A DNA stretch of 43,911 nucleotides from a virus: the IMG/VR virus record IMGVR_UViG_3300042526_000205, positions 1 through 43,911 of that record; one strand, written 5' to 3'. Position numbers and translations under genes: made by a program. Positions 1 to 43,911 of the stretch are shown piece after piece (within the stretch, counting starts at the first letter, position 1; each line of letters begins with the position of its first letter). A model generated the notes under the pieces. That model was not told the origin of the DNA, made no database searches, and worked only from the letters and a program-made list of their open reading frames with translations.

Positions 1-2
1 GC

Positions 3-482
3 AACTTTGCCAATGCATCAACTACGGAAAACAACTTACTAATTAAACAGGCTGAAAACCCTGCTGCCACCCACAAGGTGGCTTTTGTTGTTTCTAAAGC
101 AAAAATGTTAGAACGTTATGAAAACAAGACACATCTTACAGATGTTGAATTAAAAAAACTTCTTCACCTTGTTGGGTTTAGTGGTAATGATTTAGTGGTG
201 GCTTGGGCTATAGCCAAGAAAGAATCTAATGGTCGTCCTTTAGCATTTAACGGAAACCATAAGACTGGGGACTCATCCTACGGGATGTTTCAAATTAATA
301 TGATTGATACACTGGGTCCAGATAGACGAGATAAGTTTGATCTTGACTCTAACGCTGAGTTATTCAATCCTGTCAAAAATGCTGAGATTGCATACTACAT
401 GTCTAGGGGTGGAGAAGATTGGTCTTCTTGGAAGGGCATAACACCTAAAACTAGAATGTGGATGAACAAATTTCCTAAATAG
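3..482 (+). CDS. tail-associated lysozyme / tape-measure C-terminus (5' partial)
   Basis: SLT/goose-lysozyme-like domain that would cleave peptidoglycan during infection. Visible hallmarks are AKKESNGRP (catalytic-Glu helix), SYGMFQIN (the GLFQIN-type motif) and the AYYMSRGGEDWSSW block that usually closes the fold. A GTG at 78 is the first start-like codon, but the frame is open to the left edge (it reads NFANASTTENN...), so I take this as the C-terminal end of a longer virion protein, probably a tape measure or tail lysin starting upstream. It converges on the fibre genes and is followed at once by a strong hairpin terminator. Confidence 0.8.
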   Translation, partial: NFANASTTENNLLIKQAENPAATHKVAFVVSKAKMLERYENKTHLTDVELKKLLHLVGFSGNDLVVAWAIAKKESNGRPLAFNGNHKTGDSSYGMFQINMIDTLGPDRRDKFDLDSNAELFNPVKNAEIAYYMSRGGEDWSSWKGITPKTRMWMNKFPK

Positions 483-498
483 TTTTATATAAAGATTT

Positions 499-533
499 AC
501 CCCCTTGGATCTTGTCCTTGGGGGTATTTTTTT
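499..533 (+). terminator. Rho-independent terminator
   Basis: ACCCCC (499-504) pairs with GGGGGT (520-525), with an inner GG/CC pair, and is followed by a run of seven T (527-533). It lies between the tail-lysin stop and the convergent gene at 543. Confidence 0.85.
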
Positions 534-542
534 ACAATAATT

Positions 543-1223
543 TTATCTAAATATTTTTTTATGCCAAAACTTCTTTTTATAAGAGTCTAAAAAATTTTCA
601 GTATTAATTTTTGAGTTTGGATATTTTTCTTTATACTCATGATCATAAAGATAAACTTCTGAAATAAATTCATCTCTTTTAAATGGTATGACCTGAACCA
701 TGGGTGTCCCAGCCTTAAGAACTCCCTCAAATCCTTTTTCATTCATTTGAAAAGGGAAATTTACTGGATGGTCAAAAGTATCTGTATCTACTATTCCAGG
801 CATTAACGTAAAAGGTAGACCCCTGTGCATCGGAGTTGTAAATAAACAAGAATATCCTGGAGGTGTTTTAACTATCCAAGGATTAATAAATTTTGGTAAG
901 CCCGTTGTGTGAACTCCTAGATGAGGGTATCCCTCAACCTGTTCTATATCATGTGAATCAACTGCGCCTTCATGTGTCCACGCAAAATGCGTTTTGTACT
1001 CTTTATCACCTGAACTTGATTTTGATTGATATACAGTAATATCACTTGGTATTTTTAATATATATCCAGAACTTAAAGTATCAAAAACTGGCATACATTT
1101 TTTAATAGTATGGTTGGTTTGTCTTGATGAAAGCCCATTTTTATTTTCAGTAAATTCATTACTGTCATATATATCTTTTTTATTTTTTATAAAAATAGGA
1201 GAATCTTTATACCATTCAGGCAT
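543..1223 (-). CDS. DUF6065-like protein, paralogue 1
   Basis: One of five related proteins in this window. Shared blocks: a P.WYK motif, C-x-P-x-x-D-x-L-S-S-G-Y, KTPPGYSCLFTTPMHR, GIVDTD, FEGVLKAGTPMVQVIPFKR, and a C-terminal FWHKK tail. Predicted soluble; function unknown. The ATG at 1223 gives 226 residues, but the frame stays open to 1295 and the extra residues (including ESPAPEASINF) align with the N-termini of the paralogues. The extension has no ATG, GTG or TTG; an ATT at 1295-1293 follows a GGGGGG tract (1305-1300). The true start may therefore be ATT, or the gene may have lost its start. Last gene of the leftward fibre cassette. Confidence 0.75.
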   Translation of the reverse strand: MPEWYKDSPIFIKNKKDIYDSNEFTENKNGLSSRQTNHTIKKCMPVFDTLSSGYILKIPSDITVYQSKSSSGDKEYKTHFAWTHEGAVDSHDIEQVEGYPHLGVHTTGLPKFINPWIVKTPPGYSCLFTTPMHRGLPFTLMPGIVDTDTFDHPVNFPFQMNEKGFEGVLKAGTPMVQVIPFKRDEFISEVYLYDHEYKEKYPNSKINTENFLDSYKKKFWHKKIFR

Positions 1224-1332
1224 AAAATTAATAGAAGCCTCTGGGGCAGGGCTTTCTAATACAAGACTATTTATAAACTGTATAACGTTTGTAATTTTTC
1301 CCCCCAGTGGTTATACGTATTTTTAAAAAATA

Positions 1333-1608
1333 TTAGTCTTCATCAGATGGAATACCTGGGCCAGCGTGGCCTTCAGCAGGACCAGGGGTTTCTTCTACAA
1401 CAATTGCATTTGTAAAAGTATTTAATTCTTCGTTATATGTATAACCAGATGTTATAAACTCTGTCTCATTTGATACATCAACCACTTTAGGCTGACTTAA
1501 GAAAATTGCAGCAAGTCTATCATCTGTATTTAGTACATCTGCAACCACTCCATCAAGTATGAAGGCTATTCTTGCTGGTACTATATCTGCTATAGTTTGT
1601 TCTGTCAT
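1333..1608 (-). CDS. small conserved phage protein near the fibre cassette
   Basis: 91 residues with a VVADVLNTDDRLAAIFLSQP core, a middle SGYTYNEELNTFTN and an acidic Pro/Gly-rich tail ending PSDED. Its start abuts the stop of the upstream zinc-ribbon gene, so the two are translationally coupled. I recall similar short proteins near tail genes in other phages, but no function is known. An acidic small protein encoded next to fibres could be a fibre chaperone or decoration; that is only positional inference. Confidence 0.6.
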   Translation of the reverse strand: MTEQTIADIVPARIAFILDGVVADVLNTDDRLAAIFLSQPKVVDVSNETEFITSGYTYNEELNTFTNAIVVEETPGPAEGHAGPGIPSDED

Positions 1609-1851
1609 TTATTCTATCTCCTTAGTATAAGACACTCGTTCTGTTTCCCATTTTCCAATTGGGCAACTTGAATTTGGTAATGATGTTTTTAATTTCATTA
1701 CACATCCACATTCTCTACATTGTCCTGTTAATTTAATAAATCTTGGACATTCCTGACATATAGAAAATCTTTTTTCTTGTATTTCTTTTTCAACCCTTCC
1801 AATATTTTTATTGAAAAGATCCCATGGTCTTGCAGGTTTATTATTTTCCAT
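1609..1851 (-). CDS. CPIGKW zinc-ribbon protein 1
   Basis: 80 residues with PWDLFN near the N-terminus, then CQECPRF, CRECGCVMKLK and a closing CPIGKW. The CxxC and CxCGC pairs are a clear zinc ribbon of the DUF6171-like type. It has a paralogue at 8731-8943 with the same order of motifs. The start is supported by AGGGG six bases before ATG. In both locations the ribbon lies close to a DUF6065-family gene, suggesting a working partnership. Substrate or partner unknown. Confidence 0.7.
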   Translation of the reverse strand: MENNKPARPWDLFNKNIGRVEKEIQEKRFSICQECPRFIKLTGQCRECGCVMKLKTSLPNSSCPIGKWETERVSYTKEIE

Positions 1852-1869
1852 TTTTTTACCCCTAAATAA

Positions 1870-3348
1870 TTATACCACTGTTACATTTATGTTGTTAACA
1901 TAAGAACCTTGAAGATAATCAGCAGAAGTCTTAAATACTCCAACTTTGCTTCCCTTTGTTCCTGCTCCTGCATCATAAGTACCAGTTACTATGGCTGATC
2001 CGCCCTTGTTTACTGCACTATATCCAGTATAAGAAATAACATTACCTGAAGTACTTACTGCGATTGATCTAACTGGGTTAATGCTTGATGCAAACTGGTT
2101 GTTAACAACAACAGCGCTTGGATTTTTAATTCTTAGTTGAGATGTGTAGTTTGTTGCATAATTTGTATTTGTAACATTTGAAACATTTGTATTAGTTGAA
2201 TAGTTATGGCCTCCACCAGCAAAATTACAACCTGTGTAATATCCTTGTCTAGAAGCACAGTATGAAGCAGCACTATTTCTTTGTGGTGTTGGGACGGTGC
2301 AACTAGTTTTAGCACCACTTGTATAGAAATAAACAGAGTCATCATGACAAGCACTATGTACAGTGTATGGTCCATGATTTCCAGAAATATTTTGTCCTGT
2401 TGCACATGAATTTGCAGATGTTCCTGAAAATCCTGGTCCATTACAAGTTGTAGTTGTTGATGCTGTTGTTGTAGTTGTATAGTTTGGATATATACCCCAA
2501 TAAGATGATGAGTCTGTTACCCAAATTGCTAAACCAACACCTGCTTGTTCTGAATACATATCTACCTGAGCATTACTAATTGCTGAAGTAGAAAGTGTAA
2601 CAGTTGCCATAGAATCTGCAGTATCGTTTGAATAAGCCATATTTGAGTCTACTGTGAATGCTCCTCTATTAACTGTCCAAGCAGAAAGACCATCAGAAGA
2701 TGTACCAAGTACGCCATTAGCCCTATCAAATGTATCTACTAATGTTGCTAAAAATGTTGTTACTGATGAAGATGCAGAAGAGTTATCAGATACACCATTT
2801 GCGTTAGTAGCCTTTACTGTAAAAGTATAGGCTGTTTTTTGTGCAAGACCTGATACAGAAATTGGACTTGAACCAGTACCAGTAATGCTGGAAGGAGATG
2901 ATGTTGCAGTATAAGCCGAAACTGCTTTTCCTCCAGTTGCTCCTGCCGTATATGCAACAGTTACTATTCCTACTGCAGTTGCAGTTACTGCTCCAATAGT
3001 TGGAGCCTGTGGAACGGTTGTGGCTGTTACTGATGAGGATGCACTTGATGCCTGTCCTGTTCCAGCAGCATTAGTTCCTGTTACTGTAAATGTATAGGCT
3101 GTATTTGATTGAAGTCCAGCGACTGTTATTGGTGAAGAGGATCCAGTTCCTGTAAAGCCTCCTGGTGAAGATGTAACTGTATATGATGTTGCTGGTGCTC
3201 CAGTTGCTGCTGGAGTAAATGCTACAGTTGCTGCTCCATTATTATATGCACGTGATGTTCCGACATCTGTTGCTGAAACAATAGTTGGTGGGTTCGGCTG
3301 CAAGAATCCCTTAGTATTCTGTGAACCTGTGACTCCTATAATTGGCAT
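1870..3348 (-). CDS. FN3-repeat tail fibre / adhesin
   Basis: 492 residues. Two fibronectin type III modules (about 22-110 and 114-198) show the repeated pattern SYTVTSSPGGFTGTGSSSPI ... LQSNTAYTFTVTGTNAAG. The C-terminal half is a Ser/Thr/Asn-rich beta domain (LDTFDRANGVLGT-like opening near 203) holding a stretch with six cysteines at roughly 300-380, unusual for a phage fibre. No signal peptide; expected to be virion-associated and to bind host surface polysaccharide. Most distal of the large fibre genes. Confidence 0.75.
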   Translation of the reverse strand: MPIIGVTGSQNTKGFLQPNPPTIVSATDVGTSRAYNNGAATVAFTPAATGAPATSYTVTSSPGGFTGTGSSSPITVAGLQSNTAYTFTVTGTNAAGTGQASSASSSVTATTVPQAPTIGAVTATAVGIVTVAYTAGATGGKAVSAYTATSSPSSITGTGSSPISVSGLAQKTAYTFTVKATNANGVSDNSSASSSVTTFLATLVDTFDRANGVLGTSSDGLSAWTVNRGAFTVDSNMAYSNDTADSMATVTLSTSAISNAQVDMYSEQAGVGLAIWVTDSSSYWGIYPNYTTTTTASTTTTCNGPGFSGTSANSCATGQNISGNHGPYTVHSACHDDSVYFYTSGAKTSCTVPTPQRNSAASYCASRQGYYTGCNFAGGGHNYSTNTNVSNVTNTNYATNYTSQLRIKNPSAVVVNNQFASSINPVRSIAVSTSGNVISYTGYSAVNKGGSAIVTGTYDAGAGTKGSKVGVFKTSADYLQGSYVNNINVTVV

Positions 3349-3387
3349 GAATTACTCCTCTTTGACATTGATATTATATCATTCATT

Positions 3388-4173
3388 TTAGTCCGTCAGC
3401 AAATCTCCATAGAGAACAAAAGTTGTTGCATCTATGCAAACTATTGTTGCTGCTGAGTATCTTGCTCTTAAAACTAAACTTGGTGTTGCATTTACAGTAA
3501 CCCCAGAACCACCTTGAACGGTTACGCTTCCAGTACCATATCTTGTTAAGTTTATTTGCTGACCTGCTGTAAAAGTTGATGGTGGCACTGTTACTGTAAC
3601 TGATGAAGAACTGGTAAACTGAACCATCTTACTATCTGCATCTGTTGCTACTAGTGTGTAAGTTGTTCCAGATTGTGGGTTTATTGTTAATGCTTTTCTT
3701 TCTGAAAGTTCATATACTGACTTTAAAGCATTAGCCGTTGGTGCTAAAGTTGTAGATGTGCTGGCATATCCATCATTTAATTGAACAATACCTGCAACAC
3801 TCGTTGTGGCTGCTGGAAGAGCAGCCCATTTAATTCCAAGGGTTTGTGCTGAGTCTGCAACTAAAACATAGTTATTGCTTCCAACAGCGAGATTATCTAC
3901 TGTATCGTTTGCAGATCCTACAAGTAGGTCTCCCTTTGCATCTATTGTTCCTTTTGAAACAGATCCTGCTGGGTCAAGATTAGTAACCTGCTCTTGAATA
4001 TTGTTTAATGTATAGGCAATAGATGGATTTACTAAGTTTGCGGTATTAGCATTTGCAGTATTATAATCTGTTGAACCATAATGGTATAACTTAAACGCAG
4101 CCTGAATATCGGCATTGTCTGCATACCCTGGAATTTTTGTGGAGTATATCGCTCCTATTGATTCTGCTGCCAT
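3388..4173 (-). CDS. tail-fibre protein
   Basis: 261 residues. It contains the fibre-type sequence KGDLLVGSANDTVDNLAVG, followed by IKWAALPAATTSVAGIVQLN and LAPTANALKSVYELSER, which resemble collar/tail-fibre repeat elements. The C-terminal part is beta-rich, with TVTVPPSTFTAGQQINL (a head-binding/needle style beta-helix sequence). Same strand and tight spacing with neighbouring fibre genes. Likely a trimeric shaft connecting baseplate proteins to the FN3 adhesin. Confidence 0.75.
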   Translation of the reverse strand: MAAESIGAIYSTKIPGYADNADIQAAFKLYHYGSTDYNTANANTANLVNPSIAYTLNNIQEQVTNLDPAGSVSKGTIDAKGDLLVGSANDTVDNLAVGSNNYVLVADSAQTLGIKWAALPAATTSVAGIVQLNDGYASTSTTLAPTANALKSVYELSERKALTINPQSGTTYTLVATDADSKMVQFTSSSSVTVTVPPSTFTAGQQINLTRYGTGSVTVQGGSGVTVNATPSLVLRARYSAATIVCIDATTFVLYGDLLTD

Positions 4174-4191
4174 GTCATTTCACCTCGTTCA

Positions 4192-4755
4192 TTATATCAT
4201 AACCGATACAAAAATGTGAACTGAAACCTCTGCGTCAAATGAACCCCAGGTTCCGTCATACTCAGAAGCCTCAAGATTTATAACTAAATCTGTTCCAGAT
4301 ATTTGAACAGATGAAACGGAAGAGGCTAATGGGTTTGTATTTTGAATTGAGTACTGTACATTAAAGTTTTCAGCGGTAAGTCCAGGTGCAGTAGATATAT
4401 CTGTTATTGGAATAACTACAGATCCATTTCCAGCATAAGCACTTGTGCCAGATGCAAATGTTACAGTATGTAGTTTAGAATAAATTGTTGGATTTAACTT
4501 TAAAACCTCAACCCAAGTATTTCCACCAGGTTCTGCAACATACTGATATAAATATCCATAATCTGATCCAGGAGCGGAGTTAATATATAGGTCATTTAAT
4601 ATTTTAGTTGATATAGTCACTGAGTTTGGGTTTCCAACACCTACAAAAAATTTACTACCTCTTGTTCCAGATGGACCTATATCAACAAGAAGTTCAACTG
4701 TTGACGGCCCTGCAAGAACTGTTAAATCATCATTTGATAATACTACGTCTGGCAT
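4192..4755 (-). CDS. minor tail / fibre-associated structural protein
   Basis: 187 residues, rich in Thr, Ser, Val and Gly, with predicted beta strands throughout and no catalytic motif. The opening VVLSNDDLTVLAGPSTVELL and middle GPSGTRGSKFFVGVGNPN are of the kind found next to collagen-like fibres. The start codon overlaps the stop of the upstream gene by one base (TAATG), which argues for coupled translation. Virion structural role is inferred from context. Confidence 0.6.
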   Translation of the reverse strand: MPDVVLSNDDLTVLAGPSTVELLVDIGPSGTRGSKFFVGVGNPNSVTISTKILNDLYINSAPGSDYGYLYQYVAEPGGNTWVEVLKLNPTIYSKLHTVTFASGTSAYAGNGSVVIPITDISTAPGLTAENFNVQYSIQNTNPLASSVSSVQISGTDLVINLEASEYDGTWGSFDAEVSVHIFVSVMI

Positions 4756-5108
4756 TAAACCGCACCAGTAATGTCGTCTGTTACTGCAATTGATCCCGTA
4801 AGCAGTGTGTAAACAATGTTTGCTCCATTTTGAATTTGAACATCATATACATAGGTTGTTCCAGCAGTAAGTTCTCGTCCTTGATCTGGTGTAATTGTGC
4901 ATGTGATTATGTGGTTTGTTATATCTACTGTTGCTGTTCCTACAACCTGTGTACCAGTGCTACCACGTCTATTGGCTATTGTAAATACTGCGTTGCCATC
5001 ATAAGCATCTAATGCAAAGATTCCTCCATTTGCATTTTTTGGACGGACAATAAATTGATACGTGTCCCCACGATAATAACTAAAATTATAAGTACCTGGA
5101 AATGCCAT
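4755..5108 (-). CDS. baseplate/fibre adaptor-like protein
   Basis: 117 residues starting MAFPGTYNFSYYRGDTYQF, a pattern (short strand, RGDT, then a beta sandwich) typical of small BppU-N-terminal-like or adaptor proteins in tail cassettes. The related opening VRGDTATLKIEF in the gene at 5957-6373 suggests the two are paralogous adaptors. Overlaps the next gene by one base. Confidence 0.6.
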   Translation of the reverse strand: MAFPGTYNFSYYRGDTYQFIVRPKNANGGIFALDAYDGNAVFTIANRRGSTGTQVVGTATVDITNHIITCTITPDQGRELTAGTTYVYDVQIQNGANIVYTLLTGSIAVTDDITGAV

Positions 5109-5132
5109 TATTCCTCCTGCTTTATTATACCA

Positions 5133-5870
5133 TTAACAAACAGATATATATATGCCTTTTAACCACATATTGCTTTCTGAATCTGTTCTTGCCTGTGGTC
5201 TTGCTCCATATCCTTTGATTCTTTGATCATCTATATATACCGTTTGAAAAAATGACATGTCGTAAGAATACTGGTATTTAAGGTTTGCCACATATGAGGT
5301 AGGAGAGTTTAAATATTTTTCATTAAATGTTCTAATCCATAACTCTGTATAGTTTGATTCAGTGGTTATTGCAAAGTCATATCTTATGTCAACTTTAGCC
5401 CCTAGTTTTAAACCTTTAAAATTAAACATGTTCATGTCTGATAACCAAAGTTCATTACTATTTTTCATAATGTAGTCTTGGTTTGAAGATTCAAGGTTTG
5501 GATAAAAATTAAGAGATACCCAGCCGTCATCTCCTCTCTGTGGACCTAATATGGTAAGTTTATCTGATCCGTTTTTATAATATACCCAACCTGGATACTG
5601 TCCTGAAACTGAATCATAGCCTTCTCCGCCTTTTCCAGGCTCTCCACGCTCTCCCTGTGCTCCAGTCCTACCACGCTCTCCCTGTGGTCCTTGAGGCCCT
5701 GTATCACCCTTGTCACCCTTATCTCCTTTTGGACCTGTTAATCCAGTTTCACCTTGAAGTCCAGGAACAGCAATATACTGCTTATCTAGTTCTTGTGGAG
5801 TTGAAGATTTTACTGCATCTAAATAGTTTTTTTTCTTTAGAGGCTGAGGTGGTTCCATGCTAGTTGCCAT
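5133..5870 (-). CDS. collagen-like tail fibre
   Basis: 245 residues. A Gly-X-Y tract runs from about residue 37 to 84 (units such as GPKGDKGDKGDTGPQGPQ and GERGEPG), preceded by a Lys/Pro-rich head and followed by a globular domain of about 160 residues that probably trimerises or binds the receptor. The Gly-X-Y tract should form a triple helix. Encoded mid-cassette, between two adaptor-like proteins. Confidence 0.8.
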   Translation of the reverse strand: MATSMEPPQPLKKKNYLDAVKSSTPQELDKQYIAVPGLQGETGLTGPKGDKGDKGDTGPQGPQGERGRTGAQGERGEPGKGGEGYDSVSGQYPGWVYYKNGSDKLTILGPQRGDDGWVSLNFYPNLESSNQDYIMKNSNELWLSDMNMFNFKGLKLGAKVDIRYDFAITTESNYTELWIRTFNEKYLNSPTSYVANLKYQYSYDMSFFQTVYIDDQRIKGYGARPQARTDSESNMWLKGIYISVC

Positions 5871-5879
5871 GAAACAATT

Positions 5880-5960
5880 TTACTTTACTTTATATGTCTT
5901 TGTTCCAACTTTAACTGCAGTTGGAATGTTGATTGGATTTGATGTTACTTTAACTATCAT
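5880..5960 (-). CDS. 26-residue fibre-cassette microprotein
   Basis: Encodes MIVKVTSNPINIPTAVKVG followed by TKTYKVK and stop. Its ATG overlaps the stop of the upstream gene as ATGA, and it ends ten bases before the collagen-like gene. The translational coupling and exact packing between structural genes argue that it is real, although it is short. Function unknown. Confidence 0.45.
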   Translation of the reverse strand: MIVKVTSNPINIPTAVKVGTKTYKVK

Positions 5961-6373
5961 AGGGTTCCACTTACATCTCCAAGAACGCATATTGTTCCAA
6001 CAACGGGAGTCCATTTAGTAATTTCATCTCCACCACCACCTGAAACTCCATCTCCAGGGATTGTGGCTTGAAGGTCAAATCTTAACTCTGCAACAACTGG
6101 CTTATATTTTGTTATACCCCAGTTCTTTGTTGTATTTGGCTTTGCAATAATATAAACAACACCGTCTTCATAAGACTCTACCGTTAATGTATCTAGAGTA
6201 TCCGATGCTGGATCATAGGCTGTTGCCAAGAATGTCCAACCACCAGTATCATATTTAGTTACTTCATCATCCTCAAGAAACTCTATTTTAAGCGTTGCTG
6301 TGTCTCCACGGACCACTGTCCATTGGATGTTGGCTGGTGAAGCACCAAGTTTTTCAATTGAAGGAGAGCACAT
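5957..6373 (-). CDS. baseplate/fibre adaptor-like protein 2
   Basis: 138 residues with WTVVRGDTATLKIEFLEDDE near the N-terminus, resembling YYRGDTYQF in the gene at 4755-5108, and a glycine spacer (SGGGGDE) near the C-terminus. Probably a small beta-sandwich virion protein. It is the first gene of the leftward fibre cassette; the upstream 277 bases are AT-rich and hold the promoter region. ATGA overlap with the next micro-gene. Confidence 0.6.
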   Translation of the reverse strand: MCSPSIEKLGASPANIQWTVVRGDTATLKIEFLEDDEVTKYDTGGWTFLATAYDPASDTLDTLTVESYEDGVVYIIAKPNTTKNWGITKYKPVVAELRFDLQATIPGDGVSGGGGDEITKWTPVVGTICVLGDVSGTL

Positions 6374-6650
6374 AATATTAGATTATACCATAATTCATAA
6401 CTGGACACTCTAAGCGCAGTGGGGTGGGGGTAGAACTTAGAGTGCCAGCCCTCACATTATAACATTAATTTATACCAGTACACATAAACCTATAACAAAA
6501 AGTTATATAGTAGATTGTTATAAAAAGTTATAATTGGCCAGGGTATTAATGGTTAAAACTAAAAACTTTTAGTGTATACTTAAATATATATAAGAAAGAA
6601 TATACTATAGTTAAGTTTTTAAAAGATAGTTTATATATTATATATAGTAG
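6374..6650. other. AT-rich non-coding region with a stem-loop
   Basis: No supported gene. It contains a 9-bp stem CACTCTAAG (6406-6414) / CTTAGAGTG (6436-6444) around a G-rich loop, two copies of AAAAGTTATA (near 6496 and 6525), and the palindrome ACTAAAA-AC-TTTTAGT near 6560. Together these look like the terminator of the gene at 6651 plus the promoter/operator zone of the fibre cassette. Confidence 0.5.
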
Positions 6651-6938
6651 TTATTTAGAATTCTTAGAAACATACTCTAAAAGAATATCGTACATATGAT
6701 CAAGTTTATCACTAGTTGCTTTTCTCTTATCTCTAGCACTTTCTTGTTCAATTTTAATTTGCTTAATTTCATCACGCATTGAGGTTCCGCCGTTTGTCTT
6801 AGTTTCTTTTCTGATATCTTCTACGGCTTCGGCGATTGGTGTAACTTGAATCTTTATATACCAGCGAATTGAGCCTACTACAACTGTTCCAATTGAAAGC
6901 AAAGCAAGAATAAATTGAGCCCAATCGGTTGTTGTCAT
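6651..6938 (-). CDS. small membrane protein with coiled coil
   Basis: Starting at the ATG at 6938 (MTTTDWAQFILALLSIG...) it has 95 residues: one N-terminal membrane helix (about 6-25), then a charged helical region (EAVEDIRKETKTNGG ... QIKIEQESARDKRKA) likely to be coiled coil. An upstream in-frame ATG at 6956 would place the -10-like TATAAT inside the coding region, so I prefer 6938. The topology resembles small spanin- or holin-associated phage proteins, but nothing specific identifies it. Confidence 0.6.
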   Translation of the reverse strand: MTTTDWAQFILALLSIGTVVVGSIRWYIKIQVTPIAEAVEDIRKETKTNGGTSMRDEIKQIKIEQESARDKRKATSDKLDHMYDILLEYVSKNSK

Positions 6939-6988
6939 AATAACACTATTATACATTATTTTTATCTATAATGATCTATTGTATAGGC

Positions 6989-6994
6989 TATAAT
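6989..6994 (+). promoter_or_regulatory. -10 box of the halogenase promoter
   Basis: TATAAT lies exactly six bases before an ATG at 7001, the spacing seen at many leaderless genes in this window. The expected transcription start is therefore the A of that upstream ATG. No convincing TTGACA box is visible. Confidence 0.6.
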
Positions 6995-7000
6995 AGATAG

Positions 7001-7015
7001 ATGGTGGAATTATGA
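7001..7015 (+). CDS. leaderless four-codon uORF (MVEL)
   Basis: ATG GTG GAA TTA TGA. Its stop overlaps the halogenase start as ATGA at 7012-7015. A leaderless ribosome would terminate exactly at the halogenase initiation codon, so this could couple or tune halogenase translation. The GGTGG inside the uORF can also act as the Shine-Dalgarno of the halogenase. Confidence 0.4.
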   Translation: MVEL

Positions 7016-8598
7016 TAAAAGTAAATAAAATTGTTATAGTCGGTGGTGGATCTGCTGGATGGATGTCTGCAGCAACAATGATAAGAGCATTTCCAGATAA
7101 AGAAGTTATTGTTATTGAATCTCCAGATTATCCTATAGTTGGTGTTGGAGAGTCAACATTAGGTGGGATTACTGGATGGGCTAGATGGATTGGCATTGAT
7201 GAAAAAGATTTTATGCCAGCAACAGATGCTGTATACAAAATGTCTATCAAGTTTACAGATTTTTATAAAAAAGATTCTGGAGGGTTTCACTATCCTTTTG
7301 GAAACGTTCTTTTAGATGGAACTACAAATGGTTTAAATGATTGGTATATTAAGAAAGCCAAATTTCCAGATCTAGATGTAGCAGATTATGCTCGTACTTT
7401 CTATCCAGCATTAACTTTAGCAGAACAAAATAAGTTGTCTTGGAATGAGTCTGGAAATTTAGGTAACTTTAATTTTAAAAATGATGTAGCCTATCACTTT
7501 GATGCTACTAAATTTGGCCTATGGCTGAAGAACAATTACTGTGTTCCCCGTGGAGTAACTGTAATTCCTCAAACAGTTGAATCAGTAAATACCAATGAGG
7601 CGGGAATTGAATCTCTAGTATTAACAGATGGTTCACTAATTACAGCAGATTTATTTATTGACTGTACAGGATTTAAGTCTATGCTTCTTGAAGGGGCATT
7701 AGAAGAGCCATGGGATGACTTTGGTCATATGCTTCCAAACAATAGCGCATGGGCTACTCGTATTCCTTATACTGATAAAGAAAAGGAAATGCAGCCATAT
7801 ACAAATTGCACGGCTATTGGAAATGGTTGGGTATGGAATATACCCTCCTGGGAAAGAATTGGTACTGGATATGTATTTAGCGATAATTATATATCCAAAG
7901 AAGATGCACTAAAAGAATTTAAGAATCACCTCAGATCAGATAAAATGACTATTTATAATCCAGATCGTGACGTAGAATCTTTTGATTATAAATATATTAA
8001 GTTTAGGGTTGGAATTCATAGTAGAACATTTGTTAAAAATGTTGTAGGAATTGGATTTGCTGCAGGGTTTATTGAACCTTTAGAATCTAATGGTCTATTT
8101 ACGGTACATGAATTTCTAGATAAACTTGTAAAAACACTAGGACGTGGTACTGTAACTCAATGGGATAGAGATTCCTATAACGCAAGTACCAGACTTCAAT
8201 ATTTACAGTTTAAAGAATTTGTAGCACAACACTATGCTCTTACAAATAGAGATGATACTCAATATTGGAAAGATATTACTGAAAAAACATTTGAGCCAAA
8301 TCTTTCATCTTTAAAACCTTCTCTGGTCTTAGGATTTAATCAATTATCAAATATTCACATGAACTCAGGAATCCATAATGAATTTTCAGGAATTCATTGC
8401 ATTTCAATTGGATTTAACTATTTACCAGTAACAGCAGATGTAGTGGAGCGTCGCAAAAATTACTATGGAATAGATCCTTATAAAAATTGTGAAGATACTT
8501 GGGCTACTTGGGATGCATATCGTAAAATTTGGCAGCAAGAAGCAGATGCTTCTCCAACCATGTATCAATGGCTTAAAGAAAATATACACAATAAGTAG
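7012..8598 (+). CDS. FAD-dependent tryptophan-halogenase family protein
   Basis: 528 residues, the normal length for the family (PF04820). Visible are the FAD-binding GGGSAGW (11-17), GVGESTLGGI (44-53), the candidate catalytic lysine K76 in TDAVYKMSIKF, the family signature WVWNIP (273-278) and a C-terminal GFAAGFIEPLESNGLF. These are the residues expected for making HOCl/HOBr and passing it to lysine. Substrate is unknown: it may be free tryptophan, a peptide or another aromatic. Known family members need a flavin reductase, which is not in the window and is presumably supplied by the host. Followed by a zinc-ribbon gene and a convergent DUF6065 gene. Confidence 0.9.
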   Translation: MIKVNKIVIVGGGSAGWMSAATMIRAFPDKEVIVIESPDYPIVGVGESTLGGITGWARWIGIDEKDFMPATDAVYKMSIKFTDFYKKDSGGFHYPFGNVLLDGTTNGLNDWYIKKAKFPDLDVADYARTFYPALTLAEQNKLSWNESGNLGNFNFKNDVAYHFDATKFGLWLKNNYCVPRGVTVIPQTVESVNTNEAGIESLVLTDGSLITADLFIDCTGFKSMLLEGALEEPWDDFGHMLPNNSAWATRIPYTDKEKEMQPYTNCTAIGNGWVWNIPSWERIGTGYVFSDNYISKEDALKEFKNHLRSDKMTIYNPDRDVESFDYKYIKFRVGIHSRTFVKNVVGIGFAAGFIEPLESNGLFTVHEFLDKLVKTLGRGTVTQWDRDSYNASTRLQYLQFKEFVAQHYALTNRDDTQYWKDITEKTFEPNLSSLKPSLVLGFNQLSNIHMNSGIHNEFSGIHCISIGFNYLPVTADVVERRKNYYGIDPYKNCEDTWATWDAYRKIWQQEADASPTMYQWLKENIHNK

Positions 8599-8606
8599 TC
8601 TTTAAA

Positions 8607-8681
8607 TTCGGCGGTATGCGAGTCAAGCCGAAAATAGAGTATACAAACCTCCCCCTGACAATATAAGAGTAATATACTCTA
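8607..8681. terminator. halogenase terminator and stacked inverted repeats
   Basis: TTCGGC (8607-8612) / GCCGAA (8627-8632) forms a 6-bp stem after the halogenase. A second, 9-bp inverted repeat TAGAGTATA (8635-8643) / TATACTCTA (8673-8681) follows, and a third small one (AGTGT-caa-ACACT) lies around 8684-8696, upstream of the next promoter. The first is probably a terminator; the others may be operators. Confidence 0.5.
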
Positions 8682-8718
8682 CTAGTGTCAAACACTGGAT
8701 TAATATACCCTAATAGGC

Positions 8719-8724
8719 TATAAT
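8719..8724 (+). promoter_or_regulatory. -10 box of a leaderless promoter
   Basis: TATAAT is followed by six bases and then ATG at 8731, so the transcript should start at the start codon. The surrounding ggcTATAAT matches the halogenase -10 context (6986-6994). Confidence 0.6.
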
Positions 8725-8730
8725 TGATGT

Positions 8731-8943
8731 ATGAGCGATGAAACAAATGTTCCTGATGTCAAGCCTTGGGACTTATTTAATGGATCTCCTAGAAGCCCTG
8801 AAGAAGTAGCAGCACACAGACTAGAAATATGTAAAGGCTGTGAGTTTTTTAGACCAAGAACACAAACATGCCAGAAGTGTGGTTGTTTTATGGCTGCTAA
8901 GTCAATGCTTGCAAATGCTAGATGTCCAATTGGTAAATGGTAG
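8731..8943 (+). CDS. CPIGKW zinc-ribbon protein 2
   Basis: 70 residues: PWDLFNGSPRSPEEV, then CKGCEFFRP, CQKCGCFMAAK and final CPIGKW. Same architecture as the protein at 1609-1851, so the two are paralogues. Two CxxC-type knuckles should bind one zinc. Leaderless. Its stop lies one base from the convergent DUF6065 gene, repeating the zinc-ribbon/DUF6065 neighbourhood seen at 543-1851. Confidence 0.75.
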   Translation: MSDETNVPDVKPWDLFNGSPRSPEEVAAHRLEICKGCEFFRPRTQTCQKCGCFMAAKSMLANARCPIGKW

Positions 8944-8944
8944 T

Positions 8945-9730
8945 TTAGGGTATCTGATGATCTGGGAACTTGTTTTTATATACATCCATGCCACGCATAT
9001 ATAGTCTGTCAGGTTTATATTTATTTTCTTTTTGTGCCTTTAGGATATCGTTAAATCTTAAATCAGCATGATCGTCATTTGCTTTATTTTCTTCATCAAC
9101 TTCTTCTTGAGTAAATATATCTCTAGCGTCTTTTAGTGAAAACCCATCTGCAAAGTATCTAGGAATGGGTATAATCCCAGATATTGGCATACCTTTTTTT
9201 AGTGTTGTTGTTATGCCAGGCATCTGTAGTTTTATGTTAAAGGTAAATTGACCTCTTATATTATCTGTTTCAATAACACCACTCATGACTGTTATATTTG
9301 GAAGTATGTAGTTTGGTGGATTTATTGTCATTAAATTAACTCCAGGAGGAGTTTTTAAAAAGTATGGTGTTACTATTGTTACAATACCGCTGCCAAATAG
9401 GCTTTTTACTGTAAACCAACTTTGATTATTCTCACTTATTACTGTAACGCCTTCAACAGACTCTCTTCCATCCCAAGATAATTGAATATCAAATGGCAAA
9501 GTAAGAATAAACCCATATTGATTTCCTATTGATAGTGGTAGACACCTATAAAAATGTGGAGTAAACCAAGACCTCTTCTTTGGTGGCTTTGTTAAAAGTT
9601 TAGATATTTCTTCAAAAGAAGTTAGATGCTGATTATCTACTCTAGACACTGTTCCATTTACGACAGAAATAGAATTATCTATAAATACAGCGATAGTGTT
9701 ATCTGGTACGTTGCTACCTTGGTTAATCAT
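8945..9730 (-). CDS. DUF6065 family protein
   Basis: 261 residues and the closest of the five relatives to DUF6065 as I know it: YRCLPLSIGNQYGF, a PFDIQLSWDG strand, LFGSGIVTI, FLKTPPGVNLMTINPPN, SGVIETDN and LKKGMPISGIIPIPR. The C-terminal 60 residues are charged and helical. Function unknown. The alternation of short strands with a GVIETD turn recalls trimeric dUTPase-like barrels, though the nucleotide-binding motifs are missing. No Shine-Dalgarno other than GGGGG before ATG. Confidence 0.75.
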   Translation of the reverse strand: MINQGSNVPDNTIAVFIDNSISVVNGTVSRVDNQHLTSFEEISKLLTKPPKKRSWFTPHFYRCLPLSIGNQYGFILTLPFDIQLSWDGRESVEGVTVISENNQSWFTVKSLFGSGIVTIVTPYFLKTPPGVNLMTINPPNYILPNITVMSGVIETDNIRGQFTFNIKLQMPGITTTLKKGMPISGIIPIPRYFADGFSLKDARDIFTQEEVDEENKANDDHADLRFNDILKAQKENKYKPDRLYMRGMDVYKNKFPDHQIP

Positions 9731-9756
9731 TTGTTCCCCCGAAATATAACAGATTG

Positions 9757-9894
9757 TTATTCTGGTTTGTGATCTGACTCAGATTTGCAAGAACATCCAT
9801 TGCAGCATGTTTCTGAAAAAACCTTTATAGCCAGAGAAGATGATTCGCTCTCAAATAGAGGGTTATCGTTATCTAGGTTGTTTAGTATAGCCAT
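9757..9894 (-). CDS. Cys-rich 45-residue protein
   Basis: Encodes MAILNNLDNDNPLFES... ending with CCNGCSCKSESDHKPE. The CCxGCxC cluster is a plausible metal-binding site. TACAAT (minus strand, 9906-9901) precedes the ATG by six bases, so the mRNA is probably leaderless. Transcribed toward the DUF6065 gene, 26 bases away. Function unknown. Confidence 0.55.
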   Translation of the reverse strand: MAILNNLDNDNPLFESESSSLAIKVFSETCCNGCSCKSESDHKPE

Positions 9895-10023
9895 AGAATT
9901 ATTGTATCATATCCCGTCAAAATCTGAAAAATTATAAAAATGGGTTTTCCCTAAAATCTGAATATTTTCTATGAGTGTATGATACATACTTTTGTGTAAA
10001 AAATGTAAATAAATTAGTGAGCA

Positions 10024-10061
10024 CACTAGTGTTGTACCCCTTAAAGATCCTGACACTAGTG
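10024..10061. promoter_or_regulatory. paired 8-bp palindromes (operator candidate)
   Basis: CACTAGTG occurs at 10024-10031 and 10054-10061, exactly 30 bp apart, about three helical turns. The flanks (ACACTAGTG) also match. It lies downstream of the micro-operon 10446-10075 and upstream of the promoter for 9757-9894. A dimer-binding regulator site is plausible. Confidence 0.35.
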
Positions 10062-10074
10062 CGACCTAATTATT

Positions 10075-10173
10075 CTAGCACTTGCAAGGGTCTATGCGGG
10101 TCTCATTTTCACTGAAAATAATAATACCTGTGTCTCCACAGTACTCGCATGTATGTGCATACATTCCATTCAT
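10075..10173 (-). CDS. 32-residue zinc-finger microprotein
   Basis: Sequence MNGMYAHTCEYCGDTG... ending DPCKC. CxxC and CxC give four metal ligands. Its ATG directly abuts the stop of the preceding gene (TAA-ATG), so it is the third gene of a coupled micro-operon. Function unknown. Confidence 0.5.
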   Translation of the reverse strand: MNGMYAHTCEYCGDTGIIIFSENETRIDPCKC

Positions 10174-10272
10174 TTACTTATCCCAACACTTAGGGCAAGT
10201 GATAACATCATCACTCGCAAAGTTTTCACTTGACATTTTGCTATCGCATAGGCGACATGATAGTGTAATCAT
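10174..10272 (-). CDS. 32-residue zinc-ribbon microprotein
   Basis: Sequence MITLSCRLCDSKMSSENF... ITCPKCWDK: two CxxC knuckles, a minimal zinc ribbon. Start abuts the stop of the upstream gene and its own stop abuts the next start, the tightest packing in the window. Function unknown. Confidence 0.5.
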   Translation of the reverse strand: MITLSCRLCDSKMSSENFASDDVITCPKCWDK

Positions 10273-10446
10273 TTAGAAACCATACCACTTCTTGCGGATT
10301 GCTTCCACAGTAGCGATTTGTGCTTCATCAGCAGAACGATAAGCCTCTACGCTCTCTCGTATCCATGGAGACTTTAGCATAGCCTTCTCATGTGCTTCGT
10401 GGCGAGCAAGGTCTTGCTCTGCCTTTATTCTGTTTAGTGTATCCAT
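10273..10446 (-). CDS. 57-residue hypothetical protein
   Basis: MDTLNRIKAEQDLARHEAHE... ending AIRKKWYGF; highly charged and probably all-helical. First gene of the leftward micro-operon, preceded by GAAAGGTAACC, a usable Shine-Dalgarno. No family recognised. Confidence 0.55.
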   Translation of the reverse strand: MDTLNRIKAEQDLARHEAHEKAMLKSPWIRESVEAYRSADEAQIATVEAIRKKWYGF

Positions 10447-10899
10447 TGTATAGGTTACCTTTCTTTAGTTATTTAATCTTATACCTGTAAGGGTATCATA
10501 CATACCCTGAAAACTCAAGGCGACACGCCGTAGGCGTTGTGTGATGTGTGTCACTTATTTGCTACGCTCATGCGAACACTTGTTCGCCTTATTTGGTAGG
10601 CTCATTGACATTTTTAACACTATTTAATTTTCTTATACTAGAAGTATAGCAAAGAAATGTCAAAAAGTCAAGACGACACGCCGTGTCCTGGATGTGATGT
10701 CCGTCACACGCCTCGAAAAAAAGTTATCCACATGATGCACATCACACCCCCATTTCACGCTCAAGTTATCCACATGACCTGTATCACAATCCCTTTTGTC
10801 CGCTATGTCCGTTTTGTACCCCTCAATTTGTCACACCCCCCTGTTATACTTACTAGTATAAAGAAAGTTAAAAAGGTTTTAACTAAGAAAGGAATTCAA
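10447..10899. other. divergent regulatory region
   Basis: Gene-free 450 bases between leftward and rightward gene blocks. It holds CGACACGCCG at 10521-10530 and 10674-10683 (each able to form a small hairpin, e.g. GACAC-gcc-GTGTC), two AAGTTATCCACATGA elements with DnaA-box cores at 10724-10732 and 10766-10774, and the TTGTCA-N11-TATACT promoter for 10900. A long ORF across this block is not credible, because it would translate the promoter. Confidence 0.6.
10828..10850 (+). promoter_or_regulatory. TTGTCA-N11-TATACT promoter (1 of 6)
   Basis: TTGTCA 10828-10833, 11-bp spacer, TATACT 10845-10850. The leader to ATG 10900 contains AAAGGA. The 11-bp spacing is too short for a standard -35, and it recurs at five other sites. 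Confidence 0.55.
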
Positions 10900-11040
10900 A
10901 TGAATTCACTACATGAAAATAGAAACTCCTTAGAGAGTTACTCACAAATCCGTGAGCGTCTTGCAGATAGTATCTGCGATGAGTGCGAATACGCTTGTTT
11001 CGTACATAAAGAAAATTGTTCAAGAAAGGTGGTCAAGTAA
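10900..11040 (+). CDS. 46-residue Cys-containing protein
   Basis: MNSLHENRNSLESYSQIRER... with CDECEYACFVHKENC, a likely small metal site. I start it at 10900 because GAAAGGAATTCAA precedes the ATG and the promoter lies just upstream; a longer frame to 10657 would read through that promoter. Its stop overlaps the next start (TAATG). Confidence 0.6.
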   Translation: MNSLHENRNSLESYSQIRERLADSICDECEYACFVHKENCSRKVVK

Positions 11041-11216
11041 TGACTATACTAACAACAGTATGCAAAGAGCATACACCTAATACACCTGCTATCTCTGATG
11101 TGCAGGATACACAATTCACTTTCTGTGAGATGTGTGAAAATAACATTGAGCGTTACTACTATGATGGTGACCCTGAGCGACTACCTGAGTGGTCAGATTG
11201 GAAGGTGTCTCAATGA
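11040..11216 (+). CDS. 58-residue small protein with CxxC
   Basis: MTILTTVCKEHTPN... FCEMCENNIERYYYDG. C-H and CxxC could bind zinc. Start chosen at 11040 (TAATG coupling and AAAGGTGG upstream) rather than the earlier alternative at 11016. Second gene of the 10900-11533 operon. Confidence 0.6.
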   Translation: MTILTTVCKEHTPNTPAISDVQDTQFTFCEMCENNIERYYYDGDPERLPEWSDWKVSQ

Positions 11217-11377
11217 GCATCTTTGTAACTGTTGCATCTGTATGCGGTAAGGCATCTACATCTGTAGATGTGCAAGACCTTGAATTAAATCGTGACGGCG
11301 TTATCTGTTGCGATAACTGTAAGTCTATCCTCATGTGTCGTAAGGCATGGGACTACCTATACAAGGAGGCTAAGTAA
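11213..11377 (+). CDS. 54-residue small protein with CCxxC
   Basis: MSIFVTVASVCGK... VICCDNCKSILMCRKAW. Start at 11213 overlaps the upstream stop as ATGA. Cys pairs again suggest a zinc knuckle. Function unknown. Confidence 0.6.
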   Translation: MSIFVTVASVCGKASTSVDVQDLELNRDGVICCDNCKSILMCRKAWDYLYKEAK

Positions 11378-11466
11378 TGACAACACTACAAGATAAGTTA
11401 GATGCAGTAGCCCTAACACTAGAGCCAGTGTTATGGGATTTGTTAGATGAGATTGAGGAGAAATAA
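11377..11466 (+). CDS. 29-residue acidic helical microprotein
   Basis: MTTLQDKLDAVALTLEPVLW... DEIEEK. AAGGAGG precedes the ATG by a few bases and the start overlaps the upstream stop (TAATG). Predicted amphipathic helix; function unknown. Confidence 0.5.
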   Translation: MTTLQDKLDAVALTLEPVLWDLLDEIEEK

Positions 11467-11467
11467 A

Positions 11468-11533
11468 TTGTTAGTTATTCTAATTGCTATGACTTCGTTT
11501 GCTATTGTAGTTTGGATACATAACGGCGCATAA
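11468..11533 (+). CDS. 21-residue single-pass membrane peptide
   Basis: TTG start two bases after the upstream stop, with GAGGAG as Shine-Dalgarno. It reads MLVILIAMTSFAIVVWIHNG plus A: one hydrophobic helix and almost nothing else. Similar peptides end other operons at 13757 and 15051. Confidence 0.45.
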   Translation: MLVILIAMTSFAIVVWIHNGA

Positions 11534-11544
11534 TAAATAAAAAG

Positions 11545-11578
11545 TTTTTCAGGATTGATCCCCTGAAAAATTTTCGAC
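11545..11578 (+). terminator. terminator with TTTTCGAC tail
   Basis: Perfect 9-bp stem TTTTTCAGG (11545-11553) / CCTGAAAAA (11562-11570), 8-nt loop, then TTTTCGAC (11571-11578). The same layout (9-bp stem, 8-nt loop, TTTCGAC) recurs at 14072-14104. Confidence 0.8.
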
Positions 11579-11774
11579 AAAAGTTATCCACAGGGTTATA
11601 CACAGGGTAAATGTGGTGTATCTCACACACGACACGCCGATGCAGGACTTGACTTTTTGAGATTTCTCTGGTAGTATTGCTACTATAACAATTAAATAAT
11701 GACTAATAAGGCAGTGAGCCTAGCAAATAAATGTGACCAGTATCACAGTGAGCCTAGCGAATAAATGCCCTAAA
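11579..11774. other. non-coding block with DnaA-box-like sites and a direct repeat
   Basis: TTATCCACA (11584-11592) and TTATACACA (11596-11604), CGACACGCCG (11630-11639), a TTGACT-N17-TAGTAT promoter-like pair (11649-11677), and a 22-bp direct repeat CAGTGAGCCTAGCRAATAAA (+TG) at 11712-11733 and 11746-11767, 34 bp apart. No credible gene. Confidence 0.5.
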
Positions 11775-11797
11775 ATGTCAGCCCCCCATGATAGGAT
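11775..11797 (+). promoter_or_regulatory. ATGTCA-N11-TAGGAT promoter (2 of 6)
   Basis: ATGTCA 11775-11780 and TAGGAT 11792-11797; drives 11831-12587. Confidence 0.55.
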
Positions 11798-11830
11798 AGT
11801 CTTATCAACTTAACGAAAGGAAGTCAATAA

Positions 11831-12028
11831 ATGACTTACACTGTAACACTAGAAACCTTTTCAGGTTCTACAAAAAAAATCAGCCTTGCCTCTAAAGGTG
11901 CGGTTGCTCAATTCATCAACACTTACCCAACACAATTACCTGTTGGCGTATCTGTAAAAATTGCTTGTGATTCTCTTGGAATTACTGGCACACTTCGTGG
12001 CACTCGCACACTAGTAAACTCAAACTAA
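11831..12028 (+). CDS. 65-residue hypothetical protein
   Basis: MTYTVTLETFSGSTKKISLA... GITGTLRGTRTLVNSN. Alternating hydrophobic pattern suggests a small beta barrel. GAAAGGAAG Shine-Dalgarno. First gene of its module; no family recognised. Confidence 0.65.
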   Translation: MTYTVTLETFSGSTKKISLASKGAVAQFINTYPTQLPVGVSVKIACDSLGITGTLRGTRTLVNSN

Positions 12029-12046
12029 AGAATAGGAAATAAAATA

Positions 12047-12256
12047 ATGACAGTATCAATTAAACATTCACTTCACTTCATCACAGAGGTAGACGAAACT
12101 CATCCAGTAGGAATGCAATTGCTCAGGGTTCCAGAGTTAATGCGTACTCAAATGCTTGAGGAAATGCTAAAAGAATTATTGGCTCCATACCTTCAGCCAG
12201 AAATTGAAAGAATCAATGAGCGTGGCACTTATGCAATTCTTAAGGTGGCAGACTAA
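12047..12256 (+). CDS. 69-residue hypothetical protein
   Basis: MTVSIKHSLHFITEVDETHP... then a long helix PELMRTQMLEEMLKELLAPY. Stop overlaps the next start (TAATG). Conserved-looking but unassigned. Confidence 0.65.
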   Translation: MTVSIKHSLHFITEVDETHPVGMQLLRVPELMRTQMLEEMLKELLAPYLQPEIERINERGTYAILKVAD

Positions 12257-12441
12257 TGATGACACGCAAGGACTATGTAGAAACTGCAAAAATTCTAAAT
12301 CTCTTTGCAGAGAACATTGACTCTCACGTTTTTCAAGATTTAATTTTTGAATTCAGTGAATGGTTCAGTGCAGATAATCCAAGATTTGATGAAAACAAAT
12401 TTTTTGATGCTTGTACTCAAGATGTAGAGGTAAACGCATGA
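12256..12441 (+). CDS. conserved small phage protein (NPRFD type)
   Basis: 61 residues: MMTRKDYVETAKILNLF... EFSEWFSADNPRFDENKFFDAC. I recognise the RKDYV...A.IL / DNPRFD..KF..AC pattern as common in phages and plasmids, always unassigned. The ATG overlaps the upstream stop; the next gene starts inside its own stop (ATGA). Confidence 0.7.
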   Translation: MMTRKDYVETAKILNLFAENIDSHVFQDLIFEFSEWFSADNPRFDENKFFDACTQDVEVNA

Positions 12442-12587
12442 TTTTGGATACTGGAACACTCATTGCAATTGTAATTGCCCTTGGTGGATCTCTTTCAATG
12501 ATGCTTGTATTTTGGAAACAAAATGTTGAGCAGCATAAAGAAATTCGCAGATTGCAAATTGCATTGCGAGATGAACGCAACAAATAA
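12438..12587 (+). CDS. 49-residue membrane protein
   Basis: N-terminal membrane helix (ILDTGTLIAIVIALGGSLSM...) followed by a basic helix ending ALRDERNK. Coupled through ATGA to the upstream gene. Followed by the conserved stem-loop at 12596. Confidence 0.55.
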   Translation: MILDTGTLIAIVIALGGSLSMMLVFWKQNVEQHKEIRRLQIALRDERNK

Positions 12588-12595
12588 AATAAAAT

Positions 12596-12632
12596 CCTGA
12601 GCATGATTGAAAACTGCTCAAGAATTTTCGAC
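12596..12632 (+). terminator. CCTRAGYA-family stem-loop, copy 1
   Basis: TGAGCA (12598-12603) / TGCTCA (12615-12620) with loop TGATTGAAAAC, then TTTTCGAC (12625-12632). Member of a six-copy family whose stem varies with compensation. Confidence 0.65.
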
Positions 12633-12750
12633 CCGTTCGGGCGTGTCGTCCACAGTTTACGTAAGTTATCCACAGGCCCAGTATTTTGTGAGGTTTATCA
12701 CATGTCTTGAGCGTCTCATTATTTGGAATTACTAGCGGGTAGGTTGATAA
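12633..12750. other. inter-module region
   Basis: GGCGTGTCG (12640-12648, reverse of CGACACGCC) forms part of an inverted repeat with the preceding CGACCCG. AAGTTATCCACAGGC follows, with DnaA-like core 12666-12674. No gene seen. Confidence 0.4.
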
Positions 12751-12773
12751 ATGTCAGCCTCAGATGATAGGAT
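12751..12773 (+). promoter_or_regulatory. ATGTCA-N11-TAGGAT promoter (3 of 6)
   Basis: ATGTCA 12751-12756, TAGGAT 12768-12773, identical to copy 2 in both boxes. Drives 12819-14069. Confidence 0.55.
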
Positions 12774-12818
12774 TACAGAGTAATAAGTTAAATAAACAAA
12801 AAAGAAAGAGGTTGCCCA

Positions 12819-13025
12819 ATGGCTACTAAACTATACACAATAGAAAACCTACTTGTAGGAAAAAACTATCGCTCACGAAATCGTCACTTTGAGGGTGAGA
12901 TTATCTCCGCTACTCCACGCCCTGCAATTTGGTATGGAGAAAATACTGAAGCGTATGTCGTTGAAGTCTATGACCGCACCTTGCGTAATAAGTTTGCAAC
13001 AGTAGCAGTAAAGGTTGGTGAATAA
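12819..13025 (+). CDS. 68-residue hypothetical protein
   Basis: MATKLYTIENLLVGKNYRSR... SH3/KOW-like short-strand pattern (YRSRNRHFEGEIISA). AAGAAAGAGG precedes the ATG. First gene of a six-gene operon; function unknown. Confidence 0.65.
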   Translation: MATKLYTIENLLVGKNYRSRNRHFEGEIISATPRPAIWYGENTEAYVVEVYDRTLRNKFATVAVKVGE

Positions 13026-13027
13026 TA

Positions 13028-13219
13028 ATGGGAAATCTATTTGATGAAATTGGCACTTGCTTTGAGTGCTATGATGAAGGCGTATTATTCTTTGGCAATA
13101 GTAGCGAGGAATACGATACAGAGTTTTGCACTTGCGCTAAAGGTCAAGAATTAGAAAATTACTACATTGAGTGGTATGCTGAAAATGAAATGAATGAATA
13201 CACATTGGAGAATGCATAA
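13028..13219 (+). CDS. 63-residue Cys-containing acidic protein
   Basis: MGNLFDEIGTCFECYDEGVL... FCTCAKGQELENYY. CxxC and CxC could bind zinc. Stop overlaps the next start (TAATG). Function unknown. Confidence 0.65.
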   Translation: MGNLFDEIGTCFECYDEGVLFFGNSSEEYDTEFCTCAKGQELENYYIEWYAENEMNEYTLENA

Positions 13220-13434
13220 TGGAATACCTATACTCTGTAACCGCTACCTATGACTCTGCCTCTACACCTAATTGGGTAGGGCGTTATAGTGATGCTTTAT
13301 CTGCCGTTGAAACTTTCCAACAGTTTGTTGATAGTGGAGACGCTAAAGAATACGCAACAATAAACTTGTCTGAACCTTCAGGTAAGATGCATACAAAAAC
13401 TTTCTACACTACAGGAATGGTGGTAACAAAATAA
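13219..13434 (+). CDS. 71-residue hypothetical protein
   Basis: MEYLYSVTATYDSASTPNWV... ending YTTGMVVTK; alpha/beta pattern with a helix SDALSAVETFQQFVDSG. TAATG overlaps at both ends show strict coupling. Confidence 0.65.
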   Translation: MEYLYSVTATYDSASTPNWVGRYSDALSAVETFQQFVDSGDAKEYATINLSEPSGKMHTKTFYTTGMVVTK

Positions 13435-13757
13435 TGGGAAACAATACAGCGATGGACTTAGCAGAAAACATTGACATAAGCCTTGAACAGGCTATTGGTT
13501 ATCACTTACAGGGTAATCACTATCCTCCAGTACCGCTTTCTATGGTACAGCCTTGCATTGAAGCCCTTGATGCGGCTCGTGAATTAGATGCCATGCGTCA
13601 GATTGAAATGCCAGATGGTATCTTTTATAAGGGAAACACTACTGCACCAGCATGGGCTATCATTGAGCAACACCATTTGCATCCATGGTTGCCAGAGGAT
13701 GAAGATGAATACTTTAATGAAGATGCAGGCTATGAATTAGGATTGGGGCTTGAATAA
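13434..13757 (+). CDS. 107-residue hypothetical protein
   Basis: MGNNTAMDLAENIDISLEQA... with YPPVPLSMVQPCIEALDAAR and an acidic C-terminus (EDEDEYFNEDAGYEL). The YPPVP...MV..C..A.D pattern recurs in actinophage proteins I have seen, without function. Coupled by TAATG on both sides. Confidence 0.7.
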   Translation: MGNNTAMDLAENIDISLEQAIGYHLQGNHYPPVPLSMVQPCIEALDAARELDAMRQIEMPDGIFYKGNTTAPAWAIIEQHHLHPWLPEDEDEYFNEDAGYELGLGLE

Positions 13758-13825
13758 TGACTACTTGGCTAATATTCTTTGGATTGATTTTATTGTCAAT
13801 TATTGTTGCAGCGGGAGGACGTTAA
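13757..13825 (+). CDS. 22-residue single-pass membrane peptide
   Basis: MTTWLIFFGLILLSIIVAAG followed by GR. Coupled to the upstream stop (TAATG); its 3' end carries GGGAGG, the Shine-Dalgarno of the next gene. Same style as 11468-11533 and 15051-15116. Confidence 0.5.
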   Translation: MTTWLIFFGLILLSIIVAAGGR

Positions 13826-13826
13826 A

Positions 13827-14069
13827 ATGACTGTTACAATAACTAACATGGAATTAAAATTTGCAGATAACCTTACACCAGATCAACTAATGATTGAAGA
13901 CTTAATTATGGTTGAAGATGAGGCTGTTGAGGTAATTGGAATTGCATCCGATGAAACAGGCAGCAACTATGCTATTTTTTATAAAGATGAGTTTGGTGAA
14001 AAAAACGTTGTGCAATTTAAGCATGATGAGTTTGTTTCTCTCTACGTGTATGTAGATAGTGACGAATAA
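13827..14069 (+). CDS. 80-residue hypothetical protein
   Basis: MTVTITNMELKFADNLTPDQ... acidic, beta-rich. Start chosen at 13827 because GGGAGG sits upstream; an earlier TTG at 13803 would overlap the membrane peptide. Last gene of the operon. Confidence 0.65.
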   Translation: MTVTITNMELKFADNLTPDQLMIEDLIMVEDEAVEVIGIASDETGSNYAIFYKDEFGEKNVVQFKHDEFVSLYVYVDSDE

Positions 14070-14071
14070 AG

Positions 14072-14104
14072 TTTTTATGCACTTCCCCGCATAAAAATTT
14101 CGAC
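14072..14104 (+). terminator. terminator with TTTCGAC tail
   Basis: 9-bp stem TTTTTATGC (14072-14080) / GCATAAAAA (14089-14097), 8-nt loop, then TTTCGAC. GGCGTGTCG follows at 14116-14124 and can fold back on CGACCCCCG. Confidence 0.75.
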
Positions 14105-14137
14105 CCCCGCAGTCGGGCGTGTCGGTTTACGTAAGAT

Positions 14138-14166
14138 TTGACATTTTCCCACAATTTTGGTAAAAT
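14138..14166 (+). promoter_or_regulatory. consensus leaderless promoter
   Basis: TTGACA 14138-14143, 17-bp spacer, TAAAAT 14161-14166, five bases, ATG 14172. One of the best matches to sigma-A consensus in the window. Confidence 0.75.
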
Positions 14167-14171
14167 TAAAT

Positions 14172-14315
14172 ATGAAGAAAACCAAAGAGGAATTACGTAG
14201 GCTTATGGAATTACGTAGGTCTAACGCTGCCTCTGCCGTGCCCTCTAAGAAAGATTATTCTAGAAAAAAGAAATGTCAGTCCCTTATGCTAGAATTAAAA
14301 AAAGAAAGCGAGTAA
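14172..14315 (+). CDS. 47-residue basic protein
   Basis: MKKTKEELRRLMELRRSNAA... KKDYSRKKKCQSL. Strongly basic and helical, with the direct repeat ELRRLMELRR; possibly nucleic-acid binding. Leaderless. Ends six bases before the Gp88 gene, likely an operon. Confidence 0.6.
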   Translation: MKKTKEELRRLMELRRSNAASAVPSKKDYSRKKKCQSLMLELKKESE

Positions 14316-14321
14316 CCCACC

Positions 14322-15044
14322 ATGACTAAACTACTCAGAAGCAAAGATAGGAAAGTAACTAATGCCGTCTCACCAAATGGAAAAACCCCAACAATTGCTA
14401 ACACATTCGGATTACCAGCAGGAAAGGCTTATTCATGTCCTGGCGCAACGTCTGTCTGTGAGAGTGTTTGCTATGCAGGCAAATTGGAAAAGGTATTCCC
14501 AACAGTAAAGAAAAACTTATTACATAACTGGGAATTACTAAAAGACGCAGATCTTGACACCATGCAGGTGTTGCTAAGTGAAATGATAGATGAGTTTATT
14601 ATTGACTGCAACAGGCGCAATGCAACTAAACTATTCCGTATCCACTGGGACGGCGACTTCTTCAATGATACTTATACACAAGCATGGAAGAATGTTATCC
14701 TTAATAATACAGATATACAGTTCTGGGTTTATACCCGTGTAAAAACTGCAGCCCTTATCCTTAAGGGTATTGAAAATCTCTCACTATACTATTCCACAGA
14801 TAGCGAGAATAAAGATACAGGTGTGGAATTAAAAACAGATCATGGAATACGTCTTGCATACCTTGCTAAGAATTTCTTAATAGGACAAGCAGACATGAAA
14901 GCACTTATGGGCAAGCCAGCCGCTAAGTGTCCTGAGAATAATAAACAGATACCACTAATCAGCACAAAGGGCTCGGCTTGCGTTTCTTGCTCATTGTGTG
15001 TATACTCTAAAGCAGACATAGTTTTTTCTGCCTCAAAGAAATGA
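14322..15044 (+). CDS. Gp88-family protein
   Basis: 240 residues matching the mycobacteriophage gene product 88 family (PF17338): TFGLPAGKAYSCPGATSVC, CYAGKLEKVFPTV, FRIHWDGDFFNDTY, FWVYTR and a C-terminal CVSCSLCVYS. Conserved Cys residues suggest metal or cluster binding. The biochemical role is not established. Shine-Dalgarno is weak (AAAGCGAG). Confidence 0.85.
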   Translation: MTKLLRSKDRKVTNAVSPNGKTPTIANTFGLPAGKAYSCPGATSVCESVCYAGKLEKVFPTVKKNLLHNWELLKDADLDTMQVLLSEMIDEFIIDCNRRNATKLFRIHWDGDFFNDTYTQAWKNVILNNTDIQFWVYTRVKTAALILKGIENLSLYYSTDSENKDTGVELKTDHGIRLAYLAKNFLIGQADMKALMGKPAAKCPENNKQIPLISTKGSACVSCSLCVYSKADIVFSASKK

Positions 15045-15050
15045 GAATAA

Positions 15051-15116
15051 ATGGAAATCTTAATCATGTTAGTAATAGGCTTAGTAACCATGCTAGTCAT
15101 AGCAGGGGGCAAATAG
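15051..15116 (+). CDS. 21-residue single-pass membrane peptide
   Basis: MEILIMLVIGLVTMLVIAGG followed by K; ATG six bases after the Gp88 stop. Pure hydrophobic helix with a GGK end, echoing the GGR end of 13757-13825. Function unknown. Confidence 0.45.
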   Translation: MEILIMLVIGLVTMLVIAGGK

Positions 15117-15185
15117 CCACTTGTGACATAAATCACACCCATAAGCGTCTCAAATAGTGAGAAATCTAGGGAATGGACTTGGAAA

Positions 15186-15208
15186 ATGTCAGTAGGAAAT
15201 GTTATACT
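15186..15208 (+). promoter_or_regulatory. ATGTCA-N11-TATACT promoter (4 of 6)
   Basis: ATGTCA 15186-15191, TATACT 15203-15208, leader with AAAGGAG before ATG 15243. Confidence 0.55.
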
Positions 15209-15242
15209 TAATACATACAACAAACTAAAAAGGAGAAATACA

Positions 15243-15407
15243 ATGTCAGTAGCAACAGCAACATACAAGGTAGGCGACACATACACAACACAGAAGTCAA
15301 AGGTCACAGGAGTAATCAAGGAGATTACACCACAGGCTAACGGAAATGTACGAGTAGCCCTAGATGTAGAAGGCAAGACTCGTTACACAACTTGGACGGC
15401 TAAGTAA
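15243..15407 (+). CDS. 54-residue hypothetical protein
   Basis: MSVATATYKVGDTYTTQKSK... TRYTTWTAK. KOW/SH3-like strand pattern (TYKVGDTY, VTGVIKEI). AAAGGAGAAATACA precedes the ATG. Start at 15243, not the in-frame ATG at 15186, which lies inside the promoter. Followed by stem-loop copy 2. Confidence 0.65.
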   Translation: MSVATATYKVGDTYTTQKSKVTGVIKEITPQANGNVRVALDVEGKTRYTTWTAK

Positions 15408-15423
15408 TCTAATTACTTATTCC

Positions 15424-15446
15424 TGAGCATGAAGTAAAACTGCTCA
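15424..15446 (+). terminator. CCTRAGYA-family stem-loop, copy 2
   Basis: TGAGCA (15424-15429) / TGCTCA (15441-15446), loop TGAAGTAAAAC. No T-tract follows, so termination may be inefficient or the element may have another role. Confidence 0.55.
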
Positions 15447-15494
15447 ACACACCCCCTAAAAAAATCAAACACCAAAGAAAAGAGAAAATAAAAG

Positions 15495-15917
15495 ATGGCA
15501 AGAGGAAAAGCAATCTCAGTTAAAATCCCTACTGCAAGAGTAATCAAAGCACTAGAGGCATCACTAGCAAAACTAGAGGCAGACTACGCATCACAAGAAG
15601 CAAACGAGGCTAAGTATGAAAAGGCTCGTAAGGTATGGCAAAAGGAAGTTATTGACTATGCCGTAGCAAACATCAAGAAGGCAGAAAACTTCCGTACTAA
15701 CTATCGTCATTGGTCAAATAATCTTAACATTGACTTTGACTTAACAGTTACAGAAAAAGAAATGCCTAAAGAGCCTGAGAAGGACTTTGTGACAATGCAC
15801 CAACACTCATACAATGAGCAGAAAGAGGAAATCTCAAATGCTATTCGTATCCTCTCAATGACAGATGAGGAAGTAGTTAATACCTCAACTTACAATGCGG
15901 TAGCCCGTTATCTATAA
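15495..15917 (+). CDS. 140-residue coiled-coil hypothetical protein
   Basis: MARGKAISVKIPTARVIKAL... long helices EASLAKLEADYASQEANEAK and VWQKEVIDYAVANIKKAENF, basic N-terminus, conserved-looking SMTDEEVVNTSTYNAVARYL. Found in this form in actinophages to my recollection, without function. It follows the stem-loop at 15424, so it may be read through from the promoter at 15186. Confidence 0.65.
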   Translation: MARGKAISVKIPTARVIKALEASLAKLEADYASQEANEAKYEKARKVWQKEVIDYAVANIKKAENFRTNYRHWSNNLNIDFDLTVTEKEMPKEPEKDFVTMHQHSYNEQKEEISNAIRILSMTDEEVVNTSTYNAVARYL

Positions 15918-15934
15918 TTAGATAATAAACCACC

Positions 15935-15957
15935 TGAGTATGTGGCTAAACTACTCA
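15935..15957 (+). terminator. CCTRAGYA-family stem-loop, copy 3
   Basis: TGAGTA (15935-15940) / TACTCA (15952-15957), loop TGTGGCTAAAC. The C-G pair of copies 1 and 2 is replaced by T-A on both arms, a compensatory change. Confidence 0.6.
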
Positions 15958-16114
15958 CCTTATACCCTGTGCTCCGTAGGTTCCCTGGGTGTATGGTTTC
16001 GCCAGGCTGATTAGGGCGATAATAGAAATACTATAGAGCAAGGTTCCTGCAGACCTAAAGAAGCAGACATCCTGAGCATGATCCAAAAAGGCTCCCCGCA
16101 AGGGTCCTTGACAA
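15958..16114. other. orphan non-coding module
   Basis: No ORF with a start and RBS. It has CCTGG...CCAGG and two AGGTTCC repeats, and ends in another family hairpin (GAGC 16074-16077 / GCTC 16091-16094, copy 4). A short untranslated transcript between stem-loops 3 and 4 is possible. Confidence 0.35.
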
Positions 16115-16137
16115 TTGTCAGTGGGGACCTGTACAAT
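16115..16137 (+). promoter_or_regulatory. TTGTCA-N11-TACAAT promoter (5 of 6)
   Basis: TTGTCA 16115-16120, TACAAT 16132-16137. A normal TTGACA also lies 18 bp before this -10, so this copy could be a dual-mode promoter. Confidence 0.6.
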
Positions 16138-16170
16138 TAAATTAAACAAACAAACAGAAAGAGGCCCCTT

Positions 16171-16599
16171 ATGGACCAAATGGAAACATCGTATCCAACA
16201 ATAATCAATGCAACAGAAGACTTTCTTAAGTCTCAGATAGTGCAAAAGGATGAGCGCATTGCTAATCTTGAATCACATATCTCAACAGTTACACAACGTT
16301 CATACACTGAGTCTGCAGAGCGCAACCGTATGCGTAATGAAATGCAAGAGTGGACCTTGGAAGCGCTAGAGAATGGCACTTTTGATGAAAGCACTGCACA
16401 AGAAATTGCAGACATTTGCGGATTTGAATTAACAAAAGAATTTGAATTGGAAGTTACAGTTCTTTATTCAGTAACCGTTAATGCTCGTGATGAAGAGTCT
16501 GCACAGAATGCAATTCACGATATTGATTTTGATACCGTTCAATACAGTGATGAAAATATTTCTTGGTTGTCATCCAGTGTTGATAGAATAGATATTTAG
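16171..16599 (+). CDS. 142-residue hypothetical protein
   Basis: N-terminal coiled coil (QIVQKDERIANLESHISTVT), then a C-terminal alpha/beta part FELEVTVLYSVTVNARDEES and EDAxxA-type motif. The pattern resembles unassigned actinophage proteins. Single-gene module bounded by a promoter and terminator. Confidence 0.65.
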   Translation: MDQMETSYPTIINATEDFLKSQIVQKDERIANLESHISTVTQRSYTESAERNRMRNEMQEWTLEALENGTFDESTAQEIADICGFELTKEFELEVTVLYSVTVNARDEESAQNAIHDIDFDTVQYSDENISWLSSSVDRIDI

Positions 16600-16650
16600 T
16601 AGGGGGCTACTAATAGACATATCGCATGTCTTTAAACTAGATAAGGGCCC

Positions 16651-16682
16651 TAAGCATGGCCACGTAAACTGCTTAATTTTTT
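16651..16682 (+). terminator. CCTRAGYA-family stem-loop, copy 5, with T tract
   Basis: TAAGCA (16651-16656) / TGCTTA (16670-16675), followed by ATTTTTT; here it is clearly a Rho-independent terminator. G-C to A-T compensation relative to copy 1. TTTTCGAC follows at 16692-16699. Confidence 0.8.
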
Positions 16683-16782
16683 GCCATAAAATTTTCGACC
16701 CGTGTGACCTGGATCACATGTGTTTAAGAACACACTTTAAGAATGTCCGAATTGCCCCATCTCTAACTATACCGATTTGCAT

Positions 16783-16805
16783 TTGTCAGACTATCCTGCT
16801 AAACT
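16783..16805 (+). promoter_or_regulatory. TTGTCA-N11-TAAACT promoter (6 of 6)
   Basis: TTGTCA 16783-16788, TAAACT 16800-16805; drives the DUF932 gene. Confidence 0.55.
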
Positions 16806-16837
16806 TAGATTAACTACAAAAGAAAGAAGAAAAACTC

Positions 16838-17854
16838 ATGGCACATGAACTAGAAACGCAAAACGGAAAAGCATCATTCGCATCTTTCCGTGAGCCTGCT
16901 TGGCATGGATTGGGTACCGTATTCACAGAAGAAAAAACCACAAAAGAAATGTTAGACCTAGCAAGTCTATCTAACTGGAATGTTCGTCTTGAAGATTTGG
17001 AAACCCCATCACATTTAGTAAGTGACAAAAACTATCAGTACGTATTGCGTACCAATCCTACAGATTCAACACAGACAGACATTCTTGGTGTCGTTGGTGA
17101 GCGTTATCATGTAATGCAGAATGAAGATTTATTCTCATTCGGTGATAACATTCTAGACGGCGGAGGACGTTGGGAAACCGCTGGCTCAATCAAGGGTGGA
17201 CGTGTTGTGTTCGGTGCATTAGCATTGGAACGTGAAACAGTCCTAGACCCTAATGGTGTTGCAGATAAGGTAAAGACTTATTTACTTATCAACACATCAC
17301 ATGACGGCTCTATCGCTATTCAAGCAAGCATTACACCTGTTCGTGTTGTGTGCGCTAATACTCTCAATCTTGCTCTTGGTTCAATCAAGAAAAAGAATGG
17401 TGTTAAGCAATCATTCAAGATTCGTCACACACAGACCGCAAGTGGCAAGGTTGCCGTTGCTCGTGAGACTCTTGGTCTTGCACATAAGTACATGGATTCA
17501 TTTGACATCATGGCAAAGGCTATGATTGAAAAAGAAGTCAATGCTAAGCAATTCAACGACATCATTCTTGCTGCATACCCAAAGCCAGAAAAAGATTCTA
17601 AGGGTGCTTTCAAGAAATGGGAAAACAAGGTAGATGTTATCAACGACATTTATACAGGCGAGTACAATGGAATGATTGCTGGTAATGCGTGGGGTGCTTT
17701 CAATGCACTAACTGAACGCCTTGATTGGTACCGCTCTGCTCGTGGTGGTTCTAACGAATCCATTCTTGCATCAGCATCAGGATTTGACCCTGCTATCAAC
17801 GCAGAGAAAAATCGTTTGCTAAAAATTGTGCAAAGCACAATGCAGATTGCATAA
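16838..17854 (+). CDS. DUF932 / TIGR03299-type phage-plasmid protein
   Basis: 338 residues. Signature N-terminus FREPAWHGLGTVF, then GVVGERYHVMQNED, RVVFGALALE, YLLINTSHDGSIAIQASITP, VRVVCANTLNLAL and a C-terminal GNAWGAFNALTERLDWYR. Full length for the family, which is widespread on phages and plasmids and has no proven biochemical role. Arginine codons here are almost all CGN, unlike the AGA-rich late genes. Confidence 0.85.
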   Translation: MAHELETQNGKASFASFREPAWHGLGTVFTEEKTTKEMLDLASLSNWNVRLEDLETPSHLVSDKNYQYVLRTNPTDSTQTDILGVVGERYHVMQNEDLFSFGDNILDGGGRWETAGSIKGGRVVFGALALERETVLDPNGVADKVKTYLLINTSHDGSIAIQASITPVRVVCANTLNLALGSIKKKNGVKQSFKIRHTQTASGKVAVARETLGLAHKYMDSFDIMAKAMIEKEVNAKQFNDIILAAYPKPEKDSKGAFKKWENKVDVINDIYTGEYNGMIAGNAWGAFNALTERLDWYRSARGGSNESILASASGFDPAINAEKNRLLKIVQSTMQIA

Positions 17855-17868
17855 ATAAAAAAAATCCT

Positions 17869-17889
17869 AAGCATGATTTAAAACTGCTT
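17869..17889 (+). terminator. CCTRAGYA-family stem-loop, copy 6
   Basis: AAGCA (17869-17873) / TGCTT (17885-17889), loop TGATTTAAAAC. It ends five bases before the tRNA-Asp, so it may also act in processing of the tRNA 5' end. Confidence 0.55.
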
Positions 17890-17893
17890 CGCT

Positions 17894-17967
17894 GGTCTGT
17901 TAGAATAGTTGGTTAGTTCGCCACCCTGTCACGGTGGAGGTCACGGGTTCAAGTCCCGTACAGATCG
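17894..17967 (+). tRNA. tRNA-Asp(GTC)
   Basis: Acceptor GGTCTGT / ACAGATC, discriminator G, anticodon stem CCACC / GGTGG with loop CTGTCAC (anticodon GTC), T-arm ACGGG-TTCAAGT-CCCGT. CCA not encoded. Confidence 0.9.
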
Positions 17968-18047
17968 CAAGAAATAAAAATTCATTTCAGTGCATAAAAA
18001 TTTTTCGAAATTGTGATATAGAACACAGTTTACGATTACGGTATGAC

Positions 18048-18076
18048 TTGAATTTTCCCACGATTTAGGCTACAAT
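18048..18076 (+). promoter_or_regulatory. leaderless promoter
   Basis: TTGAAT 18048-18053, 17-bp spacer, TACAAT 18071-18076, six bases to ATG 18083. The spacer shares TTTCCCAC with the 14138 promoter. Confidence 0.7.
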
Positions 18077-18082
18077 TAATCT

Positions 18083-18247
18083 ATGACCCAAACAATGAGA
18101 ACGATTGATGAACTAGTCAATGAGATGTATATGGACAACGAACAACATCTTGAATACATGGAAAATATGAACGGTGGGGATTGTGATTGTAATATCCACA
18201 CTACCTTAAATACAATAGTCAAGTACTGGTGGGATGAGGAGAACTAA
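18083..18247 (+). CDS. 54-residue acidic protein
   Basis: MTQTMRTIDELVNEMYMDNE... with GGDCDCNIH. CxCxxH could bind a metal. Leaderless; first gene of a coupled run to 20325. TAATG to the next. Confidence 0.6.
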   Translation: MTQTMRTIDELVNEMYMDNEQHLEYMENMNGGDCDCNIHTTLNTIVKYWWDEEN

Positions 18248-18405
18248 TGTTAGGTTATACCTTGGAAGATCTAAACAACATGACATATGGTGTTGATAAC
18301 GCTATCCTATTAATTAACTCTGATGAGCACCCTGCTATCTATAACTATTTAGTTACTACAAGAGAGTTTCTCCAGGGCCTATGGGCAGAAGGGTACTTTG
18401 ACTAA
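18247..18405 (+). CDS. 52-residue hypothetical protein
   Basis: MLGYTLEDLNNMTYGVDNAI... AEGYFD; mixed alpha/beta, acidic. TAATG overlaps at both ends. Confidence 0.6.
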   Translation: MLGYTLEDLNNMTYGVDNAILLINSDEHPAIYNYLVTTREFLQGLWAEGYFD

Positions 18406-18641
18406 TGTGGACTAAGTTTACTTATCTTTGTACTGACTGTGATGCTCTTATAGAGATTACTGCATCTGTTAGTCCTCAGATTGATCCCGCCTGTATTTGC
18501 CACTCCTCATCCCATGTGACATTAATCTCTTGGGAAGATGCAACGGTATCCCATGTGGATGAAGATCTAACACCTGATTACGATGTGACGGATATCACAC
18601 CCCCAAAACTTGTAAAGATTAACACAAACCCGTATACTTAG
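18405..18641 (+). CDS. 78-residue zinc-finger-like protein
   Basis: MWTKFTYLCTDCDALIEITA... CICHSSSHVTLISWEDA. CxxC plus CxCH ligands. Coupled to the upstream stop. Function unknown. Confidence 0.65.
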   Translation: MWTKFTYLCTDCDALIEITASVSPQIDPACICHSSSHVTLISWEDATVSHVDEDLTPDYDVTDITPPKLVKINTNPYT

Positions 18642-18645
18642 TATT

Positions 18646-18810
18646 ATGAACAACATTATATATACCCGATTTGCCACCTTTACTGATTACGACTGCACAG
18701 TCTGCAAAAATAAACTTAATGTTGATGAAGCAGATAACTTTATGTTATGCCATGGATGTTATTGTGAAGTCTTTGACCCTGCCCTAAGAGAGTCATCCCA
18801 ATGGACCTAA
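18646..18810 (+). CDS. 54-residue zinc-ribbon protein
   Basis: MNNIIYTRFATFTDYDCTVC... LCHGCYCEVFDP. Two Cys pairs typical of a treble-clef or ribbon. TATACT seven bases upstream could give an additional leaderless transcript. Confidence 0.6.
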   Translation: MNNIIYTRFATFTDYDCTVCKNKLNVDEADNFMLCHGCYCEVFDPALRESSQWT

Positions 18811-18953
18811 ACACATTCAAAGAATACCTAAACCTGCACCTTATTAGTCTTGAACAAGACCTTGAAGAAAACCCTGCCTCTATCCATGTGGTAGACATTG
18901 AGGGACAAATCTATGCTGTTAAACATATGATTGAGGTTATCAATGAGCGATAA
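18801..18953 (+). CDS. 50-residue hypothetical protein
   Basis: MDLNTFKEYLNLHLISLEQD... HMIEVINER; helical, acidic. Overlaps both neighbours by about ten bases in other frames. Confidence 0.55.
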   Translation: MDLNTFKEYLNLHLISLEQDLEENPASIHVVDIEGQIYAVKHMIEVINER

Positions 18954-19182
18954 GTATCCTTTCCTACCCGAATATTTGGACAAAGCCTTAGAGGATGTCT
19001 CTATCCCACTAATTGACCTAATGCATGGTTATCTTAAGAATGAAATGCTTGATGTGGAGCAACTCTTTGACGGAGACAATGATGATAGATTTTTGCAAGG
19101 GTATATGCAAGCCTTGACAAACTGCTATGTACTGACGTATAATTTATCTATAGACCGTAAACTAATAGAAGAGGCACAATGA
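18943..19182 (+). CDS. 79-residue hypothetical protein
   Basis: MSDKYPFLPEYLDKALEDVS... DDRFLQGYMQALTNCYVLTY. The GYMQAL..CY.LTYN block resembles GFVDGLSAAYYIVYD of the next gene, so the two may be tandem paralogues. Start at 18943, not the earlier TTG. Confidence 0.6.
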   Translation: MSDKYPFLPEYLDKALEDVSIPLIDLMHGYLKNEMLDVEQLFDGDNDDRFLQGYMQALTNCYVLTYNLSIDRKLIEEAQ

Positions 19183-19397
19183 CACCACAAGAAATGCTTG
19201 AACAGATGATTGATAAGGCTACTCTAGATTTCATAGAGATTGCTAAAGAAGAAGAAGATGGCGACTACTCAGACGCAATGCAGTCTATGGAGCGTACAGA
19301 GGCACAGGGTTTTGTTGACGGCTTGTCAGCAGCCTACTATATAGTTTACGATAAGGAATATACATCACCTATAGCATTGGATGAATCAAATGAATGA
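19179..19397 (+). CDS. 72-residue hypothetical protein
   Basis: MTPQEMLEQMIDKATLDFIE... AQGFVDGLSAAYYIVYD. Acidic, helical; probable paralogue of the preceding gene. ATGA-type overlap upstream. Confidence 0.65.
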   Translation: MTPQEMLEQMIDKATLDFIEIAKEEEDGDYSDAMQSMERTEAQGFVDGLSAAYYIVYDKEYTSPIALDESNE

Positions 19398-19830
19398 TTT
19401 CATTGAAATGACAGAAGAAGAATGGTTTGACACTTATAAGCCTATTAAGAATCATATTGAAGTTACCTCTTCATTTGATGGCCACATGTTTGAGACCTAT
19501 GGCCCTGAAGTAGAATTCGTTAAGTCACAAGACAATAATAAGATATGGATGTTTGGTGACGGGGACGACGGTGGCATGTACATCTGGAGCGGCTGGGGAT
19601 TTGTTAACCGCATAGGATATTTTGTTACTGAGGTTCCTTTCCCTGATAATACTACTATACAGATTCAAGTTGGAGTACCATGGTATTACTGCGAGAACTG
19701 TGACTCAGAGTTAGAGGACCCTGATAATATTATTAGAGATGCATTTCAAGAAGTTGATTTGGAAAAATGCCCTAACTGTGCTACCCTTGAAGAGATGAAA
19801 CTTACTGGATTGGAGACCCAAAATGCCTAA
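19381..19830 (+). CDS. 149-residue protein with C-terminal zinc site
   Basis: N-terminal beta-rich half (IWMFGDGDDGGMYIWSGWGF, VNRIGYFVTE) and C-terminal YYCENCDSELED ... CPNCATLEEM, two CxxC knuckles about 35 residues apart. Similar proteins occur in actinophages; no function assigned. Overlaps the upstream gene by 17 bases. Confidence 0.65.
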   Translation: MNQMNDFIEMTEEEWFDTYKPIKNHIEVTSSFDGHMFETYGPEVEFVKSQDNNKIWMFGDGDDGGMYIWSGWGFVNRIGYFVTEVPFPDNTTIQIQVGVPWYYCENCDSELEDPDNIIRDAFQEVDLEKCPNCATLEEMKLTGLETQNA

Positions 19831-19969
19831 CTATGAAGTAGAAGTAATATTTGAACCCACTGGCCATTTTATGAATTTTACATATGAAGCAGAGGCTGAA
19901 GATGAAACAGCGCTGCTTAACGAAGTACTAAACCAATTATCAATTGTATCTTGGAAGGTAGACGAATAA
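19823..19969 (+). CDS. 48-residue hypothetical protein
   Basis: MPNYEVEVIFEPTGHFMNFT... SIVSWKVDE. Beta-alpha-beta pattern, small-domain size. Overlaps both neighbours. Confidence 0.55.
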   Translation: MPNYEVEVIFEPTGHFMNFTYEAEAEDETALLNEVLNQLSIVSWKVDE

Positions 19970-20325
19970 TGGGAGCACGGATTAACTTTGTATTTAAAGA
20001 CGGTACCACATCAAACGTTGTACTCTACAGCCATTGGGGACAAGACAACTGGCAACAGGACATTGCTTTAGCCCTTGACCATGCAAGACCCCGCTGGTCC
20101 GACTCATCGTATGGAACACGTATGATGATCAGCCATCTTATTCAAGATAATATTTTAGATGAGCACGGGTATGGAATTTACTCAATCAACTCAGATAACT
20201 ATGACCTAGGGGAGCAGACAGTGGTTATTGACTTTGTTAATAAAACTGTGATTGATAATGTTCCTGTTAAGTGGGACCTATTTGTTCAGGCGTATATGCC
20301 TGTCGCTGCGCTGGTGGGGGAGTAG
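19969..20325 (+). CDS. 118-residue hypothetical protein
   Basis: MGARINFVFKDGTTSNVVLY... SHWGQDNWQQDIALALDHAR, RWSDSSYGTRMMISHLI. The GARINF.F.DG....V.LYSHWG pattern is recurrent in phages, unassigned. Start at 19969 overlapping the upstream stop rather than at the TTG 18 bases earlier. Confidence 0.7.
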   Translation: MGARINFVFKDGTTSNVVLYSHWGQDNWQQDIALALDHARPRWSDSSYGTRMMISHLIQDNILDEHGYGIYSINSDNYDLGEQTVVIDFVNKTVIDNVPVKWDLFVQAYMPVAALVGE

Positions 20326-20360
20326 GGTCACTCTCGCACTTACGGTGGGGGGCGAACTGT

Positions 20361-20395
20361 GGTGGGTTGCCCTCCACCCTCTTTTTTGGTATAAT
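20361..20395 (+). promoter_or_regulatory. overlapping terminator and promoter
   Basis: GGTGG (20361-20365) / CCACC (20374-20378) plus T6 (20382-20387) forms a terminator for the upstream operon. TTGCCC (20367-20372) lies in its loop region and pairs at 17 bp with TATAAT (20390-20395), a promoter for 20413. Confidence 0.65.
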
Positions 20396-20412
20396 GGATA
20401 GAAGGGGACTAA

Positions 20413-20649
20413 ATGACTTTTAGGATTAGTAAGGGTATAACGCCAGAAGAGCGTGTTGCCATGAGAATTAAAACTATCATAGAAGACCTGAACTTAGACC
20501 TTGACCAGACAGGAATTATGTTGGCAAGGGTATTGCCACACTTGACATACAATAGATTAATTGCTATGATTGAGAGTGCCCAGTATGAGAAAGAGGGTAT
20601 CTTAGACCCTAACCTACAGAGAGAGCGGTGGAGAAGTGGACTTTGGTAA
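20413..20649 (+). CDS. 78-residue helical protein
   Basis: MTFRISKGITPEERVAMRIK... LHLTYNRLIAMIESAQYEKE-like helices. AAGGGG before the ATG. First gene of a three-gene operon. No family recognised. Confidence 0.65.
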   Translation: MTFRISKGITPEERVAMRIKTIIEDLNLDLDQTGIMLARVLPHLTYNRLIAMIESAQYEKEGILDPNLQRERWRSGLW

Positions 20650-20905
20650 GATTGCTATTATCCTTTCACAGATTAATACAGACGCATTAGAGTTAGAAGA
20701 TGTAGAGTATTTACCTTCAGAGTTTTGGGTAGACTTTGAGGACGGTCTTAGTCTTGCAGACTTCGTTGCTGGTAATTGGGCAGAGCCTACAGACATGGGT
20801 AAGTCACAGTTAGAATTGGTTTGGCGTACTCTTTGTGACATCAGAGAGATTGACCCTGAGATAATGTATGACTCACCTGCTGACTTTTTCAAGGCACAGG
20901 TATGA
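20636..20905 (+). CDS. 89-residue acidic protein (GTG start)
   Basis: MDFGKIAIILSQINTDALEL... FVAGNWAEPTDMGKSQLELV. GTG start inside the upstream gene, with AGAGCGG nearby. Acidic, helical; unknown. Confidence 0.6.
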   Translation: MDFGKIAIILSQINTDALELEDVEYLPSEFWVDFEDGLSLADFVAGNWAEPTDMGKSQLELVWRTLCDIREIDPEIMYDSPADFFKAQV

Positions 20906-21180
20906 CAGACTTTGCAACCCAGTGTGTAATCCTGGGGGAGTTATATGAAGGCTACAAGGAAGAAAAAGACTTCAAAGCATTCATAGAGTATAACGATCTA
21001 GGTTTACCACTGGCATACTTAACTGCCCAGGGACTGGTTGTTGAGGTTTCAGATGATGGACGCAGATATGTAATTGATACCTTTGAAATGTTTCTTAAAT
21101 CTATTAAACTAAGTGAAGATGATATTATTGAGGGCATGACCCTTGATGAGGTTTTGGAATTGGCTGCCTCAGAAGACTGA
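20902..21180 (+). CDS. 92-residue acidic protein
   Basis: MTDFATQCVILGELYEGYKE... IEYNDLGLPLAYLTAQGLVV, ending LELAASED. ATGA overlap with the preceding gene. Similar small acidic proteins occur in actinophage early regions. TTTTCGAC follows at 21184. Confidence 0.65.
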   Translation: MTDFATQCVILGELYEGYKEEKDFKAFIEYNDLGLPLAYLTAQGLVVEVSDDGRRYVIDTFEMFLKSIKLSEDDIIEGMTLDEVLELAASED

Positions 21181-21359
21181 GATTTTTCGACAAACCTTTC
21201 AACCATCAAACCTTATTACGAATCGAAGATATTTTTCCCAGGATTCTAGACATTACGAACGATCTAAAAATTTTGCAGGATTTTAGCATATCAAACCTCA
21301 TATGTCAAACCTTTATATTAGAAAACCTTTATTCATAAAACCAGGAGTATAATCAATAT

Positions 21360-21476
21360 ATGCCTAAAAGATACTTTGCAAGGTTTGGTAACTCTCGTAG
21401 TTATACTAGGGATAAAGGACATCTTTCTTTATACCGCCGCATTTTGGCGGTGCTGCGTAGGCAGCATAAGTCCTAA
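21360..21476 (+). CDS. 38-residue basic protein or structured RNA
   Basis: MPKRYFARFGNSRSYTRDKG... AVLRRQHKS. TATAAT (21348-21353) plus six bases precedes the ATG, the leaderless pattern. The 3' part folds into two tight hairpins (CCGCC/GGCGG and GCTGC/GCAGC), so a small RNA is the alternative. Confidence 0.4.
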   Translation: MPKRYFARFGNSRSYTRDKGHLSLYRRILAVLRRQHKS

Positions 21477-21898
21477 TACTGTTAGACATTCTGCAGCGGG
21501 GGATCAGAAGATATACCAAACCCTATAGTATAAAAGACATTACGAAGGACATATATTTTTCCCTGGATTTCTAGATATTTATCAAACCTTTATATATTTT
21601 TATAGAGGTTTTTCTACATTTTCTTCACATTTTCCACAGGTTTTATATAGGGTTTTGTTATCAAATTGTTATCAAATATGGTTGACAAATGGGAGGTTTG
21701 GGAGTATAATCCAGGGCAAGGTTTGATATGGGAAGGTTTGGGAAGGGGAGGTTTGTCCGCTGTGACATTACGAGCCCCCTCTTATAAGTGCCCAATAACC
21801 CACTATCCTCCACTTTCCTCCACTTTAAGATAAATCTAAAAAATATCAGTAACATTTAATTGTGGATAAACCTGTGGATAACTAACATTTTCACGGTA

Positions 21899-21927
21899 TT
21901 GACATGTGGATAACTGTGTGATATCCT
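21899..21927 (+). promoter_or_regulatory. leaderless promoter with DnaA box in the spacer
   Basis: TTGACA 21899-21904, 17-bp spacer beginning with TGTGGATAA (21905-21913), TATCCT 21922-21927, six bases to ATG 21934. DnaA binding would block it. Confidence 0.6.
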
Positions 21928-21933
21928 GGATAT

Positions 21934-22056
21934 ATGACATGTACAAAATATGGATGCGACTACGAATTAGACCTTGATGGTCAAGTAACATGTACTGTTT
22001 GTGGGGCTATGGATGATGATATCCAACCAGTAAACCTTGAAGGAGATATTATATGA
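21934..22056 (+). CDS. 40-residue zinc-ribbon protein
   Basis: MTCTKYGCDYELDLDGQVTC... CTVCGAMDDD. C-x4-C and CxxC. Leaderless from the origin-proximal promoter. ATGA overlap with the next membrane peptide. Confidence 0.6.
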   Translation: MTCTKYGCDYELDLDGQVTCTVCGAMDDDIQPVNLEGDII

Positions 22057-22139
22057 AACCTTTTCTGATCATCATGTTAGGCCTATTCATATTTCTAAAC
22101 TACATGGCCTATCTTCAACAAATCCGTATGTCTGGATAA
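22053..22139 (+). CDS. 28-residue membrane peptide
   Basis: MKPFLIIMLGLFIFLNYMAY... QQIRMSG. One hydrophobic helix, coupled by ATGA. Ends five bases from the convergent GIY-YIG-type gene. Confidence 0.45.
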   Translation: MKPFLIIMLGLFIFLNYMAYLQQIRMSG

Positions 22140-22144
22140 ACCAG

Positions 22145-22462
22145 TCAAACCTCTTTAATCGCCTTATTAACCATACGGATCAACATTCTCCTGGTTACCT
22201 TATTTGCATCAAAGGTCTCCGTATATCCCCCATGAGGCATTTGTTCTTTAGTTAGATAGTGTCCGTATCTATCCCTTAGTGTTCTTAGTACTATAGTTTC
22301 TACTTCTTTTGCCCTATACCGTTCAAAAAAATGCCAATACTTAATCAAGATCCAACCATGCTGCCTGTGGCTTGCAAACCTTTTACCTGAGATATCTGAT
22401 ATACCTATCTTGATAGCCCTATGCTCTGGACTGTATAGTAGGTATAGTATTGCTTGCTCCAT
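22145..22462 (-). CDS. GIY-YIG-type nuclease-like protein (T5orf172-like)
   Basis: 105 residues from the ATG at 22462: AILYLLYSPEHRAIKIGIS (the YxLxx / KIGIS strand pair), R28, H32, and AKEVETIVLRTLR carrying the conserved Glu. This fits the small T5orf172/Mug113 branch of GIY-YIG proteins. The frame is open upstream to 22825, but that part is antisense to the HNH gene. TATAAT at 22474-22469 (minus) with a six-base gap supports the start. Leaderless. Confidence 0.7.
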   Translation of the reverse strand: MEQAILYLLYSPEHRAIKIGISDISGKRFASHRQHGWILIKYWHFFERYRAKEVETIVLRTLRDRYGHYLTKEQMPHGGYTETFDANKVTRRMLIRMVNKAIKEV

Positions 22463-22516
22463 ATAGACATTATAGGCTATCTTGACATACCCTGCCAAAA
22501 TTGCTACACTTGGTAC
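22463..22516. promoter_or_regulatory. interleaved divergent leaderless promoters
   Basis: Within 54 bp: plus-strand TTGACA (22482-22487)-N17-TACACT (22505-22510)-N6-ATG, and minus-strand TTGGCA-N18-TATAAT (22474-22469)-N6-ATG. The two polymerase footprints overlap, so the promoters should exclude each other. Confidence 0.65.
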
Positions 22517-23089
22517 ATGGATACAAAGGTTTGTCGTAAATGTCTCATAGAGTCTCCTGTGGATAACTTCTACAAGAACTCTGCAAAGTGCAAGAACTGT
22601 TGCAAAGAGTATGCTAAGGCATGGGCAAAGGCTAATCCAGAAAAATATAAGAAGCAATGGCAAAAACAAAACAAAAAGCGTTGGGTAAGACAAAAGCAAG
22701 ATCAAGCCTATATGACTAAGAAGACTATCTATCGTCAAGAAAATAGTGCAAGGCGTGTAGCAAACGCTAAGGCTTGGAATAAAGCAAACCGTGAAAGATT
22801 TACCCTTCATGTAGCCAACTCTCATATCAAACGTAGGATAGCCAAAGATGCTAGATCCTTCAAGATATTAGATAAAGAGTTTAAGAAGTTATATGCATCC
22901 CCGTGTGCTTTCTGCGGTGCCACAGAAAAGATTACGATGGATCATATTATTCCCATATCTAGGTCGGGAAACCACTCAATTGGAAATCTACAGCCCCTTT
23001 GTAGGAGATGTAACTCCAGTAAAAAGAGTAGGCTTGTATCAGAGTATAAATATTATTTGAGCAAGTTGAAGTCTGTTAACCAAGGGTGA
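22517..23089 (+). CDS. HNH endonuclease
   Basis: 190 residues. N-terminal zinc knuckle CRKC / CKNC (6-28), a basic helical linker rich in Lys/Trp (AKAWAKANPEKYKKQWQKQN), and a C-terminal HNH: CAFCG (130-134), DHIIP (142-146), H153, N157, CRRC (162-165). Likely a free-standing homing-type nuclease. Start at 22517 is set by the leaderless promoter; the longer frame from 22454 would run through it. Divergent from the GIY-YIG gene. Confidence 0.85.
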   Translation: MDTKVCRKCLIESPVDNFYKNSAKCKNCCKEYAKAWAKANPEKYKKQWQKQNKKRWVRQKQDQAYMTKKTIYRQENSARRVANAKAWNKANRERFTLHVANSHIKRRIAKDARSFKILDKEFKKLYASPCAFCGATEKITMDHIIPISRSGNHSIGNLQPLCRRCNSSKKSRLVSEYKYYLSKLKSVNQG

Positions 23090-23135
23090 GTCGTTAGACT
23101 CAGGGGAAGGTTTGCTACTCTATTTTGCGCCGAAC

Positions 23136-23164
23136 TTGACAAACTATCCGCCGAACTGTATAAT
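23136..23164 (+). promoter_or_regulatory. leaderless promoter
   Basis: TTGACA 23136-23141, N17, TATAAT 23159-23164, six bases, ATG 23171. Fully consensus in both boxes. Confidence 0.75.
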
Positions 23165-23170
23165 GGTTAT

Positions 23171-23338
23171 ATGAGTTTAGATGATATGTTATTAAGAGAA
23201 GAAATTGCTAAGGCTATTGAGGCTATATCCCTTGGGGAAGACAATGCCCAGTTAAATGCTGTTGGCATGCGTATGCTTGCTGCAAAAGTAGCAAGAGGAG
23301 AAGGCAGTATATTTGAAAATCAAATTGATTTTGAATAA
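23171..23338 (+). CDS. 55-residue helical protein
   Basis: MSLDDMLLREEIAKAIEAIS... LNAVGMRMLAAKVARGEGSI. Two helices, acidic. Single-gene leaderless unit. Function unknown. Confidence 0.6.
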   Translation: MSLDDMLLREEIAKAIEAISLGEDNAQLNAVGMRMLAAKVARGEGSIFENQIDFE

Positions 23339-23346
23339 AAACATTC

Positions 23347-23375
23347 TTGACATACAGTTCAAAATCTGATACACT
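23347..23375 (+). promoter_or_regulatory. leaderless promoter
   Basis: TTGACA 23347-23352, N17, TACACT 23370-23375, five bases, ATG 23381. Confidence 0.75.
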
Positions 23376-23380
23376 TAATT

Positions 23381-24082
23381 ATGTTTAAAAAAAATCCTAT
23401 ATTAAAATACGAATCTTCAATAAAAGAATACCAAGATTCAATTATTCCATCAAAAAAAGTTATACCAGATTGGTATAAAAAAATTCCACAATGGAAAAAT
23501 AATATATTTTTTGATATAAAAACTGGAACAAATCCAACAGTTAAACAGTGTCTTCCATTTTTAGATTCATTAACAGTTGGATATGTTATTACATTGCCAT
23601 ACGATATTTTTATTAAAAATGATAATGGTTACCCAATGTTAGTATGGAGCAGCGGTGCTGATAATCCTCCATTAATTAGAAATAGTGTTGCAGATATAAA
23701 TATTGTACCAGCAGGTCATCATCCTATAGAATTTGTATGGGATGTCAATGTTGCATACACCTTTCCAAAAGGTTATAGTGCAATATTTACTCATCCTCTT
23801 AATAGACACGATCTACCATTTACAACATTAAGTGGAATTATTGATGGTGGATTAGTTGTGACTGCTCATGGAAACGCACCATTTTATATTAAAGAGGGCT
23901 TTGAAGGTATAATTCAGCAGGGAACTCCAATAGCACAACTTATTCCATTTCGCCAAGAAAAATGGAAATCTAAAAAAACACCAGGTCTTGTAGAAATTGG
24001 TACATCACATGCAAAAAAAGCATCAATCGTATTTGGTGGTTGGTATAAAAAAACTTTTTGGGTACGCAAAAGTTATGAGTAA
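23381..24082 (+). CDS. DUF6065-like protein, paralogue 2
   Basis: 233 residues: IPDWYKKIPQW, CLPFLDSLTVGYVITLPYD, FPKGYSAIFTHPLNRHDLPF, SGIIDGG, FEGIIQQGTPIAQLIPFRQE and C-terminal YKKTFWVRKSYE. The tail (FWxKKSYx) is shared with paralogues 1, 3 and 4 but not with the DUF6065 gene at 8945. Leaderless, first gene of a cluster with zinc-ribbon micro-genes. Function unknown. Confidence 0.75.
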   Translation: MFKKNPILKYESSIKEYQDSIIPSKKVIPDWYKKIPQWKNNIFFDIKTGTNPTVKQCLPFLDSLTVGYVITLPYDIFIKNDNGYPMLVWSSGADNPPLIRNSVADINIVPAGHHPIEFVWDVNVAYTFPKGYSAIFTHPLNRHDLPFTTLSGIIDGGLVVTAHGNAPFYIKEGFEGIIQQGTPIAQLIPFRQEKWKSKKTPGLVEIGTSHAKKASIVFGGWYKKTFWVRKSYE

Positions 24083-24094
24083 AGAAGAAAAACT

Positions 24095-24211
24095 ATGAAG
24101 CCTCAAGAATGTAAGAAATGTGAAATGTCACATAAAGATCCTATATTTTGGGAACTACATCAAACCATGACAGATGGTAGAATTTGGTGTGCATATGGTA
24201 AAAGAGTGTAG
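24095..24211 (+). CDS. 38-residue CxxC / WExHQ / WC protein 1
   Basis: MKPQECKKCEMSHKDPIFWE... LHQTMTDGRIWCAYGKRV. Shares CxxC, WExHQ and IWC with 24930-25055, so the two are paralogues. Likely one zinc or metal site (two Cys, His, Cys). Confidence 0.55.
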   Translation: MKPQECKKCEMSHKDPIFWELHQTMTDGRIWCAYGKRV

Positions 24212-24296
24212 CCATACTTGGTATATGAAGCAAAGCGGTATACAATGTAGTAAGTGTTTAGTAATTTGGGATAGAGGTATGGATGAAAGAGCCTAA
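24195..24296 (+). CDS. 33-residue zinc-finger microprotein
   Basis: MVKECSHTWYMKQSGIQCSK... CLVIWDRG. CSH and CSKC ligands. Overlaps the upstream gene by 17 bases and the next by 14. Confidence 0.5.
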   Translation: MVKECSHTWYMKQSGIQCSKCLVIWDRGMDERA

Positions 24297-24396
24297 GATA
24301 ACTCAAATGGATTGGCGTAGCCTTGGCTATTGGCCTGTATGGAAAGATGGAAAGAAAGTGTGGGTACCCAAAGATGTTGAAGCATCAAAAGACTAA
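24283..24396 (+). CDS. 37-residue hypothetical protein
   Basis: MKEPKITQMDWRSLGYWPVW... KDGKKVWVPKDVEASKD. Trp-rich, basic. Overlapping starts and stops indicate coupled translation. Confidence 0.45.
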   Translation: MKEPKITQMDWRSLGYWPVWKDGKKVWVPKDVEASKD

Positions 24397-24595
24397 CATA
24401 CTTCCATTACGATGGATAGGTAATTTTCTTGGTGGCTATGCTGGTGATCATCTTGTTAAAGCATTTGATTTAGATGAAGATGATAACCTAGGTTTACGAT
24501 TTAAATACCACTCAAGAATGTGGAAGTATCTCAACAAACCATACGAACTATGGGGAACATACTATATACTAGATTTAAAAGAGGAGAGTAAATGA
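24374..24595 (+). CDS. 73-residue hypothetical protein
   Basis: MLKHQKTNILPLRWIGNFLG... YAGDHLVKAFDLDEDDNLGL, ending LDLKEESK. Start at 24374 taken because an earlier TTG at 24323 would overlap the previous gene fully. ATGA overlap with the next gene. Confidence 0.55.
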   Translation: MLKHQKTNILPLRWIGNFLGGYAGDHLVKAFDLDEDDNLGLRFKYHSRMWKYLNKPYELWGTYYILDLKEESK

Positions 24596-24759
24596 GAAAC
24601 TTAAAAAAATTTGAAGAAATAGAGCAGCCAATTGCACTTACTGTTAAAACTAAGTCTCCAGAAAAATATCTTTTGATAGATAGAGAAACTGGAGATATGT
24701 TTATTGGTAATTCAATGGGGTTTTGGGATAGACTTGATCCAGTCACTAGAGATTCCTGA
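24592..24759 (+). CDS. 55-residue hypothetical protein
   Basis: MRNLKKFEEIEQPIALTVKT... YLLIDRETGDMFIGN. GAGGAGAG precedes the ATG. Beta hairpin-like; unknown. Confidence 0.55.
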   Translation: MRNLKKFEEIEQPIALTVKTKSPEKYLLIDRETGDMFIGNSMGFWDRLDPVTRDS

Positions 24760-24943
24760 TCCATTTCAAACCTTTGTAGCCAAGAAGTATGCTAATGCTA
24801 AAGGTTATATACATGATTTTTTTACTGGAGAATGGTCTTATAAGTGTTTAACTTGTAAGGAATATCTTTCTGCTCCGTCCCGCAAAATTATGACAAAGGT
24901 TAGACTGTATCATACAAGAAATGAGTGTAATGGTGGATACTAA
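24734..24943 (+). CDS. about 69-residue zinc-finger-like protein
   Basis: TTG start at 24734 gives MIQSLEIPDPFQTFVAKKYA... YKCLTCKEYLSAPSRK ... YHTRNEC. CxxC with downstream His/Cys. An alternative TTG at 24704 adds ten residues. Overlaps the preceding gene by 26 bases. Confidence 0.55.
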   Translation: MIQSLEIPDPFQTFVAKKYANAKGYIHDFFTGEWSYKCLTCKEYLSAPSRKIMTKVRLYHTRNECNGGY

Positions 24944-25055
24944 TGTTTGTACAGTTTGCTCATTAAATAAAGATTCAAGTTGGTTTTGGGAAGCACACCA
25001 AGTTATTAACAATACAAGCATCTGGTGTTTAAATGCAAAAAGAAAGGAAAGTTAA
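24930..25055 (+). CDS. 41-residue CxxC / WExHQ / WC protein 2
   Basis: MVDTNVCTVCSLNKDSSWFW... EAHQVINNTSIWCLNAK. Paralogue of 24095-24211. TAATG overlap with the next membrane gene. Confidence 0.55.
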   Translation: MVDTNVCTVCSLNKDSSWFWEAHQVINNTSIWCLNAKRKES

Positions 25056-25183
25056 TGATTAATAATATACTTTTACTACTTTGGGGAAGTTTATTTGGAT
25101 ATCTTCTTGCTACATTTCAAATAGCAAAACTATTAGTTAAAAAGGGGTATCGTAAGTTTGATGAAATACCAGATAATGATTAA
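25055..25183 (+). CDS. 42-residue membrane protein
   Basis: MINNILLLLWGSLFGYLLAT... then a short basic cytoplasmic tail (KLLVKKGYRKFDEIPDND). One membrane helix. Last gene of the run; overlaps the convergent gene at 25180 by four bases. Confidence 0.5.
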   Translation: MINNILLLLWGSLFGYLLATFQIAKLLVKKGYRKFDEIPDND

Positions 25184-25386
25184 TCTAAGACCAAAGCATT
25201 ATCAAGAGGAACCTCTACTGTGCTTGGCTCTTGACAACGCCTACAATATGATCTAGGATGGTCAGCATACCTTTCTGATGGACCTGATAAGATTATTTGT
25301 CCAGATTTATGCATGCCAAGAAGCACATCGTCAACTACCCTTGAATAAACTATTGGAGTTAGCACGCCCCTACAAAATACACACAT
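25180..25386 (-). CDS. 68-residue zinc-binding protein
   Basis: MCVFCRGVLTPIVYSRVVDD... YCRRCQEPSTVEVPL. CxxC near both ends could form one zinc ribbon. The only leftward gene between 22517 and 34993. Starts with TATATTATGTG upstream, no clear RBS. Confidence 0.6.
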   Translation of the reverse strand: MCVFCRGVLTPIVYSRVVDDVLLGMHKSGQIILSGPSERYADHPRSYCRRCQEPSTVEVPLDNALVLD

Positions 25387-25404
25387 AATATAATTCTACC
25401 ATAG

Positions 25405-25433
25405 TTGCAAAAATTATTCAACTGTGATACAAT
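25405..25433 (+). promoter_or_regulatory. promoter of paralogue 3
   Basis: TTGCAA 25405-25410, N17, TACAAT 25428-25433, then a 33-base leader with GGGGGATATAA before ATG 25467. Unlike paralogue 2, this one is not leaderless. Confidence 0.65.
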
Positions 25434-25466
25434 TAAACTAAGAAAATATATAAAAGGGGGATATAA

Positions 25467-26162
25467 ATGTTTAAAAATAAAAATAAAAACATACTTAAAT
25501 ATGCCTCTTTAATTCAGGGAATATCTGATCTTAAGCCATCAAAAAACTATATTCCTTTGTGGTACAAAGAAATAAAACCACAGAGTAAGAATAAACTAGA
25601 GTTTAATGAGGACGGTAGTTTAAAGATGAATCCAAAATACTGTATACCATTTTTTGACTCATTGTCTTCTGGTTATACAGTTGAACTTTCTTCTGATGTA
25701 TACTTTGATCAGCCAAACAACATAATAAGGTTTAGCAGTAAAGATGAGCCAATAAGAGTTAAGCCAGGACCTTCTCAAATTCCAACTCCTGCAGGATATG
25801 ATGACAGTACATTCCTTTTGTGGAATATTCCTTATGCAATAAAAACACCTCCAGGGTATTCTTTATTATTTACTCATCCTCTTAATAGATATGAACTACC
25901 CTTTTTAACGTCTTCAGCAATTGTAGACTCAGAAAATATAATTCCTGGTGGTGGTACCCCATTTTTTTTAAAAAAAGACTTTAATGGACTTATAGAAAAA
26001 GGAACTCCAGTCTTACAAATCATACCAATAAAAAGAGAAGATTGGATATCAAAAAACAATATAGAAATGCAAAAAGAAGATCAAGAGGCAAGAGCAAAAA
26101 TAAAAAGTGTTTTCTTTGGATATTACAAAAAAAATAATTGGTTTAAAAAATCATATGAATAG
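25467..26162 (+). CDS. DUF6065-like protein, paralogue 3
   Basis: 231 residues: IPLWYKEIKPQ, CIPFFDSLSSGYTVELSSD, KTPPGYSLLFTHPLNRYELPF, SAIVDSEN, FNGLIEKGTPVLQIIPIKRE and tail YKKNNWFKKSYE. Closest in the core to paralogue 2 (identical FTHPLNR). Followed 17 bases later by paralogue 4, so the two are co-transcribed. Function unknown. Confidence 0.75.
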   Translation: MFKNKNKNILKYASLIQGISDLKPSKNYIPLWYKEIKPQSKNKLEFNEDGSLKMNPKYCIPFFDSLSSGYTVELSSDVYFDQPNNIIRFSSKDEPIRVKPGPSQIPTPAGYDDSTFLLWNIPYAIKTPPGYSLLFTHPLNRYELPFLTSSAIVDSENIIPGGGTPFFLKKDFNGLIEKGTPVLQIIPIKREDWISKNNIEMQKEDQEARAKIKSVFFGYYKKNNWFKKSYE

Positions 26163-26179
26163 TTTAATTAAGGTATAAA

Positions 26180-26899
26180 ATGAATCAAAAAATTACTTTT
26201 ATTGGTAGAGATAAGTACTCATACGACATGTGTGACCGTCCGTTTCCTGCTTCTCAAGCCCTACCTGATTGGCACAGAGAAATGACCCCATATCAAGTTT
26301 CTCGTGATAATCCAGATGGTAAGAGATTTATTCTTGAAAATAGACAATCTAATGCAACATTTAAAAAATGCGTACCAATGCTAGATGCTCTTACTTCTGG
26401 ATATATAATTCCATTGTGGGCTGACGTTCAAGTTAAACAGACTCCTATGGGTCCACAAATAGATTGGCGAACTAATCTTAGTGTCTTTGACCAACACCAG
26501 AAAGATTCTCAGTATATTGAAAATCCACCTGGATATACTAACCTGGTATTTAAATTTATGAATAAGTGGATTCCCAAAACACCAAACGGTTATTCTATTT
26601 TAGCAATACCACCAGTAGGGTATAAAAATTTACCCTTCAGGGCTATTGAGGCGGTTATTGATAGCGACAGGGCAATTCTTGAGCCACTCTTTCCAATGTG
26701 GTTAAAAGAAGATTTTGAAGGAATTATTAAAAAAGGAACTCCATTGGTTCAAGTCATTCCTTTTAAAAGAACTGACTGGAAAGCAGACTTTGATTATTAT
26801 GAAGATGGTAAGCATACTTTACTTCAAGATAAAACCTTTAATACAACTTTGGTTAATCATTATATTAAAAACTTTTGGTCAAAAAAATCTTATAAATAA
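26180..26899 (+). CDS. DUF6065-like protein, paralogue 4
   Basis: 239 residues: ALPDWHREM, CVPMLDALTSGYIIPLWAD, KTPNGYSILAIPPVGYKNLPF, AVIDSDR, FEGIIKKGTPLVQVIPFKRT, tail IKNFWSKKSYK. More diverged than 2 and 3 in the PxNR segment. AAGGTATAAA before the ATG is a weak RBS. Confidence 0.75.
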   Translation: MNQKITFIGRDKYSYDMCDRPFPASQALPDWHREMTPYQVSRDNPDGKRFILENRQSNATFKKCVPMLDALTSGYIIPLWADVQVKQTPMGPQIDWRTNLSVFDQHQKDSQYIENPPGYTNLVFKFMNKWIPKTPNGYSILAIPPVGYKNLPFRAIEAVIDSDRAILEPLFPMWLKEDFEGIIKKGTPLVQVIPFKRTDWKADFDYYEDGKHTLLQDKTFNTTLVNHYIKNFWSKKSYK

Positions 26900-26917
26900 T
26901 TTAACCTATCAAATTAC

Positions 26918-26946
26918 TTGAAATTAGTACACAAACCTGATAGAAT
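26918..26946 (+). promoter_or_regulatory. promoter
   Basis: TTGAAA 26918-26923, N17, TAGAAT 26941-26946. An in-frame ATG at 26951 and an RBS-led ATG at 26966 (TTAGGAGTAATA) follow. Confidence 0.6.
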
Positions 26947-26965
26947 AGATATGTTAGGAGTAATA

Positions 26966-27067
26966 ATGTTTTGTAACTACTGTGGAAATAGACTAGAGTA
27001 CGGCGATTGTAATTATTGTAATGATAATAATAACGCTCTTAGAGAATTTGAGGAAGAAGATGATTAA
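26966..27067 (+). CDS. 33-residue zinc-ribbon protein
   Basis: MFCNYCGNRLEYGDCNYCND... ending EEEDD. Two CxxC pairs. Start at 26966 because AGGAG precedes it; starting at 26951 would add MLGVI. Confidence 0.55.
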   Translation: MFCNYCGNRLEYGDCNYCNDNNNALREFEEEDD

Positions 27068-27149
27068 TATTTTATTTTTGATCCCTGCATTTATTGCTGG
27101 GTATTCAATATGCTATCTTGTAATGACATACAAAGTTAAGCAGGACTAA
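27060..27149 (+). CDS. 29-residue membrane peptide
   Basis: MINILFLIPAFIAGYSICYL... VMTYKVKQD. Single hydrophobic helix, overlapping the upstream gene by eight bases. Confidence 0.45.
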   Translation: MINILFLIPAFIAGYSICYLVMTYKVKQD

Positions 27150-27150
27150 C

Positions 27151-27372
27151 ATGGAGTGGTATTCCTGGGTTCTTGCAGTAATAGGTGTGTCTGGTATTTA
27201 TTTTGTTGGTCGTAAAAAGAAGTGGGCCTGGCTATGGCTTATATTTAACGAGTGTTTATGGATCATTTTTGCAATTGCCACTGAACAGTACGGTTTTATA
27301 TTTGCTGCTCTTGCATACACTGCAGTTTACATTAAATCATTTTTACGTTGGTCTAAAGAAACAGTAAACTGA
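27151..27372 (+). CDS. 73-residue two-helix membrane protein
   Basis: MEWYSWVLAVIGVSGIYFVG..., basic loop GRKKKWAWLWL, second helix ECLWIIFAIATEQYGF and third IFAALAYTAVYIKSFL. A frequent phage membrane protein type; not assignable as holin from sequence alone. Confidence 0.6.
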   Translation: MEWYSWVLAVIGVSGIYFVGRKKKWAWLWLIFNECLWIIFAIATEQYGFIFAALAYTAVYIKSFLRWSKETVN

Positions 27373-27384
27373 TACAATAAAGAT

Positions 27385-27825
27385 ATGGAAAACTTTCAAT
27401 CACAATCTAAAAAGTCAGGAGATGCTTTTGAAGAACTTGTATACGCAGATTTGGTTAGTAGGGGTTTTGGTCCTATTGATAGAAATTATTGCTTTGAGAA
27501 TGTTGGTTGTGAAGTAGATTTTCGTGCACACTCTGACACAACGTTTGAGTTTGTTGAAGCAAAGGGTGGCCTCTCTGGTGAGGGTAAAAGACCAGGAGCA
27601 CAAAGAACTGATAATGTTAAAAAAGCAATTGCTAATGGAGCATTAATAAAAACTTCTAATGATTTGTATTATGTTGTTTATTTTTCTGCTAAACCAGAAA
27701 CAGGAAGTTATTCAGATAACATGATTAAAACTGCATTAAGACATAAGATTGTTGATGAAGTTAGATATTTAGAACCAGTTAACCAGTTCAAACAATACTG
27801 GCTTGATTTTGATAAAGATTTTTAA
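27385..27825 (+). CDS. PD-(D/E)XK-type nuclease-like protein
   Basis: 146 residues. GDAFEELVYADLVSRGF (helix with conserved Glu), then CEVDFRA and EFVEAKGG give a D-x(12)-ExK core (D45, E58, K60) after a GxxFE helix. This matches restriction-endonuclease-like folds, including Holliday-junction resolvases and phage recombination nucleases. Leaderless via TACAAT-N6-ATG. Specific role uncertain. Confidence 0.6.
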   Translation: MENFQSQSKKSGDAFEELVYADLVSRGFGPIDRNYCFENVGCEVDFRAHSDTTFEFVEAKGGLSGEGKRPGAQRTDNVKKAIANGALIKTSNDLYYVVYFSAKPETGSYSDNMIKTALRHKIVDEVRYLEPVNQFKQYWLDFDKDF

Positions 27826-27842
27826 GTAAAGGGTGGGAATAT

Positions 27843-29522
27843 ATGATTATTGTTGGAATAAATAAATCTTCACATAACGCATCAGTCGTTCTAATGAAAG
27901 ATAATGAAATTATTTTTCATATAGAGTCAGAAAGAATTTCTCATATAAAATATGATCGCTTCCCCTTTACTGCAATGAGCAAGATTAAAGATTATGTTGA
28001 TCATGTTGATATTATTGCACTTGCTGGATTTGCAAATTCTACACCATATGATTCTGGTAAACTTTATAATGTTTACAAGTCTTATATCTTAGGTCTTCAT
28101 AAAACATTTTCTAACAATGAGGAAAACATAAAGGTATATGATTTTGGCAACCAACATCATGCAACACATGCTGCAATATCTTTTTATAATTCTGGTTTTG
28201 ATGAAGCACTTTGTGTTGTTAAAGACGGTGCAGGGTCTGTTATTGATCCTAAATTTCCAGAAGATCATGATATGTTCGGCAGAGAAAGTTCATCTTTTTT
28301 TACAGCAAAGTATCCTGACGAGTTTTTATTAATAAAACAACATGTTACTACTCCTTATAGGTTAGATAATAATAATCCTGATGAGTGGATAAGCGATAAT
28401 GTATATCAAAATAATTCTTTTTCAGAAGGAGCCTCGTATGGTCTTTTTGCAAAAAGCATGGGTCTTACAATACATGATTCTGGCAAGGTTATGGGAATGT
28501 CTTCATATGGTAAAAATGAAGATATAGTTCCACAAATATATAAAGATAATCATATGAATAGAGACATTTTTTCTTTTGACAAAACTTTAATTAATGGTGT
28601 ATTTAACTATAAAGAAATTAATAAAGATAATTTTCAATCTTTAGCAAATTTTGCTTATGCATTACAGACACAGGTTCAAGAGCATGTTGCAGAAGAAATT
28701 TTAGATATGCTAAAACACACAAATCAAAAAAAATTATGCCTATCTGGAGGATTTTTCTTAAATTGTGTATCAAACTATAACTTATTAAAAAAACTGCCAA
28801 AAGATGTTGAAATTTATGTTGAGCCAATTTCAAGTGATGCAGGAACAGCAATAGGCGCAGCAAAACTTGCATATTATATTGAAACAGAAAGTAAAGAAAT
28901 AAAAAAACAAAACCACATATACTATGGTCCAAAATATAATTATACAAAAAATAATTTAATTAATGAAAAGATTATTGAAAACATAACTGCATCAGATGTA
29001 GCAAAAATTATTAGTGAAAAAAATATTGTTGCTATATATCAAGGATCATCTGAGGCTGGACCAAGAGCACTAGGAAATAGAAGTATTCTGTATGATCCAC
29101 GTGATCCAAATGGTAAAGACCACGTTAATATTGTAAAAAATAGAGAGTGGTATAGACCATTTGCTGGATCTGTTTTAAAAGAAAATGCTAAGGAATGGTT
29201 TGATTTAGTTAGCCTAGATGAATCAAAGTTTATGATGTTTGCAGTTGATGTGCTTGAAAATAAAAAAGATTTAATTCCAGCAATTACACACGTTGATGGT
29301 ACCTGTAGAGTTCAAACAGTTGCAATTGAAGATAATCCTAACTTCTACGATTTAATTAATGAGTTTTATAAAATAACTAATGTTCCAATACTCTTTAATA
29401 CATCTTTTAATTTAGCAGGGGATACTATTGTTGAAACATTAGATGATGCCTTATGGACACTACATAATTCTGACATAATGTTTTTATATTTGCCAGAGTT
29501 AAAGGTACTTGTTACAAAATAA
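27843..29522 (+). CDS. NodU/CmcH-type carbamoyltransferase
   Basis: 559 residues, full length. The N-terminal Kae1-like domain opens MIIVGINKSSHNASVVLMKD and has HHATHAAISFYNSGFDEA and ...CVVKDGAGSV. The C-terminal domain carries SSEAGPRALGNRSILYDPRD, EWYRPFAGSV and VPILFNTSFNLAGDTIVET. The enzyme transfers carbamoyl from carbamoyl phosphate, through carbamoyl-AMP, to a hydroxyl. Acceptors known for the family are sugars and antibiotics; relatives in uncultured phage DNA are reported to make 5-carbamoyloxymethylcytosine. Here it heads a sugar operon, so either target is possible. Very AGA-rich. Confidence 0.9.
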   Translation: MIIVGINKSSHNASVVLMKDNEIIFHIESERISHIKYDRFPFTAMSKIKDYVDHVDIIALAGFANSTPYDSGKLYNVYKSYILGLHKTFSNNEENIKVYDFGNQHHATHAAISFYNSGFDEALCVVKDGAGSVIDPKFPEDHDMFGRESSSFFTAKYPDEFLLIKQHVTTPYRLDNNNPDEWISDNVYQNNSFSEGASYGLFAKSMGLTIHDSGKVMGMSSYGKNEDIVPQIYKDNHMNRDIFSFDKTLINGVFNYKEINKDNFQSLANFAYALQTQVQEHVAEEILDMLKHTNQKKLCLSGGFFLNCVSNYNLLKKLPKDVEIYVEPISSDAGTAIGAAKLAYYIETESKEIKKQNHIYYGPKYNYTKNNLINEKIIENITASDVAKIISEKNIVAIYQGSSEAGPRALGNRSILYDPRDPNGKDHVNIVKNREWYRPFAGSVLKENAKEWFDLVSLDESKFMMFAVDVLENKKDLIPAITHVDGTCRVQTVAIEDNPNFYDLINEFYKITNVPILFNTSFNLAGDTIVETLDDALWTLHNSDIMFLYLPELKVLVTK

Positions 29523-29524
29523 AT

Positions 29525-29553
29525 TTGACTATTTTATGGCTATAGACTATACT
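29525..29553 (+). promoter_or_regulatory. tRNA-cluster promoter
   Basis: TTGACT 29525-29530, N17, TATACT 29548-29553, ten bases before the tRNA-Met. Confidence 0.7.
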
Positions 29554-29562
29554 TATAGTTAT

Positions 29563-29636
29563 GCACCAGTAGCCAAGTTGGTTAAGGCACCGAACTCATA
29601 ATTCGGCTATCGTAGGTTCAAGTCCTACCTGGTGTA
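29563..29636 (+). tRNA. tRNA-Met(CAT) (elongator or Ile2)
   Basis: Acceptor GCACCAG / CTGGTGT, anticodon loop CTCATAA in stem CCGAA / TTCGG, T-arm GTAGG-TTCAAGT-CCTAC. CAT could also be the lysidine-type Ile tRNA; not decidable here. Confidence 0.85.
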
Positions 29637-29640
29637 CTAC

Positions 29641-29714
29641 ACATCTGTAACTCAGTTGGTTAGAGTACCTGCCTTATATGCAGAGAGCCGAAGGTTCAAG
29701 TCCTTCCAGATGTA
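29641..29714 (+). tRNA. tRNA-Ile(TAT)
   Basis: Acceptor ACATCTG / CAGATGT, T-arm GAAGG-TTCAAGT-CCTTC, anticodon loop CTTATAT (TAT). The first anticodon-stem pair is C-A. Reads AUA, a frequent codon in the late genes here. Confidence 0.8.
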
Positions 29715-29718
29715 CTAA

Positions 29719-29790
29719 ATCTCTGTAACTCAGCGGAAGAGTGACACCCTTCTAAGGTGTAGGTCGTAGGTTCAAATCCTACCAGGGATG
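29719..29790 (+). tRNA. tRNA-Arg(TCT)
   Basis: Acceptor ATCTCTG / CAGGGAT, anticodon stem ACACC / GGTGT, loop CTTCTAA (TCT), T-arm GTAGG / CCTAC. Reads AGA. Confidence 0.85.
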
Positions 29791-29819
29791 CTATAATAGA
29801 TTAAAACAAAGGGGTAGTC

Positions 29820-30776
29820 TTGGCTAATATAGTTTTTCTTGGTAATTTTGAGGTATCTTATAGTAGTGAGAATCATCATGCTAGTAGTTTAGAGTCTTTA
29901 GGCCATACCGTGACAAAATTGCAGGAGCGTAAGGCTAAGACACAAACCATCCTAGAAAAAGCATTAGAGTCTGATCTATTTATCTGGGTACACACACATG
30001 GCTGGGAAACTGGTGGAAACATCACAATGGATCAAGTTCTTAACAAACTTAATGCCAAGGGTGTCCCTACAATGACATATCATTTAGATTTATGGTTTGG
30101 CCTTGATAGACAAAACGATCTTAAGCATGATAGTTTCTATAGAACTATTGGACATTTCTTCACTGTAGATAAACTTATGGCTGATTGGTTTGATCACAAT
30201 ACCGCCGTAAAAGGCCACTTCATGCCTGCTGGGGTATACGATAAAGAATGCTACATCCACCCAGACTATGACACACAAAACTTTGAGTACGATGTTATTT
30301 TTGTGGGAAGCAGAAGATATCACCATGAGCATAAGTATCGCCCAGAACTAATTGACTTCTTAAGAAAGACCTACGGCAAACGATTCCTTCACGTTGGTGG
30401 AGATGGCGACACAGGAACTATACGTGGGGATGCACTAAACCGTATCTATGCTAAGAGCAAGATTGCAGTTGGAGATAGTCTTAACATAGGATTTGAATAT
30501 CCTTACTACACTAGTGACAGGCTTTTTGAGTCTACTGGTCGTGGTGGCTTTACTATCTACCCTGAGATTAAAGGCTTAGATGAATACTTTATGCCTGATG
30601 AAGTTGTATTCTACAAGCATGGAGACTTTAATAACTTGAAAGATAAGATAGATCAGTATCTTGAAAACTCTTTGGTACGAGAAAGAATCAGAGTCAATGG
30701 ACATAACCGCACAAAGAAAGAACATACCTATGTTCATAGGTGGACTGCAATCTTAGAAGAGTTGGGTATTAAATGA
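29820..30776 (+). CDS. glycosyltransferase (CgeB-like, GT-B)
   Basis: 318 residues. N-terminal Rossmann MANIVFLGNFEVSYSSENHH; C-terminal donor domain with YDVIFVGSRRYHHEHKYRPE, ALNRIYAKSKIAVGDS and RLFESTGRGGFTIYPEIKGL, the pattern of CgeB-type glycosyltransferases. TTG start after AAAGGGG; TATAAT at 29792-29797 gives a promoter just past the tRNA-Arg. First gene of the glycan operon. Confidence 0.8.
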   Translation: MANIVFLGNFEVSYSSENHHASSLESLGHTVTKLQERKAKTQTILEKALESDLFIWVHTHGWETGGNITMDQVLNKLNAKGVPTMTYHLDLWFGLDRQNDLKHDSFYRTIGHFFTVDKLMADWFDHNTAVKGHFMPAGVYDKECYIHPDYDTQNFEYDVIFVGSRRYHHEHKYRPELIDFLRKTYGKRFLHVGGDGDTGTIRGDALNRIYAKSKIAVGDSLNIGFEYPYYTSDRLFESTGRGGFTIYPEIKGLDEYFMPDEVVFYKHGDFNNLKDKIDQYLENSLVRERIRVNGHNRTKKEHTYVHRWTAILEELGIK

Positions 30777-31657
30777 ATTGTTTAGTAACTGGAGGAGCAG
30801 GCTTCATTGGATCTAATCTTGTTGATAAACTTATAGACCTTGGTCATAATGTTATTTGTATAGATAATGAATCAGCAGAGTGCCACGAGCAATTTTACTG
30901 GAACCTAAAAGCAAATAATTATAAATATGATATATGTGACTATAAGAAGATAGAACATTTATTTAATGGAATAGACTATGTATTCCATATTGCATCTGAT
31001 GCAAGAATTCAGCCAGCAATCCTAAACCCTAGAAAATCTATTGAGTCTAACGCAGTGGGAACTGCCAATGTATTAGAACTATCTCGCTTAGCAAAAGTAA
31101 AGAAGTTTATTTATTCTAGTACATCATCTGCCTATGGTAAGAAAGCAATACTTCCAAATATAGAAACACAACCATCTGATCCACTAACCCCATACTCTAC
31201 TGCAAAGGTGTTTGGTGAAAACCTTGCAAGAGTTTACTATAATCTTTACGGTCTTGAGACTATATCCCTTAGATACTTCAATGTTTATGGAGATAGACAA
31301 CCACTTAAAGGCCAGTATGCACCAGTAATAGGACTATTCTTAAAGCAATATCACGAAGGAAAAGCATTAACAGTTGTTGGAGATGGATCTCAGCGCAGAG
31401 ACTTTACACACATATCTGATGTAGTAGAAGCAAACATCCTTGCATCTGAAGTAAGTCATGGCTTTGGTGAGGTATATAACATTGGGTATGGAAGTAACTA
31501 TTCTATAATTGATATTGCTAATATGATTTCAAATGATGTTAAGTTTATCCCGTCAAGAATTGGTGAGGTGCAAGAAACTCTTGCGTCTAATGAAAAGTTT
31601 AAAGGTTTAACTGGATGGACACCGAAAGTATCATTAGTAGACTGGTTGCAGAAATGA
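30773..31657 (+). CDS. NAD-dependent sugar epimerase/dehydratase (extended SDR)
   Basis: 294 residues with TGGAGFIG (6-13), Asp31 for NAD specificity, SSTSSAYG and YSTAK (Y141, K145). Most like UDP-glucose/GalNAc 4-epimerases, with RYFNVYGDRQ and DGSQRRDFTHISDV in the C-terminal part. Provides an NDP-sugar for the surrounding transferases. ATGA overlap with the upstream gene. Confidence 0.85.
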   Translation: MNCLVTGGAGFIGSNLVDKLIDLGHNVICIDNESAECHEQFYWNLKANNYKYDICDYKKIEHLFNGIDYVFHIASDARIQPAILNPRKSIESNAVGTANVLELSRLAKVKKFIYSSTSSAYGKKAILPNIETQPSDPLTPYSTAKVFGENLARVYYNLYGLETISLRYFNVYGDRQPLKGQYAPVIGLFLKQYHEGKALTVVGDGSQRRDFTHISDVVEANILASEVSHGFGEVYNIGYGSNYSIIDIANMISNDVKFIPSRIGEVQETLASNEKFKGLTGWTPKVSLVDWLQK

Positions 31658-32367
31658 CAGAGATGAAAAAAGTAATAGTTAATGGTGAGTTTGAGATTAC
31701 TTTGCCAGATCATCGTGCTGCTCGCCCTGAATGGTACGAACCTAAAGGTTGGGAAAAACCAAGACTAAGACACATGTCTGAAAATATTTCTTCTGGAGAT
31801 GTTATGTATTATGTTGGTGCAGAAGAAGGCGAGTTTGCTGCACTATGCCAAATGTGGGGTGCGGAAGTAGTTGTATTTGAACCAAACCCTAAAGTCTGGT
31901 CACACTTTCCATTGCTTTGGAGTGCAAACAATTTAGATCTTCCAATGGTTTGTATTCCTGGATTTGCATCTGATAAGATAAACAATCTTTCAAGAATATA
32001 TTATAATGAATGGCCACCAGAAGTTAACAACGTAATTGAAGCAGCCCACGGATTTAAAGAACTATACCTTGAAGGAGAATCCTATGGTCAGATTACTATA
32101 GATTCTTGTGTATATGATCACGGAATTAAGCCACCTACCGCCATTTCATTGGACGTAGAGGGCAGTGAGTGGAGGGTCCTAGGAGGGGCTGAGAAGGTCC
32201 TTAGAGAGCACAAACCAAAGATTTGGTTATCTGGACACCCTGAGTTTATGTTACAGCAATGGAATGAATCTTTATATAATCTTAGACAATGGATTAAAGG
32301 ATTAGGTTATACTGAAATAATTTTAGACTATCAGCATGAGGTTCACTTATACTATGAATCAATATAA
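31654..32367 (+). CDS. FkbM-family methyltransferase
   Basis: About 237 residues. SAM-binding core DVMYYVGAEEGEFAALC, acidic VVVFEPNPKVW, and the FkbM signature ISLDVEGSEWRVLGGAEKVL followed by HKPKIWLSGHPE. Probably O-methylates a sugar hydroxyl. Start taken at 31654, overlapping the epimerase stop as ATGA, rather than at 31615. Confidence 0.8.
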   Translation: MTEMKKVIVNGEFEITLPDHRAARPEWYEPKGWEKPRLRHMSENISSGDVMYYVGAEEGEFAALCQMWGAEVVVFEPNPKVWSHFPLLWSANNLDLPMVCIPGFASDKINNLSRIYYNEWPPEVNNVIEAAHGFKELYLEGESYGQITIDSCVYDHGIKPPTAISLDVEGSEWRVLGGAEKVLREHKPKIWLSGHPEFMLQQWNESLYNLRQWIKGLGYTEIILDYQHEVHLYYESI

Positions 32368-33208
32368 CGCATACCTATATTCTCATGATGGAAAAGATTA
32401 TGCAAGCGACAAGTGGGACTATGGATTAATAAAAGAAATATTTGATAAGTACGAAATCAATCAAATAAAAGTTACAAAGATTCCAGAAAATGAGAAAGCA
32501 TTTGTTGTAATCCCTGGACCACAAACTGCTGGAAATGAAGATAGACTGTCTAAGGAACTAAATAAACTTTCTAGAGTTGTTTTATTTATTAATGGAGATG
32601 AGAATGCTAGGTTTGATGTAGATAAAATTAATCATCCAAATATTGAGATATGGATTCAATACCCTCATAAAAAACATGCAGCATATAATAAAATGCCAAT
32701 TGGTGTTCCACAGCACTTAAGTGATAATTCTCCAGAATACAAAGAAAAAGAATACGATGTTTACTTTGGTGGACAGATTACTCACCAAAGAAGGATAGAG
32801 TTATCTCATGTTATGCCAACCCTAAATAATTCTTTATATGGACCAACTGCAGGCTTTTCACAAGGAGATAAGCCAAAAGACTACTATGCCAAACTTGCAA
32901 GTGCAAAAATTGCACCATGTCCATCTGGTGCAGCAGTAATAGATACATTTAGATTTTTTGAGTCAATAGAGTTATTAACGTTGCCAGTAGCAGATACAAT
33001 AAATCCAAAAGGAATACAGACAGATTTTTATAAAAACATGTTTGGAGTTAATGTTCCATTTAACTATGTATCAAATTGGAATGAACTTAATAAATTAGTT
33101 CCAAAACTATTAGATCAGTATCCAAATAATATGCACCAAGTAGTATGTTGGTGGATCAAACAAAAAAGAGATCTAGGAATTAAGATTATGAGGCAGATAA
33201 ATGCATAA
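32354..33208 (+). CDS. exostosin-like glycosyltransferase
   Basis: 284 residues. The middle has YDVYFGGQITHQRRIELSHV, and the C-terminal APCPSGAAVIDTFRFFESIE resembles the exostosin (GT47-like) donor domain. N-terminal third is alpha/beta (MNQYNAYLYSHDGKDYASDK). The start at 32354 overlaps the methyltransferase by 14 bases. Confidence 0.65.
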   Translation: MNQYNAYLYSHDGKDYASDKWDYGLIKEIFDKYEINQIKVTKIPENEKAFVVIPGPQTAGNEDRLSKELNKLSRVVLFINGDENARFDVDKINHPNIEIWIQYPHKKHAAYNKMPIGVPQHLSDNSPEYKEKEYDVYFGGQITHQRRIELSHVMPTLNNSLYGPTAGFSQGDKPKDYYAKLASAKIAPCPSGAAVIDTFRFFESIELLTLPVADTINPKGIQTDFYKNMFGVNVPFNYVSNWNELNKLVPKLLDQYPNNMHQVVCWWIKQKRDLGIKIMRQINA

Positions 33209-33962
33209 AAGAGATGTAACTATTATTCTTGCAACATCAATAATTCCAGGGCACCCAAGTACAGACATGATAGATGAAACTATTAAATCTATTAGGCATC
33301 ACTTTCCTAATAATGAAATTATAATGCAAATTGATGGATTAAGATCAGAACAGTTGCATCGCAAACAAGATTATGATGAATACAAAAATAGAATTTTATG
33401 GAAGTGTCTTCACCAATATAAAAATGTTTTGCCAATTATATTTAATAAGCATAGCCATCAGAGCACAATGCTAAAGCAGACTATCAATCTTATAAATACA
33501 CCTTGCCTTCTTTATGTTGAAGGAGATGCTCCACTTACACCCGATGTTGAGATTGATTGGGACAAATGTTTAGATATGATTGAGTATGGAAAAGCAAATA
33601 CAATTAGATTTCATTTTGAGTCATCAATACCTGAACCTCATAATCATTTGATGTTTGGATTAGAGGATGGTTTTATGAAAACATCTCAATGGAGCCAAAG
33701 ACCACACCTATCTACTGTTGAATACTATAGAAAAGTTATTCTTCCAGAAGTAGAAGACTTTGCTTTTATTGAAGATACAACTCATGGAAGAATTCAAGAT
33801 GATATTTCTCCATATAGTATATTTTCTGAAGATGGATGGAATAAACATAAGTTGTGGATTTATCATCCTGAAGGAAATATAAAAAGATCCTATCATTTAG
33901 ATGGTCGCCAAGGAACAAGAAAGTATACTAGTGACGATCTTATTTGGGGGTATTCTCAATGA
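33201..33962 (+). CDS. GT-A-type glycosyltransferase-like protein
   Basis: 253 residues: VTIILATSIIPGHPST opening strand, PNNEIIMQIDGL, and LLYVEGDAPLTPDVEIDWD where EGD takes the place of a DxD. The fold fits a GT2-like nucleotidyl-sugar domain. Weak enough that another nucleotide-sugar enzyme is possible. Overlaps both neighbours. Confidence 0.6.
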   Translation: MHKRDVTIILATSIIPGHPSTDMIDETIKSIRHHFPNNEIIMQIDGLRSEQLHRKQDYDEYKNRILWKCLHQYKNVLPIIFNKHSHQSTMLKQTINLINTPCLLYVEGDAPLTPDVEIDWDKCLDMIEYGKANTIRFHFESSIPEPHNHLMFGLEDGFMKTSQWSQRPHLSTVEYYRKVILPEVEDFAFIEDTTHGRIQDDISPYSIFSEDGWNKHKLWIYHPEGNIKRSYHLDGRQGTRKYTSDDLIWGYSQ

Positions 33963-34993
33963 GAGTTGGAATAATTGCAAGATGCGATGATACTGGCCTT
34001 GGTAATCAAACCAGAGAATTAGTTAATATGATAAACCCTGATAAAGTTATGCTTATTAATTCAAGGTTCTTTAATCAAAATAAACAACATTTTGACTGGT
34101 ATGATGGATATAACTATACTGCTACACTAAAAGGCTTTCCAACAACTGCTGAGATAGCAAACTTTATTGCAGATGTTGACGTAGTTATTAGTTGTGAGAC
34201 ATTTTATAGTCCAAGATTTATTGACATAGCAAGATCTCGTGGAGTTAAGACAATACTTCAATATAATTATGAGTTCTTTGGAAACCTTGTACATACAGAG
34301 TGGTCACTTCCAGATGTTCTTGTTGCACCAAGTCTGTGGAATATGGACAATATAGTTGCACGCTTTGGTGATAAATGTAAGGTTGTTTATCTACCACCAC
34401 CAACAAACCATGAAAACTTTAAGAATGCAAAAGAAAATAATATGTCAAAGAGTCATAATCGCATCCTGCATATTGGTGGCAAGGCTGCAGTTAAAGATAG
34501 AAACGGCACTAATTCTGTTATAGAAATGCTTAAATATTCTACTGGAGATTACGAAGTTGTAATTAAAACTCAAACTGATTTAGGCATTAGAAATACTAAT
34601 GAAAGACTAACTATTCAGACGAGTACAACAAAAGAACCAGAAGATCTTTATTCTGGGTACGACGCTATGGTATTGCCTAGAAGGTATGCTGGATTATGTT
34701 TGCCTATGAATGAGGCTCTTCTTAGTGGGCTACCTGTTTTTATGCCCCGCATTTCTCCAAACAATGCCATACTTCCTGATAAATGGACGGTAGAGGCAAA
34801 TAAGATTGATGAGTTTAAGGCTAAGGCTATTATTGATGTATATAATATTGATGCAAAAGCCCTTGCAAAAACAATTGATGAGTATATGGAAAAGAAAGAT
34901 AGTATGGTTAAACAAGAGGCATTTAATCTTGGGTTTCTTAATTTTTCAACAGAGTCATTAAGAGATAAATACATAAACTTAATTAACTCATAA
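33959..34993 (+). CDS. GT4-type glycosyltransferase
   Basis: 344 residues. N-terminal MRVGIIARCDDTGLGNQTRE, VVISCETFY; C-terminal ILHIGGKAAVKDRNGTNSVI, ADLYSGYDAMVLPRRYAGLC-type loop and LPMNEALLSGLPVFMP, the E-x7-E region of GT4 enzymes. Start at 33959 overlaps the upstream stop as ATGA. Last gene of the operon, followed by a bidirectional terminator. Confidence 0.8.
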   Translation: MRVGIIARCDDTGLGNQTRELVNMINPDKVMLINSRFFNQNKQHFDWYDGYNYTATLKGFPTTAEIANFIADVDVVISCETFYSPRFIDIARSRGVKTILQYNYEFFGNLVHTEWSLPDVLVAPSLWNMDNIVARFGDKCKVVYLPPPTNHENFKNAKENNMSKSHNRILHIGGKAAVKDRNGTNSVIEMLKYSTGDYEVVIKTQTDLGIRNTNERLTIQTSTTKEPEDLYSGYDAMVLPRRYAGLCLPMNEALLSGLPVFMPRISPNNAILPDKWTVEANKIDEFKAKAIIDVYNIDAKALAKTIDEYMEKKDSMVKQEAFNLGFLNFSTESLRDKYINLINS

Positions 34994-35002
34994 AACAAAA
35001 AA

Positions 35003-35024
35003 GCCAGCCTATCTCTAGACTGGC
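35003..35024. terminator. bidirectional terminator
   Basis: GCCAG (35003-35007) / CTGGC (35020-35024) with an extra CT/AG pair, preceded by a run of A. It lies between convergent operons. Confidence 0.7.
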
Positions 35025-35041
35025 AATTCTGTAAGTAAATA

Positions 35042-35326
35042 TTACTTCTTTGGCGCTGCTTTCTTAGCAACAGCCTTCTTAGCAGCCTTCTTTACAGGTG
35101 CCTTAGCAGCCTTCAGAGCGGTCTCTACAGCCTTAGCATCTGGCAAGATACCAAAAGCCTTGTCTGCTGGATTGATTGCTCTAATTGCCACTGGTGCGAT
35201 TGCTGCTACAAGTGCAGTCCATAGATCCTTTGGATCTGTTACGCCTGCCATGTATAGTGCAAGGCCTGATGCAAGGACTGAACGTCCGTATGATGCAAGT
35301 AGTGCCTTTAGTTGTTCTGTGTTCAT
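35042..35326 (-). CDS. holin-like membrane protein with basic tail
   Basis: 94 residues. Two short hydrophobic helices (VLASGLALYMAGV, TALVAAIAPVAIRAI) around the charged VTDPKDLW turn, then an Ala/Lys-rich tail (KAAKAPVKKAAKKAVAKKA) like a histone tail. Size, topology and its place in the operon group that also holds the endolysin suggest a holin; the tail resembles the AAKKA C-terminus of the endolysin at 42286. AGGAGG precedes the ATG. Confidence 0.6.
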   Translation of the reverse strand: MNTEQLKALLASYGRSVLASGLALYMAGVTDPKDLWTALVAAIAPVAIRAINPADKAFGILPDAKAVETALKAAKAPVKKAAKKAVAKKAAPKK

Positions 35327-35377
35327 TTTTCCTCCTAGGATAGAACTTTTATTAGTATAGCACGAATCTCGTACTAA

Positions 35378-35965
35378 TTATTTTAATCTTTTGCCTGCTG
35401 CCCATTCATCTTCTGTAAGATCACCTCTAACAACATCAAGATATTCTGGTCCTTTAGTATGGTACCAGTGATCAGATTCAACAAAATGAAAAAATATCAT
35501 GGCAACATGCTGTGAATCAGGATTTGGAAAGTCTGGCCTCCAGTGCTCTTGAGCGTTTCCATAATATAAGACGGCCTCATTTTCTTGCAAGATATATTCT
35601 GTATCTTTACCGTTGTTACTAATTCCAATTGCCCATGGCTCTGTTTGATATAAACATAAATCTATTGTATAGGTGCAGGCATTGTCATCTACATGCCTAT
35701 GAAGATTTGCTCCTGGCCCTTGATAATGAGCAAATAAAGAATAGGATGGCTTTATGTTTTCACTATTAAACATTTTTTTTGCTAATGGTATAAGTTTTTC
35801 TGCATATTCGTCTATAAGAGGAGATTGTACAAGATGTCTTCCAAGTTCTAAGTCATATTCAGTTTCTAGGGGCCAGTTTTGCATAATATTTTTTAATTCT
35901 TGATGTTCTTTATCACTAAAAATATTTTTTACAATTACAGGTTCTTTTATTTTAATCTTTGACAC
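35378..35965 (-). CDS. 2OG-Fe(II) dioxygenase-like protein
   Basis: 195 residues with a double-stranded beta-helix pattern: LFAHYQGPGANLHRHVDD holding the HxD iron ligands (H91, D93), and AQEHWRPDF with the distal His (H141). It resembles prolyl-4-hydroxylase/PKHD-type phage oxygenases that hydroxylate proteins, sugars or nucleobases. Substrate unknown. RBS AGGAGGAAAA. Confidence 0.75.
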   Translation of the reverse strand: MSKIKIKEPVIVKNIFSDKEHQELKNIMQNWPLETEYDLELGRHLVQSPLIDEYAEKLIPLAKKMFNSENIKPSYSLFAHYQGPGANLHRHVDDNACTYTIDLCLYQTEPWAIGISNNGKDTEYILQENEAVLYYGNAQEHWRPDFPNPDSQHVAMIFFHFVESDHWYHTKGPEYLDVVRGDLTEDEWAAGKRLK

Positions 35966-35973
35966 TTTTCCTC

Positions 35974-36132
35974 CTAATTTATGATCTTAAATAGTATAGC
36001 ATATCCAGCCCATAGCCCTACAATTCCTGCTACCCCTGCAAAAACTGGTGGGGCAGGAACTGGCAATTTAAATGCAGCAAATACCACGCCACAACCAAAA
36101 CCTGTTAATGTTGACAATAATATATCTTTCAT
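35974..36132 (-). CDS. XapX-domain (DUF1427) membrane protein
   Basis: 52 residues: LLSTLTGFGCGVVFAAFKLP, VPAPPVFAGVAGIVGLW. The FKLPVPAPP.FAG..G..GLWAGY pattern is XapX. Two membrane helices. Function unknown in the family. The start overlaps the upstream stop (TAATG). Confidence 0.75.
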   Translation of the reverse strand: MKDILLSTLTGFGCGVVFAAFKLPVPAPPVFAGVAGIVGLWAGYAILFKIIN

Positions 36133-36560
36133 TATTTTATTTCATCCTCTGGAAGTAGTGTTTTTAATTCTTTATATGCTTTTGAAATATTTTTCATAGA
36201 TGGATAGTCTGGTCTTGACATAGACAAGGCTTCTCCATATTCATCAAAGTGAGATATATCTGCATCAACATCATTAATAAACCTAGTTAATCCTTTTTGC
36301 ACACTCTCAATATATTCAAATGCCCATAGTCTAGAATCAGAAAGAAACTTAATAAAGTTTTCTTTGTGTATTGAGTCATCTGATTCTTCTTTTGTTTTTG
36401 TAGACTTATTTAAATCAACATATTCTTGAAGCAAAGTCTTTTCAATAAAAAGTTTTGAAACATCTCTTTTAAGTTTGATAGATTGTTTTAAAACTAATAT
36501 GTATGAGGCTGCAAAGCAAATTGACAATGTTGCAAAAAAAACAATAAAAATATCTTTCAT
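36132..36560 (-). CDS. membrane-anchored phage protein
   Basis: About 142 residues from the ATG at 36560: one N-terminal membrane helix (DIFIVFFATLSICFAASYIL), then a soluble helical domain with KENFIKFLSDSRLWAFEYIE and a Pro-rich turn near the end. I recall this layout from many phages, unassigned. A start at 36575 would add five residues. Confidence 0.65.
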   Translation of the reverse strand: MKDIFIVFFATLSICFAASYILVLKQSIKLKRDVSKLFIEKTLLQEYVDLNKSTKTKEESDDSIHKENFIKFLSDSRLWAFEYIESVQKGLTRFINDVDADISHFDEYGEALSMSRPDYPSMKNISKAYKELKTLLPEDEIK

Positions 36561-36589
36561 ATCACCACTCCACATATTTTAATTATACC

Positions 36590-37510
36590 CTAACGCTGGG
36601 GGTTTGTCAAACTATAAAAATCTTTAAAGTTAGTATTAGTAAAGATCTCATATTCTTCAAGAGTTCTTACTTCTCCTGCACCAAACATTCCAGTTTCTTC
36701 ACCACAAAGAATTTTTTTTTGCTTCTTGTATGAGATTTCTTCTAACTCTTTCCAAGATAGACCACGTAAGTTTCTATCTTTCCATATTTTATTATATCCA
36801 CCACGAGAATAAAAATGATAAACAATATTTTTTGATGGAGAGTATATATCCCATCCTCTAGTCCAAGATCTCATAGCAAAACAAATCTCTTCACCAAAGA
36901 AACTAATTTCTGGATCATAAGGAACTTCATCCACTATTAAACCATCTGAAAATATAAACCCACCAAGGACTGTCTCAGATAACTCTGGATTTTCTTTTAA
37001 CTTATCAGAAAACTCAAACCTTTCTGCAGTCCACTGATTTCTTTTATTTAATGACACCCTTTGTCTAGTAGGATATGGCTTTATTTTTGGATTATTCTTA
37101 ATTAAAAACATACCGCCATTTCTTTCAGGATCAAAAGGTGCTGGAAAGTATGATAGCATTACACGACTATGTCCAGATATATTCTTAGCCCTATTTAATT
37201 GATCAATAGATAATGTATCCCAACCAGGAGCAAACCTTGTGTGTGAATCAATTTGAAGAAAATATTCTTGACTATCGTACAGTTCCATTGCTTTTGCTCT
37301 TGCATATCCCGCACCCCTTGCTTCTTTTGGATGCATTTTAGTTAAAGATATGTTTTTTATACCGTCAAGACTAAAAAGTTCTGAGTCAACTCCTTGGTGA
37401 ACAACTCCAAAGTATAAGTTATCTGGATTGTTGGCATTACTAATAGCACTCTTAACTGTCCATTCAAGTTCTGGGTCACGATAAGAAGCAATAGATATAA
37501 ATATTCTCAT
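36590..37510 (-). CDS. GlcNAc-transferase-type glycosyltransferase
   Basis: 306 residues: RIFISIASYRDPELEWTVKS, ARGAGYARAKAMELYDSQEY, FLQIDSHTRFAPGWD (the DSHxxF metal/nucleotide motif), VLGGFIFSDGLIV and EISFFGEEICFAMRSWTRGW. Matches the GlcNAc-transferase family (PF11397) known for UDP-GlcNAc:Skp1-like enzymes and phage homologues. Separate from the main glycan operon and on the other strand. Confidence 0.8.
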   Translation of the reverse strand: MRIFISIASYRDPELEWTVKSAISNANNPDNLYFGVVHQGVDSELFSLDGIKNISLTKMHPKEARGAGYARAKAMELYDSQEYFLQIDSHTRFAPGWDTLSIDQLNRAKNISGHSRVMLSYFPAPFDPERNGGMFLIKNNPKIKPYPTRQRVSLNKRNQWTAERFEFSDKLKENPELSETVLGGFIFSDGLIVDEVPYDPEISFFGEEICFAMRSWTRGWDIYSPSKNIVYHFYSRGGYNKIWKDRNLRGLSWKELEEISYKKQKKILCGEETGMFGAGEVRTLEEYEIFTNTNFKDFYSLTNPQR

Positions 37511-37737
37511 TTTATTGCCTCTCTTGTTACCAAAACTATTGCGCCTTCCAGTTCTAATGCGTTTTTTAAGTTTAATACATACTGAAGAGCCTGTATTTTA
37601 TCGTCATGAACCATTTTTGCAAATTTATATTCATTTAACTTAATAGTTAAAAAATGTTCATTGTCAATTAACTCTATTGTAAATCCTTTTGGAGGAGTTA
37701 TAGAGTGAAAGGCCCTACGCATTTGGTCTGTATACAT
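37507..37737 (-). CDS. 76-residue hypothetical protein
   Basis: MYTDQMRRAFHSITPPKGFT... VLNLKNALELEGAIVLVTRE. Alpha/beta; overlaps the WhiB stop by one base and the GT start by four. Function unknown. Confidence 0.6.
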   Translation of the reverse strand: MYTDQMRRAFHSITPPKGFTIELIDNEHFLTIKLNEYKFAKMVHDDKIQALQYVLNLKNALELEGAIVLVTREAIK

Positions 37738-38021
37738 TATTTATCCGTTGTTAAAGACTGCCATGTATTAGCCCAGTCTTGTTTAGTTTTATGTTTATTA
37801 AACTCTCTAGATATGTTACCTAGTTCAAGAAACACTCCACCCCAAACCCCATACTCTTTACCAGAGACACCGTTAGCAAAGCAAACCTTTGATACTGGAC
37901 ACCTTTGACACATTGAATCTACAATTGGTCGTACATCTACATTGTCTTCATATTTATCAAAAAAGATATTAGTATCAAGACCAAGACACGCTGCTTGATC
38001 TTTCCATAAATGTTGCTTCAT
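37737..38021 (-). CDS. whiB: WhiB-family transcription regulator
   Basis: 94 residues with the four cluster cysteines C12, C38, C41, C47 (C-x25-CxxC-x5-C) and EYGVWGGVFLE (the GVWGG turn). WhiB proteins hold a 4Fe-4S cluster and bind region 4 of the primary sigma factor. The family is restricted to actinobacteria and their phages, the strongest host clue here. It may redirect host RNA polymerase to the phage promoters. Confidence 0.9.
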   Translation of the reverse strand: MKQHLWKDQAACLGLDTNIFFDKYEDNVDVRPIVDSMCQRCPVSKVCFANGVSGKEYGVWGGVFLELGNISREFNKHKTKQDWANTWQSLTTDK

Positions 38022-38231
38022 TTACTGACCGTATTTGTTTGGAATATCCCAACCATTACGATTAAGGTTAAAGGTTTTTTGCAAGTACCATGCATTTTTT
38101 ACACGTACTCCGCTTGGAGATGTTCTTGCCAGGTCTGATCTTTTGCGCTCAACAACGTCCCAACCCACCCAGTCAAGTTCTTTATTTTTTGAAACAATCT
38201 TTTCCATATGTGCTAACGAATTAATTATCAT
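38022..38231 (-). CDS. 69-residue conserved phage protein
   Basis: MIINSLAHMEKIVSKNKELD... VGWDVVERKRSDLARTSPSG, ending NKYGQ. Starts near MEKIV also possible. A recurrent short phage protein with WDVV and WxxPxxY-like motifs; unknown. The next gene (WhiB) abuts its stop. Confidence 0.6.
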   Translation of the reverse strand: MIINSLAHMEKIVSKNKELDWVGWDVVERKRSDLARTSPSGVRVKNAWYLQKTFNLNRNGWDIPNKYGQ

Positions 38232-38244
38232 TGTATTCTTTCTT

Positions 38245-38595
38245 TTAGTAACGGAAGATTCCTACTTCTACATTTTTTGATTCTGCAAAAGTTGTTAATT
38301 TTGACACTGGCTCTTTTGGTTTACTAAGAAATGCAAAATAGTTTATGTGTTCCATGTTGTCATGTACCCAACTTTCTGGAACTTTATAAAACTTTATCTT
38401 GCGACCCCTGGCTTTCATTCCTCTTTCTGAAAGGTTTGAAAACTCTGAAACAAAAGAATTGACCCTTGTCGGACCAACAGAATAAATTATAAAATCTTTT
38501 TCTTCTTCTTTCATTCCAGATAAAGCAACACTTATAGCACGAAGGAATAGATTGTAGTCATCAAACTCATTAGTTCCCTGTACTGCCACTATCAT
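38245..38595 (-). CDS. SLOG/DprA-like nucleotide-binding protein
   Basis: 116 residues: VAVQGTNEFDDYNLFLRAIS (Rossmann opening), FIIYSVGPTRVNSFVSEFSN, ERGMKARGRKIKFYKVP. The GTNEFDDY and GP-x-R pattern resembles SLOG-superfamily proteins that bind nucleotides or DNA. Overlaps the upstream gene by 26 bases. Confidence 0.65.
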   Translation of the reverse strand: MIVAVQGTNEFDDYNLFLRAISVALSGMKEEEKDFIIYSVGPTRVNSFVSEFSNLSERGMKARGRKIKFYKVPESWVHDNMEHINYFAFLSKPKEPVSKLTTFAESKNVEVGIFRY

Positions 38596-39001
38596 TTAGT
38601 TTCCCATTCTTTAAGTTGTCCAGGATGAACAACATCTTGTCTATTTCTTTTTTTGACATCTTGGTTGTATCTAAAGGTTTTCCAGTTTCTGGCCTAACCT
38701 TACCTTCAACCGTATCCCCAACATAAAACATGTTATTTGATACCCAATATGCTTTTTGATCTATTATGACAACTCTTGTTGTTTGTTTCTCTTTCCAAAT
38801 TTTAGACTGAGAAATGACAACTTTATCATCAAAAATATCTTTAAAGAAAAAATCTTTTAATATATTGTGCATATCGCTTTGGCGATATAATACTTTATTA
38901 AAAGATTTATTTCTTTTTCTGTTCATTAATACAAGTATAGCGCAAAAGAATATAGATGTCAACATGAAACATAACAAATATAGCATCTTAGCGTTTACCA
39001 A
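38570..39001 (-). CDS. membrane-anchored hypothetical protein
   Basis: 143 residues; membrane helix MLYLLCFMLTSIFFCAILVL then a soluble mixed alpha/beta domain (VVISQSKIWKEKQTTRVVII). C-terminal charged, MSKKEIDKMLFILDNLKNG. Unknown. Confidence 0.6.
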   Translation of the reverse strand: MVNAKMLYLLCFMLTSIFFCAILVLMNRKRNKSFNKVLYRQSDMHNILKDFFFKDIFDDKVVISQSKIWKEKQTTRVVIIDQKAYWVSNNMFYVGDTVEGKVRPETGKPLDTTKMSKKEIDKMLFILDNLKNGKLNDSGSTGN

Positions 39002-39301
39002 TTATTTTTTTTCAGTTTTTATATTTATTTTTTTTTCTGCTTTTTCATATTTTTTTATAGTCTTTTCTATTTCTTTCTCTTTTGCTTGTTTTTCTAATTC
39101 TAATAAGAAAAGCGAATGATTTTTTAAATCTGAAATACTTTTTTCATAATCTGCAGTATTACTATCTATCTTATCATTTAAGGACTTTACCTTATTATTT
39201 CCTTCTAATTGTAAAACTAAATAACTTAACTCTTGTTGAGATACTTTTGTTTTATAAAATTCAATAATTTGAAATAAATCTTGTTTTGATAAATGTTCCA
39301 A
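39002..39301 (-). CDS. coiled-coil protein
   Basis: 99 residues, almost entirely helical and charged (KSLNDKIDSNTADYEKSISD, ELEKQAKEKEIEKTIKKYEK). Lys/Glu-rich. May be a scaffold or partner of the membrane protein just downstream; unknown. Confidence 0.6.
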   Translation of the reverse strand: MEHLSKQDLFQIIEFYKTKVSQQELSYLVLQLEGNNKVKSLNDKIDSNTADYEKSISDLKNHSLFLLELEKQAKEKEIEKTIKKYEKAEKKINIKTEKK

Positions 39302-39306
39302 CTTTA

Positions 39307-39672
39307 TTACCCCTTTATGCTAAATGGACTTCCTTGCCAAACCTTTTCTGCTTTATTTTTTTCACGCTCAACTATAGCACGACTCCAAGCAAAGCCTGCA
39401 TCTCCACCCCAGGCTAACCACATGATCTTACCATTAGATGGATTCTCTGCATTGTCCCAATCTTTACCTTTTTTATCTACTTCATGACGTGAAAAGAAAG
39501 AGTACATTCTTTTAACAGTATCAAGAGACATAGAAGCACCATTTACAATATCAGTGGCTCTACCCCAACCTACTGGAGTACCAGCACCTGTTGCTTTGCC
39601 ATCTTCTTTATACTTTAAGGCACGTCTTGCAGCAGACTTCATACCATCATTAGGTGAGTATGTATCTGCCAT
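39307..39672 (-). CDS. phage protein with SAARRAL/GWGRA motifs
   Basis: 121 residues: DGMKSAARRALKYKEDGKAT, GAGTPVGWGRATDIVNGASM, MSLDTVKRMYSFFSRHEVDK, MWLAWGGDAGFAWS. I have seen this domain as the C-terminal part of longer phage prohead-protease-type proteins; here it stands alone. Coupled by TAATG to the upstream gene. Confidence 0.65.
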   Translation of the reverse strand: MADTYSPNDGMKSAARRALKYKEDGKATGAGTPVGWGRATDIVNGASMSLDTVKRMYSFFSRHEVDKKGKDWDNAENPSNGKIMWLAWGGDAGFAWSRAIVEREKNKAEKVWQGSPFSIKG

Positions 39673-39806
39673 TACTTATCCTTCTTTGGATGCTTCACTT
39701 CATATGGACCAAGAATAGATTTAACTGTACCGTTTTTATTCATGCGTACAATCTTTCCGTCCTTAATTTGTGTTGCATTAAATGATTGTGCTTTTTTCTT
39801 TGGCAT
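39672..39806 (-). CDS. 44-residue basic protein
   Basis: MPKKKAQSFNATQIKDGKIV... GPYEVKHPKKDK. Basic ends; sits between the two detached domain genes, TAATG at its 3' end. Unknown. Confidence 0.5.
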   Translation of the reverse strand: MPKKKAQSFNATQIKDGKIVRMNKNGTVKSILGPYEVKHPKKDK

Positions 39807-40339
39807 TATTTTAAAAATCCGTTCCAAAAGTTATCTGATCCTAATTCTTTTTCAGACTTATAGGTTCCACCACGTCGTTTATATTCTTGTACTACCCAAG
39901 AGTTTGCAACTGCAGAGGGATACACATCAAACTTATCCTTTGCTGCCTGCACAACTCTTGCATAAAGTTGTGGATTAGAAGGTGTTGATCCGCCTCTTCG
40001 TGGTTTAATAATATCTTCATAGTTTGGCTTCTTTCCCTTGCCAATTGATGAATCATACATTGCCATTGCAACTTCTGAATTCATATCATGATTGTTTACG
40101 TCTGCAACTTGTGCATCTTTATACATCATTCCAATACTATAGGCTGTGGGTTCCCATTTGCCATCTTCTTCTTTATAAATTCTAACAGACATTGCTGGGT
40201 TTTCTGGTGGCATTGATTCAAGTGCATACTCTGACCCAGGCGTACCCAATGTTCCACCCTCAACCATAATGTGCTCTACAACACCATGCATAACACCCTC
40301 AGATGTCCTGCCCATAACAAAGTCGCCTTCTTTTATCAT
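39806..40339 (-). CDS. phage structural/maturation-associated protein
   Basis: 177 residues starting GDFVMGRTSEGVMHGVVEHI, then GGTLGTPGSEYALESMPPEN and a C-terminal SAVANSWVVQEYKRRGGTYK. The KOW-like GDFV.G.TSEG..HG.VEHI block normally follows a prohead protease in related phages. No protease domain here. TATAAT with six bases precedes the ATG, so it is leaderless. Confidence 0.65.
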   Translation of the reverse strand: MIKEGDFVMGRTSEGVMHGVVEHIMVEGGTLGTPGSEYALESMPPENPAMSVRIYKEEDGKWEPTAYSIGMMYKDAQVADVNNHDMNSEVAMAMYDSSIGKGKKPNYEDIIKPRRGGSTPSNPQLYARVVQAAKDKFDVYPSAVANSWVVQEYKRRGGTYKSEKELGSDNFWNGFLK

Positions 40340-40358
40340 ATACTGATTATATCAGACT

Positions 40359-40685
40359 TTAGTTCTTTAGTAGTCTTTTGACTTCTTCTAATGCCCAGAT
40401 TTCTGGCTTTGTAAGTTTAGAAACCTCAACCTTGTCAAGACCTTTTTCGGATATTGTAACTATTGGATCTGGCAATAAAAGGTCAATGTTGACATACCCC
40501 TTTTCCCACAGATTTAACAAATCTCTATTTACCGTCTTAAGATGATCCTCATACAGATCTGGCATAACTTCTTTCATTCTAGAGGTTATAGCATAAAGAA
40601 ATTCTCCATTTTCAGAGTCTACCCCAGCAACCTCTAGGGCACCTTCAAGTATAAGGTTTTTTATTAGTTCATCTTCAGTGTTCAA
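40359..40685 (-). CDS. 108-residue hypothetical protein (wHTH-like)
   Basis: MNTEDELIKNLILEGALEVA... GYVNIDLLLPDPIVTISEKG. Helical N-terminus followed by a beta hairpin, in the style of a winged-helix domain. Overlaps the thioredoxin gene by 11 bases. Unknown. Confidence 0.55.
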   Translation of the reverse strand: MNTEDELIKNLILEGALEVAGVDSENGEFLYAITSRMKEVMPDLYEDHLKTVNRDLLNLWEKGYVNIDLLLPDPIVTISEKGLDKVEVSKLTKPEIWALEEVKRLLKN

Positions 40686-40941
40686 GGTAACGAAGAAACC
40701 CTTCTAATCTTTTTCTATTTGCGTCTCCTTGTTCACGACGGAATTCTTCTCCATTTTTAATAAAAACAAATGTAGGCACCATTTCAACTGCAAAATCTTT
40801 TACCATTTGAGGTGCTTCAAATACATCAACAATAAAAAATTTAACTGTTTCACTTTCTTGGTTTAAAGCCTCAATATGTGGCCAAGTTTCTAAACATGGT
40901 TCACACTTATCATCCTTAAAAAATATTATAAAATTTTCCAT
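40675..40941 (-). CDS. thioredoxin-like protein 1
   Basis: 88 residues, thioredoxin fold: strand FIIFFKDDKCEPCLE with C13/C16, DVFEAPQMVKDFAVEMVPTFVFI (cis-Pro). Shorter than a full Trx (about 105), similar to phage glutaredoxin-like thioredoxins. First of two in tandem with different active-site dipeptides (EP). Confidence 0.8.
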   Translation of the reverse strand: MENFIIFFKDDKCEPCLETWPHIEALNQESETVKFFIVDVFEAPQMVKDFAVEMVPTFVFIKNGEEFRREQGDANRKRLEGFLRYLEH

Positions 40942-40952
40942 TTTTCTCCTTT

Positions 40953-41213
40953 TTATTTTTGATAGTCAATTAACTCTTTTAACTGTTGCTTTGTCTGTGC
41001 GCCAGTTACACGATGAATTTCTTTGTTGTCTTTCATTACTACAAAAGTAGGAACAGATTTAATCTCAAAATCCTGAGCCATCTCAATTTCTGAATCAACA
41101 TCAATAATAAAAATTTTAGCCATGGTCTGTTCACGGTTTAAATCTTCAACAATTGGCTTTGTTTGTTTACAGGGATTACACCATTCAGCAGTAAAATAAA
41201 AAATCATTTTCAT
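40953..41213 (-). CDS. thioredoxin-like protein 2
   Basis: 86 residues: IFYFTAEWCNPCKQTKP (C12/C15, WCNPC), IFIIDVDSEIEMAQDFEIKS and SVPTFVV with cis-Pro. Upstream paralogue of the preceding entry. May reduce a phage or host enzyme such as ribonucleotide reductase; no partner in the window. Confidence 0.85.
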   Translation of the reverse strand: MKMIFYFTAEWCNPCKQTKPIVEDLNREQTMAKIFIIDVDSEIEMAQDFEIKSVPTFVVMKDNKEIHRVTGAQTKQQLKELIDYQK

Positions 41214-41620
41214 TACTTGCCTGATTTTAATCTAGACTTTTTAAGTGCTTGAAAGTCCTTAACCTTGGTATCTCCAAGGTAGCCCCAAGCATACCCATCA
41301 TTAATCATTTTATCATTGAGAGATACTGTGTCTCCATTAACATATACCCAGCCTAAAATGCGACCATACTTTTCAGATGAATCCATCTTTTCAGTCTTGA
41401 TAATAACAGACTTAGCATCCTTCAGAGACTTTTTTAGATACTCCTTGGCTTCAAGACCGAGAGCCTTTTCAGCAAGGTCCTTTGTGCGAGACTCAGGGGT
41501 GTCAATACCAGCCAATCTAACACGGGATGCAAATAAAATATCAAAACCTAAATCAATAAGAACATCAATGGTGTCTCCATCTACTACGTTCTCTACTTTT
41601 CTAACATAATACTCATACAT
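41213..41620 (-). CDS. staphylococcal-nuclease-like (TNase) protein
   Basis: 135 residues: ENVVDGDTIDVLIDLGFDIL, RLAGIDTPESRTKDLAEKA, KYGRILGWVYVNGDTVSLND, INDGYAWGY. These are the SNase core motifs with the conserved Asp, Arg and DTPE. Ca-dependent DNA/RNA hydrolysis expected. No signal peptide, so it would act in the host cell. Confidence 0.85.
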   Translation of the reverse strand: MYEYYVRKVENVVDGDTIDVLIDLGFDILFASRVRLAGIDTPESRTKDLAEKALGLEAKEYLKKSLKDAKSVIIKTEKMDSSEKYGRILGWVYVNGDTVSLNDKMINDGYAWGYLGDTKVKDFQALKKSRLKSGK

Positions 41621-41870
41621 AATCTTTATCCTTTAATTTATTTTGAACTAACTTATCTCGTTCGTCAATCAAAGTTAATGCAAAAGACATCATTTTTTTA
41701 TATCCACTTGCATCATTCATAATTTTATTATAGTGATGCCCACAAAACATTAAATCTCCAGATATTCCAGTTACTTTAACAAGTGCTTCTGAAGGACAGG
41801 AATCACAACGATCTGTTGCCTTTAATAGCCATTCTTTTTCTGCAACTGCTTCTGTAATTGTCATGTTCAT
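41613..41870 (-). CDS. DUF7455-like zinc-binding protein
   Basis: 85 residues: RCDSCPSEALVKVTGISGDL, MFCGHHYNKIMND. The CDxC...C.HH layout is typical of this short actinobacterial and phage family. Overlaps the nuclease gene by eight bases. Confidence 0.7.
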   Translation of the reverse strand: MNMTITEAVAEKEWLLKATDRCDSCPSEALVKVTGISGDLMFCGHHYNKIMNDASGYKKMMSFALTLIDERDKLVQNKLKDKDYV

Positions 41871-41879
41871 AGTATACCG

Positions 41880-42062
41880 CTACTTTCTGTTATCAGTGGA
41901 ATAAAACCCACTACCGTTGAATACTGCTCCTACATTAGAGTATACACGAACTAAATAAGTATTGCAAGTGTCACACTTATACCCAGGATCATCTTCTTTA
42001 ATAGAACGCTCCTTGGTATATCTTCGTGCACATGGCATGCAATCATATTCGTATAAAGCCAT
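41880..42062 (-). CDS. FmdB-type zinc-ribbon protein
   Basis: 60 residues beginning MALYEYDCMPCARRYTKERS, the FmdB start, then YKCDTCNTYLVRVYSNVGAV and a GSGFYSTD tail. Two CxxC knuckles. Regulatory role assumed for the family only. Confidence 0.75.
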   Translation of the reverse strand: MALYEYDCMPCARRYTKERSIKEDDPGYKCDTCNTYLVRVYSNVGAVFNGSGFYSTDNRK

Positions 42063-42067
42063 TTGTA

Positions 42068-42286
42068 TTATTTAACCTTATTTCCAAATTTAGCCCATAC
42101 TCTTTCGTGTAAAAAGTATCCAATCATTTCGCAAGCCGTGTATATAATTGCAAACGTTCCAGCGTATTCCCAATGGGCTTCGCCAGTAATAGCCTTTTCA
42201 AAAAAATAAACTAAGGTTCCAACAAATCCAATATGAACTGCTGGCCAAGACAAAGACTTATAAATACTTCTCTTGTTTGACTCCAT
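42068..42286 (-). CDS. DUF2061 membrane protein
   Basis: 72 residues: SIYKSLSWPAVHIGFVGTLV, FAIIYTACEMIGYFLHERVW. The K-SLSWP...T...Y...G and HERVW ends identify DUF2061. Two membrane helices; abuts the endolysin gene and could aid lysis, which is inference. Confidence 0.75.
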   Translation of the reverse strand: MESNKRSIYKSLSWPAVHIGFVGTLVYFFEKAITGEAHWEYAGTFAIIYTACEMIGYFLHERVWAKFGNKVK

Positions 42287-42930
42287 TACAGTGCTACCTT
42301 TCCCTTTCCTCCGCCAGAGGATGCTTTCTTTGCAGCAGTATTTGCAGTCTTCTTTGCAGCATCTGGAGATGTTGCCTTGGCTGGTGTTGCTGCTAACTTG
42401 TTTAATAGTGGAGCATTTTCTTCACCAGTATAAACTGGACGACCCCAACCAACAACAGCATTAAGTAATTTCTTTTTATTGTTCTTTACATAACCACGAG
42501 TCTTCTCAACGCACATGCCTCCGTTACGCTGATCTCCCTTTGCAGTTCCTGAAGTGTTTCCTTCAATAACTTGAATTGTTCCATCACCATTGTTTTTAAT
42601 GCAAATACCAACATGTGAAATACGATTTACACCATCATCTGGAAAATCAAAATAGATCCAGTCTCCTGGCATTGGGTCATCATTACGAGCATCTGACCAT
42701 CTGCCCTCTTTCTTAAATTGATCTGATGCTGCTACTGTTGATGCAGACTTTGGGAACTTTGAAACTCCCGCTGACATAGCGCACCAAGAAACAAATGACT
42801 GGCACCAAGGTTGGAAATTAACCTTCATCCATGCACCGTACTTTGTTTCGTTATCTTTAGGACCTTCAATGGTTCCTAACTCTTTCTTTGCAACCTCAAT
42901 GATTGCTTCTAAACTTCCTCTTGTTGCCAT
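42286..42930 (-). CDS. CHAP-domain endolysin
   Basis: 214 residues. CHAP amidase/peptidase: PWCQSFVSWCA (C43), SHVGICIK (H106), VIEGNTSG (E123, N125). Substrate is peptidoglycan peptide. C-terminal 50 residues are Ala/Lys-rich (AKATSPDAAKKTANTAAKKA) and could carry wall binding. Its stop overlaps the start of the DUF2061 gene by one base. AAAGGGGGAAT is the RBS. Confidence 0.85.
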   Translation of the reverse strand: MATRGSLEAIIEVAKKELGTIEGPKDNETKYGAWMKVNFQPWCQSFVSWCAMSAGVSKFPKSASTVAASDQFKKEGRWSDARNDDPMPGDWIYFDFPDDGVNRISHVGICIKNNGDGTIQVIEGNTSGTAKGDQRNGGMCVEKTRGYVKNNKKKLLNAVVGWGRPVYTGEENAPLLNKLAATPAKATSPDAAKKTANTAAKKASSGGGKGKVAL

Positions 42931-42965
42931 TATTCCCCCTTTAGGTACTATATTCTATTATAGCA

Positions 42966-43241
42966 TTATGATGCTTGTGATGTCAATCTGTTATGCGTTC
43001 TTATTCTATGGCAATTAGCACAAACAACTTCACATTTTTCAATTTCTTTTTTAATTGCTTTCCATGAAAATCCATCGTGGATCATCCTAGATATATTATA
43101 TTTTTTATTTTTTATGTGGTCAAAGTCTAAGATTATATGATTGTTAATTCCACAGTCTACACATCCAGAAGCCTCTTTAATTTCTGCAAGCCTCTTCTTT
43201 AAAATCTGCTTATTATAATGGTCTAACTCTTTGTCAGTCAT
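42966..43241 (-). CDS. HNH endonuclease (short)
   Basis: 91 residues from the ATG at 43241: CVDCG, LDFDHIKNKK, CEVVCANCHRIRTHNR, the minimal phage HNH. TATAAT (43254-43249, minus) with a seven-base gap supports this start over 43283, which would begin inside the 43270-43351 stem. Likely homing-type. Confidence 0.8.
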   Translation of the reverse strand: MTDKELDHYNKQILKKRLAEIKEASGCVDCGINNHIILDFDHIKNKKYNISRMIHDGFSWKAIKKEIEKCEVVCANCHRIRTHNRLTSQAS

Positions 43242-43269
43242 TAACATCATTATACCGTTAAATATTAGG

Positions 43270-43351
43270 CCCCACACAGGCAATTCACCTGACTTGCGCC
43301 ACGGTCTCTATCCAATGGGTAACTATGCCATCGCTAAGGTCCTGTGTGGGG
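43270..43351. other. long-stem structured element
   Basis: CCCCACACAGG (43270-43280) pairs perfectly with CCTGTGTGGGG (43341-43351); the 60-nt interior holds ACC...GGT and GCG...CGC pairings. It lies between the Hsp20 stop and the HNH start. No T tract on either side. Could be a non-coding RNA, an Hsp20 3' UTR structure, or a mobile-intron remnant. Confidence 0.5.
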
Positions 43352-43365
43352 ACACTTATATTGTA

Positions 43366-43782
43366 CTACTTGATTTTGATTGTCTTAGGCTTTTTATCTT
43401 CAGGAACAATTCGTACTACGTGAACATGTAGCATGCCATCCTTTAGTTCTGCAGAAGTTACTTCCATGTACTCTCCCAGTGCAAAAGATCTTACGAACTT
43501 TCTTCCTGCAATACCCTTGTGTACTACCTCTGCATCTGTTACCTCAACAATTTCACCCTTGATAATCAGTGTTCCATTATCTACTGATACATCAATATCT
43601 TCCTTTGAAAAACCAGCAATAGCCAGCGAAATCTGATATGTATCTTCATCTAGTTTAAGAAGATCATACGGAGGATATGACTGTGAGTTTGTTTTATGTG
43701 CTGTATTTAAACGGCCTAACTCTCTGTTAAAGCCAATAAAAAAAGGATCGTTAAATAGATCCATAGCGTACTTTGTTACCAT
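43366..43782 (-). CDS. hsp20: Hsp20 small heat-shock protein
   Basis: 138 residues with an alpha-crystallin domain (YQISLAIAGFSKEDIDVSVD, NGTLIIKGE, IAGRKFVRSFALGEYMEV). Holdase chaperone; phages of photosynthetic and freshwater bacteria often carry one. GAAAGGGG precedes the ATG and a hairpin in the leader (43813-43833) may affect translation. Confidence 0.85.
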   Translation of the reverse strand: MVTKYAMDLFNDPFFIGFNRELGRLNTAHKTNSQSYPPYDLLKLDEDTYQISLAIAGFSKEDIDVSVDNGTLIIKGEIVEVTDAEVVHKGIAGRKFVRSFALGEYMEVTSAELKDGMLHVHVVRIVPEDKKPKTIKIK

Positions 43783-43812
43783 GTTATTCCCCTTTCAAGC
43801 GAATAAGTTAAC

Positions 43813-43833
43813 GTACCCCCAATCGGCAGGTAC
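43813..43833 (-). promoter_or_regulatory. leader hairpin upstream of hsp20
   Basis: GTACC / GGTAC stem with an inner CC/GG pair, about 30 bases before the ATG; TATAAT lies further upstream near 43843-43848 (minus). Possible thermosensor, unproven. Confidence 0.35.
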
Positions 43834-43857
43834 TTATATATTATATCAAACTTTTAG

Positions 43858-43911
43858 TAGCCCTACAGAGAATTGAACTCTGCTCACCAAGATGAAAGCC
43901 TGGTATCCTAA
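43858..43911 (-). tRNA. tRNA-Glu(TTC), 5' partial at the window edge
   Basis: T-arm CAGAG-TTCAATT-CTCTG, acceptor TAGGGCT, anticodon loop CTTTCAT (TTC) with stem CCAGG / CTTGG. The 5' end lies outside the window. Confidence 0.8.

Follow-up and report, generated by a model that had tools for sequence, protein, structure and literature searches.

A conserved control region with inward-facing heptamers and DnaA boxes, a candidate replication origin in a freshwater relative of Stanwilliamsviridae

The window analysed here is a whole IMG/VR virus record of 43,911 bases from a freshwater actinobacterial virus, whose genes include those for WhiB, GP88 and DUF932 proteins. The DUF932 protein is ~53% identical to that of Streptomyces cluster BE phages. 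Two relatives of ~105 kb each, A (G013) and B (G007), share one map that is circularly permuted, and the terminase and DNA polymerase III alpha subunit (PolIII-alpha) of relative A are ~54% and ~55% identical, respectively, to those of the BE phages, that is, of Stanwilliamsviridae. The window phage is a freshwater virus of ~105 kb related to Stanwilliamsviridae (Streptomyces cluster BE). Members of the family are marked by a ~130-kb linear genome with a direct terminal repeat; the maps of the freshwater relatives close into a circle of ~105 kb, in assemblies that cannot reveal such a repeat.

The locus under study lies between the last gene of a small-gene block and the next open reading frame (ORF) on its right. 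The 92-residue product of the former has no Pfam or PHROG match and served as query to retrieve 18 IMG/VR relatives (L009-L026), all of them close and all with the layout given below; this layout is absent in the distant relative L027.

20902..21180, plus strand: 92-aa gene at the end of the small-gene block, the query for relatives
21181..21933, no strand: whole conserved control region, with a layout common to the 18 relatives
21191..21589, plus strand: left array of CAAACCT at 21191, 21207, 21292, 21306 and 21583, its polarity kept in 15 loci
21215..21773, plus strand: four ATTACGA elements in a single orientation, which correspond to TCGTAA in Boydwoodruffvirinae (the window's TTACGA)
21280..21308, minus strand: leftward promoter-like PL, TTGACA-17-TAAAAT, whose spacer contains a heptamer; a consensus match only
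21360..21476, plus strand: optional 38-aa ORF (MPKRYFARFG...), which includes the off-polarity heptamer (21381)
21523..21681, no strand: A+T-rich low-stability segment between the arrays, a candidate unwinding region from a stability scan
21682..21710, plus strand: rightward promoter-like PR, TTGACA-17-TATAAT with a heptamer in the spacer, 12/12 match to the sigma-70 consensus
21694..21755, minus strand: right array, exact AGGTTTG on the plus strand at 21694, 21719, 21734 and 21749
21799..21881, no strand: most conserved block of the 15-locus alignment, with two TCCTCCACTTT repeats, an AT-rich stretch and then a DnaA-box pair
21861-21869, 21873-21881 and 21905-21913, minus strand: three perfect DnaA boxes, exact matches to TTATCCACA
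21934..22056, plus strand: first ORF right of the region, downstream of PR, a 40-aa zinc-ribbon-like peptide as read from the sequence

A similar ORF to the last is found in L020. Similar motifs occur in the window proteins encoded at 543-1223 (minus), 8945-9730 (minus), 23381-24082 (plus), 25467-26162 (plus) and 26180-26899 (plus), which resemble one expanded family; the protein from 25467-26162 matches phrog_7084, the function of which is not known.

An earlier note had counted ten exact CAAACCT/AGGTTTG heptamers within 565 bp (21191-21755), and our recount agrees in both number and polarity: five forward copies make up the left array, and the reverse copies are those of the right array plus the one at 21381. 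The whole window holds 25 copies compared with 7.9 expected, the largest count in 100 shuffles being 15, and the 15 copies outside the region are spread over 43 kb. With 10 of the 25 concentrated here, the heptamer is not equally dense along the genome; equal density is what the note had named as counting against its proposal. Ranked by copies per 600-nt span, it comes out top of all 7-mers (10), whereas 15 Markov shuffles each peaked at 5-7 over all 7-mers. Across the 15 loci, 146 heptamers conform to the polarity and 6 are exceptions; four of the latter, that at 21381 among them, belong to the optional 38-aa ORF, and the remaining two are found 260-390 bp past the promoter. Distances from PR are almost constant (~-99, +12, +37, +45 to +52 and +66 to +77), with the right-array copies of the window at +12, +37, +52 and +67 counted from the PR -35 hexamer. 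All 18 relatives keep the order of forward heptamers, PR promoter, reverse heptamers and DnaA boxes. The cluster and its polarity exceed chance by far and are conserved, which supports an origin.

All 15 loci have a PR-type site, 14 of them with a spacer heptamer, and 13 of the 15 have the PL pattern including its spacer heptamer; most heptamers fall outside the promoters. A conserved RNA structure in the PR leader was considered and rejected, as double changes occur in only 2 of 28 pairs and the covariation term is -0.48. An Rfam search returned tRNAs only.

The description of the region as gene-free holds for most of it, the exception being the 38-aa ORF, which is found in the window and in L009, L018 and L026 (3 of the 14 relatives examined) and in none of the others. 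L012 has a different, 63-aa ORF instead; in some relatives, small optional ORFs of this kind are inserted between the left heptamers. A 39-bp block, reported as duplicated at 21215 and 21539, does recur, but as a diverged repeat rather than an exact duplication, with 25 of 39 positions identical (25 of 31 over the first 31 nt). Four copies of a further motif had been claimed, and ATTACGA is indeed found at 21215, 21252, 21539 and 21767, three times as CATTACGA. Over the whole window this motif occurs 11 times on the plus strand and never on the minus strand, irrespective of gene direction.

The three DnaA-like boxes noted at the right edge (21861, 21873 and 21905) proved to be exact. Perfect boxes number 8 in the window against 0.75 expected, and 2-4 stand beside the array in each of the 18 relatives. 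In the 68 nt leading into them, 62 columns are invariant across the 15 loci (91%), compared with 71% in the adjacent gene and 42% at its third codon positions. That perfect DnaA boxes adjoin a block exceeding the neighbouring gene in conservation again argues for an origin. Six more contigs, retrieved by the conserved block, bear the same elements as far as each extends. Many bacterial genomes carry this tandem box pair too; of 116 matches there, 69 belong to clusters of at least four boxes, as expected for chromosomal origins, which is a further point in favour. The least stable 100-nt stretch of the region ranks within the weakest 1.8% in the window and within the weakest 0.5% in relative A, a moderate indication of easy melting, the stretch not being the weakest of the genome. 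A second group of perfect boxes lies 9-11 kb upstream (10724, 10766, 11584 and 12666), in direct orientation and in promoter-like intergenic gaps; because of this placement, the DnaA boxes may be regulatory, which speaks against an origin. Near these boxes, at 10537-12710, CRP/GlxR-like palindromes of the form TGTGA-N6-TCACA were seen by eye, for example TGTGATGTCCGTCACA, TGTGACCAGTATCACA and TGTGAGGTTTATCACA.

Strand composition gives the origin no support. The earlier note had proposed cumulative GC and keto skew as a check, with minima elsewhere counting against its reading. They do lie elsewhere: the turns follow changes of gene orientation, there is none at the region, and strand composition does not switch at the site. 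In the cultured phage Faust, third-position GC skew is weak on either side of the corresponding site. As the turns track gene orientation, we rejected GC/keto skew as origin evidence.

The DNA of the region shows no similarity to cultured phages, with nothing alignable. Stanwilliamsviridae have an equivalent gene-free region of 1.0-1.5 kb in which TCGTAA is repeated and DnaA boxes are usually present. In Boydwoodruffvirinae (Navo, Karimac, Yaboi, Samisti12, Bmoc, Coruscant, MindFlayer and MulchMansion), it measures 1.0-1.4 kb, spans the start of a 10.6-12.6-kb terminal repeat and contains four to six TCGTAA elements in one orientation. All of these phages except Coruscant, which lacks a perfect DnaA box there (a point against an origin), also have perfect boxes and a repeat that points inward from both sides; this repeat is lineage-specific (TATAAGACA, CCCTATATACA or CATATACA). 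The region thus resembles that of the window in its place by the small-gene block, in the single orientation of TCGTAA and, mostly, in its boxes and inward repeats. It differs in that the repeats are unlike CAAACCT and the boxes lie between the two arrays instead of at the edge; it also sits on the terminal-repeat boundary.

In Loccivirinae, a single spot holds three of the genome's perfect DnaA boxes (of 4 in Faust, 6 in Patelgo and 4 in Francob), which counts in favour of an origin. In Faust and Patelgo this spot is a large gene-free stretch with the window's TGTGGATAAACCTGTGGATAACT box pair; in Faust it lies ~5 kb from the 772-bp terminal repeat. In contrast to the window, there is no clear heptamer polarity array, and the TCGTAA orientation flips at the DnaA trio (forward/reverse from left to right: Faust, 9/1 to 0/5; Patelgo, 14/0 to 0/4; Francob, 10/2 to 0/2), although gene direction barely changes in the annotated flanks of Faust and Patelgo. 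We count the flips for an origin as well; since the three phages are mutually related, the flips are not independent. The freshwater phages show no such flip, which argues against an origin. TCGTAA as a genome-wide motif of replication polarity was rejected, the flip being local and confined to Loccivirinae, outside the window group. The BE satellites MiniFlayer and MulchRoom are reported to lack replication genes and to encode a terminase and capsid proteins themselves (PMC10690885). Believed to need BE helpers in order to replicate, they contain no helper repeats and few or no DnaA boxes, which speaks mildly against an origin shared in trans and not at all for packaging.

Since the layout recurs in distant relatives, we regard the region as a genuine control site and a strongly conserved cis-acting locus. 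The candidate origin of the earlier note survives in part: the conserved cis-acting element, the DnaA boxes, the iteron-like repeats, the low-stability segment and the family-wide counterparts favour it, while the skew, the second box cluster, the spacer heptamers in divergent promoters and the terminal-repeat boundary in Boydwoodruffvirinae do not. The best reading, to which we give an even chance, is a replication origin, in a ~105-kb actinophage of virulent type, that DnaA assists and that overlaps two divergent, autoregulated promoters. Relative A encodes a DnaE-type PolIII-alpha, a primase, a DnaB-like helicase and a RecA-like protein, which we count for an origin; that no phage initiator gene was recognised counts against it. 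The neighbouring proteins mostly lack an assignment. A search of the phages for the DnaA_C domain found none, so host DnaA would be needed. From the sites, their conservation, these replication genes and the lack of a detectable phage DnaA domain, we infer the following binding events, opening and origin function. A phage DNA-binding protein would bind the heptamers that face inward from either side, and through the copies in the PR and PL spacers and just past the PR start it would also control transcription through the origin. Host DnaA, proposed as binder because none was found in the phage, would occupy the box pair at the right edge. Next, the AT-rich stretch that lies between these sites or beside them would open, assisted by transcription, and the phage DnaB helicase, primase and PolIII-alpha would load.

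The same elements could instead form an early-transcription hub, with the heptamers as operators of a phage regulator at divergent PL and PR, no role in replication, and the DnaA boxes serving a host regulator within the leader of the rightward operon. The consensus match of PR, its spacer heptamer with more copies just past the start, the same layout at PL and the boxes in the promoter-like gaps at 10724-12666 agree with this. We consider it a real rival but rather unlikely, since the heptamers are for the most part not in promoters, PL would be antisense to the upstream gene block, the counterpart in Boydwoodruffvirinae is flanked by convergent genes, neither of which it could promote, and an ordinary operator set has no need of a polarity switch. 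The site might also be recognised by terminase and delimit the direct terminal repeat, or couple duplication of that repeat to packaging. In each of the Boydwoodruffvirinae phages named above, the repeat begins inside the equivalent region; TGTGTAAT precedes the cut in the four records compared, the DnaA boxes, where present, lie at most ~155 bp outside it, and TCGTAA elements cluster just inside the end. Moreover, several freshwater contigs (L110-L112 and L114) end in or near the region. These ends do not coincide, however, GTGTGTAAT is absent at the equivalent place in the window, and in Faust the DnaA/repeat region is far from the terminal repeat, at which TCGTAA does not cluster; on balance this explanation appears unlikely, though it is a real rival too. 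The contig ends themselves may reflect either a physical end or breaks in the assembly where repeats vary. It is highly improbable that the region is a centromere-like partition site. Repeat arrays with polarity can be parS-like, and ParB-like genes are annotated in the terminal repeat of some Streptomyces relatives, but no partition ATPase turned up in the proteins examined and the best-studied relatives are virulent (PMC10690885). ParB_N was not detected in the freshwater relatives, a weak argument because the same search missed the annotated ParB-like genes of Streptomyces phages. Origin, transcription and terminus functions may also coincide.

Two known types of system offer comparisons. 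Iteron origins with DnaA boxes, such as P1 oriR and lambda ori, likewise combine short repeats, DnaA boxes (P1), an AT-rich segment and promoters overlapping the repeats. The window has a short-repeat array far above chance, as they do, but its repeats are 7 bp long, irregularly spaced (~14-16, 25 and 75-111 nt) and inverted in polarity across the centre, instead of tandem direct repeats at regular helical spacing, and no adjacent initiator gene is recognised. The stoperators of cluster A mycobacteriophages are short, asymmetric, oriented sites as well. Those of the window are clustered in one region and not dispersed along the direction of transcription, and its best-studied relatives are virulent.

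Tentatively, and with considerable doubt, we suggest that an origin type not described before is common to Stanwilliamsviridae and their freshwater relatives: inward-pointing, rapidly evolving, lineage-specific repeats would set initiation specificity beside conserved DnaA boxes and TCGTAA, and in one subfamily this origin would be fused to the terminal-repeat boundary. If so, this fusion would link initiation to duplication of the terminal repeat. BE terminal repeats are ~11 kb long (PMC5764925). In the open-licence literature searched we found no origin for these phages, nor a description of how large actinophages with long terminal repeats start replication and regenerate the ~11-kb repeat. 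The region supplies a defined candidate of 0.75-1.5 kb with parts conserved in uncultured freshwater and cultured Streptomyces phages, so the question is directly testable in the latter; it is also a metagenome marker for this phage group. The records L041, L043, L047 and L049 have GTGTGTAAT before the start of the terminal repeat (TATGTGTAAT in Samisti12), and their right genome ends share GCACTA...GATTGTTACA.
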